Counted from the stretch's first letter, positions 1-64,000 are shown. The stretch: 64,000 nt of DNA from Bacteroidota bacterium (GCA_026391675.1 JAPLDQ010000003.1:62001-126000), one strand, 5' to 3'. Made by a program: numbers and translations. The notes: generated by a model from the sequence alone, not told the origin.

Positions 1-2
1 GA

Positions 3-158
3 CCTTTAAGTGATGATGCTGTAGTAATTGAAGTAAAAGAAAAATTAGCTTGTCGACCCTGTGGTTTGCACGGCTATCATAAATGTCCTGAAAAACACTT
101 TAAATGCGCTTTAGATATTGATGTTCAACTTTTAAAAAACAGAATAAAAAGTGAATAA
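3..158 (+). CDS. Glycosyltransferase family 9 (heptosyltransferase-like), C-terminal fragment
   Basis: Only the last 51 codons and the TAA stop of a gene entering from the left edge are present. The tail has the cysteine-rich end (CRPC, then HKCP and HFKC a few residues later, followed by a DI pair) that closes many lipopolysaccharide core and O-chain glycosyltransferases of family GT9, which use an ADP-heptose or related nucleotide sugar. Its stop overlaps the GTG start of the next gene by 8 bases, so the two are probably translationally coupled. The catalytic part lies outside the window, so the sugar specificity cannot be judged. The family call rests on the C-terminal motif alone. Confidence 0.65.
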   Translation, partial: PLSDDAVVIEVKEKLACRPCGLHGYHKCPEKHFKCALDIDVQLLKNRIKSE

Positions 159-726
159 AGAAATCCTGACAGATATTGAAAATGCTGTAGAAGTTTTAAC
201 TCAAGGTGGAATTATTCTCTATCCTACAGATACAATATGGGGAATAGGTTGTGATGCCACGAATGAAGATGCAGTTAAAAAAATATTTGATATTAAAAAA
301 CGTGAAACAAATAAAAGTTTAATCGTTTTAATAGATAAAATCAGGAATGTGAGGAATTATGTAACTGTTATTCCTCCTGTTACTTACGAAATAATGAAGA
401 ATAATACACGACCTACTACAATTATATACCCTGTTGCAAAAAACCTTGCAGCCAATGTAATAGCTGATGATGGTAGTATTGCGATAAGAATCCCTCATGA
501 TAAATTTTGTCAGAAATTATTAAAAACTTTTGCAAAACCATTGGTATCCACTTCTGCAAACTTTTCAGGTGAAACATCAGCAGTAAGTTTTGACAAAATT
601 TCCAAGGATCTGATAAAACAAATGGATTATGTCGTTCGTTATAATCAAACTCAAACAATGAATGTTCAGGCATCAAGAATAATAAAAGTAAATCTGAATA
701 ATAGTATTATAATAATAAGAGATTAA
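151..726 (+). CDS. L-threonylcarbamoyladenylate synthase (YrdC/Sua5 family)
   Basis: A 191-residue single-domain YrdC-type protein that would make threonylcarbamoyl-AMP from threonine, bicarbonate and ATP, the first step of the t6A modification at position 37 of ANN-decoding tRNAs. Visible family signatures are YPTDTIWGIGC (residues 24-34), the KKR basic triplet near residue 50 and STSANFSG near residue 140. The length matches the short TsaC/YrdC form, without the extra Sua5 domain. The start is GTG, overlapping the upstream glycosyltransferase stop by 8 bases; the next gene begins 1 base after the stop, so it sits in the middle of an operon. YciO-type paralogues share the fold, so a purely RNA-binding role cannot be excluded. 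Confidence 0.85.
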   Translation: MNKEILTDIENAVEVLTQGGIILYPTDTIWGIGCDATNEDAVKKIFDIKKRETNKSLIVLIDKIRNVRNYVTVIPPVTYEIMKNNTRPTTIIYPVAKNLAANVIADDGSIAIRIPHDKFCQKLLKTFAKPLVSTSANFSGETSAVSFDKISKDLIKQMDYVVRYNQTQTMNVQASRIIKVNLNNSIIIIRD

Positions 727-727
727 T

Positions 728-1150
728 ATGGAAAAAATAAAGAAGAAATACTCCAATGGAGAAGTTACAATAATATGGGAACCGGATTTATGTGACCATT
801 CAGCAATTTGTTTCCGTAGCTTACCGAATGTATTTATACCATCAAAACGTCCATGGATAGATCCAAAAGGGGCAACAACTGAAGAAATTATAAAAACAGT
901 AAAGAGATGCCCAACCAGAGCTTTAAAATTTGAATTAATTGAAAATATTGCGGAAACAAAAACAGATAACACAACGAGTATCACTATTTTAAAAGATGGA
1001 CCTTATTTAATTGATGGAAGTTTTAAAGTACTGGATAATGACGGTAATGAGGTAATTTGCGAAGATAGTATTGCTTTATGCCGTTGTGGTTCTTCAAAAA
1101 AGAAACCTTTTTGTGACGGGGCACATAATTTCTCCGGCTTTAAAGATTAA
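728..1150 (+). CDS. Iron-sulfur protein: 4Fe-4S mono-cluster domain plus CDGSH domain
   Basis: A 140-residue protein with two iron-sulfur modules. Residues about 15-75 resemble the divergent mono-cluster ferredoxin domain (LCDHSAIC followed later by RCPTRAL). The C-terminus carries a complete CDGSH-type motif: Cys118, Cys120, Cys129 and His133 in CRCGSSKKKPFCDGAH, the usual three-Cys one-His ligand set of a [2Fe-2S] cluster. No signal peptide or membrane segment is visible, so it should be cytoplasmic. It starts 1 base after the YrdC-family gene and is probably cotranscribed with it. The physiological role of this fusion is not established; electron transfer or cluster donation are inferences. 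Confidence 0.8.
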   Translation: MEKIKKKYSNGEVTIIWEPDLCDHSAICFRSLPNVFIPSKRPWIDPKGATTEEIIKTVKRCPTRALKFELIENIAETKTDNTTSITILKDGPYLIDGSFKVLDNDGNEVICEDSIALCRCGSSKKKPFCDGAHNFSGFKD

Positions 1151-1161
1151 AAATACTCATT

Positions 1162-1806
1162 TTGAAAAAAACCACTCTACTTATTTTTTTAATTTGCTTT
1201 CATTTTTCTTTATTTGCGCAAATAAGGACACAGAATGACAGTATTAAACCGCATAAATTTAAAGGATTTGTTAGCCTTTTGACAGATGTTACGATAAACG
1301 AACAACAACATTTCAGCACTGTAGGTATGGGTGGTGCTTATTTTTTCGGAAACAGCATGTTTATTGGTTGCTATGGCTTAGGGTTAGTTTCTCCTATTCA
1401 TCTTTCTGATATTTTAAGTGATAATACTTTTAATGATTACCATGTCAATTATGCGCATGGTGGACTTTGGCTGGGCTATATTGATTATCCATCCAGGCTT
1501 ATTCATGTAAATTTCACATTAAAAATTGGATGGGGAGCAATATTTTTAGATGATATAAATAAAACAATAAATTATAATTATAAAAGATCTGAATTTTTAG
1601 TAATAACGCCTCAATATGAACTGGAAGTAATGGTTACTAATTGGTTAAGACTGGATTTTGGATTAGGGATTAGGTTTATTTCAGGTATGAAACTAAACTA
1701 TACTGATGCTAATGGTATTAACAGAAACTTATATAATTCATCCGATTTTGAAGGCTTAATTGCCAGTTTTGCTTTAAAATTAGGTAAGATAAATAATTCC
1801 AGATAA
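1162..1806 (+). CDS. Secreted beta-rich protein, probable outer-membrane barrel, function unknown
   Basis: A 214-residue protein with a clear N-terminal signal peptide (MKK, a hydrophobic stretch, then a site near FAQ at residues 18-20). The remainder alternates polar and aromatic residues and is rich in Gly and Tyr (WLGYIDYPSR, GWGAIFLDD, FGLGIRFISG), as expected for a small outer-membrane barrel. The start codon is TTG, chosen because it gives an intact signal peptide and lies 11 bases after the previous stop; no better ATG exists nearby. It is the last gene of the rightward operon and meets the thioesterase gene head-on with 11 bases between them. I do not recognise a named family. Confidence 0.6.
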   Translation: MKKTTLLIFLICFHFSLFAQIRTQNDSIKPHKFKGFVSLLTDVTINEQQHFSTVGMGGAYFFGNSMFIGCYGLGLVSPIHLSDILSDNTFNDYHVNYAHGGLWLGYIDYPSRLIHVNFTLKIGWGAIFLDDINKTINYNYKRSEFLVITPQYELEVMVTNWLRLDFGLGIRFISGMKLNYTDANGINRNLYNSSDFEGLIASFALKLGKINNSR

Positions 1807-1817
1807 TTCTTCAGTAC

Positions 1818-2228
1818 TTATTGTAAATCAAAATCTTTCAGCAAATCAGTAAACCAGGATGGACAATGAAAAGGCTTCATTGTTGAAGATTTTACAAAAA
1901 CAAGGGTAGTTTCACCATAGTTTATTAATTCCTTTGAAGCATTATAAATTTCATAGTTAAATTTAATTCTATACTTTGGCATATCTGTAATACAGGTTTT
2001 AATGGTAAGTTCATCATCATACAAAGCCGGTTTTTTAAAATTTATTATCAATTGCAATACGGGTAACATAATTCCCATATCTTCCAGCGATTTATAACTG
2101 ATACCCAATTGCCTTAATGCTTCAACCCTGCCAATTTCATAGTATTGAGCATAATTCCCATAATAAGAATATCCCATTTTATCTGTTTCGGCATAACGCA
2201 CCCTGATTTTAGTTTCAGAAACGAACAT
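1818..2228 (-). CDS. Acyl-CoA thioesterase (YbgC/FadM-type hot-dog fold)
   Basis: A 136-residue single hot-dog-fold protein of the 4HBT superfamily, expected to hydrolyse an acyl-CoA or acyl-ACP thioester in the cytoplasm. The N-terminal signature VRYAETDKMGYSYYGNY contains the catalytic aspartate (Asp16) and the following YxxYYEIGR helix; the length is typical. Substrate cannot be deduced: YbgC members act on short-chain acyl-CoAs and FadM members on long-chain acyl-CoAs. It is transcribed leftwards, alone, from a promoter-like CAAAATTA (complement TAATTTTG) 32 bases upstream of its start, away from the dnaA region. Confidence 0.8.
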   Translation of the reverse strand: MFVSETKIRVRYAETDKMGYSYYGNYAQYYEIGRVEALRQLGISYKSLEDMGIMLPVLQLIINFKKPALYDDELTIKTCITDMPKYRIKFNYEIYNASKELINYGETTLVFVKSSTMKPFHCPSWFTDLLKDFDLQ

Positions 2229-2699
2229 TTTCTAAATAATTGATTAATAAATTTTTATACAAAATTAAAAAAATATTTCATATCACATTTAATAAACTTA
2301 AATATTTATATTTCTGATTTTGTGCACTTTATGCGATTAAAGATTATTTATTTTCTCTAATTTAGACTAATTAAAAATTTTCAAAAAAATAAAAAAAAAA
2401 TTTTTTTTGATTATTTTTTTTGTATCATTGTATAGTTTTTAATAAATAAGGGGGAATTTATTAAACTACTGAAAACAAAGTGCTTAACAAAATTTAATAT
2501 TAAAACTGTTTGAATAATCTTTTTTTGCTATATACGACAAAAAAAAACAAAAAACAATAGAAAAATAATTTTTTTTTAAACTTTTTATAAAGCAATTTTG
2601 TTGAAAAATTACACTTCCTTTTAAAACTTTACGATTTTTATTATTAAAAATCTGATTTTAAAAAACTTATTAATTAACTGATACAAAATTACAGTATTA
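2229..2699. other. AT-rich 471-base gap upstream of dnaA, candidate origin or regulatory region
   Basis: No open reading frame of useful size occurs here. The stretch is extremely AT-rich, with runs of A and T around 2380-2420 and 2520-2590, and one short G-run near 2450. Such a region directly upstream of dnaA would be a classical place for a chromosomal origin, but I find no good DnaA box (TTATNCACA or complement) in it. A near-match to the -7 promoter motif, CAATTTTG, occurs at 2593-2600 and could serve dnaA. Origin function is therefore only a positional guess. Confidence 0.25.
2260..2267 (-). promoter_or_regulatory. -7 promoter element for the thioesterase gene
   Basis: Read on the minus strand this is TAATTTTG, an exact match to the Bacteroidota -7 motif TAnnTTTG, 32 bases before the ATG at 2228. 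No TTTG is found at the expected upstream spacing, so only half of the promoter is supported. Confidence 0.4.
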
Positions 2700-4148
2700 A
2701 TGCTAATAATGGAAAAAGGCTATAAAGAAGTTTGGGATAATTGTCTCGTAATAATTAAGGATAATCTGGGAAATAGCCAAAGTTTTAAAACTTGGTTTGA
2801 GCCAATAAAACCTGTAAAGCTTGAAAATAATGTACTAACTATACAAGTTCCAAGCCAGTTTTTTTACGAATGGCTCGAAGAACACTATATTGGTTTAATT
2901 AAAAAAACCATTAAAAAAGAATTAGGAGCTGAAGGCAGATTAGAATATAGTATTGTAATGGACAATTCAAGTTTTGGGAATCCACCTTTTACAATTAATA
3001 TCCCAACAGCTAATAAAAATGCGATTCAAAATCCAGCAGTAACCATGCCTATTGATATAAATAAGAATTCTTCAAAAGATATTCCAAATCCCTTTATTAT
3101 TCCTGGGCTTAAGAAAATCAAAATACACTCTCAACTTAATGATAATTATTCATTTGATAATTTTATTGAAGGAGACTGTAACCGTTTAGCACGTTCTGCA
3201 GGTTTTGCTGTTGCCGAAAATCCCGGCAAAACAGCATTTAACCCATTACTTATATATAGTAATGTCGGTTTAGGCAAAACACATTTATCACATGCTATAG
3301 GAATACAGGTTAAAAATCTGTATCCTGACAAAACTGTTTTATATGTCGGAGCAGAACAATTTGCTTCACAGTATATAGATTCAGTCAGAAATAATAATCA
3401 GAATGATTTTATTCATTTCTATCAGATGATAGATGTTTTAATTATTGATGACATTCAGTTTTTATCCGGAAAAGAAAAAACACAGGATATTTTCTTCCAT
3501 ATATTCAACTATTTGCATCAAAAAGGAAAACAAATCATCATTACGTCTGATAAGGCTCCTGTAGAAATGACAGGAATGGAACCACGTTTGATTTCCCGTT
3601 TTAAATGGGGTTTATCTGCTGATTTACAAACACCTAGTATAGAAACACGCATTGCTATACTTCAAAAAAGATTGTATAATGATGGTATCGAAATGCCTGA
3701 CGAAGTTATTGAATATCTGGCATATAGTATTAATACTAATATCAGGGAACTTGAAGGCGTTTTGATTTCTCTTTTGGCACAATCATCGCTCAACAAAAAA
3801 GTTATTACACTTGAGTTAGCCAAGCAGATGATAGATAAATTTGTAAAAAATACAACCAGAGAAATCTCAATTGATTTTATACAAAAAATAGTTTGTGATT
3901 ATTTTGGTATACCTGTTGACAAAATCAGTTCTAAAACCAGAAAACGCGAAGTTGTCCAGGCACGTCAACTGGCCATGTATTTTTCAAAAAAACTGACCAA
4001 ATCTTCATTGGCATCAATCGGTTTACAATGCGGAAATAAAGATCATGCCACAGTATTACATGCTTGCAGAACAGTAAACAATCTGATTGAAACCGACAAA
4101 AAATATAAAAGCAATGTTGATGAACTTGAAAAGAAAATAAAGATATAA
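2700..4148 (+). CDS. dnaA: Chromosomal replication initiator protein DnaA
   Basis: A 482-residue DnaA with all four domains. The N-terminal domain I (about residues 5-80) is followed by a short low-complexity linker. The AAA+ ATPase has Walker A near residue 190 (GLGKTH) and Walker B IIDDIQF near residue 246. The C-terminal DNA-binding domain carries the DnaA signature CGNKDHATVLHACRTV near residue 444. It binds DnaA boxes and ATP to melt the origin. Two in-frame ATGs are possible (2700 and 2709); the protein starting MEKGYKEV at 2709 resembles other DnaA N-termini equally well. It is preceded by a long AT-rich gap and followed by a strong hairpin terminator, so it is a single-gene unit. dnaN is not adjacent. 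Confidence 0.97.
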   Translation: MLIMEKGYKEVWDNCLVIIKDNLGNSQSFKTWFEPIKPVKLENNVLTIQVPSQFFYEWLEEHYIGLIKKTIKKELGAEGRLEYSIVMDNSSFGNPPFTINIPTANKNAIQNPAVTMPIDINKNSSKDIPNPFIIPGLKKIKIHSQLNDNYSFDNFIEGDCNRLARSAGFAVAENPGKTAFNPLLIYSNVGLGKTHLSHAIGIQVKNLYPDKTVLYVGAEQFASQYIDSVRNNNQNDFIHFYQMIDVLIIDDIQFLSGKEKTQDIFFHIFNYLHQKGKQIIITSDKAPVEMTGMEPRLISRFKWGLSADLQTPSIETRIAILQKRLYNDGIEMPDEVIEYLAYSINTNIRELEGVLISLLAQSSLNKKVITLELAKQMIDKFVKNTTREISIDFIQKIVCDYFGIPVDKISSKTRKREVVQARQLAMYFSKKLTKSSLASIGLQCGNKDHATVLHACRTVNNLIETDKKYKSNVDELEKKIKI

Positions 4149-4181
4149 TTATAAAAAATATTGATTATTAACATATTACAT

Positions 4182-4219
4182 AAATGTAAGCTCCTTAAAA
4201 AGCTTACATTTATTTTTTA
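4182..4219 (+). terminator. Rho-independent terminator after dnaA
   Basis: A perfect 11-base-pair stem (4182-4192 with 4201-4211) closed by an 8-base loop is followed by a T-rich run. It ends the dnaA transcript and separates it from the phosphatase gene. Confidence 0.85.
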
Positions 4220-4232
4220 AAGACGTTTTACA

Positions 4233-4685
4233 ATGAAAATATTGATTCTTTGTCATGGCAATATTTGCCGGTCAACAATGGCAGAAGGCATTTTAAAGCA
4301 TAAAATAAACGAAGCTTCTAAAAATGCAATCGTCGAATCTGCAGGATTTGAGCCTTTTCATGTTGGCGATGAACCCGATGACAGAACAATCCATACATTA
4401 CAAAATCATAATATCAAATTGAAAGGGAAGAGAGCCAGATTATTTAAAATTCAGGATTTTGAAGAATTTGATAAAATTTACTTTATGGACGATAACAATT
4501 TTCGCCATCTAAAAGTATTTGCCAGAAATAATGAAGATTTATCTAAAGCAGATTATATCATGAATGTAATTGAACCTGAAAAGAACATAGATGTGCCCGA
4601 CCCCTATTACGGAGGGAAAGAAGGGTTTGAAAATGTTTATAAAATGCTGGATAAAGCCTGTCAGAAAATTGTTGATTTAATATAA
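4233..4685 (+). CDS. Low-molecular-weight protein-tyrosine phosphatase
   Basis: A 150-residue protein of the LMW-PTP family. The phosphate-binding loop CHGNICR (Cys7 nucleophile, Arg13) sits at the very N-terminus, as in all members, and the general-acid aspartate lies in VPDPYYGG near residue 122. It would dephosphorylate protein tyrosines (or possibly arginines) in the cytoplasm; in other bacteria such enzymes often control exopolysaccharide export together with a tyrosine kinase, but no kinase gene is nearby. It begins just after the dnaA terminator and ends about 70 bases before the dehydratase gene. Arsenate reductases share the fold, but the motif here is the phosphatase form. Confidence 0.9.
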   Translation: MKILILCHGNICRSTMAEGILKHKINEASKNAIVESAGFEPFHVGDEPDDRTIHTLQNHNIKLKGKRARLFKIQDFEEFDKIYFMDDNNFRHLKVFARNNEDLSKADYIMNVIEPEKNIDVPDPYYGGKEGFENVYKMLDKACQKIVDLI

Positions 4686-4713
4686 TCTGTTTTAAATTAA
4701 TAATTTATACCAT

Positions 4714-4756
4714 CATAACTTTATGAACTTTTAACTTTATAAACTTTATTAACTAA
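4714..4756 (+). repeat. AT-rich spacer repeat with a 9-base period (CTTTATAAA-like)
   Basis: The bases immediately before the dehydratase ATG consist of degenerate 9-mers related to CTTTATAAA (for example AACTTTATG, CTTTATAAA, CTTTATTAA). Related tracts occur at about 5703-5740 (inverted), 9377-9418 and 30031-30070. Confidence 0.5.
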
Positions 4757-4758
4757 AA

Positions 4759-5700
4759 ATGATACCTGCAAAAGAAACCATAGAACAGGCCGCCGAAAGG
4801 ATAAAACCTTATATCCACAGGACTCCTGTTTTTAGTTCGCAAAGAATTAACAAGCTTTTTGATGCTGAAATATTTTTTAAATGCGAAAATATGCAAAAAG
4901 CGGGGGCATTTAAAACACGTGGGGCAACAAATGCTGTATTTTCACTCAATGATGAAGAAATAAAAAATGGTGTGATTACTCATTCATCAGGCAATCACGC
5001 ACAAGGTCTGGCGAGAGCTGCTATGCTTAGAAATACAAAAGCCTATATTGTTATGCCTGAAGATTCTTCAAAAGTTAAAATTGAAGCTGTAAGGTCTTAT
5101 GGAGGAATAATAACTTTTTGTCAACCTACTTTAGATGCAAGAGAATCCACGCTGAATGAAATAAAAAAAAGGACGGATGCTGTAGAGATACATCCATATA
5201 ACGATTACCGCATCATTGCAGGACAAGCCACTGCAGCAAAAGAACTGTTTGAACAATGCCTCCATCTTGATATAATAATGGCCCCTGTTGGAGGAGGAGG
5301 CCTTTTAAGCGGAACTGCCTTAAGCACACATTATTTTTCTCCTGAAACAAAGGTAATTGCGGCAGAACCAGAAGAAGTAAATGATGCTTTCCTGTCATTT
5401 TATTCAGGTAATTACGAATCAACGGTTAAAGGAACTACTATAGCTGATGGTTTACGTACCACATTAGGCAGTAAAACATTCCCGATTATTCAGCAATATG
5501 TGAATCAAATCTGCACGGTTTCAGAAAAATCAATAGTCGATGCAATGCGCCTGGTTTGGGAAAGTACTAAATTAATTATAGAAACATCCTCTGCTGTGCC
5601 GCTTGCAGCAATAATGGAGAAAAAACTGGAAGTTAAAGGACAAAAAATCGGTATAATTATTACAGGAGGTAATGTGGACCTGGATAATTTACCCTGGTAA
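4759..5700 (+). CDS. Threonine/serine dehydratase (IlvA/TdcB type, no regulatory domain)
   Basis: A 313-residue fold-type II PLP enzyme. The Schiff-base lysine is Lys52 in GAFKTRGA; SSGNHAQGLA contacts the phosphate and cofactor ring, and the glycine loop GGGGLLSG near residue 177 holds the phosphate. It deaminates threonine to 2-oxobutyrate, or serine to pyruvate. The length fits the catalytic domain only: the C-terminal ACT domain that confers isoleucine feedback on biosynthetic IlvA is missing, so a catabolic TdcB-like enzyme or a serine racemase is more likely. It stands between the phosphatase gene and an RsmI-like gene with AT-rich repeat spacers on both sides. Confidence 0.85.
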   Translation: MIPAKETIEQAAERIKPYIHRTPVFSSQRINKLFDAEIFFKCENMQKAGAFKTRGATNAVFSLNDEEIKNGVITHSSGNHAQGLARAAMLRNTKAYIVMPEDSSKVKIEAVRSYGGIITFCQPTLDARESTLNEIKKRTDAVEIHPYNDYRIIAGQATAAKELFEQCLHLDIIMAPVGGGGLLSGTALSTHYFSPETKVIAAEPEEVNDAFLSFYSGNYESTVKGTTIADGLRTTLGSKTFPIIQQYVNQICTVSEKSIVDAMRLVWESTKLIIETSSAVPLAAIMEKKLEVKGQKIGIIITGGNVDLDNLPW

Positions 5701-5789
5701 TTCAGTTTAAAAGTTCGTAAAGTTTATAAAGTGAAAAGTAATAAATAGTCAATAATTCTAATTTCTACCTTCTAAATTCTAAATTTAAT

Positions 5790-6497
5790 ATGCAAAAAGG
5801 GAAATTATATCTTATCCCGTCAACAATAGGCGAAACAGCTGTAGACATGGTAATTCCATCCTACAATAATAATGTTATCAATACCATAAATATTTATATT
5901 GTTGAAGAAATCAGAACTGCGCGCAGATTCCTTAAAAAAGCCGGAATTATCAAACCTATTGACGAACTTACTTTTCTGGTTTTAAACGAACATTCAAAAC
6001 CTGAAGAAATTGCAAATTATCTGGATGCCATAAGCAAAGGAGAAAATATTGGTTTATTATCAGAAGCCGGCCTACCTTGCATTGCAGATCCAGGGGCTGA
6101 TATTGTCCGCATAGCGCAACAAAAAAATATAGAAGTTATTCCATTGGTAGGTCCTTCATCTATTTTGCTGGCTTTAATGGCTTCGGGCTTTAATGGTCAG
6201 CAATTTACATTCTTAGGTTACTTACCTGTTGATAAAGTCTTAAGAATAAGCAGAATCAAAGAAATTGAAAAGAATGCTTATCAAAGAAATGAAACTCAGA
6301 TTTTTATTGAAGCACCTTATCGTAACAACCAATTGATAGAATCGCTCCTTCAGACCTGCAGAGGTGAAACCTTGCTTTGTATTGCCACAGATATTACCCT
6401 GCCAAATGCTTTTATCAAAACCAAAACCATAGCATCCTGGAAAAAATCAGTTCCCGACTTTCATAAAAAGACAACTGTATTTTTGTTGTATAAATAA
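5790..6497 (+). CDS. RsmI-like SAM-dependent methyltransferase (tetrapyrrole methylase fold)
   Basis: A 235-residue protein of the TP-methylase superfamily, related to RsmI, the 16S rRNA cytidine-1402 2'-O-methyltransferase. The N-terminus has a diverged LYLIPSTIGE in place of the usual PTPIGNL. LLSEAGLPCIADPGADIV (about residues 90-107), LVGPSSILLALMASGF and the FIEAPYRN motif (near residue 173) are the typical RsmI landmarks. It is shorter than classical RsmI (about 280 residues), lacking the C-terminal helical domain; Bacteroidota often carry such a short paralogue, so the exact RNA target is uncertain. It faces the Cys/Met lyase gene across a bidirectional terminator. Confidence 0.75.
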   Translation: MQKGKLYLIPSTIGETAVDMVIPSYNNNVINTINIYIVEEIRTARRFLKKAGIIKPIDELTFLVLNEHSKPEEIANYLDAISKGENIGLLSEAGLPCIADPGADIVRIAQQKNIEVIPLVGPSSILLALMASGFNGQQFTFLGYLPVDKVLRISRIKEIEKNAYQRNETQIFIEAPYRNNQLIESLLQTCRGETLLCIATDITLPNAFIKTKTIASWKKSVPDFHKKTTVFLLYK

Positions 6498-6498
6498 A

Positions 6499-6520
6499 AA
6501 AGACTTCTTTCGAAGTCTTT
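6499..6520. terminator. Bidirectional terminator between convergent genes
   Basis: A perfect 9-base-pair stem (6499-6507 with 6512-6520) with a 4-base loop, flanked by A-rich bases on the left and T-rich bases on the right, lies between the convergent RsmI-like gene and the Cys/Met lyase gene, so it can serve both. Confidence 0.8.
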
Positions 6521-6529
6521 CTGAATATT

Positions 6530-7732
6530 TTAAATGAATTTCAATTCTTTTAAACAGTAATGTATTTTATCAAAACTTCGTTGAATATCGTTATCAAGAC
6601 CAACTGAAAATCTAAGTAATCCTTCACTTAGTCCCATTTCTTTCTGTATATCCTCCGGAATCTCTGACGAAGTACTTTTCCCTGAATTGCTGAATAATGT
6701 TTTGAAATAGCCTAAGCTTACAGCCAGATAGCCAACTCCTTGCTTTTGCATCATTTCCATCAATTGCGAAGCCCTTTCAGCTGTTTCCATATCAATGGCA
6801 ATCATACCGCCATAACCAAATTCAGGATTCATCATTAATCTAAGCAAATCATGTCCTTTACATTCAGGCATACCAGGGTATACAAATTTTAAACCTATCT
6901 CCTTAAATCGTTGAGCAAGATACATAGCATTGGCGCTATGCTGTTTCATACGAATATGAAGTGTATGGATGTTCTTTAAAATACTGGATGAACGTAATGG
7001 ATCCAACACCGGCCCAAGCAGCATTGCTGTACCACTGTTAACATCGCTTAATGAATTGATATATTCCATTGAACCACAAATAGCTCCTGCAAGACAATCG
7101 TTTTTACCATTGATGAACTTTGTCATACTATAAACCACAATATCAGCACCATGCTTGATCGGGGAAACTATCATAGGTGTAAATGTATTATCAACCATAA
7201 GTTTTGCACCAACAGTTGCAGCAATCTTAGATAATGAAGGCAAATCAGATATATTAAGCATCGGATTGGTCATGGTTTCAGTATAAATAACTTTTGTATT
7301 CGGACGAATGGCCTTTTTAACTGAATCTAAATTTGTAATATCAACAAATGTAACATCAATATTAAATTTTGGTAAGTAATTTTTTAAAAAGGCATATGTT
7401 CCACCATAAGTTGTAATACTGGCAACAATATGATCTCCGGAATTAACCAATTGTAAGATTGCCGAAGTGATGGCTCCCATCCCGGATGCTGTTACCCATG
7501 CAGCTTCAGTTCCTTCCATAGCTGCCATTGCATCAGCCAGATATTTATTACTCGGATTCCAGTGACGTGAATATAAAAAACATCCATGCCCTTCTCCATG
7601 AAAAGTATCTATCATTGATTTCGCTTCTAAAAATGTATATGTAGCTGAATCTGTGATTGAAGGATTTACATCACCGAATTCGCCAAATTGTAATAAATCC
7701 TGAATATTACTGGCTGGATCAAACTTTTTCAT
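6530..7732 (-). CDS. Cys/Met-metabolism PLP enzyme (methionine gamma-lyase/cystathionine synthase family)
   Basis: A 400-residue fold-type I PLP enzyme of the trans-sulfuration family. Signatures are YSRHWNPSN near residue 56 (substrate and phosphate contacts from the neighbouring subunit), the glycine-bearing SGMGAI loop, MVDNTFTP (the cofactor aspartate) and SMTKFINGK containing the Schiff-base lysine. It would cleave or replace the gamma-substituent of methionine, cystathionine or O-acylhomoserine; sequence alone does not choose among gamma-lyase and gamma-synthase. I start it at 7732 rather than at 7774 because a promoter -7 element occupies 7772-7779, so the longer form could not be translated from that transcript. 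It is divergent from lpdA. Confidence 0.8.
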   Translation of the reverse strand: MKKFDPASNIQDLLQFGEFGDVNPSITDSATYTFLEAKSMIDTFHGEGHGCFLYSRHWNPSNKYLADAMAAMEGTEAAWVTASGMGAITSAILQLVNSGDHIVASITTYGGTYAFLKNYLPKFNIDVTFVDITNLDSVKKAIRPNTKVIYTETMTNPMLNISDLPSLSKIAATVGAKLMVDNTFTPMIVSPIKHGADIVVYSMTKFINGKNDCLAGAICGSMEYINSLSDVNSGTAMLLGPVLDPLRSSSILKNIHTLHIRMKQHSANAMYLAQRFKEIGLKFVYPGMPECKGHDLLRLMMNPEFGYGGMIAIDMETAERASQLMEMMQKQGVGYLAVSLGYFKTLFSNSGKSTSSEIPEDIQKEMGLSEGLLRFSVGLDNDIQRSFDKIHYCLKELKFI

Positions 7733-7771
7733 ATGTTTATATTTTATTTTTTTGTGATTGAAATAACAGAG

Positions 7772-7779
7772 CAAAATTA
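7772..7779 (-). promoter_or_regulatory. -7 promoter element for the Cys/Met lyase gene
   Basis: Minus-strand TAATTTTG, an exact TAnnTTTG match, 40 bases before the ATG at 7732. At 19 bases further upstream the minus strand reads ATTG, three of four matches to the -33 TTTG. It fixes the start choice of the downstream gene. Confidence 0.55.
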
Positions 7780-7829
7780 GATTTTTTTAACTGATAAGCA
7801 ATGATGTTTCCAATATTTTAATATTTTCG

Positions 7830-7837
7830 TACTTTTG
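7830..7837 (+). promoter_or_regulatory. -7 promoter element for lpdA
   Basis: TACTTTTG matches TAnnTTTG exactly, and TTTC (one mismatch to TTTG) lies 19 bases upstream at 7807-7810. Transcription should begin near 7844, about 43 bases before the lpdA ATG, divergently from the lyase promoter. Confidence 0.6.
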
Positions 7838-7886
7838 CAAAAAATAAAATAATTTAAAATAATTGATTAAAAATATAAGTAAATAT

Positions 7887-9278
7887 ATGAATTTTGATTT
7901 AATAGTTATTGGTAGTGGGCCAGGTGGTTATGTGGCAGCTATCAGAGCATCCCAATTGGGATTAAAAACAGCCGTAGTGGAAAGGGCCGAATTAGGTGGT
8001 ATTTGCCTTAACTGGGGCTGTATTCCAACCAAAGCATTGCTAAAAAGTGCACAGGTTTTTAATTATGCTTCACATGCCATGGATTATGGTGTTAAAATTG
8101 AAGGTGAGATTAAGGCTGATTTCGAAAATATTGTAAAACGCAGTCGTGGTGTTGCTGATGGAATGAGTAAAGGCATACAGTTTTTGTTTAAAAAAAATAA
8201 TATTGAAGTTTTAAAAGGATATGGTAAGCTAAAACCCGGAAAAATTGTTGAAATTACTGATAATGATGGCAATAAAACAGAATTTAGTGCAAATCATATT
8301 ATAATTGCAACAGGTGCACGTTCACGTGAATTACCAAATTTAAAACAAGACGGTAAAAAAATTATTGGTTACCGTGAAGCCATGACATTAGCAGAACAAC
8401 CCAATTCAATGTTGGTCGTTGGTTCCGGTGCTATAGGCTCTGAATTTGCTTATTTCTATAATTCAATTGGAACAAAGGTAACATTGGTAGAATTTATGCC
8501 CAACCTGGTACCCATAGAAGATGAAGAAGTTTCAAAACAACTGGAACGCTCATTTAAAAAACAGGGAATGAAGGTAATGACCGATGCGAATGTTGAAAGC
8601 ATTGATACTACAGGTGAATTATGCAAAGTTACGATAAATACAAAAAAAGGTGAAGTAATTGTTGAAGCTGAGATTGTACTTTCAGCTGTTGGTATTGCTA
8701 CAAACCTTGAGGGTATTGGACTGGATGAATGCGGTATTAAATATGACAAAGGTAAAGTTATAGTTGATGAATATTATCATACCAATGTAGAAGGTTATTA
8801 TGCTATTGGTGATATTGTTCATGGTCCTGCCTTAGCGCATGTTGCTTCACATGAAGCTGTTATATGTGTTGAGAAGATTGCTGCAAAAAATCCGGAAACA
8901 ATGAATTATGGGAATATTCCCGGTTGTACTTATACCAGTCCCGAAATAGCATCAGTTGGCATGACTGAAAAACAAGCCATAGAAGCAGGTATCGAGATTT
9001 TAATCGGCAAATTTCCATTTATAGCATCAGGAAAAGCAAGTGCTTCAGGAAATAAAGATGGTTTTGTTAAGGTAATTTTTAATGCAAAAGATAATAAGCT
9101 GATTGGTTGCCATATGATAGGTGATAATGTAACCGAAATGATAGCAGAAGCTGTAGTTGCGAGAAAATTAAATGCAAGCGGACATGATTTGTTAAATGCA
9201 GTACATCCTCATCCAACCATGTCTGAAGCTGTTATGGAAGCTGTTGCTGCTGCATACGGAGAAGTAATTCATTTGTAA
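7887..9278 (+). CDS. lpdA: Dihydrolipoyl dehydrogenase (E3)
   Basis: A 463-residue flavoprotein disulfide reductase that reoxidises dihydrolipoamide in 2-oxoacid dehydrogenase or glycine-cleavage complexes and passes electrons to NAD. It has the FAD-binding GSGPGG at residues 9-14, the redox-active pair Cys40/Cys45 in CLNWGC, a second Rossmann motif GSGAIGSE for NAD, an ATG-type FAD motif (YYAIGD) and the C-terminal dimer-interface HPHPTMSE with the active-site His and Glu. The ATG at 7887 is preferred over an in-frame TTG at 7863 because the protein then begins MNFDLIVIG, the usual length before the FAD motif. No E1 or E2 gene is nearby. Confidence 0.93.
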   Translation: MNFDLIVIGSGPGGYVAAIRASQLGLKTAVVERAELGGICLNWGCIPTKALLKSAQVFNYASHAMDYGVKIEGEIKADFENIVKRSRGVADGMSKGIQFLFKKNNIEVLKGYGKLKPGKIVEITDNDGNKTEFSANHIIIATGARSRELPNLKQDGKKIIGYREAMTLAEQPNSMLVVGSGAIGSEFAYFYNSIGTKVTLVEFMPNLVPIEDEEVSKQLERSFKKQGMKVMTDANVESIDTTGELCKVTINTKKGEVIVEAEIVLSAVGIATNLEGIGLDECGIKYDKGKVIVDEYYHTNVEGYYAIGDIVHGPALAHVASHEAVICVEKIAAKNPETMNYGNIPGCTYTSPEIASVGMTEKQAIEAGIEILIGKFPFIASGKASASGNKDGFVKVIFNAKDNKLIGCHMIGDNVTEMIAEAVVARKLNASGHDLLNAVHPHPTMSEAVMEAVAAAYGEVIHL

Positions 9279-9295
9279 TATCAGAAATTATACAC

Positions 9296-9361
9296 TTCGA
9301 TTTTGCTCAGTTTTCAATGTCAATTGAACGAAAAATTTACTGAAAATTGAGCAAAATCGAA
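9296..9361. repeat. Long inverted repeat, 21-base arms, between lpdA and rfbC
   Basis: Arms 9296-9316 and 9341-9361 are complementary over 21 positions with one difference, which would be a G-U pair in RNA. The 24-base loop contains CAATTG. There is no T-run after the hairpin, so it is an unusual terminator; a mobile palindromic intergenic element is equally possible. Confidence 0.7.
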
Positions 9362-9376
9362 ATTACCAATAACATT

Positions 9377-9418
9377 ATTAACTTTACAAACTTTTAACTT
9401 TTGAACTTTATAAACTGA
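9377..9418 (+). repeat. AT-rich spacer repeat with a 9-base period
   Basis: A second tract of degenerate CTTTATAAA-like 9-mers, ending 4 bases before the rfbC ATG, similar to the tract before the dehydratase gene at 4714-4756. Confidence 0.45.
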
Positions 9419-9422
9419 GAAA

Positions 9423-9965
9423 ATGGAATTAATTAAAACACCCTTAGAAGGCTTATTAATACTACAACCCAATGTTTTTCGTGATGACAGGGGATATTTT
9501 TTTGAATCCTATAATCAGCAACGGTTTATTGATGCCGGTTTAAATTTAAATTTTGTACAGGATAATGAATCTAAATCACAGCAAGGGGTTTTAAGAGGAT
9601 TACATTTTCAGAATCCTCCTTATGCTCAGGGAAAACTGGTAAGGGTAATAAAAGGAGCAGTGATGGATGTTGCAGTTGACATCCGTAAAAATTCGACTAC
9701 ATATGGAAAACATTATAAATTGGAACTTACAGAGTTAAACAAGACTATGCTTTGGATTCCTGAAGGCTTTGCACATGGATTTGTAACACTGATAGATGAT
9801 ACCATTTTCTCTTATAAATGTACTAATTTATATAACAAAGAAGCTGAAGGTTCAATTTTATGGAACGATACTGATCTGGCCATAGACTGGGATGTAGAAA
9901 ATCCTATTTTATCAGAAAAGGATAAAGTTTCTATACCTTTCAAAAACTACATCAGTAAGTTTTAA
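9423..9965 (+). CDS. rfbC: dTDP-4-dehydrorhamnose 3,5-epimerase
   Basis: A 180-residue cupin enzyme that epimerises C3 and C5 of dTDP-4-keto-6-deoxyglucose, the third step of dTDP-L-rhamnose synthesis for surface polysaccharides. Family landmarks are DDRGYFFESY (residues 21-30), LRGLHFQ with the catalytic His61, GKLVRVIKGAVMDVAVDIR (strands of the jelly roll) and PEGFAHGFVTL near residue 115. The length is typical. The partner genes rfbA, rfbB and rfbD are not next to it, so it is either an orphan copy or the pathway is dispersed. Its upstream side carries a long inverted repeat and an AT-rich periodic spacer. Confidence 0.93.
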   Translation: MELIKTPLEGLLILQPNVFRDDRGYFFESYNQQRFIDAGLNLNFVQDNESKSQQGVLRGLHFQNPPYAQGKLVRVIKGAVMDVAVDIRKNSTTYGKHYKLELTELNKTMLWIPEGFAHGFVTLIDDTIFSYKCTNLYNKEAEGSILWNDTDLAIDWDVENPILSEKDKVSIPFKNYISKF

Positions 9966-10039
9966 ATATTTTTAACAAAAAATACAATATTGACTATAAA
10001 AAAGCGTTGACTAATTAAGCACTTCCAAAAACAATTTAC

Positions 10040-11038
10040 ATGAATATTAAACGCTTACTTTTTACCATTATTTTTACAACTATTGCCTTAATTTCGGGGA
10101 AATATCTGATTTATTCTTCACATTACGAAAAGAATTCAGACGAAAATTACAAGAAAGCTTTCCAGACTAATTATCGTATTTTTTCTGTTGAAGTTCCCGA
10201 GAAATTAGCTTTTTGTAATGAAGCTGTACCTTTAAAAATTTATTATGTACGAGAAGCTTTGGACCGCGAATTACTTACCAACACTTACTGGCAATCCAAT
10301 ACGATATTGATGCTAAAACGGGCTTACCGGTGGTTTCCTGTAATTGAGCCTATTTTAAAAAAAAATAACATCCCTGAAGATTTCAAATACCTCGCTTTGA
10401 TTGAAAGTTCATTCCTGAATGTTGTATCACCATCCAATGCAGCCGGATTCTGGCAATTTATTAAACCAACAGGCCAAAAATATGGTCTGGAAATAACTGA
10501 AGAGGTTGATGAACGGTATAACCTTGAAAAAGCTACTGAAGCAGCCTGTAAGTTTATTAACACTACCTATGGCATGTTTGACAACTGGACACTTGCTGCT
10601 GCTGCCTATAACATGGGTGAATCCGGTGTAAAAAGGGCCATTGAATCTCAAAATGTTTCTACTTATTATGATTTATATCTTAACGAAGAAACATCACGTT
10701 ACGTTTATCGTATACTCGCATTGAAAATAATCTGTACACAACCCGTTAAATACGGCTATTATCTTCGTATTAAAGACCTCTACCCTCCTATTCCTTATGA
10801 AACTGTGAAAATAGATTCAAGTATCAGCAGTTTGGTGACCTTTGCTAAAAATCATAATATTACCTACCGTATACTCAAAGATTTTAACCCCTGGTTACGC
10901 AACAAACAGCTTAGTAATAAAGCCAAGAAAATGTATGAAATTAAAATTCCCAAGGCTGGATTTGATAATTATGATAATTTACTTGGAAAAGACAACGACC
11001 ATTTATTAAATGATACTACCGGTATTAGTGGATGGTAA
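10040..11038 (+). CDS. Lytic transglycosylase (SLT/MltD-like)
   Basis: A 332-residue exported murein lytic transglycosylase that cleaves the MurNAc-GlcNAc bond with formation of anhydro-MurNAc. An N-terminal hydrophobic segment (residues 5-24) acts as signal or anchor. The SLT domain (about residues 95-230) has the catalytic Glu122 in ALIESSF, then SNAAGFWQF and the AYNMGESGV motif. The C-terminal 90 residues do not show an obvious LysM. It converges with an M23 endopeptidase gene 31 bases away, so two cell-wall hydrolases lie tail to tail. Confidence 0.88.
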   Translation: MNIKRLLFTIIFTTIALISGKYLIYSSHYEKNSDENYKKAFQTNYRIFSVEVPEKLAFCNEAVPLKIYYVREALDRELLTNTYWQSNTILMLKRAYRWFPVIEPILKKNNIPEDFKYLALIESSFLNVVSPSNAAGFWQFIKPTGQKYGLEITEEVDERYNLEKATEAACKFINTTYGMFDNWTLAAAAYNMGESGVKRAIESQNVSTYYDLYLNEETSRYVYRILALKIICTQPVKYGYYLRIKDLYPPIPYETVKIDSSISSLVTFAKNHNITYRILKDFNPWLRNKQLSNKAKKMYEIKIPKAGFDNYDNLLGKDNDHLLNDTTGISGW

Positions 11039-11069
11039 AAATTGATTAATTATTTCACTAATTAAGAAA

Positions 11070-11960
11070 TTATCTAACCCTGATTTTTTTACCTGAACGA
11101 ATAATACTTGATTTTTTCATACGGTTTAATTTCTTCAGTGCATTTACTGATGTGTGGTATTTTCTGGCAATGCTGCCAAGGGTTTCGCCACTTTTAACTT
11201 TATGAAAACGGGCTTCTTTTAATTTTGAAATCTCTTTCTGATATCTGAAATGATAGGCAGAAAGTAATAATTTATCAGATCTGAGCTGCCTTTTTTCAAA
11301 ATCTATGATATCTTCCGGATTTATGGGGGCACCAAGATAACGGATCTCAAAATGTAAGTGACTGCCATGTGAATGGCCTGTATTTCCTCCCAAACCTATC
11401 AAATCGCCGGCTTTTACAATTTGATCGTTACTGACATTAATCTGCGAAAGATGAGCATACAAAGTTTCCAGTCCGTTCAGGTGGCGGATTACAATAACAA
11501 AACCATAGGAACGGCTCAACTTGGTCACCCTTACCCTTCCATCAAAAGCACTCATCACGGTATCACCTGTTTCAAGATTAACATCCGTACCATAATGATA
11601 ACGATAATGGCGCAGCCCAAATCTTGATGTTACGTCACCATCACATGGATGAACATATATACTTTTTTTTGACGCATCAATCAATTGAATAACAGTAGTA
11701 TCTTTTTTAGTAGAAAAATCAACCTTTGGATAATGGACTATTTCATTATCAAAAGAATTATACAGGGTATCTCCTTCAAAAAAAACTGCCAGTGAATCAT
11801 AAAAAGAATAAAAATCGGATGCCATATCAATGCTGTCATTTATACTTTCAACAACAAAAACGCCATCAATTTTTTTATCTATTTCTTCCTGAGCATGTAA
11901 AAGTGAGCAGTAATTTAATAAAATTGCAGTAAATAAAATGCTAATGACTTTAAATTTCAT
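11070..11960 (-). CDS. M23 (LytM-type) peptidoglycan endopeptidase with C-terminal LysM
   Basis: A 296-residue exported protein. The signal peptide ends near LHAQ (residues 21-24). The M23 zinc peptidase domain (about residues 100-215) has the metal ligands His122 and Asp126 in HYGTD and the catalytic HLH (His201, His203), so it looks enzymatically intact rather than an EnvC-like activator. A LysM domain (about residues 252-296, KVKSGETLGSIARKYHTS) would bind peptidoglycan. It cleaves stem-peptide crosslinks during growth or division. An isolated gene, divergent from the small lipoprotein gene at 12142. Confidence 0.9.
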   Translation of the reverse strand: MKFKVISILFTAILLNYCSLLHAQEEIDKKIDGVFVVESINDSIDMASDFYSFYDSLAVFFEGDTLYNSFDNEIVHYPKVDFSTKKDTTVIQLIDASKKSIYVHPCDGDVTSRFGLRHYRYHYGTDVNLETGDTVMSAFDGRVRVTKLSRSYGFVIVIRHLNGLETLYAHLSQINVSNDQIVKAGDLIGLGGNTGHSHGSHLHFEIRYLGAPINPEDIIDFEKRQLRSDKLLLSAYHFRYQKEISKLKEARFHKVKSGETLGSIARKYHTSVNALKKLNRMKKSSIIRSGKKIRVR

Positions 11961-12141
11961 GTTTCAGGCTGTTGTATATATTATTCCTCTTAAAAAAGGC
12001 TGCAAAGAAAGAATTTTATTTTCGAAATCCCTTTATTTTTAACTAATTTTAACGCAAGCTAAATTATTTTATTTTATTTTTACCAAATAAAAGATTTTTT
12101 TAATAATTTAGCAAAAAGTTTTAAGCAAAAAAATATGTAAT

Positions 12142-12381
12142 ATGCTTAATTTAAAAAAAATCAATTACTTATATCTTCTCACTTCGATACTGATAGTTTC
12201 GGTTTATGTTACTTCATGCAGTACACCACAAAGAGGGAGGTCTTACAGAAGTCACATTCATTCGGGAAGTGCCTCATATTACAGGGGTAGTTCATCCTAT
12301 CGTATGAAATCAAAACGCAATGTTATTCCGATATCAAAAAATTATCGGATTAAAAACAAAAGAACCAGTGGCAATTACTAA
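12142..12381 (+). CDS. Small basic lipoprotein, function unknown
   Basis: A 79-residue peptide with a signal peptide and lipobox ending TSC at Cys26, so the mature part (about 54 residues) should be lipid-anchored. The mature sequence is rich in Arg, Lys, Ser and Tyr (SASYYRGSSSYRMKSKR) and has no recognisable domain. It stands alone between the M23 peptidase and the first GNAT-like gene. Its very basic composition might favour contact with polyanionic surface polymers or membranes, but that is only a guess. It is supported as a real gene mainly by the lipobox. Confidence 0.6.
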   Translation: MLNLKKINYLYLLTSILIVSVYVTSCSTPQRGRSYRSHIHSGSASYYRGSSSYRMKSKRNVIPISKNYRIKNKRTSGNY

Positions 12382-12491
12382 ATCATTGTTTTCTATAATT
12401 TTCAAATATTATTGATTTCCTCATGAAGTAATTGTAATTAGTTTTCAATTTATCAACCTAAATTTTATATTAATTTAAAAATTCAATTAGA

Positions 12492-13616
12492 ATGGCTATT
12501 GAAATTAAAGAAGTTAACAGCAAAACAGATTTAAATAAATTTATCAGATTTCCATATAAATTATATAAAAATCATCCTTATTGGGTTCCTGCTTTGGATA
12601 TGGATGAAAAAACCTCATTAAGTAAAGAAAAAAACCCGGCTTTTGAATTTTGTGAAGCTAAATATTGGTTAGCATACAAGGATGGGAAACTAGCAGGCAG
12701 AATTGCTGGTATTTTGAATAAAAGAGCAAATGATAACTGGAAAGAAAACAGAATAAGATTTGGATGGTTAGATATTATTGAAGATAAAGATGTTGCTGAC
12801 GCATTGCTAAAAACAGTTGAAAACTGGGGAAAAGAATATAACTGCAATGAAATCCACGGACCGCTTGGGTTTACCGATATGGACAGAGAAGGCATGCTGG
12901 TTGAAGGATTTAATGAATTGGGAACATACGCTACACTTTATAACCATGAATATTACCCTAAGATAATGGAGAAATTGGGTTATGAAAAGGATGCCGACTG
13001 GTTCCAGTTTGAATATCAGGTACCGGAAAAACTACCTGAAAAATTGACAAAAATGTCTGATCTTATTGCCAAAAGATATAATGTACATTCATTAAAAGCA
13101 ACAAAAACCAAACAATTACTCAAATATGCTCATCAGATATTTGAAGTACTGAATCAGAGTTTTATGCCTTTATACGGTTTTGCGCCATTATCAGACAGGC
13201 AAATTGACCTTTTTACCAAGCAATATATTGGCTATGTTAAACCTGAATTTGTTTCAGTAATTTTAAATGATAAAGATGAAGTTGTTGCCTTTGGCATCAC
13301 TATGCCCTCCTTATCAAAAGGTGTTCAGAAAGCTAAAGGAAAATTATTTCCTTTTGGCTGGTGGCATATATTACAATCCATTAAAAATCACGATGTAATT
13401 GATATGTACCTTATTGCAATCAGACCTGATATGCAGAATAAAGGGCTGAATGCCATCATTTTTGAAGAATTGATGAGTAACTATATAAAAAAGGGTGTTA
13501 AAAAAACCGTTCAGAATCCGGTACTCGAAGTAAATATTAAAAATCAGCTGATATGGCAGGACTATAATCCACGTCAACATATCCGTCGCAGGTGTTATAT
13601 TAAAAAAATATCATAA
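12492..13616 (+). CDS. GNAT-fold protein, YghO-like, copy 1
   Basis: A 374-residue cytoplasmic protein similar to the YghO-like GNAT family. The N-terminal motif IRFPYKLYKNHPYWVPAL and the mid-region EIHGPLGFTDMDREGML are strong family landmarks. A GNAT-type CoA-binding segment is suggested by LIAIRPDMQNKGLNAIIFEE near residues 305-324, resembling the beta4-alpha3 turn. Substrate unknown; older annotations of relatives as GTP cyclohydrolase have no support in the motifs. A close paralogue follows 146 bases downstream, separated by a hairpin terminator, so the two copies are probably transcribed independently. Confidence 0.65.
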   Translation: MAIEIKEVNSKTDLNKFIRFPYKLYKNHPYWVPALDMDEKTSLSKEKNPAFEFCEAKYWLAYKDGKLAGRIAGILNKRANDNWKENRIRFGWLDIIEDKDVADALLKTVENWGKEYNCNEIHGPLGFTDMDREGMLVEGFNELGTYATLYNHEYYPKIMEKLGYEKDADWFQFEYQVPEKLPEKLTKMSDLIAKRYNVHSLKATKTKQLLKYAHQIFEVLNQSFMPLYGFAPLSDRQIDLFTKQYIGYVKPEFVSVILNDKDEVVAFGITMPSLSKGVQKAKGKLFPFGWWHILQSIKNHDVIDMYLIAIRPDMQNKGLNAIIFEELMSNYIKKGVKKTVQNPVLEVNIKNQLIWQDYNPRQHIRRRCYIKKIS

Positions 13617-13635
13617 TTATTTAATAATGAATAAG

Positions 13636-13671
13636 AAAGCCGGCTTGTTTATGAAGAAGCCGGCTTTTTTT
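13636..13671 (+). terminator. GC-rich hairpin terminator between the GNAT-like paralogues
   Basis: An 11-base-pair stem (AAAGCCGGCTT at 13636-13646 with its complement at 13657-13667), a 10-base loop and a T-run mark a strong intrinsic terminator after copy 1. Confidence 0.9.
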
Positions 13672-13762
13672 ATGATATATTTTCGTAAAATATAAAATAT
13701 TTAAGATTTTATTTTTATTTATGGTTATCTTTACTATAAAATATATGTTCTAAAATAAAACT

Positions 13763-14896
13763 ATGGAGATAAATATTAAAGAAGTTAGTTCAAAAAGCGA
13801 CCTGATAAAATTTATAAGATTCCCTTATACATTATATCATGACAATCCTTATTGGGTTCCTGCTTTAGATTTGGACGAAAAAATATCATTGAGCAGAACT
13901 AAAAATCCGGCATTCGAATTTTGTGATGCAAAATATTGGTTGGCATATAAAGATGGAAAAATTGTTGGCAGGATAGCAGGAATATTGAACAAAAGGGCAA
14001 ATGAATGCTGGAAAGAAAACAGAATACGTTTTGGGTGGTTTGATTTAATAAATGATCTGGAAGTTGCAGAATCATTACTAAACACAGTTAAGAAGTGGGG
14101 AATGGAATTTGGTTGTAATGAGATTCACGGGCCTTTAGGTTTTACCGATATGGATCGCGAAGGAATGCTTATTTACGGTTTTGATCAGTTGGCAACTTAC
14201 GCAACACTTTATAATCATGAATATTACCCAAAGTTATTGGAACAATTAGGATTTGTAAAAGATGCTGACTGGATACAGTTTGAATATGACATCCCTAAAG
14301 AGAGACCGGAAAAATTAGTAAGAATGGCTGGTTTAGTTGCTGAAAGATATAATCTGCATACATTAAAAGCAACAAAAACAAAACAAATACTTAAATATGC
14401 TGATCAGATATTTGATGTATTAAACCAAAGCTATGCTCCGTTATATGGCTTCTATCCTCTGTCGGACAAACAAATTAAATTCTTTACCAAACAGTATATA
14501 GGATATGTAAAACCTGAATTTGTTTCAGTAGTATTAAATGATAATGATGAAGTAGTAGCATTTGGCATAACCATGCCTTCCCTTTCAAAAGGTGTACAGA
14601 AATCAAAAGGAAGATTACTTCCATTTGGGTGGTGGTACATATTAAAATCATTAAATAAGGCTGAAATTCTTGACATGTACCTGATAGCAGTCAGACCGGA
14701 TATGCAGAACAAAGGGTTGAATGCAATGATATTTGAGGAAATAATGGCTAATTGTATTAAAAAAGGCGTTAAAACAAATGTTATTAATCCTGTTTTAGAA
14801 GTAAATAAGAAAATGCATTTGCTATGGGAAGATTATCAATCAAGAGAACCACATATAAGACGCAGAGTTTTTACTAAAAAAATTGATTATTCTTAA
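13763..14896 (+). CDS. GNAT-fold protein, YghO-like, copy 2
   Basis: A 377-residue paralogue of the preceding gene, about 70 percent identical by eye over its full length, with the same FIRFPY, WVPALD, EIHGPLGFTDMDREGML and RPDMQNKGLNAMIFEE motifs. Differences are spread evenly and the C-terminal ends differ slightly (the second ends KKIDYS). Tandem duplication with retention of both copies suggests some divergence of substrate or regulation. A weak -7-like TATCTTTA lies upstream near 13727. It converges with rocD across a bidirectional terminator. Confidence 0.65.
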   Translation: MEINIKEVSSKSDLIKFIRFPYTLYHDNPYWVPALDLDEKISLSRTKNPAFEFCDAKYWLAYKDGKIVGRIAGILNKRANECWKENRIRFGWFDLINDLEVAESLLNTVKKWGMEFGCNEIHGPLGFTDMDREGMLIYGFDQLATYATLYNHEYYPKLLEQLGFVKDADWIQFEYDIPKERPEKLVRMAGLVAERYNLHTLKATKTKQILKYADQIFDVLNQSYAPLYGFYPLSDKQIKFFTKQYIGYVKPEFVSVVLNDNDEVVAFGITMPSLSKGVQKSKGRLLPFGWWYILKSLNKAEILDMYLIAVRPDMQNKGLNAMIFEEIMANCIKKGVKTNVINPVLEVNKKMHLLWEDYQSREPHIRRRVFTKKIDYS

Positions 14897-14913
14897 TTCA
14901 AATTTTATACCAT

Positions 14914-14944
14914 AAAAAAAGACCTGCATAACAGGTCTTTTTTT
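14914..14944. terminator. Bidirectional terminator between GNAT-like copy 2 and rocD
   Basis: A 13-base stem (A-run plus GACCTG, complemented by CAGGTC plus T-run at 14932-14944) with a 5-base loop has an A-run on the left and a T-run on the right, so it works for both converging transcripts. Confidence 0.88.
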
Positions 14945-14961
14945 ATTTATATAATTGATTA

Positions 14962-16173
14962 TCAGAATGCTAAAATAGATTTTTTGATAATTCCGATAGC
15001 TTCTCTTAATTGTGTTTCGGTAATTACCAATGGTGGCGCAAAACGGATGATATGACCATGTGTTGGTTTTGCCAACAAACCGTTTTCAGCCATTTTTAAA
15101 CAAACATCCCAGGCTTCTTTACCATTCTTTGGTTTAATAATGATAGCATTCAATAAACCTTTACCTCTAACCAATTCTATCATTTCAGAGTCAATTTTTC
15201 TGATTTCATCTCTGAAAATATTGCCTAAATATTCAGCTTTTTCAGCTAATTTTTCTTCTTTTACTACTTCCAATGCAGCAATTGCAACTTTTGCTGCTAA
15301 AGGATTACCACCGAATGTTGAACCATGTTCGCCCGGTTTAATACAAAGCATAATTTCATCACTAGCCAAAACTGCTGATACCGGAATTACGCCACCAGAT
15401 AATGCTTTACCTAAAATTAATATATCAGGGTGAACTCCTTCGTGATCACATGCCAGTAATTTACCTGTACGGGCAATACCGGTCTGTACTTCATCTGCAA
15501 CAAACAATACATTTTTAGCCTTACATAAATCATAGGCTTTTTTCAGATATCCTTCTTCAGGAACATAAACTCCCGCTTCACCCTGAATAGGTTCAACAAG
15601 GAAACCGGCAACGTTTGGATCTGCTAATGCACTTTCCAATGCAGGTATATTATTATAAGGAATTTTAATAAATCCCGGAGTGTAAGGTCCAAAACCGGTA
15701 TAGGCATCAGGATCTGTTGACATAGAAATAATACTTATGGTTCGGCCGTGAAAGTTATCATTACAAACAATAATTTTTGCCTGATTTTCAGCAATGCCTT
15801 TTTTCATATAAGCCCATTTACGTATAAGTTTCAAAGCAGTTTCGTCTGCTTCAGCACCGGTATTCATGGGTAATACCTTGTCGAAACCAAAATATTCAGT
15901 AACGAATTTTTCGTAAGGGCCCAGACAATCGTTATAGAAAGCACGTGATGTCAGGGTCATTGTTTTTGCCTGTTCTATTAAGGCATTAATGATTTTTGGG
16001 TGGCAATGCCCTTGATTTACTGCTGAATAAGCAGAAAGAAAATCAAAATATTTTTTCCCTTCAACATCCCATACAAAAGGACCTTCACCTTTTGATAATA
16101 CTACCGGAAGCGGATGATAATTGTGTGCACCATAGTGATGCTCTAATTCCATGATTTGTTCTGATTTTGTCAT
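14962..16173 (-). CDS. rocD: Ornithine--oxo-acid aminotransferase
   Basis: A 403-residue class III PLP aminotransferase that converts ornithine and 2-oxoglutarate to glutamate semialdehyde and glutamate, linking arginine/ornithine with proline metabolism. Landmarks are [14 protein letters not shown] at the N-terminus, [29 protein letters not shown], the cofactor aspartate in [13 protein letters not shown] and the Schiff-base lysine in LGKALSGG, followed by [15 protein letters not shown]. The sequence matches ornithine aminotransferase better than acetylornithine aminotransferase because of the GAHNYHPLP start. It is a single-gene unit with a promoter element 38 bases upstream. Confidence 0.92.
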
Positions 16174-16210
16174 AAAGCTATATATTATTATTTAATTTCG
16201 AATCTGACTG

Positions 16211-16218
16211 CAAAATTA
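16211..16218 (-). promoter_or_regulatory. -7 promoter element for rocD
   Basis: Minus-strand TAATTTTG, an exact match to TAnnTTTG, 38 bases before the rocD ATG. A TTTG lies 15 rather than 19 bases upstream, so the -33 part is uncertain. Confidence 0.5.
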
Positions 16219-16298
16219 AAAATTTAAGTCACTCAAAAAAATATTTTTATTTTTTCATTTTTAAAATTTCAATGTGTAAATAATTGATATAAAACAAA

Positions 16299-16326
16299 AA
16301 AGGGCTTAATTAACATTACGCCCTTT
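16299..16326 (-). terminator. Terminator after the cytochrome c lipoprotein gene
   Basis: Arms AAAGGGC (16299-16305) and GCCCTTT (16320-16326) with a 14-base loop; on the minus strand the second arm runs into a T-run (complement of 16294-16301). It ends the two-gene leftward unit 16347-17436. Confidence 0.7.
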
Positions 16327-16346
16327 AAAGAAATTAAAACAATAAA

Positions 16347-16649
16347 TTATTTTTTACAATTTGATTCTAAATATTTGACTATTAATTGCTTTTGTGCACT
16401 ATCAATTTTTGCTCTTGTTTGCATTCTATCAACTTTTGTCCACCATTCATGCCTGGTATATTCTGAAGGTAAATGTAAGTTATGACAACTTGAACAATTT
16501 TTAATATATAATTCACGTCCTTGCTGTAGTTCATGTAACGTAACCTTATTTTTAACAGCGTCTTTTTCAGTTGGGACATAAAGTGTAGCAACACAAGCTG
16601 ATAAACACAAAGCCAGAAAAATCAAAATATTAGTTTTTTTAAAAAGCAT
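16347..16649 (-). CDS. Small monohaem cytochrome c lipoprotein
   Basis: A 100-residue lipoprotein: signal peptide with lipobox LSAC (Cys19 lipidated) and a single haem c attachment site CSSCH (Cys52, Cys55, His56). A methionine at about position 77 (DRMQTR) could be the distal axial ligand. It would be anchored in a membrane facing the periplasm, carrying electrons. Its start overlaps the end of the upstream outer-membrane protein gene by 11 bases, so the two are translationally coupled. Cytochrome c requires a maturation system, none of which is in the window. Redox partner unknown. Confidence 0.8.
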   Translation of the reverse strand: MLFKKTNILIFLALCLSACVATLYVPTEKDAVKNKVTLHELQQGRELYIKNCSSCHNLHLPSEYTRHEWWTKVDRMQTRAKIDSAQKQLIVKYLESNCKK

Positions 16650-17436
16650 AAGAAAAAATTAATCTTGTTTGTATTTTTTCATTATCATTTAATTCAAGAT
16701 GATTCGTTTTAAAATCATTAAACTGAGGCAAACAACTTAAATTAATCCAGAATCCATCTGTAAAATACGAAATACACGGACCTGCTGAAAAAACAAAATA
16801 TTGCCATTTATTATCTTCAAAAACATTCTTGTTTAGCAATTCAAAACCTAAAGAAAAATTATGGTTTATCTTATAAGACAATGCGTAATTCAGAAACAGG
16901 CTTACTTCCTTTTCTCTTTCAATATCAATTTGATTTGCATTACTTATAAATTCATTTTTAAATTCAAATTCTGAGGATATGTTAAAAGCCTGAACAAAAT
17001 TTCCCATTTGCTTATCAAAAATCAGTTTTGTTTCGATTTCAAAAACATCGGGACTCAAGAAATATTCTAAATAAATTGCAGAACCGAAAGCATTTACAAC
17101 CGGATCCGATAATTTTAATTTCCATTCATTTGCAAAACTATAATTGTTTTCGGAGAATAATGACTGGATATTATTAATTGTTTCAATACCTTTAGCATAA
17201 CCATAATTTAAATAAAATGCTGTTTGTAAATTTTTCCCTAAACCTAATTCAAATTCAAGTGTGTGATCAAATGCACGATAATAATTATCCCTTGAATTTC
17301 GCATAGTAGTCCATACTTCTAATTCTTTATTCCCTTTGTTTAAAACATTGCTTTGATAAGTATAAGTAAATAAACGGTCCTGTGCATGAATTTGAAATGC
17401 ACTAAGTAAAATTGTAAAGAATAATATTTTTTTCAT
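16639..17436 (-). CDS. Outer-membrane beta-barrel protein coupled to a cytochrome c
   Basis: A 265-residue protein with a signal peptide (site near IHAQ, residues 16-19), alternating hydrophobic/polar strands rich in Tyr, Phe and Asn, and a C-terminal phenylalanine (FSYAF), the usual end of an outer-membrane barrel. No named domain is recognised. It is translated just before the cytochrome c lipoprotein, with an 11-base overlap, suggesting that a haem protein and a barrel act together at the envelope, for example in electron transfer or in sensing. This functional link is an inference from gene order. Confidence 0.65.
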   Translation of the reverse strand: MKKILFFTILLSAFQIHAQDRLFTYTYQSNVLNKGNKELEVWTTMRNSRDNYYRAFDHTLEFELGLGKNLQTAFYLNYGYAKGIETINNIQSLFSENNYSFANEWKLKLSDPVVNAFGSAIYLEYFLSPDVFEIETKLIFDKQMGNFVQAFNISSEFEFKNEFISNANQIDIEREKEVSLFLNYALSYKINHNFSLGFELLNKNVFEDNKWQYFVFSAGPCISYFTDGFWINLSCLPQFNDFKTNHLELNDNEKIQTRLIFSYAF

Positions 17437-17607
17437 CAGTTAAAAAATTTTATTGAGACTATATTCAATGTAATAGTTATGTTAAATATATCGGTTTGTT
17501 ATAATTACATTCATTATTTAGAATAAATATAAATAAATCTTAAACAAATAAACAAATAAAACTTAATATTTGTTTATAAAAACAGGAAAATAAAGGGAAT
17601 GGAAAGA

Positions 17608-18063
17608 TTATTTTTTAAGATTGGATTCATAGCATTTAATCCAGTCGTCAATAGTCATTTTACGACAAAGTGCTGCTATTAAGTCAAACGGAATGTTTTC
17701 AGGTTTTTTAAAACGGATACAACTTTTACCAATATCTAATTTAGCAGTTGAATATAAAGGATATTCCGTTGTAAACCAGGATAATAATGCAGGGTTTGCA
17801 TATAATCCCATATGATAAATGGCAATAAAATTCTTTTGTGATGCAATATACATAAAAGGTAATGCCTGTTTGGGATTGCAGTGATATCCCTTCGGATAAA
17901 TTGAATGTGGTACAACATAGGCTATCATTCCATAATCAATAATTTCTTCATAGCCTTCAGGCAGGTTTTCCTGAATAGTTTTACGTAATATTTCTATTGC
18001 TGTTTTCCTTTCATCAGGTAATTGAGCAGTGTATTGCTCAGGTGTTGTTGCTTTTATCTGCAT
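17608..18063 (-). CDS. DUF1801 family protein (YdhG-like)
   Basis: A 151-residue cytoplasmic protein of the DUF1801 family, fold related to frataxin/YjbR. Landmarks are YIAQLP-like YTAQLPDERKTAIEILRKTI at the start, EIIDYGMIAYVVP, the FMYIASQKNFIAIYHMGLY core and the GKSCIRFKKPENIPFDLI segment near the C-terminus. Members are widespread, with no established biochemical role. The gene is followed by no obvious terminator; 11 bases separate it from the upstream DUF6515 gene, so the two may be cotranscribed. Confidence 0.8.
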   Translation of the reverse strand: MQIKATTPEQYTAQLPDERKTAIEILRKTIQENLPEGYEEIIDYGMIAYVVPHSIYPKGYHCNPKQALPFMYIASQKNFIAIYHMGLYANPALLSWFTTEYPLYSTAKLDIGKSCIRFKKPENIPFDLIAALCRKMTIDDWIKCYESNLKK

Positions 18064-18074
18064 AATTTAATAAT

Positions 18075-18671
18075 TTAATCTCCAAGTTTTGCAACGACTT
18101 CATACTGAATACCATTTTCAGTTTTTATTGCTTTATACAATAAATTATCCAGTTCGTAATATTTTTTCCCGTTAATTTTCACTTCCGGTATATTTTCAGC
18201 AGGCAAATCAGAAACAATTGTTCCAACTAAAGGTTCAACCGTTTCAAATTGATTATCAACTGGTTTATAATAAACACCTTTATAATAATAATGTGGCAAT
18301 CCGCCAATTACAATACTATAATAACCCCCTGGTAAAATACTCAATCTGACACCGATAGGAGTTGTAACCAATCTGTAATTATTATCATAATAATCATAAA
18401 ATAAACCATTGCTGTAAAAATAGTTTTTCCCTTTATATATAAAACTGATATATTCAACAGATAAAGAAGGAATTGGGTTAAATCGCTTTTCGCTGACAAT
18501 TACAACTCTTTCTCTTGGGAAACGATGCATTCTGACCATTTTAATTCCGCTCTGGTATCGCCTGTGAAAATGGCCACCTCTTCCAACACTATGCCATCTC
18601 TGAGCAAAACTATTGTTATTCAATAATAAGATTGAAAAAAATAGGATTACTATGATAAATTTTGTTTTCAT
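18075..18671 (-). CDS. Exported DUF6515-type protein
   Basis: A 198-residue exported protein. The signal peptide ends near SFAQ (residues 21-24); an arginine/histidine-rich stretch (GGHFHRRYQSG) follows. The rest consists of repeated short strands rich in Tyr and Gly (GKNYFYSNGLFYDYYDNNYRL, PHYYYKGVYYK, GKKYYELDNLLYKA) with PIGVRLSILPGG and LVGTIVSDLP, the pattern of the DUF6515 family found in Bacteroidota. Function unknown; probably periplasmic or surface exposed. Confidence 0.7.
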   Translation of the reverse strand: MKTKFIIVILFFSILLLNNNSFAQRWHSVGRGGHFHRRYQSGIKMVRMHRFPRERVVIVSEKRFNPIPSLSVEYISFIYKGKNYFYSNGLFYDYYDNNYRLVTTPIGVRLSILPGGYYSIVIGGLPHYYYKGVYYKPVDNQFETVEPLVGTIVSDLPAENIPEVKINGKKYYELDNLLYKAIKTENGIQYEVVAKLGD

Positions 18672-18724
18672 ATTATTAAAATAATCAAAAATAATACCAA
18701 ACTTCAGCTATTTATCTTAAAAAA

Positions 18725-21202
18725 TCAAAATCTTAAAGCGGCTGACAAAATAAAGCCCCTGGGTATCTGAATATCTATCGCTTTACGTTTTCCTTCGTCG
18801 GTTAAGGGTGGGAAAGTTGCTTCAGCCAATTGAAATCCAAGATCTAAAAGGTTATAGAAACTTAGGTTAATATCAAGTAATTTATCTTTCAGGAAGAAAG
18901 TATATTTACAACGCAACTCCGTATTGTAAAAACAGTCTTCCCTGCGTGAGGTTTCTCCTGTAAACGAATTATCTCCTTTAACATTATTGTTCCAAATGGC
19001 AATTTGATTATTTCCGCTGGCATCGCTTGAGCTTTTTGTACCAAAAGCGTTAAATGGCTGTCCGTCTTTATATTTATATTGAAAAGCCATAGTAAGATGC
19101 CTGTTTATGGCATAAGAAATTAATAATCTGCCAAAGTATGAACGATCCACATCCATTCGACCCAGATAATAAAAATAAGAATTTGGATTAGCCATACTTT
19201 CAGTAAGAACACTAAAATTGTTTTGCAGCACACCATTTCCAAGGGCTCCGAAACCTTCAACCCTGTTTGTTGTAATTGAAGCACATATATACAATTTCTT
19301 ACCCTGGTATTCATATTTTATATTTAAGCAAGTAACGAAAGGATTATCCCATAATACAGAGTTGTCCTTGGTTCCTTCCATCATTTTCTCGGAATAATTA
19401 TTTACAGCAGTATAATTTACCACTCCATTATTGAGAAAATAAATTTGTCTGTTGTCAGGGGGATTCTGGGAATACATACCAATATTTACCGGGTCAGAAT
19501 ATTTGCCATAGGCTGAGGCTTCTGCATCATAAGTGATACCCCATAAATTCCTATATTGGCGATATTGTGCGGATATGGTAAACAAGCTGCGCTTTCCCAC
19601 TCTTATTTCTACAGGAATATCGAAATAGAATTCATAGGGTTGTTGAATTCCATCGCTGATATGATGGTATTTACCTCCGGTAGTAGTGAATAAATCGCCT
19701 TTTTCGTTCGATTGAAACTGCTTATCATTATTAATATCATGCCAGTAATAGGTTAAACCATTCATATAATCAGCTGAAAAAAACCGGATATAATCAGCAT
19801 CGAAAGGTATTTGCTTTTTCCCGAACAAAACTGAAACTTTAATTTTTGGCAATAGCTGGAAAGTTGTATTAAACGCAAACTGCCACGAAGGTTTTATAAA
19901 TGTATTGGATGCAACACTAAAACCATCCAGGGTAATATCAAATTCAGCTTTTAAATTAATCCTTTTATTATTAAAAAACTTTTCATACTGTAAGCCCAAC
20001 GCATTACTTAATAAAGCAGAAGTAAAGCTTTTATGCTGCCATTCCGTATAGTACAATGACATGTAATTGGTATCGGTTGGCTGATAATAAATTGTATTAA
20101 AAGAAGAATTCTGCTTAGGATTAAATTGCATTAAGGCATTTGAAAATTCAGCCTGTATTGAAAATAAATCGTTTAATTTTTTCTTTTGTTTATGATTTAT
20201 TGATAGCTCAACAATGTTCTCATCTGCATACCAGGGTTCCAACCCTTCACCTTCAATATCAACATAATTTCTGGAGAAATTAGCCGTATTATGCGAAATA
20301 TTTTTCAAAGACAAATTTAAACCGGTGGTATAATAATCTTTCATCTTTCCATATAAAGATAAATTTATACTTTTAAGTTTAGCAGTTTCATTTTGGGCAT
20401 AATAATATTCGCTAAACAGCTGATCTCTTTCTAGATAGGTAAATAGGTATCCATTGTAATCAAATAATTTATCAGCAATAACAGGTAAATTACCATCAAC
20501 ATGAAACTGAAGATAATTTTCGGGGTAATAACTGTTTATTCCTTTATAGTCAAAGCCTGTAAGCATATGCTGACCGGCATTAAAATAAAAACTCTGGTAT
20601 AAATTTCCTTTTTTAGTTTCGATAATATTATGTAACATCAGTAAAATATTATCTTCAACACGTTTGCGAAAATTAATAGGAGTTCCGTACAAGCGCTGAT
20701 AAGGCGAACCATGACCGGCAATAGTATTAATGATATAGTCTGCATCATCCATTCGATCTCCTAATGTACCATGATTCCATTGAATATAAGCCTTTTGTCT
20801 GTCATTATCATTAGAAAAAAACTGAACTGAATTATTATAGATATCTATACTGACATCATTATCAAACAAATAGGGCTTATGCAATGCATTACCGGGAAAA
20901 TACAAATCATTTATTTTAAAATTGTTAAAATAATATTGATTCCATTTATAGCTTCCACCATTTATAGAAAAAGTATAGGGTTGAGGTTGAGAAAAGTCTC
21001 CTGCTGTTTCAATCTGATGAATGGTATAATCACAATAATTATCAATATAATGTTCAAAATTAGTATGTAAATACCATTTTTCAAAAAACTCTTTATGTGT
21101 TATATTACGGGTTGGAAATGACAATGAATCTGTTGATTGTGAATACAATAAATGCAATTGAAGTACAAAAACAAATGATATTATAAAACTAATTTTAAGC
21201 AT
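18725..21202 (-). CDS. Large outer-membrane barrel, TonB-dependent-receptor-like
   Basis: An 825-residue exported protein. Signal peptide ends near LYSQ (about residue 22). Residues 80-130 (SINGGSYKWNQYYFNNFKIND and the following segment) resemble a TonB receptor plug, and the remaining 650 residues have the aromatic, amphipathic strands of a 20-plus-strand barrel ending in AALRF. The N-terminal carboxypeptidase-like domain typical of SusC-type receptors is absent, and I see no clear TonB box. It might import an unknown ligand or act as a non-TonB barrel. Start chosen at the ATG 21202 (the codon before is TTG). No SusD partner is adjacent, arguing against a polysaccharide locus. Confidence 0.65.
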   Translation of the reverse strand: MLKISFIISFVFVLQLHLLYSQSTDSLSFPTRNITHKEFFEKWYLHTNFEHYIDNYCDYTIHQIETAGDFSQPQPYTFSINGGSYKWNQYYFNNFKINDLYFPGNALHKPYLFDNDVSIDIYNNSVQFFSNDNDRQKAYIQWNHGTLGDRMDDADYIINTIAGHGSPYQRLYGTPINFRKRVEDNILLMLHNIIETKKGNLYQSFYFNAGQHMLTGFDYKGINSYYPENYLQFHVDGNLPVIADKLFDYNGYLFTYLERDQLFSEYYYAQNETAKLKSINLSLYGKMKDYYTTGLNLSLKNISHNTANFSRNYVDIEGEGLEPWYADENIVELSINHKQKKKLNDLFSIQAEFSNALMQFNPKQNSSFNTIYYQPTDTNYMSLYYTEWQHKSFTSALLSNALGLQYEKFFNNKRINLKAEFDITLDGFSVASNTFIKPSWQFAFNTTFQLLPKIKVSVLFGKKQIPFDADYIRFFSADYMNGLTYYWHDINNDKQFQSNEKGDLFTTTGGKYHHISDGIQQPYEFYFDIPVEIRVGKRSLFTISAQYRQYRNLWGITYDAEASAYGKYSDPVNIGMYSQNPPDNRQIYFLNNGVVNYTAVNNYSEKMMEGTKDNSVLWDNPFVTCLNIKYEYQGKKLYICASITTNRVEGFGALGNGVLQNNFSVLTESMANPNSYFYYLGRMDVDRSYFGRLLISYAINRHLTMAFQYKYKDGQPFNAFGTKSSSDASGNNQIAIWNNNVKGDNSFTGETSRREDCFYNTELRCKYTFFLKDKLLDINLSFYNLLDLGFQLAEATFPPLTDEGKRKAIDIQIPRGFILSAALRF

Positions 21203-21225
21203 CAAATAAGTTAAAAATTAAATTG

Positions 21226-21233
21226 CAAATGTA
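21226..21233 (-). promoter_or_regulatory. -7 promoter element for the TonB-receptor-like gene
   Basis: Minus-strand TACATTTG, an exact TAnnTTTG match, 24 bases before the start at 21202; no TTTG at the expected -33 spacing. Confidence 0.4.
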
Positions 21234-21347
21234 AATAAAAATATAACAGTTTTTATAAAAGTATGAACTATATAATTCTGAACAAAAAAATTGCTAAAAA
21301 CATAGCTATTAAATTGTTAAAAATAGAAATGATATTTAAATATAGTG

Positions 21348-21355
21348 TATTTTTG
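21348..21355 (+). promoter_or_regulatory. -7 promoter element for the M6 protease gene
   Basis: TATTTTTG is an exact TAnnTTTG match, 40 bases before the ATG at 21395. The -33 element is not evident. Confidence 0.45.
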
Positions 21356-21394
21356 CAAACTTTAATTTAACTTAAAATAGAGAATCTGATTTAT

Positions 21395-24067
21395 ATGAAA
21401 AAAAATTCTTATTTTTTGCTTTGCTTATTTTTAATCCTTTCCGGATTTATCATGAGTAATAGAGCAATTGCAGTTTCTGCATACCCTTATCCTGTAGAGT
21501 TTACACAACCCGATGGGTCAAAAATCATGATAAAAATGAAAGGGGATGAACGTGTTAGATGGGCAGAAACGCTGGATGGTTATTCTGTCATCTTTAACAA
21601 AACAGGTACCTATGAATATGCTGTGCTGGATATTGATAATAATATGATTCCTTCTGGTAAACAAGCAAAAAATGAAGCAAACAGAAGTTTGAAAGAAAAA
21701 AACTATTTAAGTTCTATCCCAAAAGGCATTCATTATTCAGCTACTCAGGTTCAGCAGTTTAAAATGGCATGGAATGTTTACCTTACCGAAGCTACCAATG
21801 TATTTCCAACAACAGGAAACAGAAATCTGGTATGTATATTAATCGGGTTTACTGATGTACCCTTTACCAAAACAAATGCTGATTTTAACAACCTATTTAA
21901 TCAGATAAACTACACAGTTGACGGAGCTACAGGAAGTGTTAAAGATTTTTATCTCGAAAATTCCTATAATAAGTTAAACCTTACCATTACAGTTGCCGGG
22001 CCTTACACTGCAGCTCATAATATGGCTTATTATGGTGCAGATAATGGTTCTAACCATTCTATAAGAGCGGGAGAATTAATTACAGAAGCTGTAAATGCTG
22101 CCAATCCTACTGTTAATTTTGCCAATTTTGATAATGATAACAACGGAAGTGTTGACGGCGTTTATGTAATCTTTGCAGGTTACGGTCAGGAAGCCGGTGC
22201 TTCTACAGATGCCATATGGTCTCATGCATCAAGCATTCCAACATTAACATTAGATGGTAAAACAGTCAGTAAATATTCCTGTTCACCTGAATTCAGAGGG
22301 AATACCGGTGGATATATCACCCGTATCGGTGTTATCTGCCATGAATTCGGTCATGTTCTGGGTGCACCTGATTATTACGATACAGATTATGCAACCAATG
22401 GTCAATATGACGGAACAGGTGACTGGGATTTAATGGCAGGTGGTTCATGGAATAATGGAGGCAGAACCCCCGCACATCATAATGCATATACCAAAACCAT
22501 GGTTTACCATTGGGCAACAGCAACAGTTCTCAGTTCAGCTGCATTAAAGACCTTACATAATTCTATTGACGACACAGCCAGCTTTTATCGCTATAATACA
22601 GCAACTTCAAATGAATATTTCCTCATGGAAAATCGTCAGCAACAAAAGTTTGATGCATTAATTCCAGGTCATGGATTGTTGATTTATCATGTTGACGGAA
22701 ATGCTATGACAGGAGCCATCAATGCTGGCAGTCATCAGGGAATGTATCCTGTTTGTGCCAATGCAGGCGGAAATGCGCCAACAACCTATGGAACTATTAA
22801 TGGAACAGGTTGCACTTTTCCTGGGTCTGGCAGTAAAACCAGTTTTACAGATGTCACTACACCCAATTCAAAATCATGGGCTAATGCAAATACAAACAAA
22901 CCCATTACAAACATAACCGAAGACAATACAAATAAAACAATTTCATTTGCCTTTATGGGTGGATATACCTGCACCATGACAACAGTCCAGGCATCGAATT
23001 TAAGCTTCAGCAATCTTACTACAACATCAATGACGGTAAGTTGTACCAGAGGTAATGGGAATAAACTATTAATCCTGGCAAGAGAAGGTACTGATGTTTT
23101 TGTAACATTACCAGTTGGTTCTACTTATATTGCTAACAGTGTTTTTGGCAGCGGTCAGCAAATTGGTACCGGTAATTATGTAATTTATAATGGGACGGGA
23201 AATTCGGTAAATATTACAGGATTAACCCAGGGAACAACTTATTATTTTGCCTGTTATGAATATAATACAGCTGAAAATTGCTATTTAATACCTGCTTTAG
23301 CGGGAAATAAAACCACCAATTATATTGCACCTTTAGCAGCCGGTGCAATTAGTGGCGATACCAATGTATGTGTGGGCGAGAACAATGTTACATTTATTGT
23401 TCCAACAATAACCTATGCTACAAATTATACCTGGACATATCCCAATGGTGCCAATGGTTACAGTAATACAAACGGTATTAATATCAATTTCGGCAACAAT
23501 GCAGTATCGGGATATATAACAGTTACAGGTAGTAATCCTGCAGGAAGCAGTAATACAGCCTCCATTTATGTGAATGTAAATCCAATACCACCTACACCTG
23601 TAGTTACACAAAATGGGAATATGCTGATATCCAGTTCAACAATTGGCAACGAATGGTTTGATCAATCAACAGGTCCAATATCAACAGATGCAAACTTTAT
23701 TCCAAATCAGTCGGGGAATTACTATGTGGTTGTAAATGTTAATGGTTGTGAATCTGCGCCTTCAAATATAATTACAGTAAATATTACCGGAATAAAGGAA
23801 AATAGCGAGAATCCTTTTGCTGTTCATATTTATCCGAATCCAAGTTCAGGTAATACTACATTAACATATACTCTGGATAAATCTGAGATAGTTAGTTTCA
23901 GTTTAACTGATATAACCGGACATGAAATTTATAAGACAAATTCTCAAAATCAAAATAAAGGAGAACATCAATTTAATATTAATGCGGCTCAACTAAGCGC
24001 CGGACTGTATATTTATAAATTACAAATCGGAAGTTCATTGCAAAAAGGAAAATTTATTGTAAAATAG
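21395..24067 (+). CDS. Secreted M6-family metalloprotease with T9SS sorting domain
   Basis: An 890-residue secreted protease. The signal peptide ends around residue 28 (AIAVSA). A pro-region resembling other M6 proteases (PVEFTQPDGSKI, DERVRWAETLDGYSV) precedes the catalytic domain, whose zinc motif HEFGHVLGAPD starts at His316. A fibronectin-like region (about 530-640) and a PKD-like region (about 645-730) follow, then a C-terminal type A sorting domain (IYPNPSSGNTTL at about 810, GLYIYKLQ and KGKFIVK at the end) that directs export through T9SS. It is expected to degrade extracellular protein, like immune inhibitor A relatives. Single-gene unit. Confidence 0.9.
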   Translation: MKKNSYFLLCLFLILSGFIMSNRAIAVSAYPYPVEFTQPDGSKIMIKMKGDERVRWAETLDGYSVIFNKTGTYEYAVLDIDNNMIPSGKQAKNEANRSLKEKNYLSSIPKGIHYSATQVQQFKMAWNVYLTEATNVFPTTGNRNLVCILIGFTDVPFTKTNADFNNLFNQINYTVDGATGSVKDFYLENSYNKLNLTITVAGPYTAAHNMAYYGADNGSNHSIRAGELITEAVNAANPTVNFANFDNDNNGSVDGVYVIFAGYGQEAGASTDAIWSHASSIPTLTLDGKTVSKYSCSPEFRGNTGGYITRIGVICHEFGHVLGAPDYYDTDYATNGQYDGTGDWDLMAGGSWNNGGRTPAHHNAYTKTMVYHWATATVLSSAALKTLHNSIDDTASFYRYNTATSNEYFLMENRQQQKFDALIPGHGLLIYHVDGNAMTGAINAGSHQGMYPVCANAGGNAPTTYGTINGTGCTFPGSGSKTSFTDVTTPNSKSWANANTNKPITNITEDNTNKTISFAFMGGYTCTMTTVQASNLSFSNLTTTSMTVSCTRGNGNKLLILAREGTDVFVTLPVGSTYIANSVFGSGQQIGTGNYVIYNGTGNSVNITGLTQGTTYYFACYEYNTAENCYLIPALAGNKTTNYIAPLAAGAISGDTNVCVGENNVTFIVPTITYATNYTWTYPNGANGYSNTNGININFGNNAVSGYITVTGSNPAGSSNTASIYVNVNPIPPTPVVTQNGNMLISSSTIGNEWFDQSTGPISTDANFIPNQSGNYYVVVNVNGCESAPSNIITVNITGIKENSENPFAVHIYPNPSSGNTTLTYTLDKSEIVSFSLTDITGHEIYKTNSQNQNKGEHQFNINAAQLSAGLYIYKLQIGSSLQKGKFIVK

Positions 24068-24115
24068 CGCAATAAATGAATAATATTGAATTCAAAAAAA
24101 ATATTTCGATAAAAT

Positions 24116-24146
24116 TTTGTAATTCAAGTAAATTTTTCTACTTTTG
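24116..24146 (+). promoter_or_regulatory. Complete Bacteroidota promoter for rpmE
   Basis: TTTG at 24116-24119, exactly 19 bases, then TACTTTTG at 24139-24146: a perfect match to the phylum consensus TTTG-N19-TAnnTTTG. Transcription should start near 24153, about 68 bases before the rpmE ATG, leaving a leader that might host control by ribosomal proteins. Confidence 0.85.
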
Positions 24147-24220
24147 CACTCCAAAATTTTTGCGAATAACGAAAATTGACAGAAATAAAAGATTATCAAA
24201 TACTTAAAAAATAATATCAA

Positions 24221-24487
24221 ATGAAAAAGGATATTCACCCAAAAGACTACAGATTCGTTGTATTTAAAGATATTTCCAACGATTATATGTTTATTACAAG
24301 ATCAACGGTTAAAACCAATGAAACCATTACATATTCTGATGGTAAAGAATATCCGCTTGTAAAACTTGAAATTTCCAACACTTCTCACCCATTTTTCACC
24401 GGAAAAATCAAATTGGTGGATACTGCAGGTCGTGTTGATAAATTTAAAACAAAATATCAAAAACATTTCGAAAAGAAAAACAACTAA
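24221..24487 (+). CDS. rpmE2: Ribosomal protein L31, type B
   Basis: An 88-residue ribosomal protein of the 50S subunit. The start [16 protein letters not shown] and the middle [11 protein letters not shown] plus [11 protein letters not shown] match the L31 family. No zinc-binding CxxC is present, identifying the type B (zinc-independent) form that many bacteria use when zinc is scarce; here it has a strong consensus promoter and its own terminator, suggesting constitutive high expression rather than zinc-controlled expression. The partner zinc-containing copy is not in the window. Confidence 0.95.
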
Positions 24488-24520
24488 GCCAGTAGATTGT
24501 TATCTTGTTAAAGAAAAATT

Positions 24521-24547
24521 AAAGCTCTTTTTTAAAGGGCTTTTTTT
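24521..24547 (+). terminator. Terminator after rpmE
   Basis: Stem AAAGCTCTTT (24521-24530) with AAAGGGCTTT (24534-24543), one G-U pair, a very short loop and a T-run to 24547; it ends the rpmE transcript. Confidence 0.8.
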
Positions 24548-24608
24548 ATTCAAAAATTTACTAGTTTTGATAAAAAAATAATTAGCCGCATTCAAAATTC
24601 TTAAAACC

Positions 24609-25793
24609 ATGAATTACATACTTTTTGATGATGCCTCACGTAATAATTTATTACCTATAGTATTTACCAGACCTGTTGCAGATATTAGAATAGGTATACT
24701 TACATTACGCGAAAAATGGGAAAAGTACCTGAATTGTAAAACTTCAACCCTTACTGAAGAATATTTAAGTAAAAAATATCCTACTTTACTTGAAAAAAAC
24801 AATTTTCTGATTAATGGGTCCATATTCCCAAGTGCCGAACTTATTGACGAATTACATAATTTAAAACCCAATCAGACGCTTAAAGCCGGTGATTGTGTTA
24901 TTGGATACAATATCAATAAGGAAGATTTTGAAAATACAGTTGATGATACAACTCCTTACGAAGAAATTGAATTAAAATCTCCCTATACAAAATTAAGCAA
25001 TGTATGGGAAATTTTTGCATTTAATGGTAATGAAATTATTTCAGATTTTGAATTAATAACAAAAAACAGAAAATCTGCAGTAGTTCCAACTACTAATAAG
25101 GTTGCAGGAAATCATCCCATCTTTATTGAAGAAGGCGCTAGAGTTGAGTTTTCGATACTTAATGCTACAGATGGGCCAATCTATATTGGTAAAGACGCTG
25201 AAGTTATGGAAGGATGCCTGATCAGAGGACCTTTTGCATTATGTGAAAGTTCAATACTAAAAATGGGAGCAAAAGTTTATAGTAATTCAACCATAGGTCC
25301 TCACTCAAAAGCCGGTGGTGAATTAAACAATGTTGTTTTTCTTGGCTATTCAAACAAAGCCCATGAAGGATTTCTGGGTAATTCAGTAATTGGAGAATGG
25401 TGTAATATTGGAGCTGATACCAATACTTCAAATCTTAAAAACACCTATGAAGAAATTAAACTCTGGAACTATCCATTACAATCGTTTGCCAGCACAGGTT
25501 TGCAATTTTGCGGTTTAATCATGGGTGATCATACCAAATGCGGAATAAATACCATGTTTAATACAGGAACGGTAGTTGGTGTTAATGCCAATGTTTTTGG
25601 TGCCGGTTTTCAGCGCAACTTTATTCCATCTTTTTCGTGGGGTGGCGTAAACGGAATTTCAACATACGATATCAAAAAAGCTATTCATGTAGCTGAAAGA
25701 GTTTACGAAAGAAGAAATCTGATTTTTTCTGATATTGATAAAGATATTCTTAATCATGTTTTTAACATGACCTACAAAAACAGAATGCTTTAA
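24609..25793 (+). CDS. GlmU-family sugar nucleotidyltransferase-like protein with left-handed beta-helix
   Basis: A 394-residue protein common in Bacteroidota and annotated as GlmU-like. The N-terminus (NYILFDDASRNNLLPIVFTRPVADIRIGI) is a diverged nucleotidyltransferase domain without the canonical LAAGxGTRM motif of GlmU. The C-terminal half has hexapeptide repeats (IGKDAEVMEGCLIRGP, IGPHSKAGGELNN, IGEWCNIGADTN) forming a left-handed beta-helix, followed by a SFSWG segment. It may transfer or activate a sugar phosphate for envelope polymers, but substrate is unknown and activity of the N-terminal domain is doubtful. It lies directly upstream of lon, 43 bases away. Confidence 0.75.
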   Translation: MNYILFDDASRNNLLPIVFTRPVADIRIGILTLREKWEKYLNCKTSTLTEEYLSKKYPTLLEKNNFLINGSIFPSAELIDELHNLKPNQTLKAGDCVIGYNINKEDFENTVDDTTPYEEIELKSPYTKLSNVWEIFAFNGNEIISDFELITKNRKSAVVPTTNKVAGNHPIFIEEGARVEFSILNATDGPIYIGKDAEVMEGCLIRGPFALCESSILKMGAKVYSNSTIGPHSKAGGELNNVVFLGYSNKAHEGFLGNSVIGEWCNIGADTNTSNLKNTYEEIKLWNYPLQSFASTGLQFCGLIMGDHTKCGINTMFNTGTVVGVNANVFGAGFQRNFIPSFSWGGVNGISTYDIKKAIHVAERVYERRNLIFSDIDKDILNHVFNMTYKNRML

Positions 25794-25836
25794 ACGAGCT
25801 GAATTAAAAAAAATACTTTAAAAATAGAAATAAATA

Positions 25837-28248
25837 ATGAACGGAGATTTTGTAAGATTTGCAGATTTAGTGGATGATGATGCAGAATTTATCCCTTTAC
25901 TTTCAGTAGAAGATGAGGAGTTAATGAATGCCGAAAAAATTCCAGACACCTTACCCATACTACCTTTACGCAATACAGTTTTATTCCCCGGTGTAGTTAT
26001 ACCTATAACTGTGGGTCGCGATAAATCAATTAAACTGATTAAAGATGCTTATAAAAGCAAGAAACTTATCGGTGTTGTAGCTCAAAAAGATAAAGAACAG
26101 GAAGATCCCCAGTTTGAAGATTTATATAAAATTGGAACTGTAGCACAAATTTTAAAGACACTGCAAATGCCTGATGGTAGTACAACTATCATAATTCAGG
26201 GGAAAAAGCGTTTTGAATTGGGCGATTTACAGCAATCAGACCCTTACTTTGTAGCTGAAGTTAAGCAATATGGAAATGTTGAAAAAATCAATACCGATAA
26301 AAATTTTAATGCACTGATTTCGTCCTTAAAAGATTTATCTATTGAAATTATAAAACTATCACCCAATATACCTTCTGATGCAGCTTTTGCAATACAAAAC
26401 ATTGAAAGTCCGCATTTTCTGGTAAACTTTATTTCATCAAATCTTAACACTGATATTACTGAAAAGCAAAAATTACTTGAAGTTTCAAATGTTAAAGAGC
26501 GTGCAACCTATGCACTAACTTCGCTTACCAAAGATTTGCAAATGCTGGAACTGAAAAACCAGATACAAACCAAAGCCAAGGTAGATATTGACAAACAACA
26601 ACGCGAATATTTCCTCAACCAGCAATTAAAAACAATACAGGAAGAATTGGGAGGTAACCCCGGCGAGCAGGAGATTAACGAAATAAAAGCAAAAGCAGCT
26701 GAGAAAAAATGGTCGAAAGAAGTTGCTGCAACATTCGAAAAAGAACTCAAAAAATTACAACGCACCAATCCGGCTTCACCTGATTTTTCCATTCAGATGA
26801 ATTATCTGAATGTTTTAACCGATTTACCATGGAATGAATATACTAAAGATAATTTTGACCTCATCCGTGCACAAGAAATACTTGATGAAGATCATTTCGG
26901 TTTAGAAAAAGTTAAAGAAAGGATTATTGAATACCTTGCTGTTCTGAAGCTAAAAGGTGATATGAAATCACCCATTTTATGCCTTGTTGGCCCTCCGGGA
27001 GTTGGGAAAACCTCATTGGGAAAATCAATAGCACGTGCATTGGACCGTAAATACATCCGCATGTCATTGGGTGGATTAAGAGATGAATCCGAAATCAGAG
27101 GTCATCGCAAAACATACATTGGTGCCATGCCCGGAAGAATTATCCAGCAACTGAAAAAAGCTAAATCTTCAAACCCTGTTTTTGTACTGGATGAAGTTGA
27201 TAAAATATTGGGGATGAATATTAACGGAGACCCTTCGGCAGCTTTGCTGGAAGTACTCGATCCGGAACAAAATAATGCATTCTATGACAACTTTCTGGAA
27301 GAAACTTTTGATTTATCCAGGGTTATGTTTATTTCAACAGCCAATACACTCAGCACTATTCATCCTGCATTGCGCGACAGAATGGAAATAATCGATATCA
27401 GCGGTTATATATTAGAAGAAAAGCTGGAAATAGCCAAACGTCATCTTGTACCAAAACAAATACATGAACACGGTGTGAAGAAAACCCAGCTTAAATTTTC
27501 AGATGCTGTTATTGAAAAAATTATTGATAATTATACCCGCGAATCAGGTGTGCGTCAGCTGGAAAAAAATATTGCCAAGGTTATCCGTAACCGTGCCCGT
27601 TTTATTGCAAATAAAGACAAATATAACAAATCTATCACTGTAGCTGAAGTTGAGAAAATATTAGGAATACCGAGTGTACAGCATGACAGCCTTTTGAAGA
27701 AAAGCCTTGTTGGTGTGGCTACCGGTTTAGCCTGGACAGCAATGGGCGGTGAAATATTATTTGTTGAAGCCAGTTTAAGTGCAGGAAAAGGAAATCTCAC
27801 CCTTACCGGAAATTTAGGCGATGTAATGAAAGAGTCAGCCACTATTGCTTATGAATATTTAAAATCTCATTCAGAACAATTGAATCTCACCCCTGATATT
27901 TTCGAAAAATGGAATGTTCATGTACATGTTCCTGAAGGTGCAACACCTAAAGACGGACCATCAGCAGGAATTACAATATTTACTGCCATTAGCTCAGCAT
28001 TTACCAAACGCAGCGTAAAAGCCGCCATTGCCATGACAGGCGAAACCACACTGAGAGGAAAAGTATTACCAGTAGGCGGTATCAGAGAGAAAATATTAGC
28101 TGCAAAACGTTCAAAAATCACAGAAATCATTCTTTCTTCAGAAAACAGAAGAGATATTGAAGATATCAAAGCTGAATACCTGCAGGGACTTACCTTCCAT
28201 TATGTGGATGAAATGATTGAAGTGACAGATATTGCTTTAACGAAATAA
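25837..28248 (+). CDS. lon: ATP-dependent protease Lon
   Basis: An 803-residue cytoplasmic AAA+ serine protease that degrades misfolded and regulatory proteins. Order: N-terminal substrate-binding domain (PILPLRNTVLFPG near residue 40), a coiled-coil region, the AAA+ module with Walker A GPPGVGKTS near residue 385 and Walker B FVLDEVDK, and the protease domain with the Ser-Lys dyad: Ser709 in PKDGPSAG and Lys752 in GGIREKILAAK, spaced 43 residues apart as in E. coli Lon. Length is typical. It follows the GlmU-like gene closely and converges with an exported unknown. Confidence 0.97.
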   Translation: MNGDFVRFADLVDDDAEFIPLLSVEDEELMNAEKIPDTLPILPLRNTVLFPGVVIPITVGRDKSIKLIKDAYKSKKLIGVVAQKDKEQEDPQFEDLYKIGTVAQILKTLQMPDGSTTIIIQGKKRFELGDLQQSDPYFVAEVKQYGNVEKINTDKNFNALISSLKDLSIEIIKLSPNIPSDAAFAIQNIESPHFLVNFISSNLNTDITEKQKLLEVSNVKERATYALTSLTKDLQMLELKNQIQTKAKVDIDKQQREYFLNQQLKTIQEELGGNPGEQEINEIKAKAAEKKWSKEVAATFEKELKKLQRTNPASPDFSIQMNYLNVLTDLPWNEYTKDNFDLIRAQEILDEDHFGLEKVKERIIEYLAVLKLKGDMKSPILCLVGPPGVGKTSLGKSIARALDRKYIRMSLGGLRDESEIRGHRKTYIGAMPGRIIQQLKKAKSSNPVFVLDEVDKILGMNINGDPSAALLEVLDPEQNNAFYDNFLEETFDLSRVMFISTANTLSTIHPALRDRMEIIDISGYILEEKLEIAKRHLVPKQIHEHGVKKTQLKFSDAVIEKIIDNYTRESGVRQLEKNIAKVIRNRARFIANKDKYNKSITVAEVEKILGIPSVQHDSLLKKSLVGVATGLAWTAMGGEILFVEASLSAGKGNLTLTGNLGDVMKESATIAYEYLKSHSEQLNLTPDIFEKWNVHVHVPEGATPKDGPSAGITIFTAISSAFTKRSVKAAIAMTGETTLRGKVLPVGGIREKILAAKRSKITEIILSSENRRDIEDIKAEYLQGLTFHYVDEMIEVTDIALTK

Positions 28249-28300
28249 TTCCTATATTCTGCTGTTTTACAATCTGTAATTAAGGAAACTTTTAATTGCT

Positions 28301-29320
28301 TTACTTTAGTATTAATTTAGTAAGACTTTTAAATAAAGATGGCGAAAAACTTTTTGTCGTTGAATTTGATTCTTTATAAATAATTTCTCCTGTCAGTCCA
28401 TTGGTAACAGTCATGATATTTATGGCAACATTCATATCTAAACCAGAGTATAAACTGATATAAAAAAACTCTTCTTTTGAATTAAGTATCAGTTCATTGA
28501 GTTTATCCATTGTCACTACCTGCCACGTTCCCGGATATTCAGCTTTCTTGGCAATTTCATCCATATTGTATTCATCTTCTTTTTCAGTTTTCTCTTTTTT
28601 ATCACTCTTATGGGCATAGCCTTTTAATAATTCTTCAGGTATATATAAAGTATTGTTTTTTAATCTCTTAATTTCTTTAATATTAAAATTATCGGTGCGT
28701 TCCTCCCAGTATTTTTTTTCTTCCAGGGCTGTCTGGAAAAACTGGAGATAGTTTTTTAAAATTCCTGGACCTGCTGTCAGCATATATCCTTTACCCATAA
28801 AATCGGTTTTAAAAGGTGAAAGAACATTGAATATTTTGGCATCATCCGGTTTGAACTTAATTCTTCCAACAAATGAAGCAATTTCATTCAGACTCATATC
28901 TTTTAATTTTTCAGGCTTTTCCTTTAAGGTTTTAAAATAAGTAGCATTCGGAGTAAATATCGACAACTGAAAAGTCATTCCATATTTTGTCATTTTTTTA
29001 TATTCAACATCATCTTCCATTTTAATATTCTTATTGATAAAGCCACTAAGAATGAACTGCATAAAGTAATTTCCTTCCTGCATCAGATCCCAGACATCCT
29101 GCTCTTCTATGATTTCATAGGGACAATACTTCCAGTATTTCTTAAAAACATCAATATAATCATTATTTTCTCCATTATTTTTTGACATTATTACATATAG
29201 TTTCCCCTTTGCAAAATCTTTGGTAGCTGATGAATTAAAGACATAGGGCTGTGCTTTAACATTAAAGAAACAACAAAAGAAAATGATAATAATGGCCAGC
29301 CTGAAGATTTTTGTTTGCAT
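28301..29320 (-). CDS. Exported protein of unknown function
   Basis: A 339-residue protein with a signal peptide (residues 1-23, site near VKAQ). The mature part is soluble, Lys- and Glu-rich, with an acidic/basic linker KSDKKEKTEKEDEYNMDE near residue 243. No family is recognised. The segments KLYVIMSKNNGEN and GMTFQLSIFTPNATYF suggest an alpha/beta fold. It has its own promoter element 29 bases upstream and is transcribed towards lon. Cell location is probably the periplasm, because no lipobox, barrel or T9SS sorting tail is seen. Confidence 0.7.
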   Translation of the reverse strand: MQTKIFRLAIIIIFFCCFFNVKAQPYVFNSSATKDFAKGKLYVIMSKNNGENNDYIDVFKKYWKYCPYEIIEEQDVWDLMQEGNYFMQFILSGFINKNIKMEDDVEYKKMTKYGMTFQLSIFTPNATYFKTLKEKPEKLKDMSLNEIASFVGRIKFKPDDAKIFNVLSPFKTDFMGKGYMLTAGPGILKNYLQFFQTALEEKKYWEERTDNFNIKEIKRLKNNTLYIPEELLKGYAHKSDKKEKTEKEDEYNMDEIAKKAEYPGTWQVVTMDKLNELILNSKEEFFYISLYSGLDMNVAINIMTVTNGLTGEIIYKESNSTTKSFSPSLFKSLTKLILK

Positions 29321-29348
29321 AATGCTTGGGTTTTAGTTATTAATGCTA

Positions 29349-29356
29349 CAAACATA
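29349..29356 (-). promoter_or_regulatory. -7 promoter element for the exported unknown at 28301-29320
   Basis: Minus-strand TATGTTTG, an exact TAnnTTTG match, 29 bases before the ATG; no -33 TTTG at the expected spacing. Confidence 0.4.
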
Positions 29357-29509
29357 CAAAAAATAAATTCCAATTTTATTATAAACTTTTCTTTTTATAA
29401 ATAAATTGCAATTGTGATTAAAATGCATGCACAATAATATTTCTAAGCTGTTTTAGAAAATATGACTGAATTGTAAAAGTGAAAATGCAAGTGATTAATT
29501 TTAGATATA

Positions 29510-30004
29510 TTAATACAATTTCAAAAAAGTATAGCTGTTTCCTGTGCTGTTCAGATATTTCATAAAATCAGCAAAACTTAATACAATGGAAGCGGTATTG
29601 ATATTGGGGTGAAAGCTGATTTTCTTCGCATGCTGCAGCTTTTCATCAATAAAAACATGAACGTGACTGGCTTTATCGTTAATCAAGCCAAAAGGAGAAA
29701 CCGAACCGGCAGTTAAACCCAAGTGTTTCATCAGTCTTTCGTCTGAGGCAAAAGAAATTTTTCCTTGCTTAAGCCTGGCTTCAAGACTTTTAATATCCAG
29801 ATTCTGATAGAATTCCAATAAAACTAAAAAATGCTTGTTACCTTTATGGTTGCGGAAAAATAAATTCTTACAATGGGCAGCTTCAATGTCTTTCCAGTAA
29901 ATAGCGGCTTCTTTTACCGTTGGAACAGGCGGATGTTCGTAATAATCAAAAGGAATATTCAATTCTTTTAAGATTTCATAAACCTGTGGCTGACCTCTCA
30001 TCAT
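29510..30004 (-). CDS. YbaK/ProX-type aminoacyl-tRNA deacylase
   Basis: A 164-residue protein of the YbaK/aminoacyl-tRNA editing family, most like ProX (PrdX), which hydrolyses mischarged Ala-tRNA(Pro) in trans. Landmarks are YYEHPPVPTVKEAA (residues 20-33), the CKNLFFRNHKGNKHFLVLLE segment with the conserved lysine, and LTAGSVSPFGLIND near residue 112. Three possible starts lie in succession (TTG, ATG, ATG); the first ATG is used. It sits 60 bases downstream of rlmD in the same direction, across an AT-rich periodic spacer, so a translation-quality pair is possible. Confidence 0.85.
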   Translation of the reverse strand: MMRGQPQVYEILKELNIPFDYYEHPPVPTVKEAAIYWKDIEAAHCKNLFFRNHKGNKHFLVLLEFYQNLDIKSLEARLKQGKISFASDERLMKHLGLTAGSVSPFGLINDKASHVHVFIDEKLQHAKKISFHPNINTASIVLSFADFMKYLNSTGNSYTFLKLY

Positions 30005-30030
30005 CAATTACGAATTACGAAATAAGAATT

Positions 30031-30070
30031 CTAACTTTTACTTTATAAACTTTATGAACTTTACAAACTA
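30031..30070 (+). repeat. AT-rich spacer repeat with a 9-base period
   Basis: Between rlmD and the deacylase gene, CTTTATAAA-like 9-mers repeat four times, close to the tracts at 4714 and 9377; an attached TTACGAA-type tract precedes it at 30008-30025. Confidence 0.45.
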
Positions 30071-31501
30071 TTTTCTCACCAAAAGTACCACATTTTCAAC
30101 ATGATGCGTATGAGGAAACATATCAACAGGCTGAATTTTCTCAACCTTGTATAAACTGCTCATCCATTCTATATCGCGGGCCTGGGTTGCAGGATTACAA
30201 CTGATATAAACGACCTTTTTAGGGGCTATTTTCAGGATTTGCTGTACCACTTTCTCATGCATACCGGCTCTTGGAGGGTCAGTAATAATGGTATCGGGCT
30301 GTCCGTTGGCATTTACAAAATCATCCGTTAATACTTTTACCATGTCACCGGCATAAAAATATGCATTTTTAATATTATTATGCACTGAATTACGGTAAGC
30401 ATCTTCAATGGCTTCAGGAACATATTCTATCCCAACCACTTTATTAACGCTTCCTGCAATAAAATTGGCAATGGTACCTGTACCGGTATATAAATCATAC
30501 ACTACCTCATCAGCTTTAAAATCGGCAAACTCAGCGGCTACTTTATACAACTGATACGCTTGTTCTGAATTGGTCTGGTAAAAAGACTTGGGCCCTACCA
30601 TAAATTGCAGTTCTGTTCCTGTTTTAAAGGCATTCATCTTTTCTATTATATAAGGATTCCCTTTAAAAAGCTGAATATCCAGATCACCAATCGTATCATT
30701 GCGTTTATTATTTACAACATACATCAATGAAGTTATTTGTGGAAATTTTTCAGCAAGAAATTCCATAAAGCGTTTCATTTGTTTTGGTCTGTCGTCCTTT
30801 ACTATCAGTATCACCATAACATCTCCCGAAGTGGAAGTTCTGATAATTAAATTACGCAGATAACCCTCCCATTTGCGGGCATCGAAAAACGTGAGATTAT
30901 TGCTTAATGCAAATTCTTTTACGGCATCGCGTATACTATTGGAAGGATCCTGTTGCAGATAGCATTTCTTTATATCCAGTACCCTGTCGAAAAGCTGTGG
31001 GATATGAAATCCCAGTGCATTCATATTTATATTTTCATCAGGGGTTTCAGTTGTTCTTTCACCATCCAGCAACCAGCGTTTACACGAGAATGTAAATTCA
31101 AGTTTATTCCGGTAAAAGTATTTGTTCTTAGAAGCTAATATTGGCTGAATGCAGGATGTATCAATCTTTCCAATCCGTTGCAGGTTATCAACAACTTGCT
31201 TCTGCTTATACAATAATTGTACATCATATTTCATCGCCTGCCATTTGCATCCGCCACATACACCAAAATGCGAACATAAAGGTTTATCACGTTTATCAGA
31301 AAACTTATGAAATTTGATAGCTTTGGCTTCAGCAAAATTCTTTTTTTTACTGATAATTTTTAAATCAACGATATCACCGGGCACTACAAAAGGCACGAAA
31401 ATAACCATATCGTTAAGTTTCGCAATGGCCTTACCTTCACTTCCGGCATCAATAATTTCAATATTTTCAAGTATCTCCGGTTCTCTATATTTTTTTTCCA
31501 T
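30068..31501 (-). CDS. rlmD: 23S rRNA (uracil-1939-C5)-methyltransferase
   Basis: A 477-residue RNA m5U methyltransferase of the TrmA/RlmD family. An N-terminal TRAM domain (about residues 10-65) binds RNA. A [4Fe-4S] cluster site follows, with cysteines in CSHFGVCGGCKWQ near residues 77-89 and a fourth near residue 167. The C-terminal SAM domain has DLYTGTGTIA, TDPPRAGMH and the catalytic cysteine in SCNPATQARD, and ends HTHHVENVVLL. The exact uridine (1939 or 747) cannot be fixed from sequence. A complete consensus promoter lies about 120 bases upstream. Confidence 0.9.
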   Translation of the reverse strand: MEKKYREPEILENIEIIDAGSEGKAIAKLNDMVIFVPFVVPGDIVDLKIISKKKNFAEAKAIKFHKFSDKRDKPLCSHFGVCGGCKWQAMKYDVQLLYKQKQVVDNLQRIGKIDTSCIQPILASKNKYFYRNKLEFTFSCKRWLLDGERTTETPDENINMNALGFHIPQLFDRVLDIKKCYLQQDPSNSIRDAVKEFALSNNLTFFDARKWEGYLRNLIIRTSTSGDVMVILIVKDDRPKQMKRFMEFLAEKFPQITSLMYVVNNKRNDTIGDLDIQLFKGNPYIIEKMNAFKTGTELQFMVGPKSFYQTNSEQAYQLYKVAAEFADFKADEVVYDLYTGTGTIANFIAGSVNKVVGIEYVPEAIEDAYRNSVHNNIKNAYFYAGDMVKVLTDDFVNANGQPDTIITDPPRAGMHEKVVQQILKIAPKKVVYISCNPATQARDIEWMSSLYKVEKIQPVDMFPHTHHVENVVLLVRK

Positions 31502-31621
31502 AACTATTGCTAAAGTTTATAATGTTGAAAAAAAAATCAGATTTACTCAATTTCTAAATTCCTCATTCTACATTGTCAATGCCTGTATAAGCCTGAACTT
31601 TTATAAACAGATTAATATATG

Positions 31622-31652
31622 CAAAAGTAATAAAAAAACAGCAGCCGGCAAA
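31622..31652 (-). promoter_or_regulatory. Complete Bacteroidota promoter for rlmD
   Basis: Minus strand: TTTG (31649-31652), 19 bases, TACTTTTG (31622-31629), a perfect consensus. The predicted leader to the rlmD ATG is about 115 bases, long enough for regulation. Confidence 0.8.
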
Positions 31653-31810
31653 ACCAGGAAAATCATAATCGTTTAATATCTCGTTCTGAATTGTTTAAAC
31701 AAAAGGTAATTAAAGTTAGATGTCTTAATTTAACATTTAACATCAATATTGCATACAAATAAGGTTTTATACAATATAAAACTTCTTAACATTTATAAAA
31801 AACTTATTCG

Positions 31811-31818
31811 TAAATTTG
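31811..31818 (+). promoter_or_regulatory. -7 promoter element for the Ehr-like operon
   Basis: TAAATTTG is an exact TAnnTTTG match, 59 bases before the first gene of the operon at 31877. No good TTTG occurs 19 bases upstream, so strength or dependence on an activator is open. Confidence 0.5.
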
Positions 31819-31876
31819 CATTTCTAATAAAACAATCAAAACACTTTGATTTTGAGATGTTTAATTATATAAGCAA

Positions 31877-33883
31877 ATGATTGGACTGGAATATATAATA
31901 TACGCTACTATTGGAATTTGCTTGTCTTTCTCAATTATACTATTATATACACCTTTAAAATTTAAAGCTAATCTGGCAGTATATGCTGTATTAGTAAATG
32001 CATTGCTCACATCCTGGGTAAGCTTCCCTGCATTATATGGAAATATTGTTGAATATGCTATAAATGCCGGATCTATATTGGGAAACATAGCGGTTCGTAT
32101 TGACGGTCTGTCTGCATGGTTTATTCTGATAATAAATTTCACTTCAGTTACCGGAATTATTTACGGCAGCGGATATTTAAAAGCATATAATTCAACTTCT
32201 TCCAAAATTAACCTTCATTTAATACTGTATAACATTTTTCATCTTTCAATGATTTGGGTTTGCATGCTGCAACACGGACTGGCATTTTTGATTGCCTGGG
32301 AAATTATGTCATTATCATCTATGTTGCTTGTAATATTTGACCATCATAATCCTAAAACCATCAAAGCCGGCATCAATTACCTTGTCCAAATGCATATCAG
32401 TGTTGTGTTTCTTAGTATTGGCTTTATCTGGGTGTATTTTCAAACTGATTCTTTTAGTTTTGATGCTTTCCATACATTTTTTGCCGGTAATTCAAATATC
32501 TGGCTTTTTCTGATATTCTTTTGCGGTTTCGGTTTTAAAGCAGGATTCATTCCATTTCACAGCTGGTTACCGCATGCACATCCTGCTGCTCCATCGCATA
32601 TATCAGGCGTTATGTCCGGTGTTATCGTAAAGATGGGGATTTATGGAATTTTCAGAATCATCACTTATCTGAAAACAGATTTTTTATTGCTGGGCGAAAT
32701 AATTGTTACAGTTTCTGTAATAACAGGATTGTATGGAATATTAAATGCAGCCGTACATCGCGATTTTAAAAGGATGCTTGCTTTCTGTACAATCGAAAAT
32801 ATTGGTATTATTGGCATTGGTATTGGCATTGGCATGATGGGGATTGGCAATGGTTCAGCCATGCTCTTTTATCTGGGTTTTGGAGGTGCCTTATTACATG
32901 TTTTAAATCATTCATTATTTAAATCCCTGCTTTTTTACGCTGCTGGTTCCGTCTATCAGCAAACCCATACACGGAATATGGAAAAGTTGGGTGGTTTAAT
33001 CAAACATATGCCAAAAACAGCAGTAATTTTTCTGATAGGGGCTATTGCCATTGGCGGTATTCCTCCTTTTAACGGATTTGTTTCAGAATTTATCATTTAC
33101 AGCGGACTTTTGGAAGGGATGAAATCAAGCAGTCTGAGTCAGCTGAGTTTATTGATACTTTCATTTGCCGGACTAAGTATTATAGGAGGAATTTCGATTT
33201 TAGCCTTTACAAAATCATTCGGGACAATATTTCTGGGCCATGAAAGAGAAAAGCCTGATCATCAGCCAAAGGAAGTATCGATGCGTATGCTTTTCCCACA
33301 ATATATAATTATAGTAGTTATGCTTATTGTGGCTTTTTTCCCTCAAATCTTCCTGTTTACCATTAGCAATATATTAAGGCAAATGATTATTCCACCATTT
33401 AGGTTGGAATCATCAGTCTTTAATATTTATTCTTCAATAATTACAAATATCAGTATTTATTCTGTTTTATTTATAGGGATTATTGTCATTAGCTGGAAAA
33501 TACGTGCTTATATTGTCAGACGTAATTCAGACAGCATACAAGCTACGTGGGGATGCGGATACAATGGAATTGCACAAAAAGCACAATATACCGGCAAATC
33601 ATTTTCCAAGCCTTTGAGTAAAATTCTCAATTTTTTATTGATTGAGCAAAAACAATATACAGAATTACAAGAGGGCGAAATTTTCCCGGTAAAAAGAAAA
33701 TATGCATCAACCTATTTCGATTTTTTTGAACATTTATTTATCAAACCCTTTATCAGAAGGTTATTGTATGCTTTCAATTATTTTAAGTTTATACAAAATG
33801 GAAGAATACAATCTTATGTAATCTATGGAATTGTATTTATTATCGCTATTTTTGTATTAACCGTTTTAAATATCATCCAATGA
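31877..33883 (+). CDS. HyfB-like (NuoL/Mrp antiporter-type) membrane subunit, copy 1 of Ehr-like complex
   Basis: A 668-residue polytopic membrane protein with about 15 hydrophobic segments, homologous to HyfB of hydrogenase 4 and to proton-pumping NuoL/N subunits. The glutamate in AWEIMSLSSMLLV and the lysines in KAGFIPFHSWLP and SGVIVKMGIYG are the conserved charged residues of antiporter-type channels. The family pattern HPAAPSHISGVMSG is intact. It should conduct protons or sodium ions coupled to redox in the peripheral arm. The stop overlaps the start of copy 2 by 4 bases (ATGA), indicating translational coupling. A short codon-repeat stretch encodes IGIGIGIGMMGIG at about 32804-32850. 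Confidence 0.88.
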   Translation: MIGLEYIIYATIGICLSFSIILLYTPLKFKANLAVYAVLVNALLTSWVSFPALYGNIVEYAINAGSILGNIAVRIDGLSAWFILIINFTSVTGIIYGSGYLKAYNSTSSKINLHLILYNIFHLSMIWVCMLQHGLAFLIAWEIMSLSSMLLVIFDHHNPKTIKAGINYLVQMHISVVFLSIGFIWVYFQTDSFSFDAFHTFFAGNSNIWLFLIFFCGFGFKAGFIPFHSWLPHAHPAAPSHISGVMSGVIVKMGIYGIFRIITYLKTDFLLLGEIIVTVSVITGLYGILNAAVHRDFKRMLAFCTIENIGIIGIGIGIGMMGIGNGSAMLFYLGFGGALLHVLNHSLFKSLLFYAAGSVYQQTHTRNMEKLGGLIKHMPKTAVIFLIGAIAIGGIPPFNGFVSEFIIYSGLLEGMKSSSLSQLSLLILSFAGLSIIGGISILAFTKSFGTIFLGHEREKPDHQPKEVSMRMLFPQYIIIVVMLIVAFFPQIFLFTISNILRQMIIPPFRLESSVFNIYSSIITNISIYSVLFIGIIVISWKIRAYIVRRNSDSIQATWGCGYNGIAQKAQYTGKSFSKPLSKILNFLLIEQKQYTELQEGEIFPVKRKYASTYFDFFEHLFIKPFIRRLLYAFNYFKFIQNGRIQSYVIYGIVFIIAIFVLTVLNIIQ

Positions 33884-35904
33884 TCATAATAAAAGTATTC
33901 ATAATACTATTGATGTTGGGATTTATCTTAATTCCTTTTATGCAATTAAAAGGAAAAGGGATAGTATCTTTTTCAGTTATTCTGGTCAATGCTTTATTAT
34001 CCTCTTATCTTGCCATTCAATGTCTTGCAGGCGAAAAACTGGAATTTATACTTCCCGGAAGTTATATTACCGGATTAATACCTCTTAGAATTGATGCTTT
34101 GTCTGCTTGGTTTATGCTGATTATCAATTTTGTATTTCTAACAGGGAACTTTTATGGATTGTCATACATGAAAGCATATAAGGCACAAAAAAATAATATC
34201 AGTTTACATGCTATAGCAATGCTGATATTACATGCATCACTTATCAGTCTTTGTGTTATACAAAATAGTTTTGTGTTCCTGATTGCCTGGGAAGGGATGG
34301 CACTATCAGCTTTCATACTGATAATATTTGAGCATGAAAAAACTGCAACTATTAAAGCAGGCATAAATTATCTGATTCAATCTCATATTTCCATTGTATT
34401 TCTAATGATAGCATTTATCTGGATTGCTATTAAAAAAGGTAGTTATGATTTTAATGCAATTACAGCATATACGATTGAGAATCATCCAATGGCATTACTT
34501 TTATTTATATTCTTTTTAATTGCATTTGCTATAAAAGCCGGCTTTGTACCTTTCCACACCTGGCTTCCTTATGCACATCCTGCTGCTCCTGCACATATAT
34601 CGGGTATCATGTCCGGAGTAATTATTAAAATCGGAATTTTTGGTATCCTCAGAATGCTTTTAGTTGTGAAGCCTGATTTTATAACAACAGGTTACATCAT
34701 ACTTATAATTTCTGTAATTTCCGGGTTATATGGAGTTATGCTGGCCATTATACAACACAACTTAAAAAAACTTTTAGCTTATCACAGCATTGAAAATATT
34801 GGTATTATTGGAATCGGGATCGGAACCGGATGTATTGGGCTTGGTTCAAACAATCAACTTTTAGCCGGTTTAGGCTTTGCAGGAGCATTACTGCATACTT
34901 TGAACCATGCATTGTTTAAATCATTGTTATTTTATACTGCAGGGATAGTATATCAGGCAACACATGATTTAGACATAGAACATCTGGGTGGGTTAATAAA
35001 GAAAATGCCACAAACTGCAATTTTATTTCTGATTGCAGCTATTGCTATCTGTGGCATACCTCCTTTCAATGGATTTATCTCTGAGTTTCTTATATACAGC
35101 GGATTATATCAATGGATGCAGCACGCTTTGCTCTTTTCATCAATTGCCATCATATTTACAGTATTAGGATTGGTTTTGATAGGCGGATTGGCTATGCTGT
35201 GTTTTACCAAAGCATTCAGTATTGTTTTTTTAGGTAATGCCAGAAAGAATTTTTCTCATGAAATAAAGGAGCCTCCATTTATTGAGTTGTTACCACTTTA
35301 TTTTATTGCTTTATTCATTGTCATGATTGGTGTTTTCCCTTTACAATTCATTCAATTTCTGTCGCATACGGTTTTGCTGTTTACAGCCAATATCAGTCCG
35401 TCAGTAAACACATTGGATTTGAATATTTTTCAGGTTTTACAACCTATCAGCTTTGCAATGTGGGGACTGGTTCTGCTTATTGTCTGTTTATTTTTTCTGA
35501 GAAAGTTTATACTCAGCAGCAGAAAAGACAGTATTCAACCAAGTTGGGGATGTGCCTATAATGCGCCAACCGTAAAATTACAATATACGGCAAACTCGTT
35601 TGTAAGACCATACCGTAAACTATTCAGACCCTTCTTGCTATTATTTAAAATTCAGAAAGATACAAATGGAATTTTCCCTGAAAAAGCACATTACAACACC
35701 CATCCTTACGATAAAATTGAACAATATTTAATCGACAATCCAATTAAAGCATTTAAATCATTTCTGAGTCGTTTTTTATTTTTACAGAATGGCAAATTGC
35801 AGTTTTATATTTTATATGGGATAATTTTTATTGTTTCAATTATATGTATCCCTTTATTTTACGAACAAGTTATAAGATTTATTGAATTTTTAAAACAATT
35901 ATAA
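33880..35904 (+). CDS. HyfB-like membrane subunit, copy 2 of Ehr-like complex
   Basis: A 674-residue paralogue of the preceding gene, clearly homologous over the whole length (roughly half identical by eye), with the same landmarks: AWEGMALSAFILI, KAGFVPFHTWLP, HPAAPAHISGIMSG and IIKIGIFGI. Both copies end with the same extended C-terminal domain (QPSWGCAYN here, QATWGCGYN in copy 1), which is unusual outside HyfB. The two genes plus the HyfF-like gene give three antiporter-type subunits, the number found in complex I (NuoL, NuoM, NuoN). The next gene begins 1 base after the stop. Confidence 0.88.
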   Translation: MIIIKVFIILLMLGFILIPFMQLKGKGIVSFSVILVNALLSSYLAIQCLAGEKLEFILPGSYITGLIPLRIDALSAWFMLIINFVFLTGNFYGLSYMKAYKAQKNNISLHAIAMLILHASLISLCVIQNSFVFLIAWEGMALSAFILIIFEHEKTATIKAGINYLIQSHISIVFLMIAFIWIAIKKGSYDFNAITAYTIENHPMALLLFIFFLIAFAIKAGFVPFHTWLPYAHPAAPAHISGIMSGVIIKIGIFGILRMLLVVKPDFITTGYIILIISVISGLYGVMLAIIQHNLKKLLAYHSIENIGIIGIGIGTGCIGLGSNNQLLAGLGFAGALLHTLNHALFKSLLFYTAGIVYQATHDLDIEHLGGLIKKMPQTAILFLIAAIAICGIPPFNGFISEFLIYSGLYQWMQHALLFSSIAIIFTVLGLVLIGGLAMLCFTKAFSIVFLGNARKNFSHEIKEPPFIELLPLYFIALFIVMIGVFPLQFIQFLSHTVLLFTANISPSVNTLDLNIFQVLQPISFAMWGLVLLIVCLFFLRKFILSSRKDSIQPSWGCAYNAPTVKLQYTANSFVRPYRKLFRPFLLLFKIQKDTNGIFPEKAHYNTHPYDKIEQYLIDNPIKAFKSFLSRFLFLQNGKLQFYILYGIIFIVSIICIPLFYEQVIRFIEFLKQL

Positions 35905-35905
35905 A

Positions 35906-36811
35906 ATGCTGAGTTTAATTTTACAACTAATAGCAGCTATATTTTTTACGGGTATAATTATCCGTACTAAAAGTATATTTTCCGGGCGAAAAGGTCCGGG
36001 AATCCTTCAACCGATTAAAGATGTTATTAGGCTTTTTAAAAAATCCGCAGTTTATAGCGAAACCACAAGTTTTATTTTTCAGATTGCACCTACTGTTTAT
36101 TTTTCATCAGTTATAATGGCTATGCTGGTTATACCATTTGGTCAGTCAAAAGGTATTATTTCATTTAACGGAGATTTTATTTTCTTTGCATATGTTCTGG
36201 CATTGGGAAAATTCTTCAGTATTATTTCAGCAATGGATACCGGAAGTAGTTTTGAAGGCATGGGTGCCAGCCGCGAAGCCCTATATTCGATGTTTGCCGA
36301 ACCTGCATTTTTCATACTTATGGGTTCACTGGCATTACTTACAGGCCACACATCATTTCAGGAAATATTTTCCGCATTACATATAGGTTCATACATAACC
36401 TATGCACTTGCAATACTTGCCACTTTTGTATTGTTAATGATAGCCATGATAGAAAATAGCCGTATGCCTATTGATGATCCTAAAACACATCTGGAATTAA
36501 CAATGATACACGAAGTTATGATACTGGATAACAGTGGTTTTGATTTAGGACTTATATTAACAACCGGATATTTAAAATTTGCAATGTATGGAGCACTTAT
36601 AGTCAATCTTTATATTGGTGTAATTCCTTATGGCTTTACTATTCCTTTATTCTTTATCATACAGTTTTTAATGGCGTTTATGATAGGAACGATAGAATCC
36701 TTTATGGCAAGATTCAGAATGGGACATAACGCACAGTTTATTTTTGCACTTACTTCTGTAAGTCTATTGATTTTTTTCGGTGCATTACTAATTCTGGGGA
36801 AATTTTTATAA
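35906..36811 (+). CDS. HyfC-like (NuoH) membrane subunit
   Basis: A 301-residue membrane protein with about 8 helices, homologous to HyfC/HycD and to NuoH, which joins the hydrophilic arm to the membrane arm of complex I. The signature GRKGPGILQPIKDVIRLFKK (about residues 27-46) and the conserved acidic loop SRMPIDDPKTHLELTMIHE (near residue 188) are present; in complex I this loop helps couple quinone chemistry to pumping. It is immediately downstream of HyfB copy 2, and 18 bases separate it from the HyfE-like gene. Confidence 0.9.
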   Translation: MLSLILQLIAAIFFTGIIIRTKSIFSGRKGPGILQPIKDVIRLFKKSAVYSETTSFIFQIAPTVYFSSVIMAMLVIPFGQSKGIISFNGDFIFFAYVLALGKFFSIISAMDTGSSFEGMGASREALYSMFAEPAFFILMGSLALLTGHTSFQEIFSALHIGSYITYALAILATFVLLMIAMIENSRMPIDDPKTHLELTMIHEVMILDNSGFDLGLILTTGYLKFAMYGALIVNLYIGVIPYGFTIPLFFIIQFLMAFMIGTIESFMARFRMGHNAQFIFALTSVSLLIFFGALLILGKFL

Positions 36812-36829
36812 CTTTTAAATACAATAAAA

Positions 36830-37462
36830 ATGATAAATGTATTATTAATAACATTTCTGATTACCTTATTCTATATAGCTATAGCTAACAGAATGCTCAC
36901 CTATATCAATGTACTGGCGTTACAGGGGGTATTGCTTTTCTTTGTAGTATTTCTTCAGCTTAATGAAATAAGTACATTGAACCTTACATTGATACTTTTG
37001 GAAACGATAATATTTAAATCGATAGCTGTTCCGGTTTTTCTGGCATATATACTTAAGCGAAACCATATAACCCGGGAAGCAGAACCGTTTCTGCCGAATT
37101 TTGTATCATTGATTATTACAACGATAATAGTTGTAGCCACAATTTTATTAGCCAACAGCATAGAAGACAAGCATTTGGATAAGATATTTTTCGTTGTAGC
37201 CTTATCTACGCTTTTTACAGGACTCTACTTTATTGCAACACGCAGAAAAATTATAACACACGTAATGGGTTATTTAATTATTGAAAATGGAGTTTTTGTT
37301 TTATCGTTAGCAGTTGGTAACGAAATGCCAATGCTGGTAAACCTCGGCATTATGCTTGATATATTTGCCAGTGTACTCATTTTGGGAATTTTCCTGAATA
37401 AAATCGGGGATGTATTTAAAAATATTGATGTAAACCAACTCAGTAATTTGAAAGATTATTAA
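36830..37462 (+). CDS. HyfE-like membrane subunit (NuoK-like)
   Basis: A 210-residue protein with about six hydrophobic helices and few charged residues, matching HyfE, whose C-terminal half is NuoK-like (GYLIIENGVFVLSLAVGNEM near residue 148, with a glutamate inside the helix, then a D in LGIMLDIFASV). Together with NuoH-like and antiporter-like subunits it would make the membrane channel arm. It lies in the operon between the HyfC-like and HyfF-like genes with short spacers. Confidence 0.85.
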   Translation: MINVLLITFLITLFYIAIANRMLTYINVLALQGVLLFFVVFLQLNEISTLNLTLILLETIIFKSIAVPVFLAYILKRNHITREAEPFLPNFVSLIITTIIVVATILLANSIEDKHLDKIFFVVALSTLFTGLYFIATRRKIITHVMGYLIIENGVFVLSLAVGNEMPMLVNLGIMLDIFASVLILGIFLNKIGDVFKNIDVNQLSNLKDY

Positions 37463-37482
37463 TCTGACTAATAGAAATAAAT

Positions 37483-38910
37483 ATGATGTTACTATATCTC
37501 ATACTGGCTTTCACAATTGTAATCGCACTGTTTATCAACAGGAATAAAGCTATTAATATTTCCTTGCTTGGGTTATTTGTCGTGCTGCAATGGGGAATTA
37601 CAATTTATGCCTGCTTTCATTTCCGTTCAACCGAACTTGAATATTTCACTTTCGATGCTTTGGGCATCCTTTTACTTCTGACTTTAAGTATTATTACTAT
37701 TCCGGCAGTAATACACGGTTTAATTTATATTAAGGACAATAAAGATACTGCGCAATCCCGTGCTATCTTTTTCGCAGCTATTGTTGGCCTGATTACTGCA
37801 ATCGGTGCTGCATATCTTTCAAACCATATTGCTGTTACATGGATATTCACTGAATTAACAACCTTATGTGCATCTGCTTTAATCTACCATCACCGGAATA
37901 AATTGGCTTTAGAAGGTACCTGGAAATATATTTTTATTTGTGCTATCAGTATTACCTTTATTTTTATTGGAATTTTATTTTTAAGTCTTTCGCTGATACA
38001 TGCTGGTTCTTCAGATTTGTCTTTTAAAAACTTATTGGCAAATAGTGATAAATTAAATCCATTCTGGTTACGTTTGTCCTTCCTGTTTATATTTACCGGA
38101 TTTACTGCTAAACTCGGATTGGTTCCCATGTATACAGCAGGCATTGATGCAAAGGATAAAGCACCTGGTCCTGCGGCTGCATTGCTTTCCAGCGTATTAA
38201 TGAATGTAGGGTTTGTTGGCATATTCCGCTTTTATATTGTTGTTGCAAATACGCCTTTGCACCATTGGGCTAATTTAGTTATCAGCATAGCTGCATTTTT
38301 ATCCATATTTGTTGCCACTGTTTATATGGTTAAAGTGAAAAATATAAAGCGGATGTTTGCTTATTCCAGCATAGAGCATACCGGACTGGTAATGCTTGGT
38401 ATTGCAGCAGGTGGTATAGGTTATTATGCGGCCATACTTCATATTATTCTGCATGCTTTTGTTAAATCAAGTCTTTTCTTCCAGTACAATCAATTGTATA
38501 AAGTGTTTCAGACAAAAAGTATATACCAGATAGGTAATTATTTTAAATACAACACAACTGGTGCTATTGTTATCTTATTAGGATTTATAAGTGCTGTAGC
38601 CATGCCTCCTTCCGGTTTGTTTGTGAGTGAATTTCTTATTTTCAAATCTATGTTTCAGTCTGGTCAGATCTTAGTACTTGTATCTGTTCTTATTTTGCTT
38701 ACTATGATAATTTGGGCTTTTGGAAAAAACATATTCAAAATTCTATTTATTCCTGCCATTGGGTTTGATGAAAAACATGTGGCGGTAATTAGTCCATGGG
38801 AATCTGTTACTCAGTTTATTCTTCTAGCAGCAGCCGTATATTTAGGCTTAAATCCACCTCATGAATTTGTACAATTAATCAAGGAAAGTGTAATGCAATT
38901 ACCAATTTAA
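37483..38910 (+). CDS. HyfF-like (NuoM/N antiporter-type) membrane subunit
   Basis: A 475-residue polytopic subunit similar to HyfF. The features seen are the glutamate in IFTELTTLCASALI, the lysines in TAKLGLVPMYTAGIDAKDKAPG and the histidine/lysine series near AFVKSSLFF (a helix that lines the channel in NuoM/N). It lacks the C-terminal extension of the HyfB-like pair. Two ATG codons occur at the start; either fits. It is the third ion-channel subunit of the complex. Confidence 0.87.
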   Translation: MMLLYLILAFTIVIALFINRNKAINISLLGLFVVLQWGITIYACFHFRSTELEYFTFDALGILLLLTLSIITIPAVIHGLIYIKDNKDTAQSRAIFFAAIVGLITAIGAAYLSNHIAVTWIFTELTTLCASALIYHHRNKLALEGTWKYIFICAISITFIFIGILFLSLSLIHAGSSDLSFKNLLANSDKLNPFWLRLSFLFIFTGFTAKLGLVPMYTAGIDAKDKAPGPAAALLSSVLMNVGFVGIFRFYIVVANTPLHHWANLVISIAAFLSIFVATVYMVKVKNIKRMFAYSSIEHTGLVMLGIAAGGIGYYAAILHIILHAFVKSSLFFQYNQLYKVFQTKSIYQIGNYFKYNTTGAIVILLGFISAVAMPPSGLFVSEFLIFKSMFQSGQILVLVSVLILLTMIIWAFGKNIFKILFIPAIGFDEKHVAVISPWESVTQFILLAAAVYLGLNPPHEFVQLIKESVMQLPI

Positions 38911-38917
38911 AACAATC

Positions 38918-40417
38918 ATGAACTATATCACCATAATAAACAATCAAACAATAGCCCTTTCAACAATACCTGAAATTGACTACGATACATTTTTTGAGTT
39001 AAATACAGGATTCATGATTGACCATGCAGAAAGGCATTGTGTAAACTATTTCGGCTATAAAACCGGAGACAAAATAAAGTTGATTTGTTGTATTGCAGAT
39101 GATGATAAACATGAAATATATGTTTCTTCCTGCTTATATGACAATACATCTGTAATAACTGCTTTTACATCCAAACTGCTATGTTTTGAAAAATATGAAC
39201 GGGAAATTCATGAAAACTTCGGTATTAATTATGAAGGACATCCATGGCTTAAACCTGTCCGTTATCCGTTTAACCGCTTCGATCAGTTAAAAACAATAGC
39301 TAATTATCCGTTTTATAGTATTGAAAGCGAAGAATTACACGAAGTAGGTGTTGGTCCAATACATGCCGGTGTTATTGAACCCGGGCATTTCAGATTTATA
39401 TGCAATGGCGAACAAATTTTGCATCTTGAAATACAACTGGGCTATCAGCACCGTGGAATTGAACAATTATTTCTTGAAAAGAAAAAACTGTTACAAAAAG
39501 TAAGTCTTGCTGAAAATATAGCTGGAGATACTGTTGTAGGACATACTACAGCATTTTCACACATATGGGAAAGTATTTGCGGATTTGAAATATCCGGTGA
39601 TATAGCATTTGCACGTACTTTGGCACTAGAATTAGAAAGAATAGCCATTCATACCGGTGATTTAAGTGCAGTTTGTACTGATGTAGCCTATCAACTTGGC
39701 AGTTCAGTTTTCGGACGGCTCCGTACACCTGTCATCAATTTTATGCAGGAATGGTGCGGTAACCGTTTATCAAAAGGTCTGATCAGACCGGGAAGCAATC
39801 AATTCCCATTTGATAAAGCGTTGGCAGACAAACTTAAATTGGTATTAGATGAATTTGAACCCGATTTTAATGAAATGTGCAAACAATTATTTAAACTTCC
39901 CAGTGCTTCATCCCGCTTCGAGAGAACAGGTGTTGTATCCTATGAGGATGTATTGTCTGTTAATACCGTAGGAATGGCAGCGCGTATGAGCGGGTTAAAC
40001 AGAGATATCCGTACATCGCATCCTTATCTCTGCTATCCGGAATTACAACACCAACCCATCATCAAACATCATGGTGATGTTTATTCCCGTGTGCAAATAC
40101 GGAAATCTGAAGTACAGCAGTCTATAAAATATATCCGTAAATTATTGGAAAATATTCCTGAACTCAACAATCAATATAACGAATTGAAAACTCCTCAGGC
40201 AGATTCTTTTGCAATTGCATTGGTTGAAGCATGGCGTGGCGAAATTTGTCATTGTGCAATTACCGGTAAAAAGGGGGAATTACTTTTATACAAGATCAAA
40301 GACCCTTCATTTCATAACTGGATGGCGCTGGCTTTATCTGTCAGGAACAACGAAATATCCGACTTCCCTATCTGCAACAAGAGTTTTAATTTGTCATATT
40401 GCGGTCATGATTTATAA
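38918..40417 (+). CDS. NuoC-NuoD fused large subunit (HyfG/HycE-like) without NiFe ligands
   Basis: A 499-residue soluble subunit: an N-terminal NuoC-like part (about residues 1-130) and a C-terminal NuoD/hydrogenase large-subunit part. The L1 motif RVCGIC of [NiFe]-hydrogenases is replaced by NIAGDT (residues 200-205; Ala202 and Thr205 in place of the two Cys). The C-terminal L2 motif DPCxxC is replaced by DFPICNKSFNLSYCGHDL, with cysteines 486 and 495 at the wrong spacing. It therefore cannot hold a normal Ni-Fe centre and is unlikely to be a hydrogenase. The rest of the fold (GYQHRGIEQLF, FARTLALELERIAIH) is well conserved. Actual substrate is unknown. Confidence 0.88.
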   Translation: MNYITIINNQTIALSTIPEIDYDTFFELNTGFMIDHAERHCVNYFGYKTGDKIKLICCIADDDKHEIYVSSCLYDNTSVITAFTSKLLCFEKYEREIHENFGINYEGHPWLKPVRYPFNRFDQLKTIANYPFYSIESEELHEVGVGPIHAGVIEPGHFRFICNGEQILHLEIQLGYQHRGIEQLFLEKKKLLQKVSLAENIAGDTVVGHTTAFSHIWESICGFEISGDIAFARTLALELERIAIHTGDLSAVCTDVAYQLGSSVFGRLRTPVINFMQEWCGNRLSKGLIRPGSNQFPFDKALADKLKLVLDEFEPDFNEMCKQLFKLPSASSRFERTGVVSYEDVLSVNTVGMAARMSGLNRDIRTSHPYLCYPELQHQPIIKHHGDVYSRVQIRKSEVQQSIKYIRKLLENIPELNNQYNELKTPQADSFAIALVEAWRGEICHCAITGKKGELLLYKIKDPSFHNWMALALSVRNNEISDFPICNKSFNLSYCGHDL

Positions 40418-40435
40418 TAATTAAGAGAAAGTATT

Positions 40436-41185
40436 ATGCTTGATAATATAAAAATTTTATTCCATCAGGGAAAACAGTTTATACCTGATGTTACAAAAGC
40501 CAAAGTTCCAGGAATATTCAGGGGAAGACCGGTTATAAGTTGTGAAAAAGTAGATGAAGTCAAACTACAGGATTTATGTCCTGTTGCTGCAATTTCTATT
40601 GACCCTGTTGCAATTGACCTTGGTAAATGCAGTTTCTGTGGAGAATGTGCTAAGCAATTTCCAGATAAAATAGAATTTTCTACAGATTATAAGTTGGCTA
40701 CCAATGAAAGGGATAGATTAATAATAAAAGAAGGTGATGATTCTCCGATTGAGGTAAATCCGGCAACTGTTCGTAAAGAAATCCACAGTATTTTCGGAAA
40801 ATCCTTAAAACTCAGACAAATCAGTGCAGGTGGTGATAATAGCTGCGAATGGGAACTTAATGCAAGCAATAATGTCCAGTTTGATATGGGTCGCTTTGGG
40901 ATTGAATTTGTTGCTTCGCCCCGGCATGCTGACGGAATTGTAATTACTGGTCCTATTACTAAAAATATGGCTGAAGCTGTTCAGATTTGTTACGATGCTG
41001 TTCCCGAACCAAAAATTATTGTTTTGGTTGGTACGGATGCAATCAGTGGTGGGATTTTTGAAAATTCTCCTGCTATCGACAGAAGTTTCCTTAGTAAGTA
41101 TAAAATAGATTTGTTTATTCCGGGAAATCCTGCCCATCCATTGACGATAATTAATGGCTTACTTGATCTGACAAGAAAAAAATAA
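40436..41185 (+). CDS. Ferredoxin-NuoB-like fusion small subunit with one [4Fe-4S] cluster
   Basis: A 249-residue protein joining a ferredoxin-like part (residues about 20-90) to a NuoB/HyfI-like part (about 125-249). The ferredoxin retains Cys48, Cys65, Cys68 and Cys71, exactly the set for one cluster, while the other motif has lost its cysteines and the last is Phe75. In the small subunit, three of the four proximal-cluster ligands are replaced: Asp134, Asp201 and Asn231 stand where Cys is expected; only Cys137 remains. The sequence VGTDAISGGIF and PGNPAHPLTII align with VGxCAxxGGIF and PGCPPRP. Electron flow through this subunit must differ from hydrogenases. Confidence 0.8.
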   Translation: MLDNIKILFHQGKQFIPDVTKAKVPGIFRGRPVISCEKVDEVKLQDLCPVAAISIDPVAIDLGKCSFCGECAKQFPDKIEFSTDYKLATNERDRLIIKEGDDSPIEVNPATVRKEIHSIFGKSLKLRQISAGGDNSCEWELNASNNVQFDMGRFGIEFVASPRHADGIVITGPITKNMAEAVQICYDAVPEPKIIVLVGTDAISGGIFENSPAIDRSFLSKYKIDLFIPGNPAHPLTIINGLLDLTRKK

Positions 41186-41218
41186 TTAAAATCATTTTTA
41201 GCATAAACAAAATAGTTG

Positions 41219-41226
41219 TATCTTTG
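41219..41226 (+). promoter_or_regulatory. -7 promoter element for hydG
   Basis: TATCTTTG, an exact TAnnTTTG match, 38 bases before the hydG ATG; 19 bases upstream the sequence is TTTT, three of four matches to TTTG. hydG may therefore be transcribed on its own as well as by read-through. Confidence 0.5.
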
Positions 41227-41263
41227 TTAACTGATTAACAATAGAATTTTAAGATAAAAAAAA

Positions 41264-42691
41264 ATGAAATTTACACCCGAAATATGCAGTATTAAAGATG
41301 AGCGCATGCAGCCTTTTATTGATGCTGATGAAATTTGGAATTACCTTAATAACACTGCATCAACACCTGAAAGAGTCAGAGAAATCATTGCAAAATCTAT
41401 CAGCAAGCAACGCTTAACACTCGAAGAAACTGCTGTATTAATTAACACCAATGATCCTTTATTAATAGAAGAAATAAAACAAGGTGCCAGAACACTTAAA
41501 GAAAAGGTATATGGAAACCGTATAGTTTTATTTGCACCTTTATATATAGGCAACAAGTGCTCAAATAATTGCACCTACTGTGGTTTCAGGGCTTCCAATA
41601 CTGAAGCTGAAAGAAAAACCCTGAATGATGAAGAAATTGTTAAAGAAATTGAAGCGTTGGAAGACAATGGCCAGAAAAGATTAATTCTGGTTTATGGAGA
41701 ACACGCCCAATATAGCCCTGAATATATTGCTCATACTGTTAAAATTGCTTATGGCGTAAAAAAAGGGAATGGAGAAATACGCAGGGTAAATATTAATGCA
41801 GCGCCTTTGGATATTAAGGGTTTTAAAACGATTAAAGAAGCAGGCATAGGCACATATCAGGTTTTCCAGGAAACTTATCACCCTGAAGCCTATAAAACCT
41901 ATCATTTAAGAGGGAAAAAAGCAGATTACGGTTATCGTTTAACTTCTCTTGACAGAGCTCAGGAAGCCGGCCTGGATGATGTTGGTATTGGTGTATTATT
42001 TGGCTTGTACGACTGGCGTTTTGAAGTTATGGCCCTCATCCGCCATACCAATCACCTGGAAGCCTGTTATAATGTAGGCCCACATACCATTTCATTTCCC
42101 AGGATAAAAGATGCTTCCACCCTCGATCTGGGTGAAAAATATTTTGTAAATGATGAAAATTTTGTAAAACTAATTGCTATTTTAAGATTAGCAGTTCCCT
42201 ATACCGGGATGATTCTTACTGCCCGTGAACCAGCCTGGCTCAGAAACGAAATAATTCAATTCGGTATTTCTCAAATTGACGGTGGTACAAAGATAGAATT
42301 AGGCAGCTATGCAGAAACGCTCAACCATGAACAAGACTTAAACAGAGGTCAATTCCGTATTAACGACGAGCGTTCATTGAATGAGATAATTGATGAATTA
42401 TTTGAGAAAGATATGCTTCCATCATTCTGTACAGCATGTTATAGAATGGGCAGAACAGGTGAGCATTTTATGGAATTTTCAGTTCCGGGTTTTATTAAAA
42501 GATATTGCTCACCCAATGCTATTCTGACATTAGCTGAATATTTAATGGATTATGCCCCTAAAAATACTGCCATTAGAGGTTGGGAAGTTATTGAGAAAAA
42601 TATAAAGCTTTTAGAAAATGAGAAAGTAATTGATGCTGTAAAAGAAAGAATTGAAAAAATTAAAAACGGAGAAAGAGATTTATACTTCTAG
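41264..42691 (+). CDS. hydG: [FeFe]-hydrogenase H-cluster maturase HydG
   Basis: A 475-residue radical SAM tyrosine lyase that cleaves tyrosine to p-cresol and dehydroglycine and converts the latter to CO and cyanide, delivering an Fe(CO)2CN synthon for the H-cluster. The radical SAM motif CX3CX2C is Cys99, Cys103, Cys106. A second cluster motif CX2CX22C is at Cys389, Cys392 and Cys415; this C-terminal site distinguishes HydG from the related ThiH. hydE, hydF and a catalytic [FeFe]-hydrogenase gene are not in the window. It follows the Ehr-like operon by 78 bases in the same orientation. Full-length and apparently intact. Confidence 0.93.
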   Translation: MKFTPEICSIKDERMQPFIDADEIWNYLNNTASTPERVREIIAKSISKQRLTLEETAVLINTNDPLLIEEIKQGARTLKEKVYGNRIVLFAPLYIGNKCSNNCTYCGFRASNTEAERKTLNDEEIVKEIEALEDNGQKRLILVYGEHAQYSPEYIAHTVKIAYGVKKGNGEIRRVNINAAPLDIKGFKTIKEAGIGTYQVFQETYHPEAYKTYHLRGKKADYGYRLTSLDRAQEAGLDDVGIGVLFGLYDWRFEVMALIRHTNHLEACYNVGPHTISFPRIKDASTLDLGEKYFVNDENFVKLIAILRLAVPYTGMILTAREPAWLRNEIIQFGISQIDGGTKIELGSYAETLNHEQDLNRGQFRINDERSLNEIIDELFEKDMLPSFCTACYRMGRTGEHFMEFSVPGFIKRYCSPNAILTLAEYLMDYAPKNTAIRGWEVIEKNIKLLENEKVIDAVKERIEKIKNGERDLYF

Positions 42692-42737
42692 TCTTAAATT
42701 TAGAATAAATTAAATTTTTTTATCCATAAATTCATTT

Positions 42738-42745
42738 TAGTTTTG
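42738..42745 (+). promoter_or_regulatory. -7 promoter element for the DUF1573 gene
   Basis: TAGTTTTG, an exact TAnnTTTG match, 27 bases before the ATG at 42772. It excludes a longer reading from the GTG at 42745, which would begin inside the promoter. Confidence 0.5.
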
Positions 42746-42771
42746 TGCTTTCATTATTTATTAAGACAATT

Positions 42772-43851
42772 ATGCACAAAAAAATATTTCTGCTTTTTAT
42801 ATCATTCATTTTCTGTAGTTTACATGTTTCATCACAAGACAGCAAACTAAAATTTAAAGGGACTTCACTCTTTTTAGGCAATATCTCAGAAGATAAATTG
42901 CCCTTGAATTTCAATTTTTCATACATAAATAATAGTAATGCTGACATTAGAATAATTGATGTTAAATTACCGGACAACACCAAAATCAGCAACTGGAACA
43001 AGCAAATCCCCATAAAACCAAACACTTCAGGAATTATTACCATTAGTTATTCTCCAAAACGTTTAGGCCTGTTTAATGAAAAACTAATTGTAAAAACCAA
43101 CGAAGCAGGATTAAAGGAAATTACTTTAAGCTTTGGTGGTGAAATAATGGCAAAAAAGAAAACTCAGGTGGATTACTATAAGCAAAAGGATGGTGGATTG
43201 AGTTTTATCAGGAAATCAATTAACTTCGGCGATATAAAAGAGTTCCAGAAGAAAACAGATACAATTTACATATTTAATTCTTCCAATAAAAGTATTAAAC
43301 TGGAAAGTGCTTCAACCCTGCCTGCATTTGTGAGTGTACAATTTCCAAAAAAAGAAATTGAGCCTAATAATGCTGAAAAATTAATTATTACTTATAATGC
43401 AGCTTTGCGTCATGCTTATGGTAAAACTACTGACACTTTATTTGTTGAATCCAACGATGAAGTAAATCCTGTTAAAGCATTTTATCTGACAGCTGATATT
43501 TTTGAAGATTTTTCGAAAATAAAACCCGAAAAAATGAAGTTACAGCCCGAAGCATACCTTTTAAATACGAATTATGATTTTCGCCTTGTTAAAAGAGGGG
43601 TTGAAGTAAAAACAGTATTCAATCTCAAAAATAAAGGAAAAACCCAATTGGTTATCCGCAAGATTGACAAAAGCTGTGATTGTATTAAAGTAAATTATGC
43701 TGATAAAATAAGGTTCGACAGGGATTCTCCCTTTGAAATAATAATGAATACAGCAAATTTAAAAGGAAATGTGCATGAAACAATAACGCTTATAACCAAT
43801 GACCCAAAATCTCCGCGTATTGTTTTACATATAATGGGGATAGTTGATTAG
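42772..43851 (+). CDS. Exported DUF1573-type protein with repeated Ig-like domains
   Basis: A 359-residue exported protein. The signal peptide ends near VSSQ (residues 19-22). It has three related beta-sandwich segments: about residues 30-125, 145-245 and 265-359, each with a pattern such as FGDI...T..I.N.S....I......F...K.I.P...E.L.ITYN. The last segment, with CDCIKVNYAD and ILxNPKSP-like TLITNDPKSPRIVLHI, is typical DUF1573. Such proteins are common in Bacteroidota envelopes, perhaps mediating binding at the cell surface, but have no assigned function. It has its own promoter and a terminator after the stop. Confidence 0.75.
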   Translation: MHKKIFLLFISFIFCSLHVSSQDSKLKFKGTSLFLGNISEDKLPLNFNFSYINNSNADIRIIDVKLPDNTKISNWNKQIPIKPNTSGIITISYSPKRLGLFNEKLIVKTNEAGLKEITLSFGGEIMAKKKTQVDYYKQKDGGLSFIRKSINFGDIKEFQKKTDTIYIFNSSNKSIKLESASTLPAFVSVQFPKKEIEPNNAEKLIITYNAALRHAYGKTTDTLFVESNDEVNPVKAFYLTADIFEDFSKIKPEKMKLQPEAYLLNTNYDFRLVKRGVEVKTVFNLKNKGKTQLVIRKIDKSCDCIKVNYADKIRFDRDSPFEIIMNTANLKGNVHETITLITNDPKSPRIVLHIMGIVD

Positions 43852-43877
43852 TTTCGATTTCAATAAATAATCATAAC

Positions 43878-43913
43878 AAAAATCCATTTTTCAGAATTAA
43901 AACATGGATTTTT
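43878..43913 (+). terminator. Terminator after the DUF1573 gene
   Basis: Stem AAAAATCCAT (43878-43887) with ATGGATTTTT (43904-43913) and a 16-base loop, followed by C and T-rich bases; 10 base pairs. Confidence 0.65.
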
Positions 43914-43947
43914 CTTAATGTCTTTCAAAATTTTAATAAAAAAAAAT

Positions 43948-43955
43948 TATCTTTG
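43948..43955 (+). promoter_or_regulatory. -7 promoter element for the O-antigen ligase gene
   Basis: TATCTTTG, an exact TAnnTTTG match, 39 bases before the ATG at 43987; -33 element not recognisable. Confidence 0.45.
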
Positions 43956-43986
43956 TTTAATAAAATACAGTTAAAAAAACAAATCT

Positions 43987-46434
43987 ATGTCAAAACAAAC
44001 ATATAAAGCTGCTCCGGCTAAAGCGAAAAAACAAGCTAAAGAACAGTTGAAAATTCTTCCTCTTTTATTCCTTATCGCTTATGGCTTTGTAACTGTAATT
44101 ACGCCTAACCTGATGGCTTTGGATTCGAATGGTCCTAAATTCCTGACCTTGTCGTTACTTAATCTTGTATGTTTTCTATATATTTTTACAAACAAAGAGA
44201 TTAAAAGCAAACCAGAATGGTATTCGGTGTTTTTCACCAATGGTATCGGGATAGCTTATACAGGAATGATTATAATATCACTATTATCGTTTACAAAGGC
44301 CATAAATTTACTGGAATCAATACTTCACTTTTCTAAAATCTTTACAACATTCTCAGCAGCATACCTGATATCAGTACTTATTACCACTGATAAAAGGAAT
44401 ATATTATACTTAAGTATTGCTATGACTTTACTTTTGATTTTTGACTGCTTAACTGTTTTTTCGGGTATACATAAATATATTCTGGGTAAAATTCCATCAA
44501 TAATCGAACTTAAATCAGTATATTCCAATAAGAATATACTGGCATCTTCAATTTTCGTAAAACTCCCATTTGCGCTTTGGCTAATGGTATTTAGAGTTAA
44601 ATGGATGAGAGTTATTGGTAGCCTTGGAATTATCTCTTCTTTACTTGCTACTTTTTTCATGAGTACCAGAGCTTTTTACTTAGGTACATTAGTACTATCA
44701 TTATCATTGGTCATATTCTTTTTTATCAGATACAGACAAACACATGAAAAGAAACAATTACAAATTGGTGGAATCTTCCTAATACTTCTGGCTTTTTCTT
44801 TTCTCACTTTTACTTTTATACAAAGAAATTTATACCCAAAAAATCAAGATATTTATAATAAAAACATTGAAGCCCGTTTAGCAACCATTTCTACTGAAGA
44901 TGGCAGGATTGCAGGGTGGATAAGATCCTGGCATGTTTTTAAACAAGAACCATTATTAGGTGTTGGACTTGGTAACTGGAAAATTGCCACATTAAAAGAG
45001 GAAAACCAAACTAGTCTTGATTTTACTTATCAATTTAAAGCACACAACGATTTTATTGAAATTCCGACTGAAACAGGAATTTTTGGAGGATTATGCTTTA
45101 TAGCAATTTTCTTTATCACTGCCTGGATATTTATTAAATCAATGTTTAAAAATAATAAACAGGAATGGATTACATTGTTATTTCTTCCTGTTTTTGGTCT
45201 TCTTTGTTACAGTTTTGATGCATTTTTTAATTTTCCACAGGACAGGCCCGAAATACAGGCTATATTTGCTTTATATATAGGAATAATAATTGCAATAAGT
45301 TCATTATATACTTATAATGCTGCTAAAGCTTCAGCAACTTATGAACAGGAGAAACCATCATTTTTTAACCGATGGAGGAACTTTATTCTTATTCCATCCG
45401 AAAATAATCAAAAAGCTAATGCTCCGGTTCGGTTCTTGAGCTTGCTGGGAGTTGTTGTATTTGGTCTGTTGCTTTTAGCTTCATCTTATGAATTAAATGT
45501 AAACTTTATTTCTTTAAAATTACAGCGTATCGTAAAAGAAGATTTAAATCAGGGACAACTTTCACATCCGGCATCAATGTTCATGAATGGCTTCCCATCA
45601 TTAATAGATATTTGTACCTATGGTGAACCCATTGAAGTTCATAAAGCCCGATATCTGATACAGGAAAAAAGATTTAATGAAGCTATTGAAATACTTAAGA
45701 AAGATAAATCGAGCCCTTATGATGCAAGAAATGAATATTTTATTGCTATGGCTTACTATGCCCAGAACAATATAGATAGTGGCTTTGTATACTCACAGAA
45801 AATGTACAAATTAAAGCCCAACTTTTTTAAAAATATTTCTCAATTATGCGAATCATTAAAACAAAAAGGCAGACAAAAAGAATGTGAAGATTTACTTAAC
45901 AGGTATTTAAATAAAAATAAAGGGGATAAGGATGCCTGGTTATATACTGCTTTTTATCATTATAATAATGGAGATTTAAAAAAAGCTGCTGCTGTAATCG
46001 ATTCTGCATCAACTTATTTTCCAACCGATAGCCTGATTCTCAATCAAAAAGAATTTATTGACACCAGAATGGTAGTTTTGCCATACAAATCAATAAATGA
46101 TGCTGCTTATGCTGCTTATAATGCTAAAAATTATAAAGAAGCAGTTCAGATATTTACTGAATTATTAGCAAAAATACCCGATTTTGCTGATGCACACTTA
46201 CATAGAGCATATAGTTATTATTATATGAAAGAATATCAAAAAAGTAATATTGATTTGGACTTTATCATTTCAAAAGGGACAACGAATCCAAACGTTTATA
46301 ATTTGAGAGGCGCAAATTATATGAGCTTAGGTAAAAATGACGAAGCATGCAAGAACTTTAAAATTGCTGCTGAGATGAATAACCCTGACGGATTGGATAA
46401 TTATTATAAAATATGTAATCCTATAAAAAAATAA
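43987..46434 (+). CDS. O-antigen ligase/polymerase-like membrane protein with C-terminal TPR repeats
   Basis: An 815-residue membrane protein. Residues about 20-510 hold some 12 hydrophobic helices and the Wzy/WaaL-type periplasmic loop, with RSWHVFKQEPLLGVGLGNW and KAHNDFIEIPTETGIFGG as the landmarks of the family. After a last helix near residue 495, about 300 soluble residues form TPR-like helical pairs (NEAIEILKKD, AYYAQNNIDSGFVYSQKMYKL, NYKEAVQIFTELLAK). It could ligate polysaccharide to lipid A core or a protein, with the TPRs in the periplasm binding a partner. Not part of a polysaccharide cluster here. Confidence 0.75.
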   Translation: MSKQTYKAAPAKAKKQAKEQLKILPLLFLIAYGFVTVITPNLMALDSNGPKFLTLSLLNLVCFLYIFTNKEIKSKPEWYSVFFTNGIGIAYTGMIIISLLSFTKAINLLESILHFSKIFTTFSAAYLISVLITTDKRNILYLSIAMTLLLIFDCLTVFSGIHKYILGKIPSIIELKSVYSNKNILASSIFVKLPFALWLMVFRVKWMRVIGSLGIISSLLATFFMSTRAFYLGTLVLSLSLVIFFFIRYRQTHEKKQLQIGGIFLILLAFSFLTFTFIQRNLYPKNQDIYNKNIEARLATISTEDGRIAGWIRSWHVFKQEPLLGVGLGNWKIATLKEENQTSLDFTYQFKAHNDFIEIPTETGIFGGLCFIAIFFITAWIFIKSMFKNNKQEWITLLFLPVFGLLCYSFDAFFNFPQDRPEIQAIFALYIGIIIAISSLYTYNAAKASATYEQEKPSFFNRWRNFILIPSENNQKANAPVRFLSLLGVVVFGLLLLASSYELNVNFISLKLQRIVKEDLNQGQLSHPASMFMNGFPSLIDICTYGEPIEVHKARYLIQEKRFNEAIEILKKDKSSPYDARNEYFIAMAYYAQNNIDSGFVYSQKMYKLKPNFFKNISQLCESLKQKGRQKECEDLLNRYLNKNKGDKDAWLYTAFYHYNNGDLKKAAAVIDSASTYFPTDSLILNQKEFIDTRMVVLPYKSINDAAYAAYNAKNYKEAVQIFTELLAKIPDFADAHLHRAYSYYYMKEYQKSNIDLDFIISKGTTNPNVYNLRGANYMSLGKNDEACKNFKIAAEMNNPDGLDNYYKICNPIKK

Positions 46435-46460
46435 AAATGAAATTTTAAATCATTTTTATT
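46430..46460 (+). terminator. Hairpin at the end of the O-antigen ligase gene
   Basis: AATAAAAATGA (46430-46440) pairs perfectly with TCATTTTTATT (46450-46460) around a 9-base loop; the left arm includes the TAA stop. The stem is AT-only, so terminator strength is modest. Confidence 0.45.
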
Positions 46461-46502
46461 CAATTTAACCCTATTTTTTCAGGATAAGAAATGTAAAAAA
46501 AA

Positions 46503-46525
46503 AGTCCCGCTTTTATAGCGGGACT
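46503..46525 (-). terminator. Terminator after the cold-shock gene
   Basis: AGTCCCGC (46503-46510) pairs with GCGGGACT (46518-46525) over a 7-base loop; on the minus strand it is followed by a run of T (A-run at 46494-46503 on the plus strand). It terminates the csp transcript. Confidence 0.9.
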
Positions 46526-46555
46526 CAAAATATTAAATGATTTGTATATGATAAA

Positions 46556-46747
46556 CTATGCTAGTTTTACATTTACTGCATTTATTCCTTTTCTTCCTTC
46601 TTCTAAATCAAAAGTAACTTCATCATTTTCTTTGATGGTATCTTTTAAACCATTAGCATGTACAAAATACTCTTTATCAGAGTTTTCGTCTTTAATAAAA
46701 CCAAATCCTTTTGATTCATTAAAAAATTTAACTTTTCCTGTGTTCAT
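46556..46747 (-). CDS. Cold-shock protein (CspA family)
   Basis: A 63-residue single cold-shock domain. The RNA-binding motifs KGFGFI (residues 13-18) and YFVHA (about 27-31) are intact, and the protein is slightly shorter than E. coli CspA. It would bind single-stranded RNA and DNA and prevent structure formation. The single-gene unit has a promoter element 22 bases upstream, leaving a short leader of about 15 bases, unlike the long cold-inducible leader of cspA, so expression is probably constitutive. Confidence 0.95.
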   Translation of the reverse strand: MNTGKVKFFNESKGFGFIKDENSDKEYFVHANGLKDTIKENDEVTFDLEEGRKGINAVNVKLA

Positions 46748-46768
46748 TATAATTTATTATTTATTGTG

Positions 46769-46776
46769 CAAAGATA
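46769..46776 (-). promoter_or_regulatory. -7 promoter element for the cold-shock gene
   Basis: Minus-strand TATCTTTG, an exact TAnnTTTG match, 22 bases before the csp ATG. Confidence 0.55.
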
Positions 46777-46826
46777 CACATTTACATTAACATTGTTATA
46801 TTTTATTTCATTTATTTCAATTTAAT

Positions 46827-46866
46827 TTAAAAAGCTGTCAGTTTATTGCTATTGACAGCTTTTTAA
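46827..46866 (-). terminator. Terminator after the Old Yellow Enzyme gene
   Basis: Perfect 14-base arms (46827-46840 with 46853-46866) and a 12-base loop between the reductase stop and the csp promoter; the A/T ends make it functional in either direction. Confidence 0.8.
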
Positions 46867-46888
46867 AAACTAAGCTATTCACCTTATT

Positions 46889-47977
46889 TTAAGACTTATA
46901 GAATGGATAATCCGTATATCCTTTTTCATCTGCAGCATAAAACAAATCCATTTTCAAATCTTGTGATAATGGCCAGTTATTTTCAAATCTCATAACTAAA
47001 TCAGGATTATTAATAAATGGACGTCCAAAAGAGACCAGATCTCCTAAGCCACTTTCTATAACTGATTCAGCAAGCTCTTTATCAAAACCACCGGCAAGAA
47101 TAACTGTATTTTTGAAATTATTACGGATACGTTCTTTTATTTCAATCGGTACTGTTGGTGCTCCCATTGCTGAGTGATCTACAATATGAACATAAGCAAT
47201 ATTAAGTTTATTCAATTCTTCTGATAAATAATTATAAGTTTCATTTATTTCAGGATAATGTGGCATATCGCTGGCAACACCAAAAGGAGACAAACGGATG
47301 GCAGTTTTACCGCTTCCGATCTCAGCAGCTACAGCAGCAGCTACTTCCAATACAAACCTGCAACGGTTTACTATACTTCCGCCATAATTATCAGTCCGGA
47401 TATTACTAATCGGAGATAAAAATTGTTCAAGTAAATAACCGTTAGCACCATGTAATTCTACACCATCAAAACCGGCTTCCATTGCATTCTTAGCAGCATT
47501 TATATATTCAGCTTTGGTTTGCTGAAGTTCTTCTGCTGACATTGCTTTTGGTTCTGGAAAATCCTGTAATTGCTTTGCATCGGTCCACATTTGGCCGGCA
47601 GCTTTAACTGCAGAAGGTGCCAAAATAGCTGAACCCTCAGGCATATTTAATGGATGACTTATTCTGCCGGTATGCATTAATTGTATAAATATTTTTGTAC
47701 CATTTGCATGAACTGCTGCAGTAATTTTTTTCCAGCCTTCTGTTTGTTCCTTACTGAAAATGCCCGGAATACGGGCATAACCAAGTCCATTAGGAGATGG
47801 AGAAACACCTTCAGTGATTATTAAACCAGCTCCGCAACGTTGGTTGTAATATTCAGCCATTAGATCATTTGGAATATTACCAATTGCCCTGCAACGGGTC
47901 ATAGGTGACATAACGATACGATTTTTTAAGGCTAAACTTCCTTTTGTAAAAGGAGAATATAATTTATTATTGTTCAT
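46889..47977 (-). CDS. Old Yellow Enzyme family reductase (NemA-like alkene reductase)
   Basis: A 362-residue FMN-dependent TIM-barrel enzyme that reduces activated C=C bonds or nitro groups using NAD(P)H. Landmarks: LKNRIVMSPMTRCRA at the N-terminus (FMN contacts), the active-site HGANGYLLEQFLSP near residue 180, NRCRFVLEVAAAV, IRLSPFG and the phosphate-binding ILAGGFDKELAE and DLVSFGRPFINNPDL. Closest in architecture to N-ethylmaleimide reductase and xenobiotic reductases. Single-gene unit; physiological substrate, probably electrophilic stress compounds, is inferred. Confidence 0.9.
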   Translation of the reverse strand: MNNNKLYSPFTKGSLALKNRIVMSPMTRCRAIGNIPNDLMAEYYNQRCGAGLIITEGVSPSPNGLGYARIPGIFSKEQTEGWKKITAAVHANGTKIFIQLMHTGRISHPLNMPEGSAILAPSAVKAAGQMWTDAKQLQDFPEPKAMSAEELQQTKAEYINAAKNAMEAGFDGVELHGANGYLLEQFLSPISNIRTDNYGGSIVNRCRFVLEVAAAVAAEIGSGKTAIRLSPFGVASDMPHYPEINETYNYLSEELNKLNIAYVHIVDHSAMGAPTVPIEIKERIRNNFKNTVILAGGFDKELAESVIESGLGDLVSFGRPFINNPDLVMRFENNWPLSQDLKMDLFYAADEKGYTDYPFYKS

Positions 47978-48052
47978 AGTATTATTTTAAATTTCTGTAC
48001 TACAAACAAAATATAAGATGAAAAGTTTTTTATTAACATTATTTATAAAATC

Positions 48053-49933
48053 CTATTCAATGATTTCGCTTAACTCAATCCAGCGTAATGTTTTTTCATC
48101 AGTTAATGCAATAATTTCAGCTATTCGTTCAGACCATTTTGTAAGTATTACAACATCATCACTTCCGCCATTTAACAGTTTCAGAATATTTTCCTTTTCC
48201 CTTTCAAGTTCATTAATTTCTTTTTCAAGCAATTCATATTCCTGTTTTTGTTTAAAAGTAGGTTTATTGGAAGTTTGTTTTATCCTTTCTACCGGTTTTT
48301 CATCCTTCTTAGTTTCTGATTTCAGCTGTTTTTCTTTCAGTAATTTCTTCCTGGTATATTCTGTATATGTACTGTGATAATCCTTTACAATTCCATTATC
48401 TTCAAAAACAAATATATGATCAACCAGATTATCCATAAAACTACGGTCATGAGAAACCAAAAGCAAACATCCTTTATATTGCAGCAAAAACTCTTCCAGC
48501 ATCATAAGGGTGAAAATATCAAGGTCATTCGTAGGCTCATCTAAAATTAAAAAATTAGGATTTTGCATTAATACCATTAACAGAAACAATCTGCGCTTTT
48601 CACCACCACTCAGATTTGAATAATAATTATATTGCAATGTATTTGAAAATCCAAAATAATTTAAGAAAACAGAAGCCGATAACTCTTTGCCACCATCTAA
48701 ACGAACCACTTCAGCAATTTCACGAACAATTTCTATTACACGTTTATCGTCATAAGTTTGGAGGCCTTCCTGTGAGTAATAACCAAAACTAATGGTTTGC
48801 CCTTTAACAATCCTGCCTGAATCCTGTATTTGTTTATCAACTATCATGTTTAAAAAAGTAGTCTTTCCGATACCATTTTTACCCACAACACCAATCCGTT
48901 CACCTTTTTTAAAAGTATAAGTAAAATCATGCAATACTTTTTTATCGCCAAAAGCCTTTGATACATTGTACATTTCGAGTATTTTACCACCAACACGTTC
49001 GGTTTTAATACTTAATTCTACTTTTTTATCATCAATTCTTTTGCTTGCTTTTTCCTGAATATTGTAAAAAGAATCAATACGTGCCTGTGACTTGGTTGTT
49101 CTTGCTTTTGGCATCCTTCTCATCCAGTCCAGCTCTTTGCGATAAGTATTTTTAGCTTTTTCAATTTCCTGACGTTCAATCAGTTCTCTGTCAGCTTTTT
49201 TCTCTAAAAAATAATTGTATTTCCCTTTATAATGAAATATCTTCCCATTGTCCAATTCCAAGACTTCAGTACAAACATTATCCAGAAAATATCTATCATG
49301 AGTTACAAGCAGTATACTTAAACTTTGCTTACTAAGGTATTCTTCCAGCCATTCTATCATACTTATATCCAAATGGTTAGTAGGCTCATCAAGAATTAGC
49401 AGGTCTGCTTCTTCAATTAATACTTTTGAAAGTGCTACTTTTTTACGCTGACCTCCTGACAAAGTATTTACGGTCTGATGAATATCGGTAATCTGCAACC
49501 GGCTTAAAATTTCCTTTACCTTATTTTCGTAATCCCAGCAATTTAAAATATCTACCTGATGTATAGCATCTTCAAGCAATTTTCTGTTATTAAAATCATC
49601 CTGTTTCTTTATTTCATCCAATGCCTCTTCATACTGACGTATGGCCATCAGATATTTATTATCCGTATTAAACAATACATCAACAATAGTCTGGTTTTCA
49701 TCTAATTCCGGATTTTGAGGCAAATATGCAATATGGATATCTTTACGAAAGACAACTTTTCCGCTATCCGGTAAATCCTTCTGATTAATGATATTCAGCA
49801 AACTACTTTTTCCGGCTCCATTACGAGCTATTAATGCAACTTTCTGACCTCTGTCAATACCAAAAGTTATATCTTCAAATAATAATTTCTCGCCATAAGA
49901 TTTGGTAAGATTTTCGATGAGCAGGTAATTCAT
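48053..49933 (-). CDS. ABC-F ATPase (Uup-like)
   Basis: A 626-residue cytoplasmic protein with two ABC ATPase cassettes and no membrane domain. Cassette 1 has Walker A RNGAGKSS near residue 37, signature LSGGQ and Walker B LLILDEPTNHLD. Cassette 2 has GKNGIGKTT, LSGGEKRR and FLILDEPTNDLD. The interdomain linker is rich in Lys/Arg. The C-terminus (about residues 540-626) is a predicted coiled coil, the hallmark of Uup, which acts on DNA junctions or on ribosomes. Single-gene unit with a -7 element 20 bases upstream of the start. Confidence 0.9.
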   Translation of the reverse strand: MNYLLIENLTKSYGEKLLFEDITFGIDRGQKVALIARNGAGKSSLLNIINQKDLPDSGKVVFRKDIHIAYLPQNPELDENQTIVDVLFNTDNKYLMAIRQYEEALDEIKKQDDFNNRKLLEDAIHQVDILNCWDYENKVKEILSRLQITDIHQTVNTLSGGQRKKVALSKVLIEEADLLILDEPTNHLDISMIEWLEEYLSKQSLSILLVTHDRYFLDNVCTEVLELDNGKIFHYKGKYNYFLEKKADRELIERQEIEKAKNTYRKELDWMRRMPKARTTKSQARIDSFYNIQEKASKRIDDKKVELSIKTERVGGKILEMYNVSKAFGDKKVLHDFTYTFKKGERIGVVGKNGIGKTTFLNMIVDKQIQDSGRIVKGQTISFGYYSQEGLQTYDDKRVIEIVREIAEVVRLDGGKELSASVFLNYFGFSNTLQYNYYSNLSGGEKRRLFLLMVLMQNPNFLILDEPTNDLDIFTLMMLEEFLLQYKGCLLLVSHDRSFMDNLVDHIFVFEDNGIVKDYHSTYTEYTRKKLLKEKQLKSETKKDEKPVERIKQTSNKPTFKQKQEYELLEKEINELEREKENILKLLNGGSDDVVILTKWSERIAEIIALTDEKTLRWIELSEIIE

Positions 49934-49952
49934 ACTTCCTTAATTAAGAATG

Positions 49953-49960
49953 CAAAAGTA
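49953..49960 (-). promoter_or_regulatory. -7 promoter element for the ABC-F gene
   Basis: Minus-strand TACTTTTG, an exact TAnnTTTG match, 20 bases before the ATG at 49933. Confidence 0.5.
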
Positions 49961-50158
49961 AGGTTTTTCTCCTGTAAAACGATGCATATTTTCAAACTTA
50001 CTATAATACAATGACTTACAGAAGGCTCCAGAACATAAGCCTAAACTTCTAATAGGATAGTGTATTTTTATTTGTTTTGAATGTGAAGCCGATTTTAAAT
50101 CTGGAAATGATATTTCTAAAAATATTTAAACAGCTAATGCTATTAATATATTTTTGAA

Positions 50159-50396
50159 AAAAATAAAAGTGCTATTAAACAATATTCGGGGGGAAGTTAA
50201 GGGGAAGTATTTAAGCTAAGTATTATTCAGAATGTGAATATGTTTAAATCAAATAATTGTTTTATAGCACTTTTATTTTTAAATTTAACTAATAACCGAT
50301 GCAAATATACAACCAAAAAAAGGGCATAAGTTGAAAATTTCACGAAACAGGCTTTTGACTTTATGAACGTAGTGCTTTTGCAAAGGAACGCAGTAA
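50159..50396. repeat. Non-coding duplicated element, copy A (possible structured RNA)
   Basis: Compared with copy B at 50688-50920 it is highly similar throughout. Its left part is a long dyad: AAAATAAAAGTGCTAT (from 50160) pairs with ATAGCACTTTTATTTT (ending 50279), extended by an AACAATATT/AATAATTGTTT pair. On the minus strand the loop contains two C-rich runs (CTTCCCC and CTTCCCCCC) separated by TTAA. A minus-strand -7-like TATATTTG lies at 50302-50309 and a plus-strand TATTTTTG at 50149-50156, so either strand could be transcribed. Confidence 0.6.
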
Positions 50397-50513
50397 TCTC
50401 TAAATTGAAGTGCACTTTTTTTCAGAAACAATTAAATCCAATTTTGATATAATAAATTGATTATGTGATATTTAATAAAACCAATGTATATTTCTGGATA
50501 TTTTTATAAATTA

Positions 50514-50610
50514 TTATTCATTTTTTCCAAAAATATCATAAAAATGAATGCTTAAAAATGCAGGTATATCAAATATTTTTAGATAATTTAACTTATAAGG
50601 AAAGGATTAA
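50514..50610 (-). pseudogene. Decayed 3' end of a second dihydroorotate-dehydrogenase-like gene
   Basis: The minus strand encodes a fragment ending IPAFLSIHFYDIFGKNE and a stop, which aligns without gaps with the C-terminus of the neighbouring intact gene (TPAFLRVQFMQYFGEIE and stop). About 30 residues align with roughly 40 percent identity. Upstream the similarity fades, so only the last part of a duplicated copy remains. It lies between the two copies of the non-coding element, which shows that gene tail and element were duplicated together. Confidence 0.65.
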
Positions 50611-50687
50611 ATAATTTTAATTACAAAAAAGTAATGAGGACTTCTTGAACAAATTTTACAAAATATTTTTGAGAAATAAATTGAAAA

Positions 50688-50920
50688 GAAGAAATAAAAG
50701 TGCTATTAATCAATATTCTAGGGGAAAGTTAAGGGGGTAGTATTATTCAATATGTGAATATATCTAAATCAAATAATTGTTTTTTAGCACTTTTACTTTC
50801 CATTATGACAAAGGTTCGATGCAAATATACAAGCAAAAAAAGGGCAAATGTTGAAAATTTCATGAAACTGGCTTTTGACTTTATAAACGTAGTGTTTTTG
50901 GAAAGGAACGCAATAATTAA
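50688..50920. repeat. Non-coding duplicated element, copy B
   Basis: Second copy of the element at 50159-50396. It keeps the dyad AATAAAAGTGCTA/TAGCACTTTTA, the G-rich pair GGGGAAAGTTAAGGGGG (C-rich on the minus strand), the GATGCAAATATACAA segment (minus-strand -7-like TATATTTG at 50822-50829) and the tail GACTTTATAAACGTAGTG followed by GGAACGCAATAAT. A plus-strand TATTTTTG precedes it at 50664-50671, as in copy A. Confidence 0.6.
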
Positions 50921-51032
50921 AAAAAAAAAATGTTTAAATAAATAAACAATTATTTTCTATAAAAAGCATAAATATTTGATATTCTATTATTTAACGCTTA
51001 TTCTGTGTATTTCAGAAAATTTATTTATGTTT

Positions 51033-52019
51033 TTATTCAATTTCACCAAAATATTGCATAAACTGAACTCTTAAAAATGCAGGTGTATTCCCTGTCTTTT
51101 TATAGCTCATTTTACCTCGAAAGGCTTCAATACTTTTAAAATCATGTTTCTGCATCCAGGCTTCAACATCCTTTAACATAACCGGAATATGTTCAAATCC
51201 TTTTAGATACAAAACGGAAACAATTTGAGTTGCCTTAGCACCGGCTAATAACTGTTTAATAACAGCTTTACCATCGTGTATGCCTGTAGAAGCAGCAACA
51301 TCACAATAGAGTTTATCGGAAAGCACAGCTACCCATCGTAATGAAGTGGAAATTTCTTCAGGATGGCTGTATACATTGGCAGATGTAATTAAAAAATTAT
51401 CAATATCAATATCAGGAGAAAAGAAACGGTTAAAAAACACCAGGCTTGAAATACCTGTCCATGATAGTTTTAACATCATTTTGGCCAAACCTGAGAAATA
51501 AAAACTGGTTTTTACGGCAATTGGGATTTTTACTTGCTTTTTAATGTCATTAATTATATCAAAATATACTTTTTCATTTTCTTCACTGCTGTGGTTTAAA
51601 TCTGAAGGCAATAAAAATATATTTAATTCCAGCGCATCAGCACCTGCTTCTTCGATTTTCCTGGCATAGACAATCCATTCAGATGCAGTAATACAATTGA
51701 TACTTGCAATTACAGGAATTTTAACAGCCTTCTTACATTTAACAATAAGGTCTAAATAACTTTCAAAACTATGTAATTCCGTATAATTTTTAATATGAGC
51801 TAAAGCTTCAGGATATGCAAAAGAGGATCCCCCTGATTGGGTTGTTTTGTTAATTTCATTTTTAATTTGTTCTTCAAACAATGATTTTAACACAACAGCT
51901 CCCGCACCATTCTTCTCAATTTCAATAACATTCTCAACAGAAGCCGTTAATCCTGAACTACCTACAATAATAGGATTTTTAAGTGTTAAACCCATATACT
52001 GGGTCGATAAATCTATCAT
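51033..52019 (-). CDS. Dihydroorotate-dehydrogenase-like flavoprotein of unknown substrate
   Basis: A 328-residue TIM-barrel protein of the DHOD/PreA flavin family. The N-terminus IDLSTQYMGLTLKNPIIVGSSGLT and the FMN-phosphate region (VAASTGIHDGKAVIKQLLAGAKATQIVSVLY) are well preserved. However, the active-site loop usually reading ELNxSCPN is LELNIFLLPSD, lacking the catalytic Ser/Cys and the asparagine. It is therefore unlikely to oxidise dihydroorotate and is better called a DHOD-like oxidoreductase. Single gene with a promoter element 22 bases upstream; a decayed copy of its 3' end lies downstream. Confidence 0.8.
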   Translation of the reverse strand: MIDLSTQYMGLTLKNPIIVGSSGLTASVENVIEIEKNGAGAVVLKSLFEEQIKNEINKTTQSGGSSFAYPEALAHIKNYTELHSFESYLDLIVKCKKAVKIPVIASINCITASEWIVYARKIEEAGADALELNIFLLPSDLNHSSEENEKVYFDIINDIKKQVKIPIAVKTSFYFSGLAKMMLKLSWTGISSLVFFNRFFSPDIDIDNFLITSANVYSHPEEISTSLRWVAVLSDKLYCDVAASTGIHDGKAVIKQLLAGAKATQIVSVLYLKGFEHIPVMLKDVEAWMQKHDFKSIEAFRGKMSYKKTGNTPAFLRVQFMQYFGEIE

Positions 52020-52040
52020 TTTAATTTATTTAATTTAGTG

Positions 52041-52048
52041 CAAAATTA
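52041..52048 (-). promoter_or_regulatory. -7 promoter element for the DHOD-like gene
   Basis: Minus-strand TAATTTTG, an exact TAnnTTTG match, 22 bases before the ATG at 52019. Confidence 0.45.
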
Positions 52049-52070
52049 TAAAAAATAATTGTTTGTAATT

Positions 52071-53282
52071 TTATCTGACAATATCTTTAATTTCAGATAA
52101 TTTCCCATCAGTTTTTGCAGGCTTTAAATGAAGGATATAGGCCATTAAAGCGTACAAATGAATATTTGGAAAGGTATTTCTTGAATAATTCTGCTTGAAT
52201 GCCGGACCAAATGCATAGAAAATTCCATGCATATCCATGTTATCATTATCATAACCATGAGTGCCGCCTTTTACGGGTTTATCAGTATTGCGGGATATGC
52301 TCCAGCTACTGTCAGCTAATATTACAATATCGCCAATCCGCTGATTCTTGTTATAATGCAAACGTTGCGGAACATCTTTTATTTTCCATACTTTTAAATT
52401 AGGTATGATTTTCAGAGCATTATAAACCGAATCAATACAATTCACATTCACCCTGATATTATATCCCGGGTTATAACCATACATCCCTTTAATCCATTGA
52501 GGTTTAAGGTAATTATCTATCATAATATTTTTATCTTTACTCACTGCTGACATACCATGATCAGAAGTAATAATAAGATTTACCTGATTTCCAATAGGCA
52601 AAGATTTTATTTTAACTACTAATACCCATAACAAACTATCCAGGGTTGTAACCATTGCTTTTGTTTGCGGACTTACCGGGCCATTGTCATGACTGCATTC
52701 ATCAGGTTCTGGGAGATAAAACAGAATTAAATGAGGGCGTTCTTTTTCTGGCAATTGCAACCAATTTATCAAAGTATCAATTCTTTGATTGAAAGGTAAT
52801 TTATTTTCATAAGGCTTCCAATAGAAAGGTTGAACAGCTTTAATAACAGCTTCTGAACCAACCCAGTAGAACGACGCTGATTTAAGTCTTTGCTGTTCTG
52901 CAGTTACCCAAATTGGTTCTCCCTTATAAAATCTTCCATCCATAACCATTTTTCGATCACCAATACGATAAATAAGATTTAAGGCAGGATCATAAAATTT
53001 ATTCTGAACTATTCCATGATGCTCGGGATATAAACCTGTTGCAATACTGTAATGGTTAGGAAATGTAACTGTAGGAAAACATGGTTGAACAGAATGCGCT
53101 TTTACGCCCATTTTAGCAATAGAATCGAAATGAATTAAATGATAAATTTCAGGATAATCCCAGCGAAATCCATCTAAAGAAATTACTATGAGATAGGGTT
53201 GCTTTTCAGTTTTTTGTTGTGCAAACAGCTGAATAATGGTAATCAATAAAATAATTCCAATAAATGCAATTTTTTTTAACAT
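52071..53282 (-). CDS. Type I phosphodiesterase/nucleotide pyrophosphatase (ENPP-like), exported
   Basis: A 403-residue exported member of the alkaline-phosphatase superfamily. Signal peptide to about residue 22 (LFAQQ). The metal ligand Asp in VISLDGFRWDY, the nucleophilic threonine in CFPTVTFPNHYS, the GLYPEHHGI segment, PEPDECSHDNGP and TSDHGMSAV (metal Asp/His) are all visible, so both zinc sites look intact. It would hydrolyse phosphodiester or pyrophosphate bonds of nucleotides or lipids outside the cytoplasm. Start at 53282 chosen because it leaves 4 bases after the pepE stop and gives a normal signal peptide; both genes form an operon. Confidence 0.88.
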   Translation of the reverse strand: MLKKIAFIGIILLITIIQLFAQQKTEKQPYLIVISLDGFRWDYPEIYHLIHFDSIAKMGVKAHSVQPCFPTVTFPNHYSIATGLYPEHHGIVQNKFYDPALNLIYRIGDRKMVMDGRFYKGEPIWVTAEQQRLKSASFYWVGSEAVIKAVQPFYWKPYENKLPFNQRIDTLINWLQLPEKERPHLILFYLPEPDECSHDNGPVSPQTKAMVTTLDSLLWVLVVKIKSLPIGNQVNLIITSDHGMSAVSKDKNIMIDNYLKPQWIKGMYGYNPGYNIRVNVNCIDSVYNALKIIPNLKVWKIKDVPQRLHYNKNQRIGDIVILADSSWSISRNTDKPVKGGTHGYDNDNMDMHGIFYAFGPAFKQNYSRNTFPNIHLYALMAYILHLKPAKTDGKLSEIKDIVR

Positions 53283-53286
53283 ACTA

Positions 53287-54000
53287 TCACAATAAAAAGT
53301 CCAGATTTTCACCAGCTTTTACTTCATAAGCAGGAGTTCCGTATTTAAAAATCCGCATTGGACGCATACCGAATAAATTAATTGAATTACCTTCAACCAA
53401 TAAATAAGTTGCTTCCCTTAAACCAACAACATATATATTCTGATTAACCTCCATAAACTCTTCTATCCTTTGTTCACGGGTTTCGCCACCATGTCCTTCG
53501 GGATTAGCATCCAGATAATGAGGATTAATCTGGAAAGGCACTAATGCCGTACAATTAAAACTCTCCGGTTCAATTATAGGCATATCATTAGTAGTCTTCA
53601 GGCTTGGACAAGCTATGTTTGAACCTGCGCTCCATCCCATATAAGGTGTGCCTTCCAGAACTTTAGCCTTTATGATATCCATTAATTTAAGTTTATGCAG
53701 CATATAAACCAAATGAAATGTATTTCCACCACCTACTGCAACTGCTTTGGCTTCATTTACAGCCTTTACAGGATCATTTTCATTATGTATGCCATATACA
53801 GAAGCTCCCAGTTCATTAAATACAGCATTAACTTTAGAAGTATATTCATCATAGGTAATTCCTACACCCGCATAAGGGATAAAAAGTACTTCTTTTATAT
53901 TATTTTCAATTAAATATTGATTAATAGCCTGACGTGGCCATCCTAAATAAGCCTCTCCTGCATTAGTTGAATTGCTGATTAATAATAATTTTTTTGTCAT
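53287..54000 (-). CDS. pepE: Dipeptidase E (aspartyl dipeptidase)
   Basis: A 237-residue cytoplasmic serine peptidase of family S51 that cleaves dipeptides with N-terminal aspartate. Landmarks are SNSTNAGEAYLGWP at the N-terminus, VGGGNTFHLVYML, the nucleophile Ser in GWSAGSNIACPS near residue 122 and INPHYLDANPEGHGGETREQRI near residues 157-178, carrying the histidine of the triad. Cotranscribed with the downstream ENPP gene (4-base gap). Cyanophycinase shares the fold but has a longer sequence. Confidence 0.92.
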   Translation of the reverse strand: MTKKLLLISNSTNAGEAYLGWPRQAINQYLIENNIKEVLFIPYAGVGITYDEYTSKVNAVFNELGASVYGIHNENDPVKAVNEAKAVAVGGGNTFHLVYMLHKLKLMDIIKAKVLEGTPYMGWSAGSNIACPSLKTTNDMPIIEPESFNCTALVPFQINPHYLDANPEGHGGETREQRIEEFMEVNQNIYVVGLREATYLLVEGNSINLFGMRPMRIFKYGTPAYEVKAGENLDFLL

Positions 54001-54076
54001 TTTACTATTCTTAAATATTAATTAAATATGATAAACTTTAGCTATTTTAATATGTTTATATTATACATTAAAGCAA

Positions 54077-54084
54077 CAAAATTA
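54077..54084 (-). promoter_or_regulatory. -7 promoter element for pepE and the ENPP gene
   Basis: Minus-strand TAATTTTG, an exact TAnnTTTG match, 77 bases before the pepE ATG; -33 not seen. Confidence 0.4.
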
Positions 54085-54202
54085 AGTAAAAAAAAAGTAA
54101 GTATTTAATAAGATTATTACACAAAATTTAATGTAATAAAACATAAGTACTTACGTTTTATAAATATTTAATACTTGTATTGCTTTCTAGCATTATTATT
54201 AA

Positions 54203-54210
54203 TAATTTTG
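54203..54210 (+). promoter_or_regulatory. -7 promoter element for the BNR-repeat T9SS cargo gene
   Basis: TAATTTTG, an exact TAnnTTTG match, 25 bases before the ATG at 54235; a TTG lies about 20 bases upstream at 54180-54182. It rules out the longer reading starting at 54175. Confidence 0.5.
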
Positions 54211-54234
54211 CAAAATATTTTACTTAATATAAAG

Positions 54235-56763
54235 ATGAAAAAAATTATTTTCCTGTTTACTATTATTTTTACTTTATTATCAATAAATAGTCAATCGTTT
54301 GCACAAGATTGGGTTGAAAAAATGCAAAATCCAACTGTAAATTTTTATGAAGTTCAAAAAGCTTTTAATACATATTGGAAAGACAAAGAAATTGGCCGGT
54401 CAAAAGGCTGGAAACAGTATAAACGTTGGGAATACATGATGTCACCAAGGGTTTATCCTACTGGTAACAGAATTGAAATGGCATCTGCATGGAAGTCATT
54501 TAATGAATACAAAGCAAAACATACATTAAAAACAACTTCAAACTCTAACTGGCAGGCGTTGGGACCTTTTGCACCTCCTGCCAATGGTGGTGATGCAGGT
54601 CGATTAAATTGTATTGCTTTTCATCCTACCAATTCAAATATTATATACGTTGGGTCACCTAGTGGTGGCTTATGGAAAACCACCGATGGCGGCAACAACT
54701 GGATATCATTAACCGATAACTTACCCTTAGTTGGTGTTTCAAGCATAGTGGTAGATTATTCTAATCCAAATATAATTTATATTGCTACAGGTGATGGTGA
54801 TGGAACAGATACCTATTCAATTGGAATTTTAAAATCAACTGATGGTGGACTTAGCTTTCAAACCACAGGAATCAATTATTTAGTTTCCGGTAAAAGGAAT
54901 ATTTATAAACTTATTATTAATCCGATAAATCCCCAGGTATTACTTGCGGCTACGTCATCAGGCATATATAAAACAATTAATGCTGGTGCAAGCTGGTATA
55001 ATTCCCTTTCAGGTAAAGTTGTCGATATTTGTTATAAACCAGGGGATACCAATGTAATTTATGCTGCTACGAATTCTGCTTTTTATAAATCTCCAGATGG
55101 AGGTGAAAATTTTGATTACAAAAATATTAGTTTTGTTAATGCTCCAAGCAGAATAGAAATTGCAGTCAGTCAGGCCAATAATGCATATGTTTATCTTTTG
55201 ACTGGCAAAAGTTCTGATCAGAGCTTTGGAGGTCTTTATCGGTCAGCTGATAGTGGTGAAACTTTTTCAACCCGTTCAACCACACCAAATCTGTTGGGAT
55301 GGAATACATCAGGAAGTGATACCGGAGGTCAAGCATGGTATGATTTATCAATTGCTGTATCGCCTACAAACGCTGAAGAAATTTATGTTGGTGGAGTAAA
55401 TCACTGGAAATCTTCAAATGGTGGAACAACATGGACTATGATAGCACATTGGTATGGTGGTGGAGGAAAACCTTATGTACATGCAGATGTTCATTCTTTA
55501 AAGTATAATCCTTCAAATGTATTGTTTTCCTGTTCAGATGGTGGTGTTTCATTTACTTCAAACGGAGGTACAAGCTGGACTGCGAAAAATATTACTCTTT
55601 CAATTGCACAAATGTACCGTTTAAGTGTATCGGCCACACAACCAACCACTATAGTTAATGGATGGCAGGATAATGGCACCAATTTATTAAGGAACAATAC
55701 ATGGACTCAAATTGCCGGTGGTGATGGCACTGAGTGTATTATTGATTATACCAATCCAAATATTATTTATACATCAACTCCTAATGGATCTATTCAAAGA
55801 ACTGATAATGGGGGTTCAAGTTATACAAGTATTTCATCAACGATGACCAATACCGAAACAGGACTTTGGGTTACTCCATATATTATGGATCTGAATAATA
55901 ATCAAACCATTTATGCCGGCTATAATAATGTTTGGAAAACTATAGATAAAGGAAATAACTGGACTAAAATATCAAATTTCACACCAACTATTGAAATAAA
56001 ATCTTTAGCAATTGCCAAATCAAATTCTAATTACATTTATGCAGCTGCTGAAAACATTATGTATAAAACTACAAACGGAGGTTCTACCTGGATAAATATT
56101 ACACCGGCATTGCTTGCTAATGCTATTACATATATTGCAGTAAGCACTTCCAATCCTGATGTATTATGGATTACATTATCTGGCTATTCAAGCGGACAAA
56201 AAGTTTTAACATCTCAGAATGGAGGTGTAAACTGGACTAATTACTCTGGTAATTTGCCCAATTTACCGGCCAATTGTATTGCCTATCAAGGCCAAAACAA
56301 TGAAGGTGTTTATGTAGGTATGGATGTAGGAATTTATTATCGCGATACCTTATTAACCGATTGGGTTCTGTATGCGAATAACTTACCAAATGTAATTGTT
56401 GATGAACTTGAAATATCACCATCAGTAAATAAAATAAGAGCTGCTACTTTTGGAAGAGGATTGTGGGAATCTCCTTTATACACACCAGTTACTGTAGCTG
56501 AGAACAAAGTTAGTTCTCCTGAAATTTCTATTTACCCCTCTCCTACTAAAGGAATTATTAATATCGATTTAAAAGAAACTGGTAACAAGGAACTTAGTAT
56601 TGAAATTTTCTCAAGTGATGGACAAAAAGTCTATACTTCATCCATTAAACAGATGGCTGATCTTACCATAGATTTTAGTAATCAAAATGATGGAATATAT
56701 TATGTAAAAATAAAATCCAATGAATTTAATTATAACGGTCGGTTTGTAAAAATTTCAAAATAA
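54235..56763 (+). CDS. Secreted BNR/sortilin-type beta-propeller protein with T9SS sorting domain
   Basis: An 842-residue exported protein. The signal peptide ends near SFAQ (about residue 23). Residues about 100-740 consist of many copies of a propeller repeat with the pattern IYVGSPSGGLWKTTDGGNNW, that is Asp-box/BNR-like GGxxW turns, forming one or two sortilin-like beta-propellers. The tail (ISIYPSPTKGIINIDL at about 763, then GIYYVKIKS and FVKISK) is a type A T9SS sorting domain. Probably surface anchored or released, perhaps binding a polymer or glycan; no catalytic motif is evident. It is followed 10 bases later by a GldN-like lipoprotein gene. Confidence 0.88.
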   Translation: MKKIIFLFTIIFTLLSINSQSFAQDWVEKMQNPTVNFYEVQKAFNTYWKDKEIGRSKGWKQYKRWEYMMSPRVYPTGNRIEMASAWKSFNEYKAKHTLKTTSNSNWQALGPFAPPANGGDAGRLNCIAFHPTNSNIIYVGSPSGGLWKTTDGGNNWISLTDNLPLVGVSSIVVDYSNPNIIYIATGDGDGTDTYSIGILKSTDGGLSFQTTGINYLVSGKRNIYKLIINPINPQVLLAATSSGIYKTINAGASWYNSLSGKVVDICYKPGDTNVIYAATNSAFYKSPDGGENFDYKNISFVNAPSRIEIAVSQANNAYVYLLTGKSSDQSFGGLYRSADSGETFSTRSTTPNLLGWNTSGSDTGGQAWYDLSIAVSPTNAEEIYVGGVNHWKSSNGGTTWTMIAHWYGGGGKPYVHADVHSLKYNPSNVLFSCSDGGVSFTSNGGTSWTAKNITLSIAQMYRLSVSATQPTTIVNGWQDNGTNLLRNNTWTQIAGGDGTECIIDYTNPNIIYTSTPNGSIQRTDNGGSSYTSISSTMTNTETGLWVTPYIMDLNNNQTIYAGYNNVWKTIDKGNNWTKISNFTPTIEIKSLAIAKSNSNYIYAAAENIMYKTTNGGSTWINITPALLANAITYIAVSTSNPDVLWITLSGYSSGQKVLTSQNGGVNWTNYSGNLPNLPANCIAYQGQNNEGVYVGMDVGIYYRDTLLTDWVLYANNLPNVIVDELEISPSVNKIRAATFGRGLWESPLYTPVTVAENKVSSPEISIYPSPTKGIINIDLKETGNKELSIEIFSSDGQKVYTSSIKQMADLTIDFSNQNDGIYYVKIKSNEFNYNGRFVKISK

Positions 56764-56773
56764 TTCATTTATT

Positions 56774-57802
56774 ATGAAGCATATAATTAAGCTTTCTGTC
56801 TTTTTACTAAGTTTTATTTTAATTTTTTCCTGCAAAACCAATAAAACTAAAACTGAGAAACTGATTACTGAAAGAATTCAGTATGATGTTTGTATTAAAA
56901 GTCCTTCTTTAGATTATGACTGGTGGATACAAAATATTGAAGGTCCTCAGCGGGATAAATTCATCAATTTCATTTTTAATGCTATTGATGAAAACAAAGT
57001 TAAGATTTACAATATAAATCATCAGGAAGTCAGTTTAGAGCATGTCGTTTCAAATTTATTTACTTTCGATACCATTCACTTGCAGGATCATGGCAGAAAA
57101 AAACAAATTATTGATACTGTTTTTGTTAGCAATACTTTTGATTTAAAAAGCATTACAAAAGTAAGGTTTGATGAGAAATGGTCATTCGATGAAAAAACTT
57201 TAATGGTTAGCAAAGACGTTAAAGGCTTTTGCCCTATGCTTGTTCATGAAAAAAGAAGTTCTGTTCCGGCAGTTGAATTACCACTATTCTGGATATATGC
57301 TGATACCAATGCTAACGCAGATACAAATAATAAATTCCTGATAACAAAAAAAATCCAATATGATGTAAATATTATTTCTAATGATAAATCATGCGATTGG
57401 TGGGTTAATAATATTGAAACATCCGACAGGGAATATTTTCTTAAAACAATCATTGATGTTGCTTCAAAAGGAAAACTCAGAACCTATGATTTCTTTATGA
57501 ATCCACTGGATAAGAAAAAATTTGCACATTTACTGCACCATACTGATACCGTGCTAATGCAACGACTAACAGAACCTTATGAAAATTTTGATACAATTGT
57601 AAAAGTTGATTTTGATCAGAATTCAATTGTAAAAATTCGTTTTGTTGAAGAATGGTCGCTTAATACTCAGAGTTTTAAGTTTTATAAAAAAGTACTGGCC
57701 ATTTGCCCTATGATTGAAGGTCTGGACGATAAAGGAAATGTAAGAGGATATACTCCTTTATTCTGGATATTTTTTGACGAAAGCATTAAAAATGCTAAAT
57801 AA
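56774..57802 (+). CDS. Lipoprotein with two tandem GldN-like modules
   Basis: A 342-residue lipoprotein (lipobox FSCK; Cys20). The mature protein is an internal duplication: residues about 36-175 and 195-340 align with each other (RIQYDVCIKSPSLDYDWWIQN with KIQYDVNIISNDKSCDWWVNN; LFWIY with LFWIF). Each half ends in a pattern KWSFDEKTLMVSKDVKGFCPM (second half EEWSLNTQSFKFYKKVLAICPM), followed by PLFWI, which resembles the C-terminal core of GldN/PorN, a structural T9SS protein (WYFDK, GICP, ELFWVFFP). The upstream neighbour is a T9SS cargo gene and PorQ follows nearby. The start of the M16 gene overlaps its stop by 11 bases. Confidence 0.6.
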   Translation: MKHIIKLSVFLLSFILIFSCKTNKTKTEKLITERIQYDVCIKSPSLDYDWWIQNIEGPQRDKFINFIFNAIDENKVKIYNINHQEVSLEHVVSNLFTFDTIHLQDHGRKKQIIDTVFVSNTFDLKSITKVRFDEKWSFDEKTLMVSKDVKGFCPMLVHEKRSSVPAVELPLFWIYADTNANADTNNKFLITKKIQYDVNIISNDKSCDWWVNNIETSDREYFLKTIIDVASKGKLRTYDFFMNPLDKKKFAHLLHHTDTVLMQRLTEPYENFDTIVKVDFDQNSIVKIRFVEEWSLNTQSFKFYKKVLAICPMIEGLDDKGNVRGYTPLFWIFFDESIKNAK

Positions 57803-59042
57803 TACAGGCTATTTAGAGGAATATCAGTACCATCAGTTAAAAAATGGTATACGTATCGTTCATAAACATGCTCAATCTGATGTTGCCCATTGTGGATTAA
57901 TTATCAATGCAGGCTCCCGTGATGAAACAAAAGCCGAAAACGGGATTGCCCACTTTATTGAGCATTGTATTTTCAAAGGAACCAAAAAGCGCAATTCCCA
58001 TTACATTTTAAACAGATTAGACAGTGTTGGCGGTGATTTAAATGCCTATACCACCAAAGAAGAAACTTTCGTTTATGCTTCATTTCTGAAAGAATATTAT
58101 GCAAGATGCATTGAACTGCTGGCTGATATTGCGTTTAATTCCACCTTTCCCGAAAAGGAACTGGCAAAGGAAAAAGAAGTTGTTATTGAAGAAATCGGGT
58201 TTTATAAAGATAATCCTTCCGAGTTGATTTTTGATGAATTTGAACAGCAGCTATTCGAAAATCATCCTATCGGTGATATGATTTTAGGTACACCTTCAAA
58301 TGTAAAAAAGTTTAAACCAAAGCATTTACTGGATTTTATCCATCATAACTATAATACCGACCAAATGGTAATTTGTTCGGTTGGAAACATCAACTTCAGC
58401 AAATTTACTTCGCTTGTTGAACGTTATTTCTCTGATTTTGAATATAATGCAAGAATAAAACAACGTTTTCCCTTTACAGGATATCATGCCAAATCTGTTG
58501 AAAAAAACAAAAAAACATTTCAATCGCATTGCATTATCGGGAATACAGCTTATTCACTTTTAGACGAACGAAAAACAGCCTTGGGTTTACTCAATAATAT
58601 TTTAGGAGGACCAGCATCAAATACACGCCTGAGCTTAGCTTTACGTGAGCGTAACGGCCTTGCCTATAATGTGGAATCAAATTATACACCTTATGCAGAT
58701 ACAGGCTTATTTGCCATTTATTTCGGTACAGATTTTTCTACGCTGGAAAAGGCAAAATTAACCGTGATGAAGGAACTCGACAAACTTCGCAATACCAAGC
58801 TCAGTTCAAATCAATTACATGGTGCTAAAAAACAACTTTTCGGACAATTGGCCATAAGTTTTGAATCTAATTTAAACGAATTACTTTCCATTGGCAAAAG
58901 CTATCTGGTTTACAATCATGTTGATACCATAAAGCAAACCGCTGAAAAAATCAATAAACTTACTGCTGATGAACTGATTGAAATTGCAAATCAGATATTC
59001 AATCCGGATGAACTCAGTATTCTAACTTATAAATCAAAATAG
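57792..59042 (+). CDS. M16-family zinc metallopeptidase
   Basis: A 416-residue insulinase-type peptidase. The inverted zinc motif HFIEH is at residues 54-58 (His54, Glu57, His58), and the third ligand glutamate lies about 76 residues later in EEIGFYKDNPSE; the second domain holds the arginine/tyrosine pair ERNGLAYNVESNYTPY. Length fits the two-domain bacterial processing-peptidase subunit. It has no signal peptide, so it is cytoplasmic or exported by an unknown route. The ATG at 57792 is used; an in-frame TTG at 57774 is possible. Overlaps the GldN-like gene by 11 bases, hence translationally coupled. Confidence 0.88.
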   Translation: MLNNTGYLEEYQYHQLKNGIRIVHKHAQSDVAHCGLIINAGSRDETKAENGIAHFIEHCIFKGTKKRNSHYILNRLDSVGGDLNAYTTKEETFVYASFLKEYYARCIELLADIAFNSTFPEKELAKEKEVVIEEIGFYKDNPSELIFDEFEQQLFENHPIGDMILGTPSNVKKFKPKHLLDFIHHNYNTDQMVICSVGNINFSKFTSLVERYFSDFEYNARIKQRFPFTGYHAKSVEKNKKTFQSHCIIGNTAYSLLDERKTALGLLNNILGGPASNTRLSLALRERNGLAYNVESNYTPYADTGLFAIYFGTDFSTLEKAKLTVMKELDKLRNTKLSSNQLHGAKKQLFGQLAISFESNLNELLSIGKSYLVYNHVDTIKQTAEKINKLTADELIEIANQIFNPDELSILTYKSK

Positions 59043-59049
59043 ACAACCT

Positions 59050-59694
59050 ATGTTTTCAATGATACATCCTGATTATGAAGCTTATGCCGAAGCCCATACT
59101 TCTGCTGAAACTGATGTTTTATACCAGCTCAACAGGGAAACCAATCTGAAGGTAATGCAGCCCAGAATGCTTTCAGGCCATTTGCAGGGAAAAATACTCG
59201 AAATGATAAGCTGTATGCTTCAACCATCTCAAATTCTTGAAATCGGAACCTATACCGGTTATTCTGCCATTGCATTATGCAAAGGATTACAGGAAAACGG
59301 TGAGTTGCATACCATAGAAATTAATCCTGAGCATGAAAATATGGCTGCAACCTATTTTAACAAGGCAGGATTAAGCCAAAAAATAAAACAATACATTGGT
59401 GATGCTTTAGCTATTATCCCCGCTATCGACCTGATTTTTGACCTCGTTTTTATTGATGCTGACAAGGAAAATTACACCGCCTATTTCGAAATGGTGCTTC
59501 CCAAAACCAGAAAAGGAGGATTTATTATTGCTGACAATGTGTTGTGGAGTGGTAAAATATTTACTGAACCTCTGGACAACGATACGGAAACAAAGGGTAT
59601 TATAGATTTTAATAATGCAATCAAGAAGGATAGCAGAGTTGAGAAATTATTGCTTCCGGTCAGGGATGGATTAATGATTATGCGGAAATTATAA
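59050..59694 (+). CDS. O-methyltransferase (COMT/CCoAMT-like)
   Basis: A 214-residue class I SAM-dependent methyltransferase. The SAM-binding motif ILEIGTYTGYSAIAL is near residues 59-73, FIDADKENY and IIADNVLWSGKI (metal-binding) are in the usual order. It would methylate a catechol-like hydroxyl or an equivalent small molecule; a role in tRNA hydroxyuridine methylation (TrmR-like) is another possibility. It follows the M16 gene by 7 bases and precedes PorQ by 60 bases, so it is in a T9SS-linked operon by position. Confidence 0.82.
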   Translation: MFSMIHPDYEAYAEAHTSAETDVLYQLNRETNLKVMQPRMLSGHLQGKILEMISCMLQPSQILEIGTYTGYSAIALCKGLQENGELHTIEINPEHENMAATYFNKAGLSQKIKQYIGDALAIIPAIDLIFDLVFIDADKENYTAYFEMVLPKTRKGGFIIADNVLWSGKIFTEPLDNDTETKGIIDFNNAIKKDSRVEKLLLPVRDGLMIMRKL

Positions 59695-59754
59695 ATATAA
59701 AAAACAATAAATAAAGCAGGAAAGCGTTATTAAAACTTATTTAAGCTAAGATTT

Positions 59755-60801
59755 GTGAAAAAACTGTTCCCTCTCATTTTACTTACAATCATACTCAGTT
59801 CGGGCATTAAAACATATGCACAGATTGGCGGCAGCCATACCTATCAGTTCCTGACCTTATCCAATTCAGCTAGAATAGCAGCTTTAGGCGGTAATTTCCT
59901 GGCTATTAAAGATGATGACATCAGCTTAGCTATTGCTAATCCATCGTTAATCAGCAGCGGAATGAACAATAAACTGGCAGTAAGCTATGTCAGCTATTTC
60001 GGTGATGTCAATTATGGTTTTGCTGCATATTCCCGTTCCTTTGACAAGCTCGGAAGTTTTGTAGGCAGTATACAATATATCAATTACGGCACTTTTATTG
60101 AAACAGATGCTACCGGGCAAACGTATGGCGAATTCAGGGCAGGGGAATATGCAATCAATATTGGCTGGGGGAAAAATCTGGATTCTAATTTTTCCATTGG
60201 TTCCACATTTAAAACTATAATTTCTTCCCTTGAAAGTTATTCTTCTTTTGGGATAGCTGTTGATGTGGCTGCCACTTATAATAATACAAAAAAAGGTTTT
60301 ACCTCTTCATTGATGTTAAAAAATATCGGCAGGCAATTATCCCACTATACAACAGGAAATAACGAAGCCCTGCCCTTTGAAATACAGCTTGGAATTTCGC
60401 AAAAGCTAAGGCATGCTCCATTCAGATTTTCATTATTGTTAAACCACCTTGAAAAATGGGATTTATCATACGAAGATCCTTTAAATCCAACTGTTAAATA
60501 TGATCCGCTTACCCGGACAACAACAGAAAAATCAAAACTTTCTCAATTTGGTGATAACATGATGCGGCATGTGGTGGTTGGGGTTGAATTTATGCCTTCA
60601 ACTGCATTTAATATCCGGGTAGGTTATAACTACCAGCGCAGACAGGAAATGAAGGTAGAAACCGCCTTATCTACTGTGGGCTTCTCCTGGGGTTTTGGTT
60701 TCAGGGTTTCCAAGTTTAACTTCAGCTATGCCCATGTAATACAACATCTGGCAGGTTCTTCCAACTTTTTTACAATAGCTACGAATTTATCAGCATTTTA
60801 A
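59755..60801 (+). CDS. porQ: Type IX secretion system outer-membrane protein PorQ
   Basis: A 348-residue outer-membrane protein of the PorV/PorQ family. A signal peptide (to about residue 22, TYAQ) is followed by the typical opening GGSHTYQFLTLSNSARIAALGG, then DDDISLAIANPSLI and a series of amphipathic strands ending in NLSAF. PorQ works with PorU-PorV-PorZ to attach T9SS cargo at the cell surface. The start codon is GTG. The gene closes the rightward group starting at the BNR cargo, and a bidirectional terminator separates it from metK. Confidence 0.9.
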   Translation: MKKLFPLILLTIILSSGIKTYAQIGGSHTYQFLTLSNSARIAALGGNFLAIKDDDISLAIANPSLISSGMNNKLAVSYVSYFGDVNYGFAAYSRSFDKLGSFVGSIQYINYGTFIETDATGQTYGEFRAGEYAINIGWGKNLDSNFSIGSTFKTIISSLESYSSFGIAVDVAATYNNTKKGFTSSLMLKNIGRQLSHYTTGNNEALPFEIQLGISQKLRHAPFRFSLLLNHLEKWDLSYEDPLNPTVKYDPLTRTTTEKSKLSQFGDNMMRHVVVGVEFMPSTAFNIRVGYNYQRRQEMKVETALSTVGFSWGFGFRVSKFNFSYAHVIQHLAGSSNFFTIATNLSAF

Positions 60802-60817
60802 ATTTTATATCAGTTAA

Positions 60818-60856
60818 AATAAGAAAGCCTTCCATTAACTGAAAGGCTTTCTTATT
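60818..60856. terminator. Bidirectional terminator between porQ and metK
   Basis: 14-base perfect arms (60818-60831 and 60843-60856, AATAAGAAAGCCTT and complement) around an 11-base loop with A/T ends on both sides. Confidence 0.88.
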
Positions 60857-60870
60857 ATATAGCTTTAGTA

Positions 60871-62178
60871 TTATAAACCAAATGCTTTTTGTATCGGTTT
60901 TACATAGTCTAAGTTTTCCCAGGCAAAGAATTCCACTTCTTTAAAATATTTTTCTTTACCTCCAACTTTTTTGGTTTTGGTATCCTTATTTTTGTAATAC
61001 ACTTCAACTTCTTTCTTTACATAATCCCGGCCAAAATGGCCATAACTGGCTGTAGCAAGGAAGATAGGATTTTTCAGTCCGAAACGTTTAACAATCGCAT
61101 AAGGACGCATATCAAAAATTCCGTTTATCTTTTCGGCAATCTGGCCGTCGGTTAATTTTTTACCGGCTTTGTCTTTTACTTTGGCAGTGCCATAAGTATT
61201 AACATACAAACCTACCGGTTGAGCAACGCCAATAGCATAAGCAACCTGAACCAATACTTCGTCGGCAACACCAGCTGCAACAAGGTTTTTGGCAATATGA
61301 CGGGTTGCATAGGCTGCAGAACGGTCAACTTTTGAAGAATCCTTACCTGAAAAAGCGCCACCACCGTGAGCACCTTTACCACCATAAGTATCAACAATAA
61401 TCTTGCGTCCGGTTAAGCCGGTATCGCCATGAGGTCCGCCGATTACAAATTTACCTGTAGGGTTTACATGCAATTTAAATTTGCCTTTCAACATTTTTTT
61501 AACACTTTCGGGTAAAGTATTCACTTTAGAAACCCGAGGAATCAATATCTCCAGCACATCTTTTTTAATAGTTTCGAGCATTTTCTTTTCGGTATCGAAA
61601 TCATCATGCTGAGTTGAAATAACTATGGTATCGATACTTTTGGCTTTACCATTATCGTCATAGGCTATAGTAACCTGAGATTTGGCATCAGGACGGAGGT
61701 ATTTCATTTTTTTGCCTTCGCGGCGGATTTCGGCCAGTTCCTGTAACAATACATGTGCTAACTCAATCGGCATAGGCATATAGTTGTCCATTTCCTTGCA
61801 GGCATAGCCAAACATCATACCCTGATCGCCGGCACCCTGATCTTCTTCTTTTTTACGTTCAACACCCTGATTGATATCACTGGATTGTTCGTGTATGGTT
61901 GAGATAACACCACAGGAATCAGCATCATAGCGATATTCAGCTTTGGTATAGCCGATTTTACGTATTGCTTCTCTGGCAATTCCCTGAATGTCAATATATT
62001 CTTTTGTTTTAACTTCACCGCTGCAAACGGTTAAACCGGTAGTTACCAAGGTTTCGCATGCTACCTTTGATTCCGGATCATGACGTAAAAATTCATCTAA
62101 TAATGCATCTGATATTTGATCAGCAACTTTGTCCGGATTACCTTCCGAAACAGATTCGGATGTAAATAAATATCCCAT
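60871..62178 (-). CDS. metK: S-adenosylmethionine synthetase with Asn at the catalytic His14 position
   Basis: A 435-residue MetK making SAM from ATP and methionine. Conserved blocks: [28 protein letters not shown], the [10 protein letters not shown] and [14 protein letters not shown] loops, GGGAFSGKD and KVDRSAAYA. In E. coli numbering the motif GHPDK has His14 contacting the triphosphate; here codon 14 is AAT (Asn), read GNPDK. It is a C-to-A change in the first base of a His codon. The start at 62178 yields MGYLFTSES, the usual N-terminus; a promoter at 62294-62323 and a structured leader lie upstream. All other catalytic residues appear intact. Extra length lies in the C-terminal 40 residues. 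Confidence 0.9.
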
Positions 62179-62217
62179 TTTATATAATTTTAAATTTGTA
62201 ACTAATTGATAATTTGA

Positions 62218-62272
62218 GATTGCCGAAATTGGAAGGAAATGGTTTTTAGCATTTTTTCCAGTGGTTGCAATC
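62218..62272 (-). ncRNA. Possible structured leader of metK
   Basis: Within the 110-base leader on the minus strand, GATTGC (complement of 62267-62272) pairs with GCAATC (complement of 62218-62223), enclosing an inner GGAAA/TTTCC helix (62255-62259 with 62235-62239) whose loop reads TGCTAAAAACC. The layout, in front of metK, suggests an RNA switch or attenuator sensing SAM or methionine, but I could not match it to a named family. Confidence 0.35.
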
Positions 62273-62293
62273 ATACAAATCTTTCCACGTCTG

Positions 62294-62323
62294 CAAAAGT
62301 AGTAATATTTTATATAGTACAAA
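62294..62323 (-). promoter_or_regulatory. Promoter for metK
   Basis: Minus strand TTTG (62320-62323), 18 bases, TACTTTTG (62294-62301). Consensus in both parts with spacing one shorter than usual. The start of transcription near 62287 leaves a leader of about 110 bases before the metK ATG. Confidence 0.7.
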
Positions 62324-62385
62324 AATGATTGCAGTAATTTTTATTAATAATCTTGTTAAATAAACTGAAAATGAAACTAAATGAT

Positions 62386-63297
62386 TTAATTTTTAGTCAG
62401 TTGCTGGAACACTTTTTCCAGTTTAAGTTCTTCCTTATGAATGGTTAGTACTGTCAACTGATGACCCACAGCAAAATTGAATATATCCTGACGTAAGTCC
62501 TTTTGGGATGCACATTCAATTTCCCAGGTATTTTCCTTGACTTTTGTAACTTTTGTAACACCTTCTATAGCTTTAAGTAAGTCAACTTTTACGTCTTTAT
62601 CAAATTCAACAGTAACTATACTACGGTTAAAGGATTGTTTCGAAAGTAATTCTGTTGAATTATCAGCTACAATCACACCTTTATTGATAATGATTGCCCT
62701 TTTACAGATAGCTTCTACTTCCTGCATGATATGAGTTGAAAGCATAACTGTTTTCAATTTTCCGATATCAGTAATCAGTTTGCGTATTTCAACAATCTGG
62801 TTCGGATCCAGACCAGAGGTAGGTTCATCCAAGATAAGCACTTCAGGGTCATGTATCATAGCCTGAGCTAAACCCACACGTTGACGGAATCCTTTTGACA
62901 AACTACCAATTTTCTTTTTATATTCTGATGTTAATCCGGTAATTTCTATCATTAAATCAATACGCTGTTTTGTTAAATCACCCAGTTTATGAATACCTGC
63001 AATAAATTCAAGATATTCTTTTACGTACATATCAAGATAAAGCGGATTATTTTCAGGAAGGTAACCTATTTTTTTTCTTACTTCTATTGATTGTTCAACT
63101 ATATCAAATCCGTAAACACTCACTTCACCTGAAGTAGGTGGAATAAAGCAGGTAATAATTTTCATCAACGTTGATTTACCGGCACCATTTGGCCCCAATA
63201 AACCGACAACTTCGCCTGATTTTATTTCAAAACTAACATTATGCAAAGCTTTTTGCGCTCCATATAATTTTGTGATATTACTAACTTTAATTGACAT
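62386..63297 (-). CDS. gldA: ABC transporter ATP-binding protein GldA (gliding-motility type)
   Basis: A 303-residue ABC ATPase of the GldA family. Walker A GPNGAGKST (about residues 34-42), the signature LSKGFRQRVGLAQAM near residue 137, Walker B VLILDEPTSGLD and the His switch STHIMQEVEAI are present. The C-terminal 90 residues form the small domain typical of GldA. GldA with GldF and GldG forms a transporter required for gliding in Flavobacterium; GldF/GldG are not in the window. The neighbourhood with PorQ and a GldN-like protein fits a T9SS/gliding setting, though GldA alone does not prove motility. Confidence 0.8.
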   Translation of the reverse strand: MSIKVSNITKLYGAQKALHNVSFEIKSGEVVGLLGPNGAGKSTLMKIITCFIPPTSGEVSVYGFDIVEQSIEVRKKIGYLPENNPLYLDMYVKEYLEFIAGIHKLGDLTKQRIDLMIEITGLTSEYKKKIGSLSKGFRQRVGLAQAMIHDPEVLILDEPTSGLDPNQIVEIRKLITDIGKLKTVMLSTHIMQEVEAICKRAIIINKGVIVADNSTELLSKQSFNRSIVTVEFDKDVKVDLLKAIEGVTKVTKVKENTWEIECASQKDLRQDIFNFAVGHQLTVLTIHKEELKLEKVFQQLTKN

Positions 63298-63375
63298 AAT
63301 TCCTGATTTTTTGCTAAGCGAAATTACTTATAAATACATTATCTACAGGTAGTTTTAAGCTTTTTTATAAAAAAA

Positions 63376-63408
63376 ATAACAGTATGAAAATATTATTCAT
63401 ACTGTTAT
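63376..63408 (-). terminator. Terminator after rpmH
   Basis: ATAACAGTATGAA (63376-63388) pairs perfectly with TTCATACTGTTAT (63396-63408), 13 pairs with a 7-base loop; the minus strand then runs into a T-rich tract (A-run before 63376). It separates rpmH from gldA. Confidence 0.8.
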
Positions 63409-63455
63409 TATAAATATTATAGATTCAGCTATTAGAAAAGCCTGAATTAATTTCT

Positions 63456-63614
63456 TTATTTTTTATCAAAAGTTTCATCAGAAACTGTAAGCTTTTTTCT
63501 TCCTTTAGCTCTGCGTGCTGACAATACTCTACGACCGTTTGCAGTTGCCATTCTTTCTCTGAAACCGTGTTTGTTTTTTCTTTTTCTTACTGATGGTTGA
63601 AATGTTCTTTTCAT
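63456..63614 (-). CDS. rpmH: Ribosomal protein L34
   Basis: A 52-residue, highly basic 50S ribosomal protein starting [18 protein letters not shown], with [13 protein letters not shown] and [12 protein letters not shown], the complete L34 signature; the extra tail is [10 protein letters not shown]. In most bacteria rpmH lies next to dnaA or rnpA near the origin, but here it is about 60 kb away from dnaA on the window, with gldA beyond it. It is a single-gene unit with a perfect consensus promoter and its own terminator. It is shorter than the length cut-off used by simple gene searches, so it can be missed. Confidence 0.97.
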
Positions 63615-63636
63615 TGCGCTTAATTTTAAAGGACTG

Positions 63637-63667
63637 CAAAAGTAGTATTTTTTTTTAAACTTACAAA
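63637..63667 (-). promoter_or_regulatory. Complete Bacteroidota promoter for rpmH
   Basis: Minus strand TTTG (63664-63667), exactly 19 bases, TACTTTTG (63637-63644): perfect consensus, 23 bases before the rpmH ATG, matching the high expression of ribosomal proteins. Confidence 0.85.
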
Positions 63668-63697
63668 ATATTTTATAAAAAAAACAGAAGAAAAAAA

Positions 63698-63851
63698 AGA
63701 GGCTGTCTCAAAAGTCTTTGTGAACCTATTAATTTTCTCTGTGTAACTTTGTGCAAATTATTAAATATTTATTACACAGAGAATTAATGAGAAGTCACAG
63801 AGTTATACAGAGGTTGAAATGCAAGTAAATTAAACTTTTGAGACAACCTCT
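63698..63851. mobile_element. Small inverted-repeat element (MITE-like) upstream of rpmH
   Basis: Outer arms of 18 bases (AGAGGCTGTCTCAAAAGT at 63698-63715 and its complement near 63834-63851, with one mismatch) surround about 120 bases. An inner inverted repeat pairs the ATTAATTTTCTCTGTGTAA area with TTACACAGAGAATTAAT, and CACAGAG-type words recur. No coding capacity. The terminal inverted repeats resemble ends of Bacteroidota insertion sequences, so it may be a nonautonomous derivative; a bidirectional terminator is the alternative. Confidence 0.5.
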
Positions 63852-63872
63852 TTTAAAGTATTTACTGAGATT

Positions 63873-64000
63873 TTATTTATTAATCAACATTTTCTTATTC
63901 AAACGTTTGCCTTTAAATTCTAATGTATAGTAATAAATTCCATCAGCTAATTTGTTTAGATCAATATTAACCTTATGTTTACCTGCCATTTCGGTTTCAG
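63873..64000 (-). CDS. T9SS-sorted secreted protein, C-terminal fragment
   Basis: Only the last 42 residues and stop of a leftward gene running off the right edge are present. They read as a type A T9SS sorting domain: HKVNIDLNKLADGIYYYTL followed by the basic end GKRLNKKMLINK. It is the third T9SS cargo seen in this window, with the M6 protease and the BNR protein. The catalytic part lies outside. Confidence 0.75.
   Translation of the reverse strand, partial: ETEMAGKHKVNIDLNKLADGIYYYTLEFKGKRLNKKMLINK

Follow-up and report, generated by a model that had tools for sequence, protein, structure and literature searches.

Energy-converting hydrogenase-related (Ehr) complexes are common, and the published work on them assumes that they conserve energy by redox chemistry. 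The coupling mechanism of the complex I superfamily is still debated. By the published definition, an Ehr complex is one in which the NiFe ligands are absent (PMC10284858, PMC6349859). The papers on Ehr complexes, which include those of G. sulfurreducens (GSU0739-45), Nitrospira and Melainabacteria, describe only this NiFe loss (PMC7894505, PMC10284858, PMC6349859), and we found no activity for any Ehr complex in the literature searched. The locus reported here is a seven-gene, Ehr-type operon at 31877-41185 (+) of a 64,000-nucleotide stretch of DNA from a Bacteroidota bacterium (the window; positions are counted from its first nucleotide). It shares with the described Ehr complexes the subunit set, the missing NiFe CxxC motifs and the antiporter-like subunits, and as it fits the published definition of an Ehr complex, it belongs to a known type of system. 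The clade of the window differs from other Ehrs in that it also lacks the N2 ligands, carries a ferredoxin-like domain with one cluster fused to the small subunit and frequently has two HyfBs; the four-Cys N2 cluster is usual, though not definitional, in the small subunit of Ehr complexes. Our search of the open literature turned up no description of the N2-less variant, which alters the expectations for Ehr function.

The seven open reading frames lie on the same strand and follow each other almost without gaps (Table 1). The first-pass annotation had read them as two HyfB-like genes, HyfC-, HyfE- and HyfF-like genes, a NuoC-D fusion and a NuoB-like gene, and these coordinates and family assignments hold. 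Among solved structures, the soluble subunits come closest to those of E. coli formate hydrogenlyase (7z0s) and Pyrococcus MBH (6cfw), and the HyfC-like subunit to chain 7z0s_D, the HycD of formate hydrogenlyase. Formate hydrogenlyase and hydrogenase-4 (HycC-G, HyfA-I; 7z0s, PMC9474812) have homologous HyfB/C/E/F and large and small subunits, and the gene order is near hyfBCEFGI; in contrast to these systems, the operon has neither NiFe nor N2 ligands, and no HyfA/HyfH-type subunits or maturation genes were found in it. The operon also contains no NuoE/F/G, i.e. no NADH-oxidising module. In the host genome assembly (4.04 Mb, 48 contigs) a profile search gave no match to HypD (PF01924), and there was no PF00374 match that would indicate a NiFe hydrogenase.

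Table 1. Genes and diagnostic residues of the operon, in window coordinates
Feature	Position	Strand	Evidence
HyfB1, antiporter-like membrane subunit, 668 aa, ND3-like C-terminal extension	31877..33883	+	NCBIfam HyfB, E about 1e-144
HyfB2, second antiporter-like subunit, 674 aa	33880..35904	+	HyfB match, E about 1e-145; key residues as in HyfB1
HyfC/HycD/NuoH-like membrane anchor, 301 aa	35906..36811	+	PF00146, E 3e-36
HyfE-like membrane subunit, 210 aa	36830..37462	+	NF008556, E 7e-20
HyfF-like antiporter subunit, 475 aa	37483..38910	+	PF00361, E 2e-40
Large subunit (LSU), NuoC+NuoD-like fusion, 499 aa, without NiFe or quinone-site residues	38918..40417	+	Family matches, alignment
LSU Ile153, column of the complex I quinone-site His	39374..39376	+	Alignment
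LSU L1 loop E199-NIAGDT205 (hydrogenase ERVCGIC; complex I DRMDYLS)	39512..39532	+	Alignment
LSU Asp255, column of complex I Asp-139	39680..39682	+	Invariant in the 14-member LSU alignment
LSU L2 and C-terminus D482-FPICNKSFNLSYCGHDL499, without cleavable extension	40361..40414	+	Alignment
Small subunit (SSU), one-cluster ferredoxin-like domain fused to NuoB domain, 249 aa	40436..41185	+	PF01058, E 2e-21
SSU Cys48, Cys65, Cys68, Cys71, sole [4Fe-4S] motif left, N6b-like spacing	40577..40648	+	124/124 N2-less SSUs
SSU Asp134, N2 Cys1 position	40835..40837	+	122 D + 2 E of 124 N2-less SSUs
SSU Cys137, N2 Cys2 position, varies in the clade	40844..40846	+	107/124 Cys, else A/G/V/N/Y and others
SSU Asp201, N2 Cys3 position	41036..41038	+	122 D + 2 E of 124 N2-less SSUs
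SSU Asn231, N2 Cys4 position	41126..41128	+	123/124 Asn in N2-less SSUs

Two features elsewhere in the window deserve mention. Directly 3' of the operon lies a gene for HydG, the [FeFe]-hydrogenase maturase (41264-42691 (+), TIGR03955 well above cut-off). We considered this neighbour as a hint of an Fe-CO/CN cofactor and rejected the idea: gene-order scans with HydG among the queries found no HydG neighbour in any related locus, and the genome carries HydE and three HydA-type matches elsewhere. Because the related loci have no HydG beside the operon, its adjacency here is probably due to chance. A SAM-II riboswitch (RF01726, 58 bits) at 62236-62294 (-) overlaps the TTG start of the ORF at 60871-62322, whose true start probably lies further in.

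The large subunit was aligned with E. coli HycE, HyfG and NuoCD, with the NuoD of the same genome and with a NiFe group 4 enzyme of a related genome. In L1 the CGIC of the hydrogenases is replaced by AGDT (residues 202-205), in L2 DPCxxC is replaced by NLSYCG, and no CxxC was found at a shifted position in the alignment with HycE, HyfG, NuoCD and NuoD. The alignment agrees with the first-pass annotation, which had noted both changes and had concluded that no NiFe centre can be built; the conclusion stands, as all four NiFe Cys ligands are absent and the genome has neither HypD nor a NiFe hydrogenase. In other words, both the L1 and L2 CxxC motifs and the Hyp maturation system of group 4 [NiFe] hydrogenases are missing here. 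The resemblance to complex I (NuoBCDH, L/M/N) extends to the fold, the equivalent of Asp-139 and the antiporter Glu/Lys residues. In complex I, His-38 and Tyr-87 have roles at the quinone site, and Asp-139 connects this site to NuoH (PMC5938582). The His and Tyr columns read Ile153 and Gly203 in our protein, which, unlike complex I, also has no N2 and no NADH module in its operon. To judge from these columns, the large-subunit pocket is not of the quinone type.

The altered L1 and L2 motifs are common to all relatives examined and are therefore not due to chance. Moreover, many LSU residues are invariant, including pocket residues that are neither of the NiFe nor of the quinone type. In a tree of large subunits, as the first-pass annotation had proposed, the Ehr rows split from HycE, HyfG and a NiFe LSU at 100% SH-aLRT, and this placement with NiFe-less LSUs, together with the subunit set and the lost NiFe ligands, bears out its assignment of the locus to the Ehr family. 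It had also suggested that the FNLSYxGxDL-type C-terminus occurs in the mycobacterial HycE-like cluster (Rv0082-Rv0087) and argued for a wide family rather than a decayed gene. Such a C-terminus does occur outside Bacteroidota, the actinobacterial Rhodococcus protein (L227) ending in NKSFNLSYAGNDL, and the wide, conserved family is supported. A model in which LSU and SSU formed a read-through fusion was given up, as the alignment had put LSU C-termini onto the SSU.

The NuoB domain normally binds the proximal (N2) [4Fe-4S] cluster through four Cys residues; electrons are known to reach the large-subunit pocket by one route only, and N2 is its last step. In the SSU of the window the four N2 columns read D, C, D and N (GGDNSCE, VGTDAISGG, PGNPAHP), i.e. 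three of the four ligands are absent, a loss that the first-pass annotation had not reported. Among 137 distinct SSU relatives, 13 have all four N2 Cys and 124 do not. The replacements D134, D201 and N231 are conserved among the 124, so that the loss of the N2 ligands is not decay. We note that this conservation is high and not exceptional, since 51 of the 126 columns of the NuoB domain reach 98% or more. His234 is invariant. The AF2 model of the SSU (pLDDT 84) has the NuoB fold, with 7z0s_G as the best match. In this superfamily the relay steps span 9-14 A (PMC5938582) or less than 14 A (PMC9474812). If its position is as in the homologues, the cluster of the ferredoxin-like domain would, without N2, be two relay steps away from the LSU pocket. 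We found no report of N2 loss in NuoB-like proteins in the open-licence literature searched.

The SSU is present in 69 of the 295 genomes of the order, and a scan of 84,980 species genomes gave at least 524 candidate relatives, of which the best 80 loci are all N2-less. Among the matches listed the relatives belong to Bacteroidota (Bacteroidales and Prolixibacteraceae MAGs, Paludibacter, Lentimicrobium, Chitinophagaceae and the isolate Niastella vici), and the gene order B(B)CEF-large-small is constant. A concatenated tree of LSU, HyfC, HyfF and HyfE permits one N2 loss in the Bacteroidota clade. As the branch support is weak (16), and as the N2-containing loci L130-L132 fall among N2-less rows in the LSU-only tree, these trees are consistent with a single origin of the loss within this clade and do not prove it. 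N2-less SSUs were also found in other lineages, the loci from other phyla being taken from plasmid records. They carry different replacements, namely T/D/E/S in Allomeiothermus, D/C/D/D in L271 and N/D/D/A in Mycobacterium branderi, which suggests that N2 was probably lost several times; the Cys3 position is acidic in each N2-less lineage. On its plasmid pMESIL01, Allomeiothermus silvanus carries the same Ehr-bearing segment twice (L225, L302).

The Fe-S content of the Ehr-like complexes sampled ranges from N2 alone (Rhizobium, Azospirillum, Burkholderia, Cupriavidus, Rhodococcus, Methylocalor) through N2 plus two or N2 plus one further cluster to one cluster without N2 (the clade of the window) and to none (L135/L271). 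No Fe-S cluster is common to all of them, whereas the pocket and the membrane residues are. The L135/L271 operon (G307, contig 386) has an SSU with neither N2 ligands nor a ferredoxin domain, and apparently no Fe-S cluster. It lies on an 8.4 kb contig, is unique among the 295 genomes and could be a contaminant.

The membrane subunits are highly conserved at the positions of the ion path. In the HyfBs of N2-less loci the TM5 Glu, TM7 Lys, TM8 Lys, His345 and TM11 Lys (E142, K221, K252, H345, K349) are present in 154/154 sequences, and the TM12 Glu and the ND3-like Cys (E404, C560) in 153/154. The TM7 Lys, which corresponds to Leu208 in E. coli HycC (PMC9474812), is retained in the HyfBs of the window. 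HyfF keeps E124, K210, K328 and E383, and the acidic residues of HyfC are conserved, i.e. the acids and lysines of both proteins are retained. Two HyfBs are found in 58 N2-less loci and one in 38. The ND3-like Cys loop should dock once per complex; both HyfB copies of the window (31877-35904) carry it. Between N2-containing and N2-less members, no residue is fixed differently in LSU or in HyfC, and HyfF and HyfE have a single such residue each. Fixed differences are thus almost absent from these four subunits, so the conserved work of the complex seems to be independent of the N2 wire. HyfB and HyfF are homologous to MrpA and MrpD of the Mrp-type cation/H+ antiporters, with a conserved Glu/Lys ion path, and it is likely, as far as homology can tell, that the ion work is similar. 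Compared with Mrp, however, the complex adds hydrogenase-like large and small subunits, and no MrpE/F/G-like genes were seen in the operon.

No conserved partner gene was found in the window's clade, in which the commonest neighbour family occurs at 9 of 142 loci. The sister operons that contain N2 include a gene for an HTH+PTS EIIA or for a related EIIA at 25 loci, and SulP is adjacent to or inside the operon at 8 loci. The HTH_17+PTS_EIIA_2 regulator-like gene is a regular member of these operons within the phylum (L043-L049, L273-L287, L291, L292, L296), and a SulP-STAS-PTS EIIA fusion lies between the LSU and SSU genes in L051 (6939-9140) and L293. A SulP near a NuoB-like gene in Streptomyces (L304) was left out of the SulP count, as no full Ehr operon was seen there. 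In E. coli, PtsN-type EIIA is known as an inhibitor of a K+/H+ antiporter (PMC11808508).

Another NiFe-less family, more distantly related, stands directly behind RF01734 fluoride riboswitches in Burkholderia, Caballeronia and M. branderi, with crcB, CLC, DUF190, pyrophosphatase and enolase genes nearby; the operons in these fluoride-resistance islands (L299, L300, L301, L303) are hydrogenase-like. The fluoride-riboswitch loci L299-L303 (PMC11139923) have HyfB/C/E/F-type genes like the window, and the M. branderi member is N2-less too, but their LSU is distant, and the window has neither the riboswitch control nor the fluoride genes. In a review, 'formate hydrogen lyase' ranks among the genes most often associated with fluoride riboswitches and is interpreted as part of metabolism (PMC11139923). 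This label may be wrong, since the LSUs of the fluoride loci examined are predicted to be incapable of binding NiFe. As a whole, the gene context of the relatives points to ion balance rather than to dehydrogenases. No RF01734 riboswitch was found in the window or in eight relatives, and no SulP or EIIA gene near the operons of the window's clade, so the context evidence is borrowed from relatives.

Judged by the aligned motifs, the Ehr complex of the operon belongs to a derived clade, widespread in Bacteroidota, whose cytoplasmic arm has neither a NiFe site nor an N2 cluster. We tentatively favour the reading, which we hold with somewhat less than even confidence, that the complex is an ion translocator not driven by electrons through N2, with the hydrogenase-like arm as a gate; ion movement, the non-electron drive, gating and the physiological role are all things that we infer. 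HyfB1, HyfB2, HyfF and HyfC would move protons, probably in exchange for a cation, and this movement would serve cytoplasmic ion or pH balance. The LSU pocket would be a gate or a non-redox site controlled by ligand binding or protonation and not by electrons via N2, and the [4Fe-4S] cluster that is left would either have a structural role or sense the redox state. We favour this ion-translocator reading because conserved D134/D201/N231 replace the N2 ligands in 124 distinct SSUs, and because the ion-path Glu, Lys and His of HyfB are invariant or present in all but one of 154 sequences, the acids and lysines of HyfF and HyfC are conserved, and almost nothing is fixed differently between N2-containing and N2-less members. 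It also draws on the varying Fe-S inventory with no cluster common to all complexes sampled, on the different replacements in other N2-less lineages, on the ties of relatives' operons to EIIA, SulP and fluoride riboswitches, and on a genome without HypD or NiFe hydrogenase. We thus depart from the first-pass annotation, which had seen a redox machine for energy conversion whose only gap was the identity of its donor and acceptor: N2 is lost with Asp/Asp/Asn in its place, LSU, HyfC, HyfE and HyfF show almost no fixed differences, and the context of relatives is EIIA, SulP and fluoride, not dehydrogenases. Against the ion-translocator reading, the invariant [4Fe-4S] motif of the clade suggests a redox role, the many invariant LSU residues suggest catalysis rather than a lid, and the context evidence comes from relatives and not from the window's own clade.

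An electron-driven pump is an unlikely alternative, though the strongest of those considered. Here the Asp134/Asp201/Asn231 site would bind a mononuclear metal or another cofactor that replaces the N2 relay step, so that electrons reach a substrate in the LSU pocket. The conserved Asp/Asp/Asn and the invariant His234 could form a metal site, the ferredoxin-like cluster is invariant in the clade and the Cys3 position is acidic in every N2-less lineage; however, the Cys2 position is free to vary, other N2-less lineages carry T, N, S or A, which are poor metal ligands, and in L271 there is not a single cluster motif from which such a centre could be fed. We also consider it rather improbable that the pocket performs non-redox chemistry (e.g. 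hydration, ligand turnover or anion handling) coupled to ion movement, by a logic like that of the CO2-hydrating complex I relatives. Such chemistry would fit the invariant pocket residues of neither NiFe nor quinone type and the SulP anion transporters adjacent to or embedded in relatives' operons, but no substrate or catalytic metal suggests itself, neither a DabA-like nor a carbonic-anhydrase gene was seen in the operon, and SulP is absent beside the window's clade. It is less probable still that the complex is a conventional Ehr redox pump whose one remaining cluster has another docking position, from which it gives electrons straight to the pocket, so that N2 is not needed. All four ferredoxin Cys are invariant and the complex otherwise resembles N2-containing Ehrs, but the SSU retains the NuoB fold, and other Ehrs have N2 and no ferredoxin domain, so that no single electron entry fits all members. 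Decayed genes or an assembly artefact, which the loss of cofactor ligands at two sites might suggest, are refuted to the point of being negligible by a dN/dS of 0.03-0.09 against a congener (with dS near saturation), the SSU in 69/295 genomes, the conserved operon order and the invariant ion-path residues.

A bolder proposal, which we regard as possible and rather doubtful, is that the operon encodes a widespread complex I relative without electron transfer, which has lost its NiFe, quinone and N2 sites, has a conserved Asp/Asp/Asn site in place of the N2 cluster and translocates ions by a non-redox mechanism gated by the pocket; by extension, Ehr-like complexes, including the 'formate hydrogenlyases' of the fluoride regulons, would be ion-homeostasis machines and not oxidoreductases. 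For the physiology of these organisms, the findings suggest ion, pH or anion stress as a lead. Pocket and ion path persist in this clade, but the wire has lost its final cluster; as a natural experiment, the clade separates ion translocation from electron delivery in the complex I superfamily and allows transport to be tested directly with no redox substrate present.
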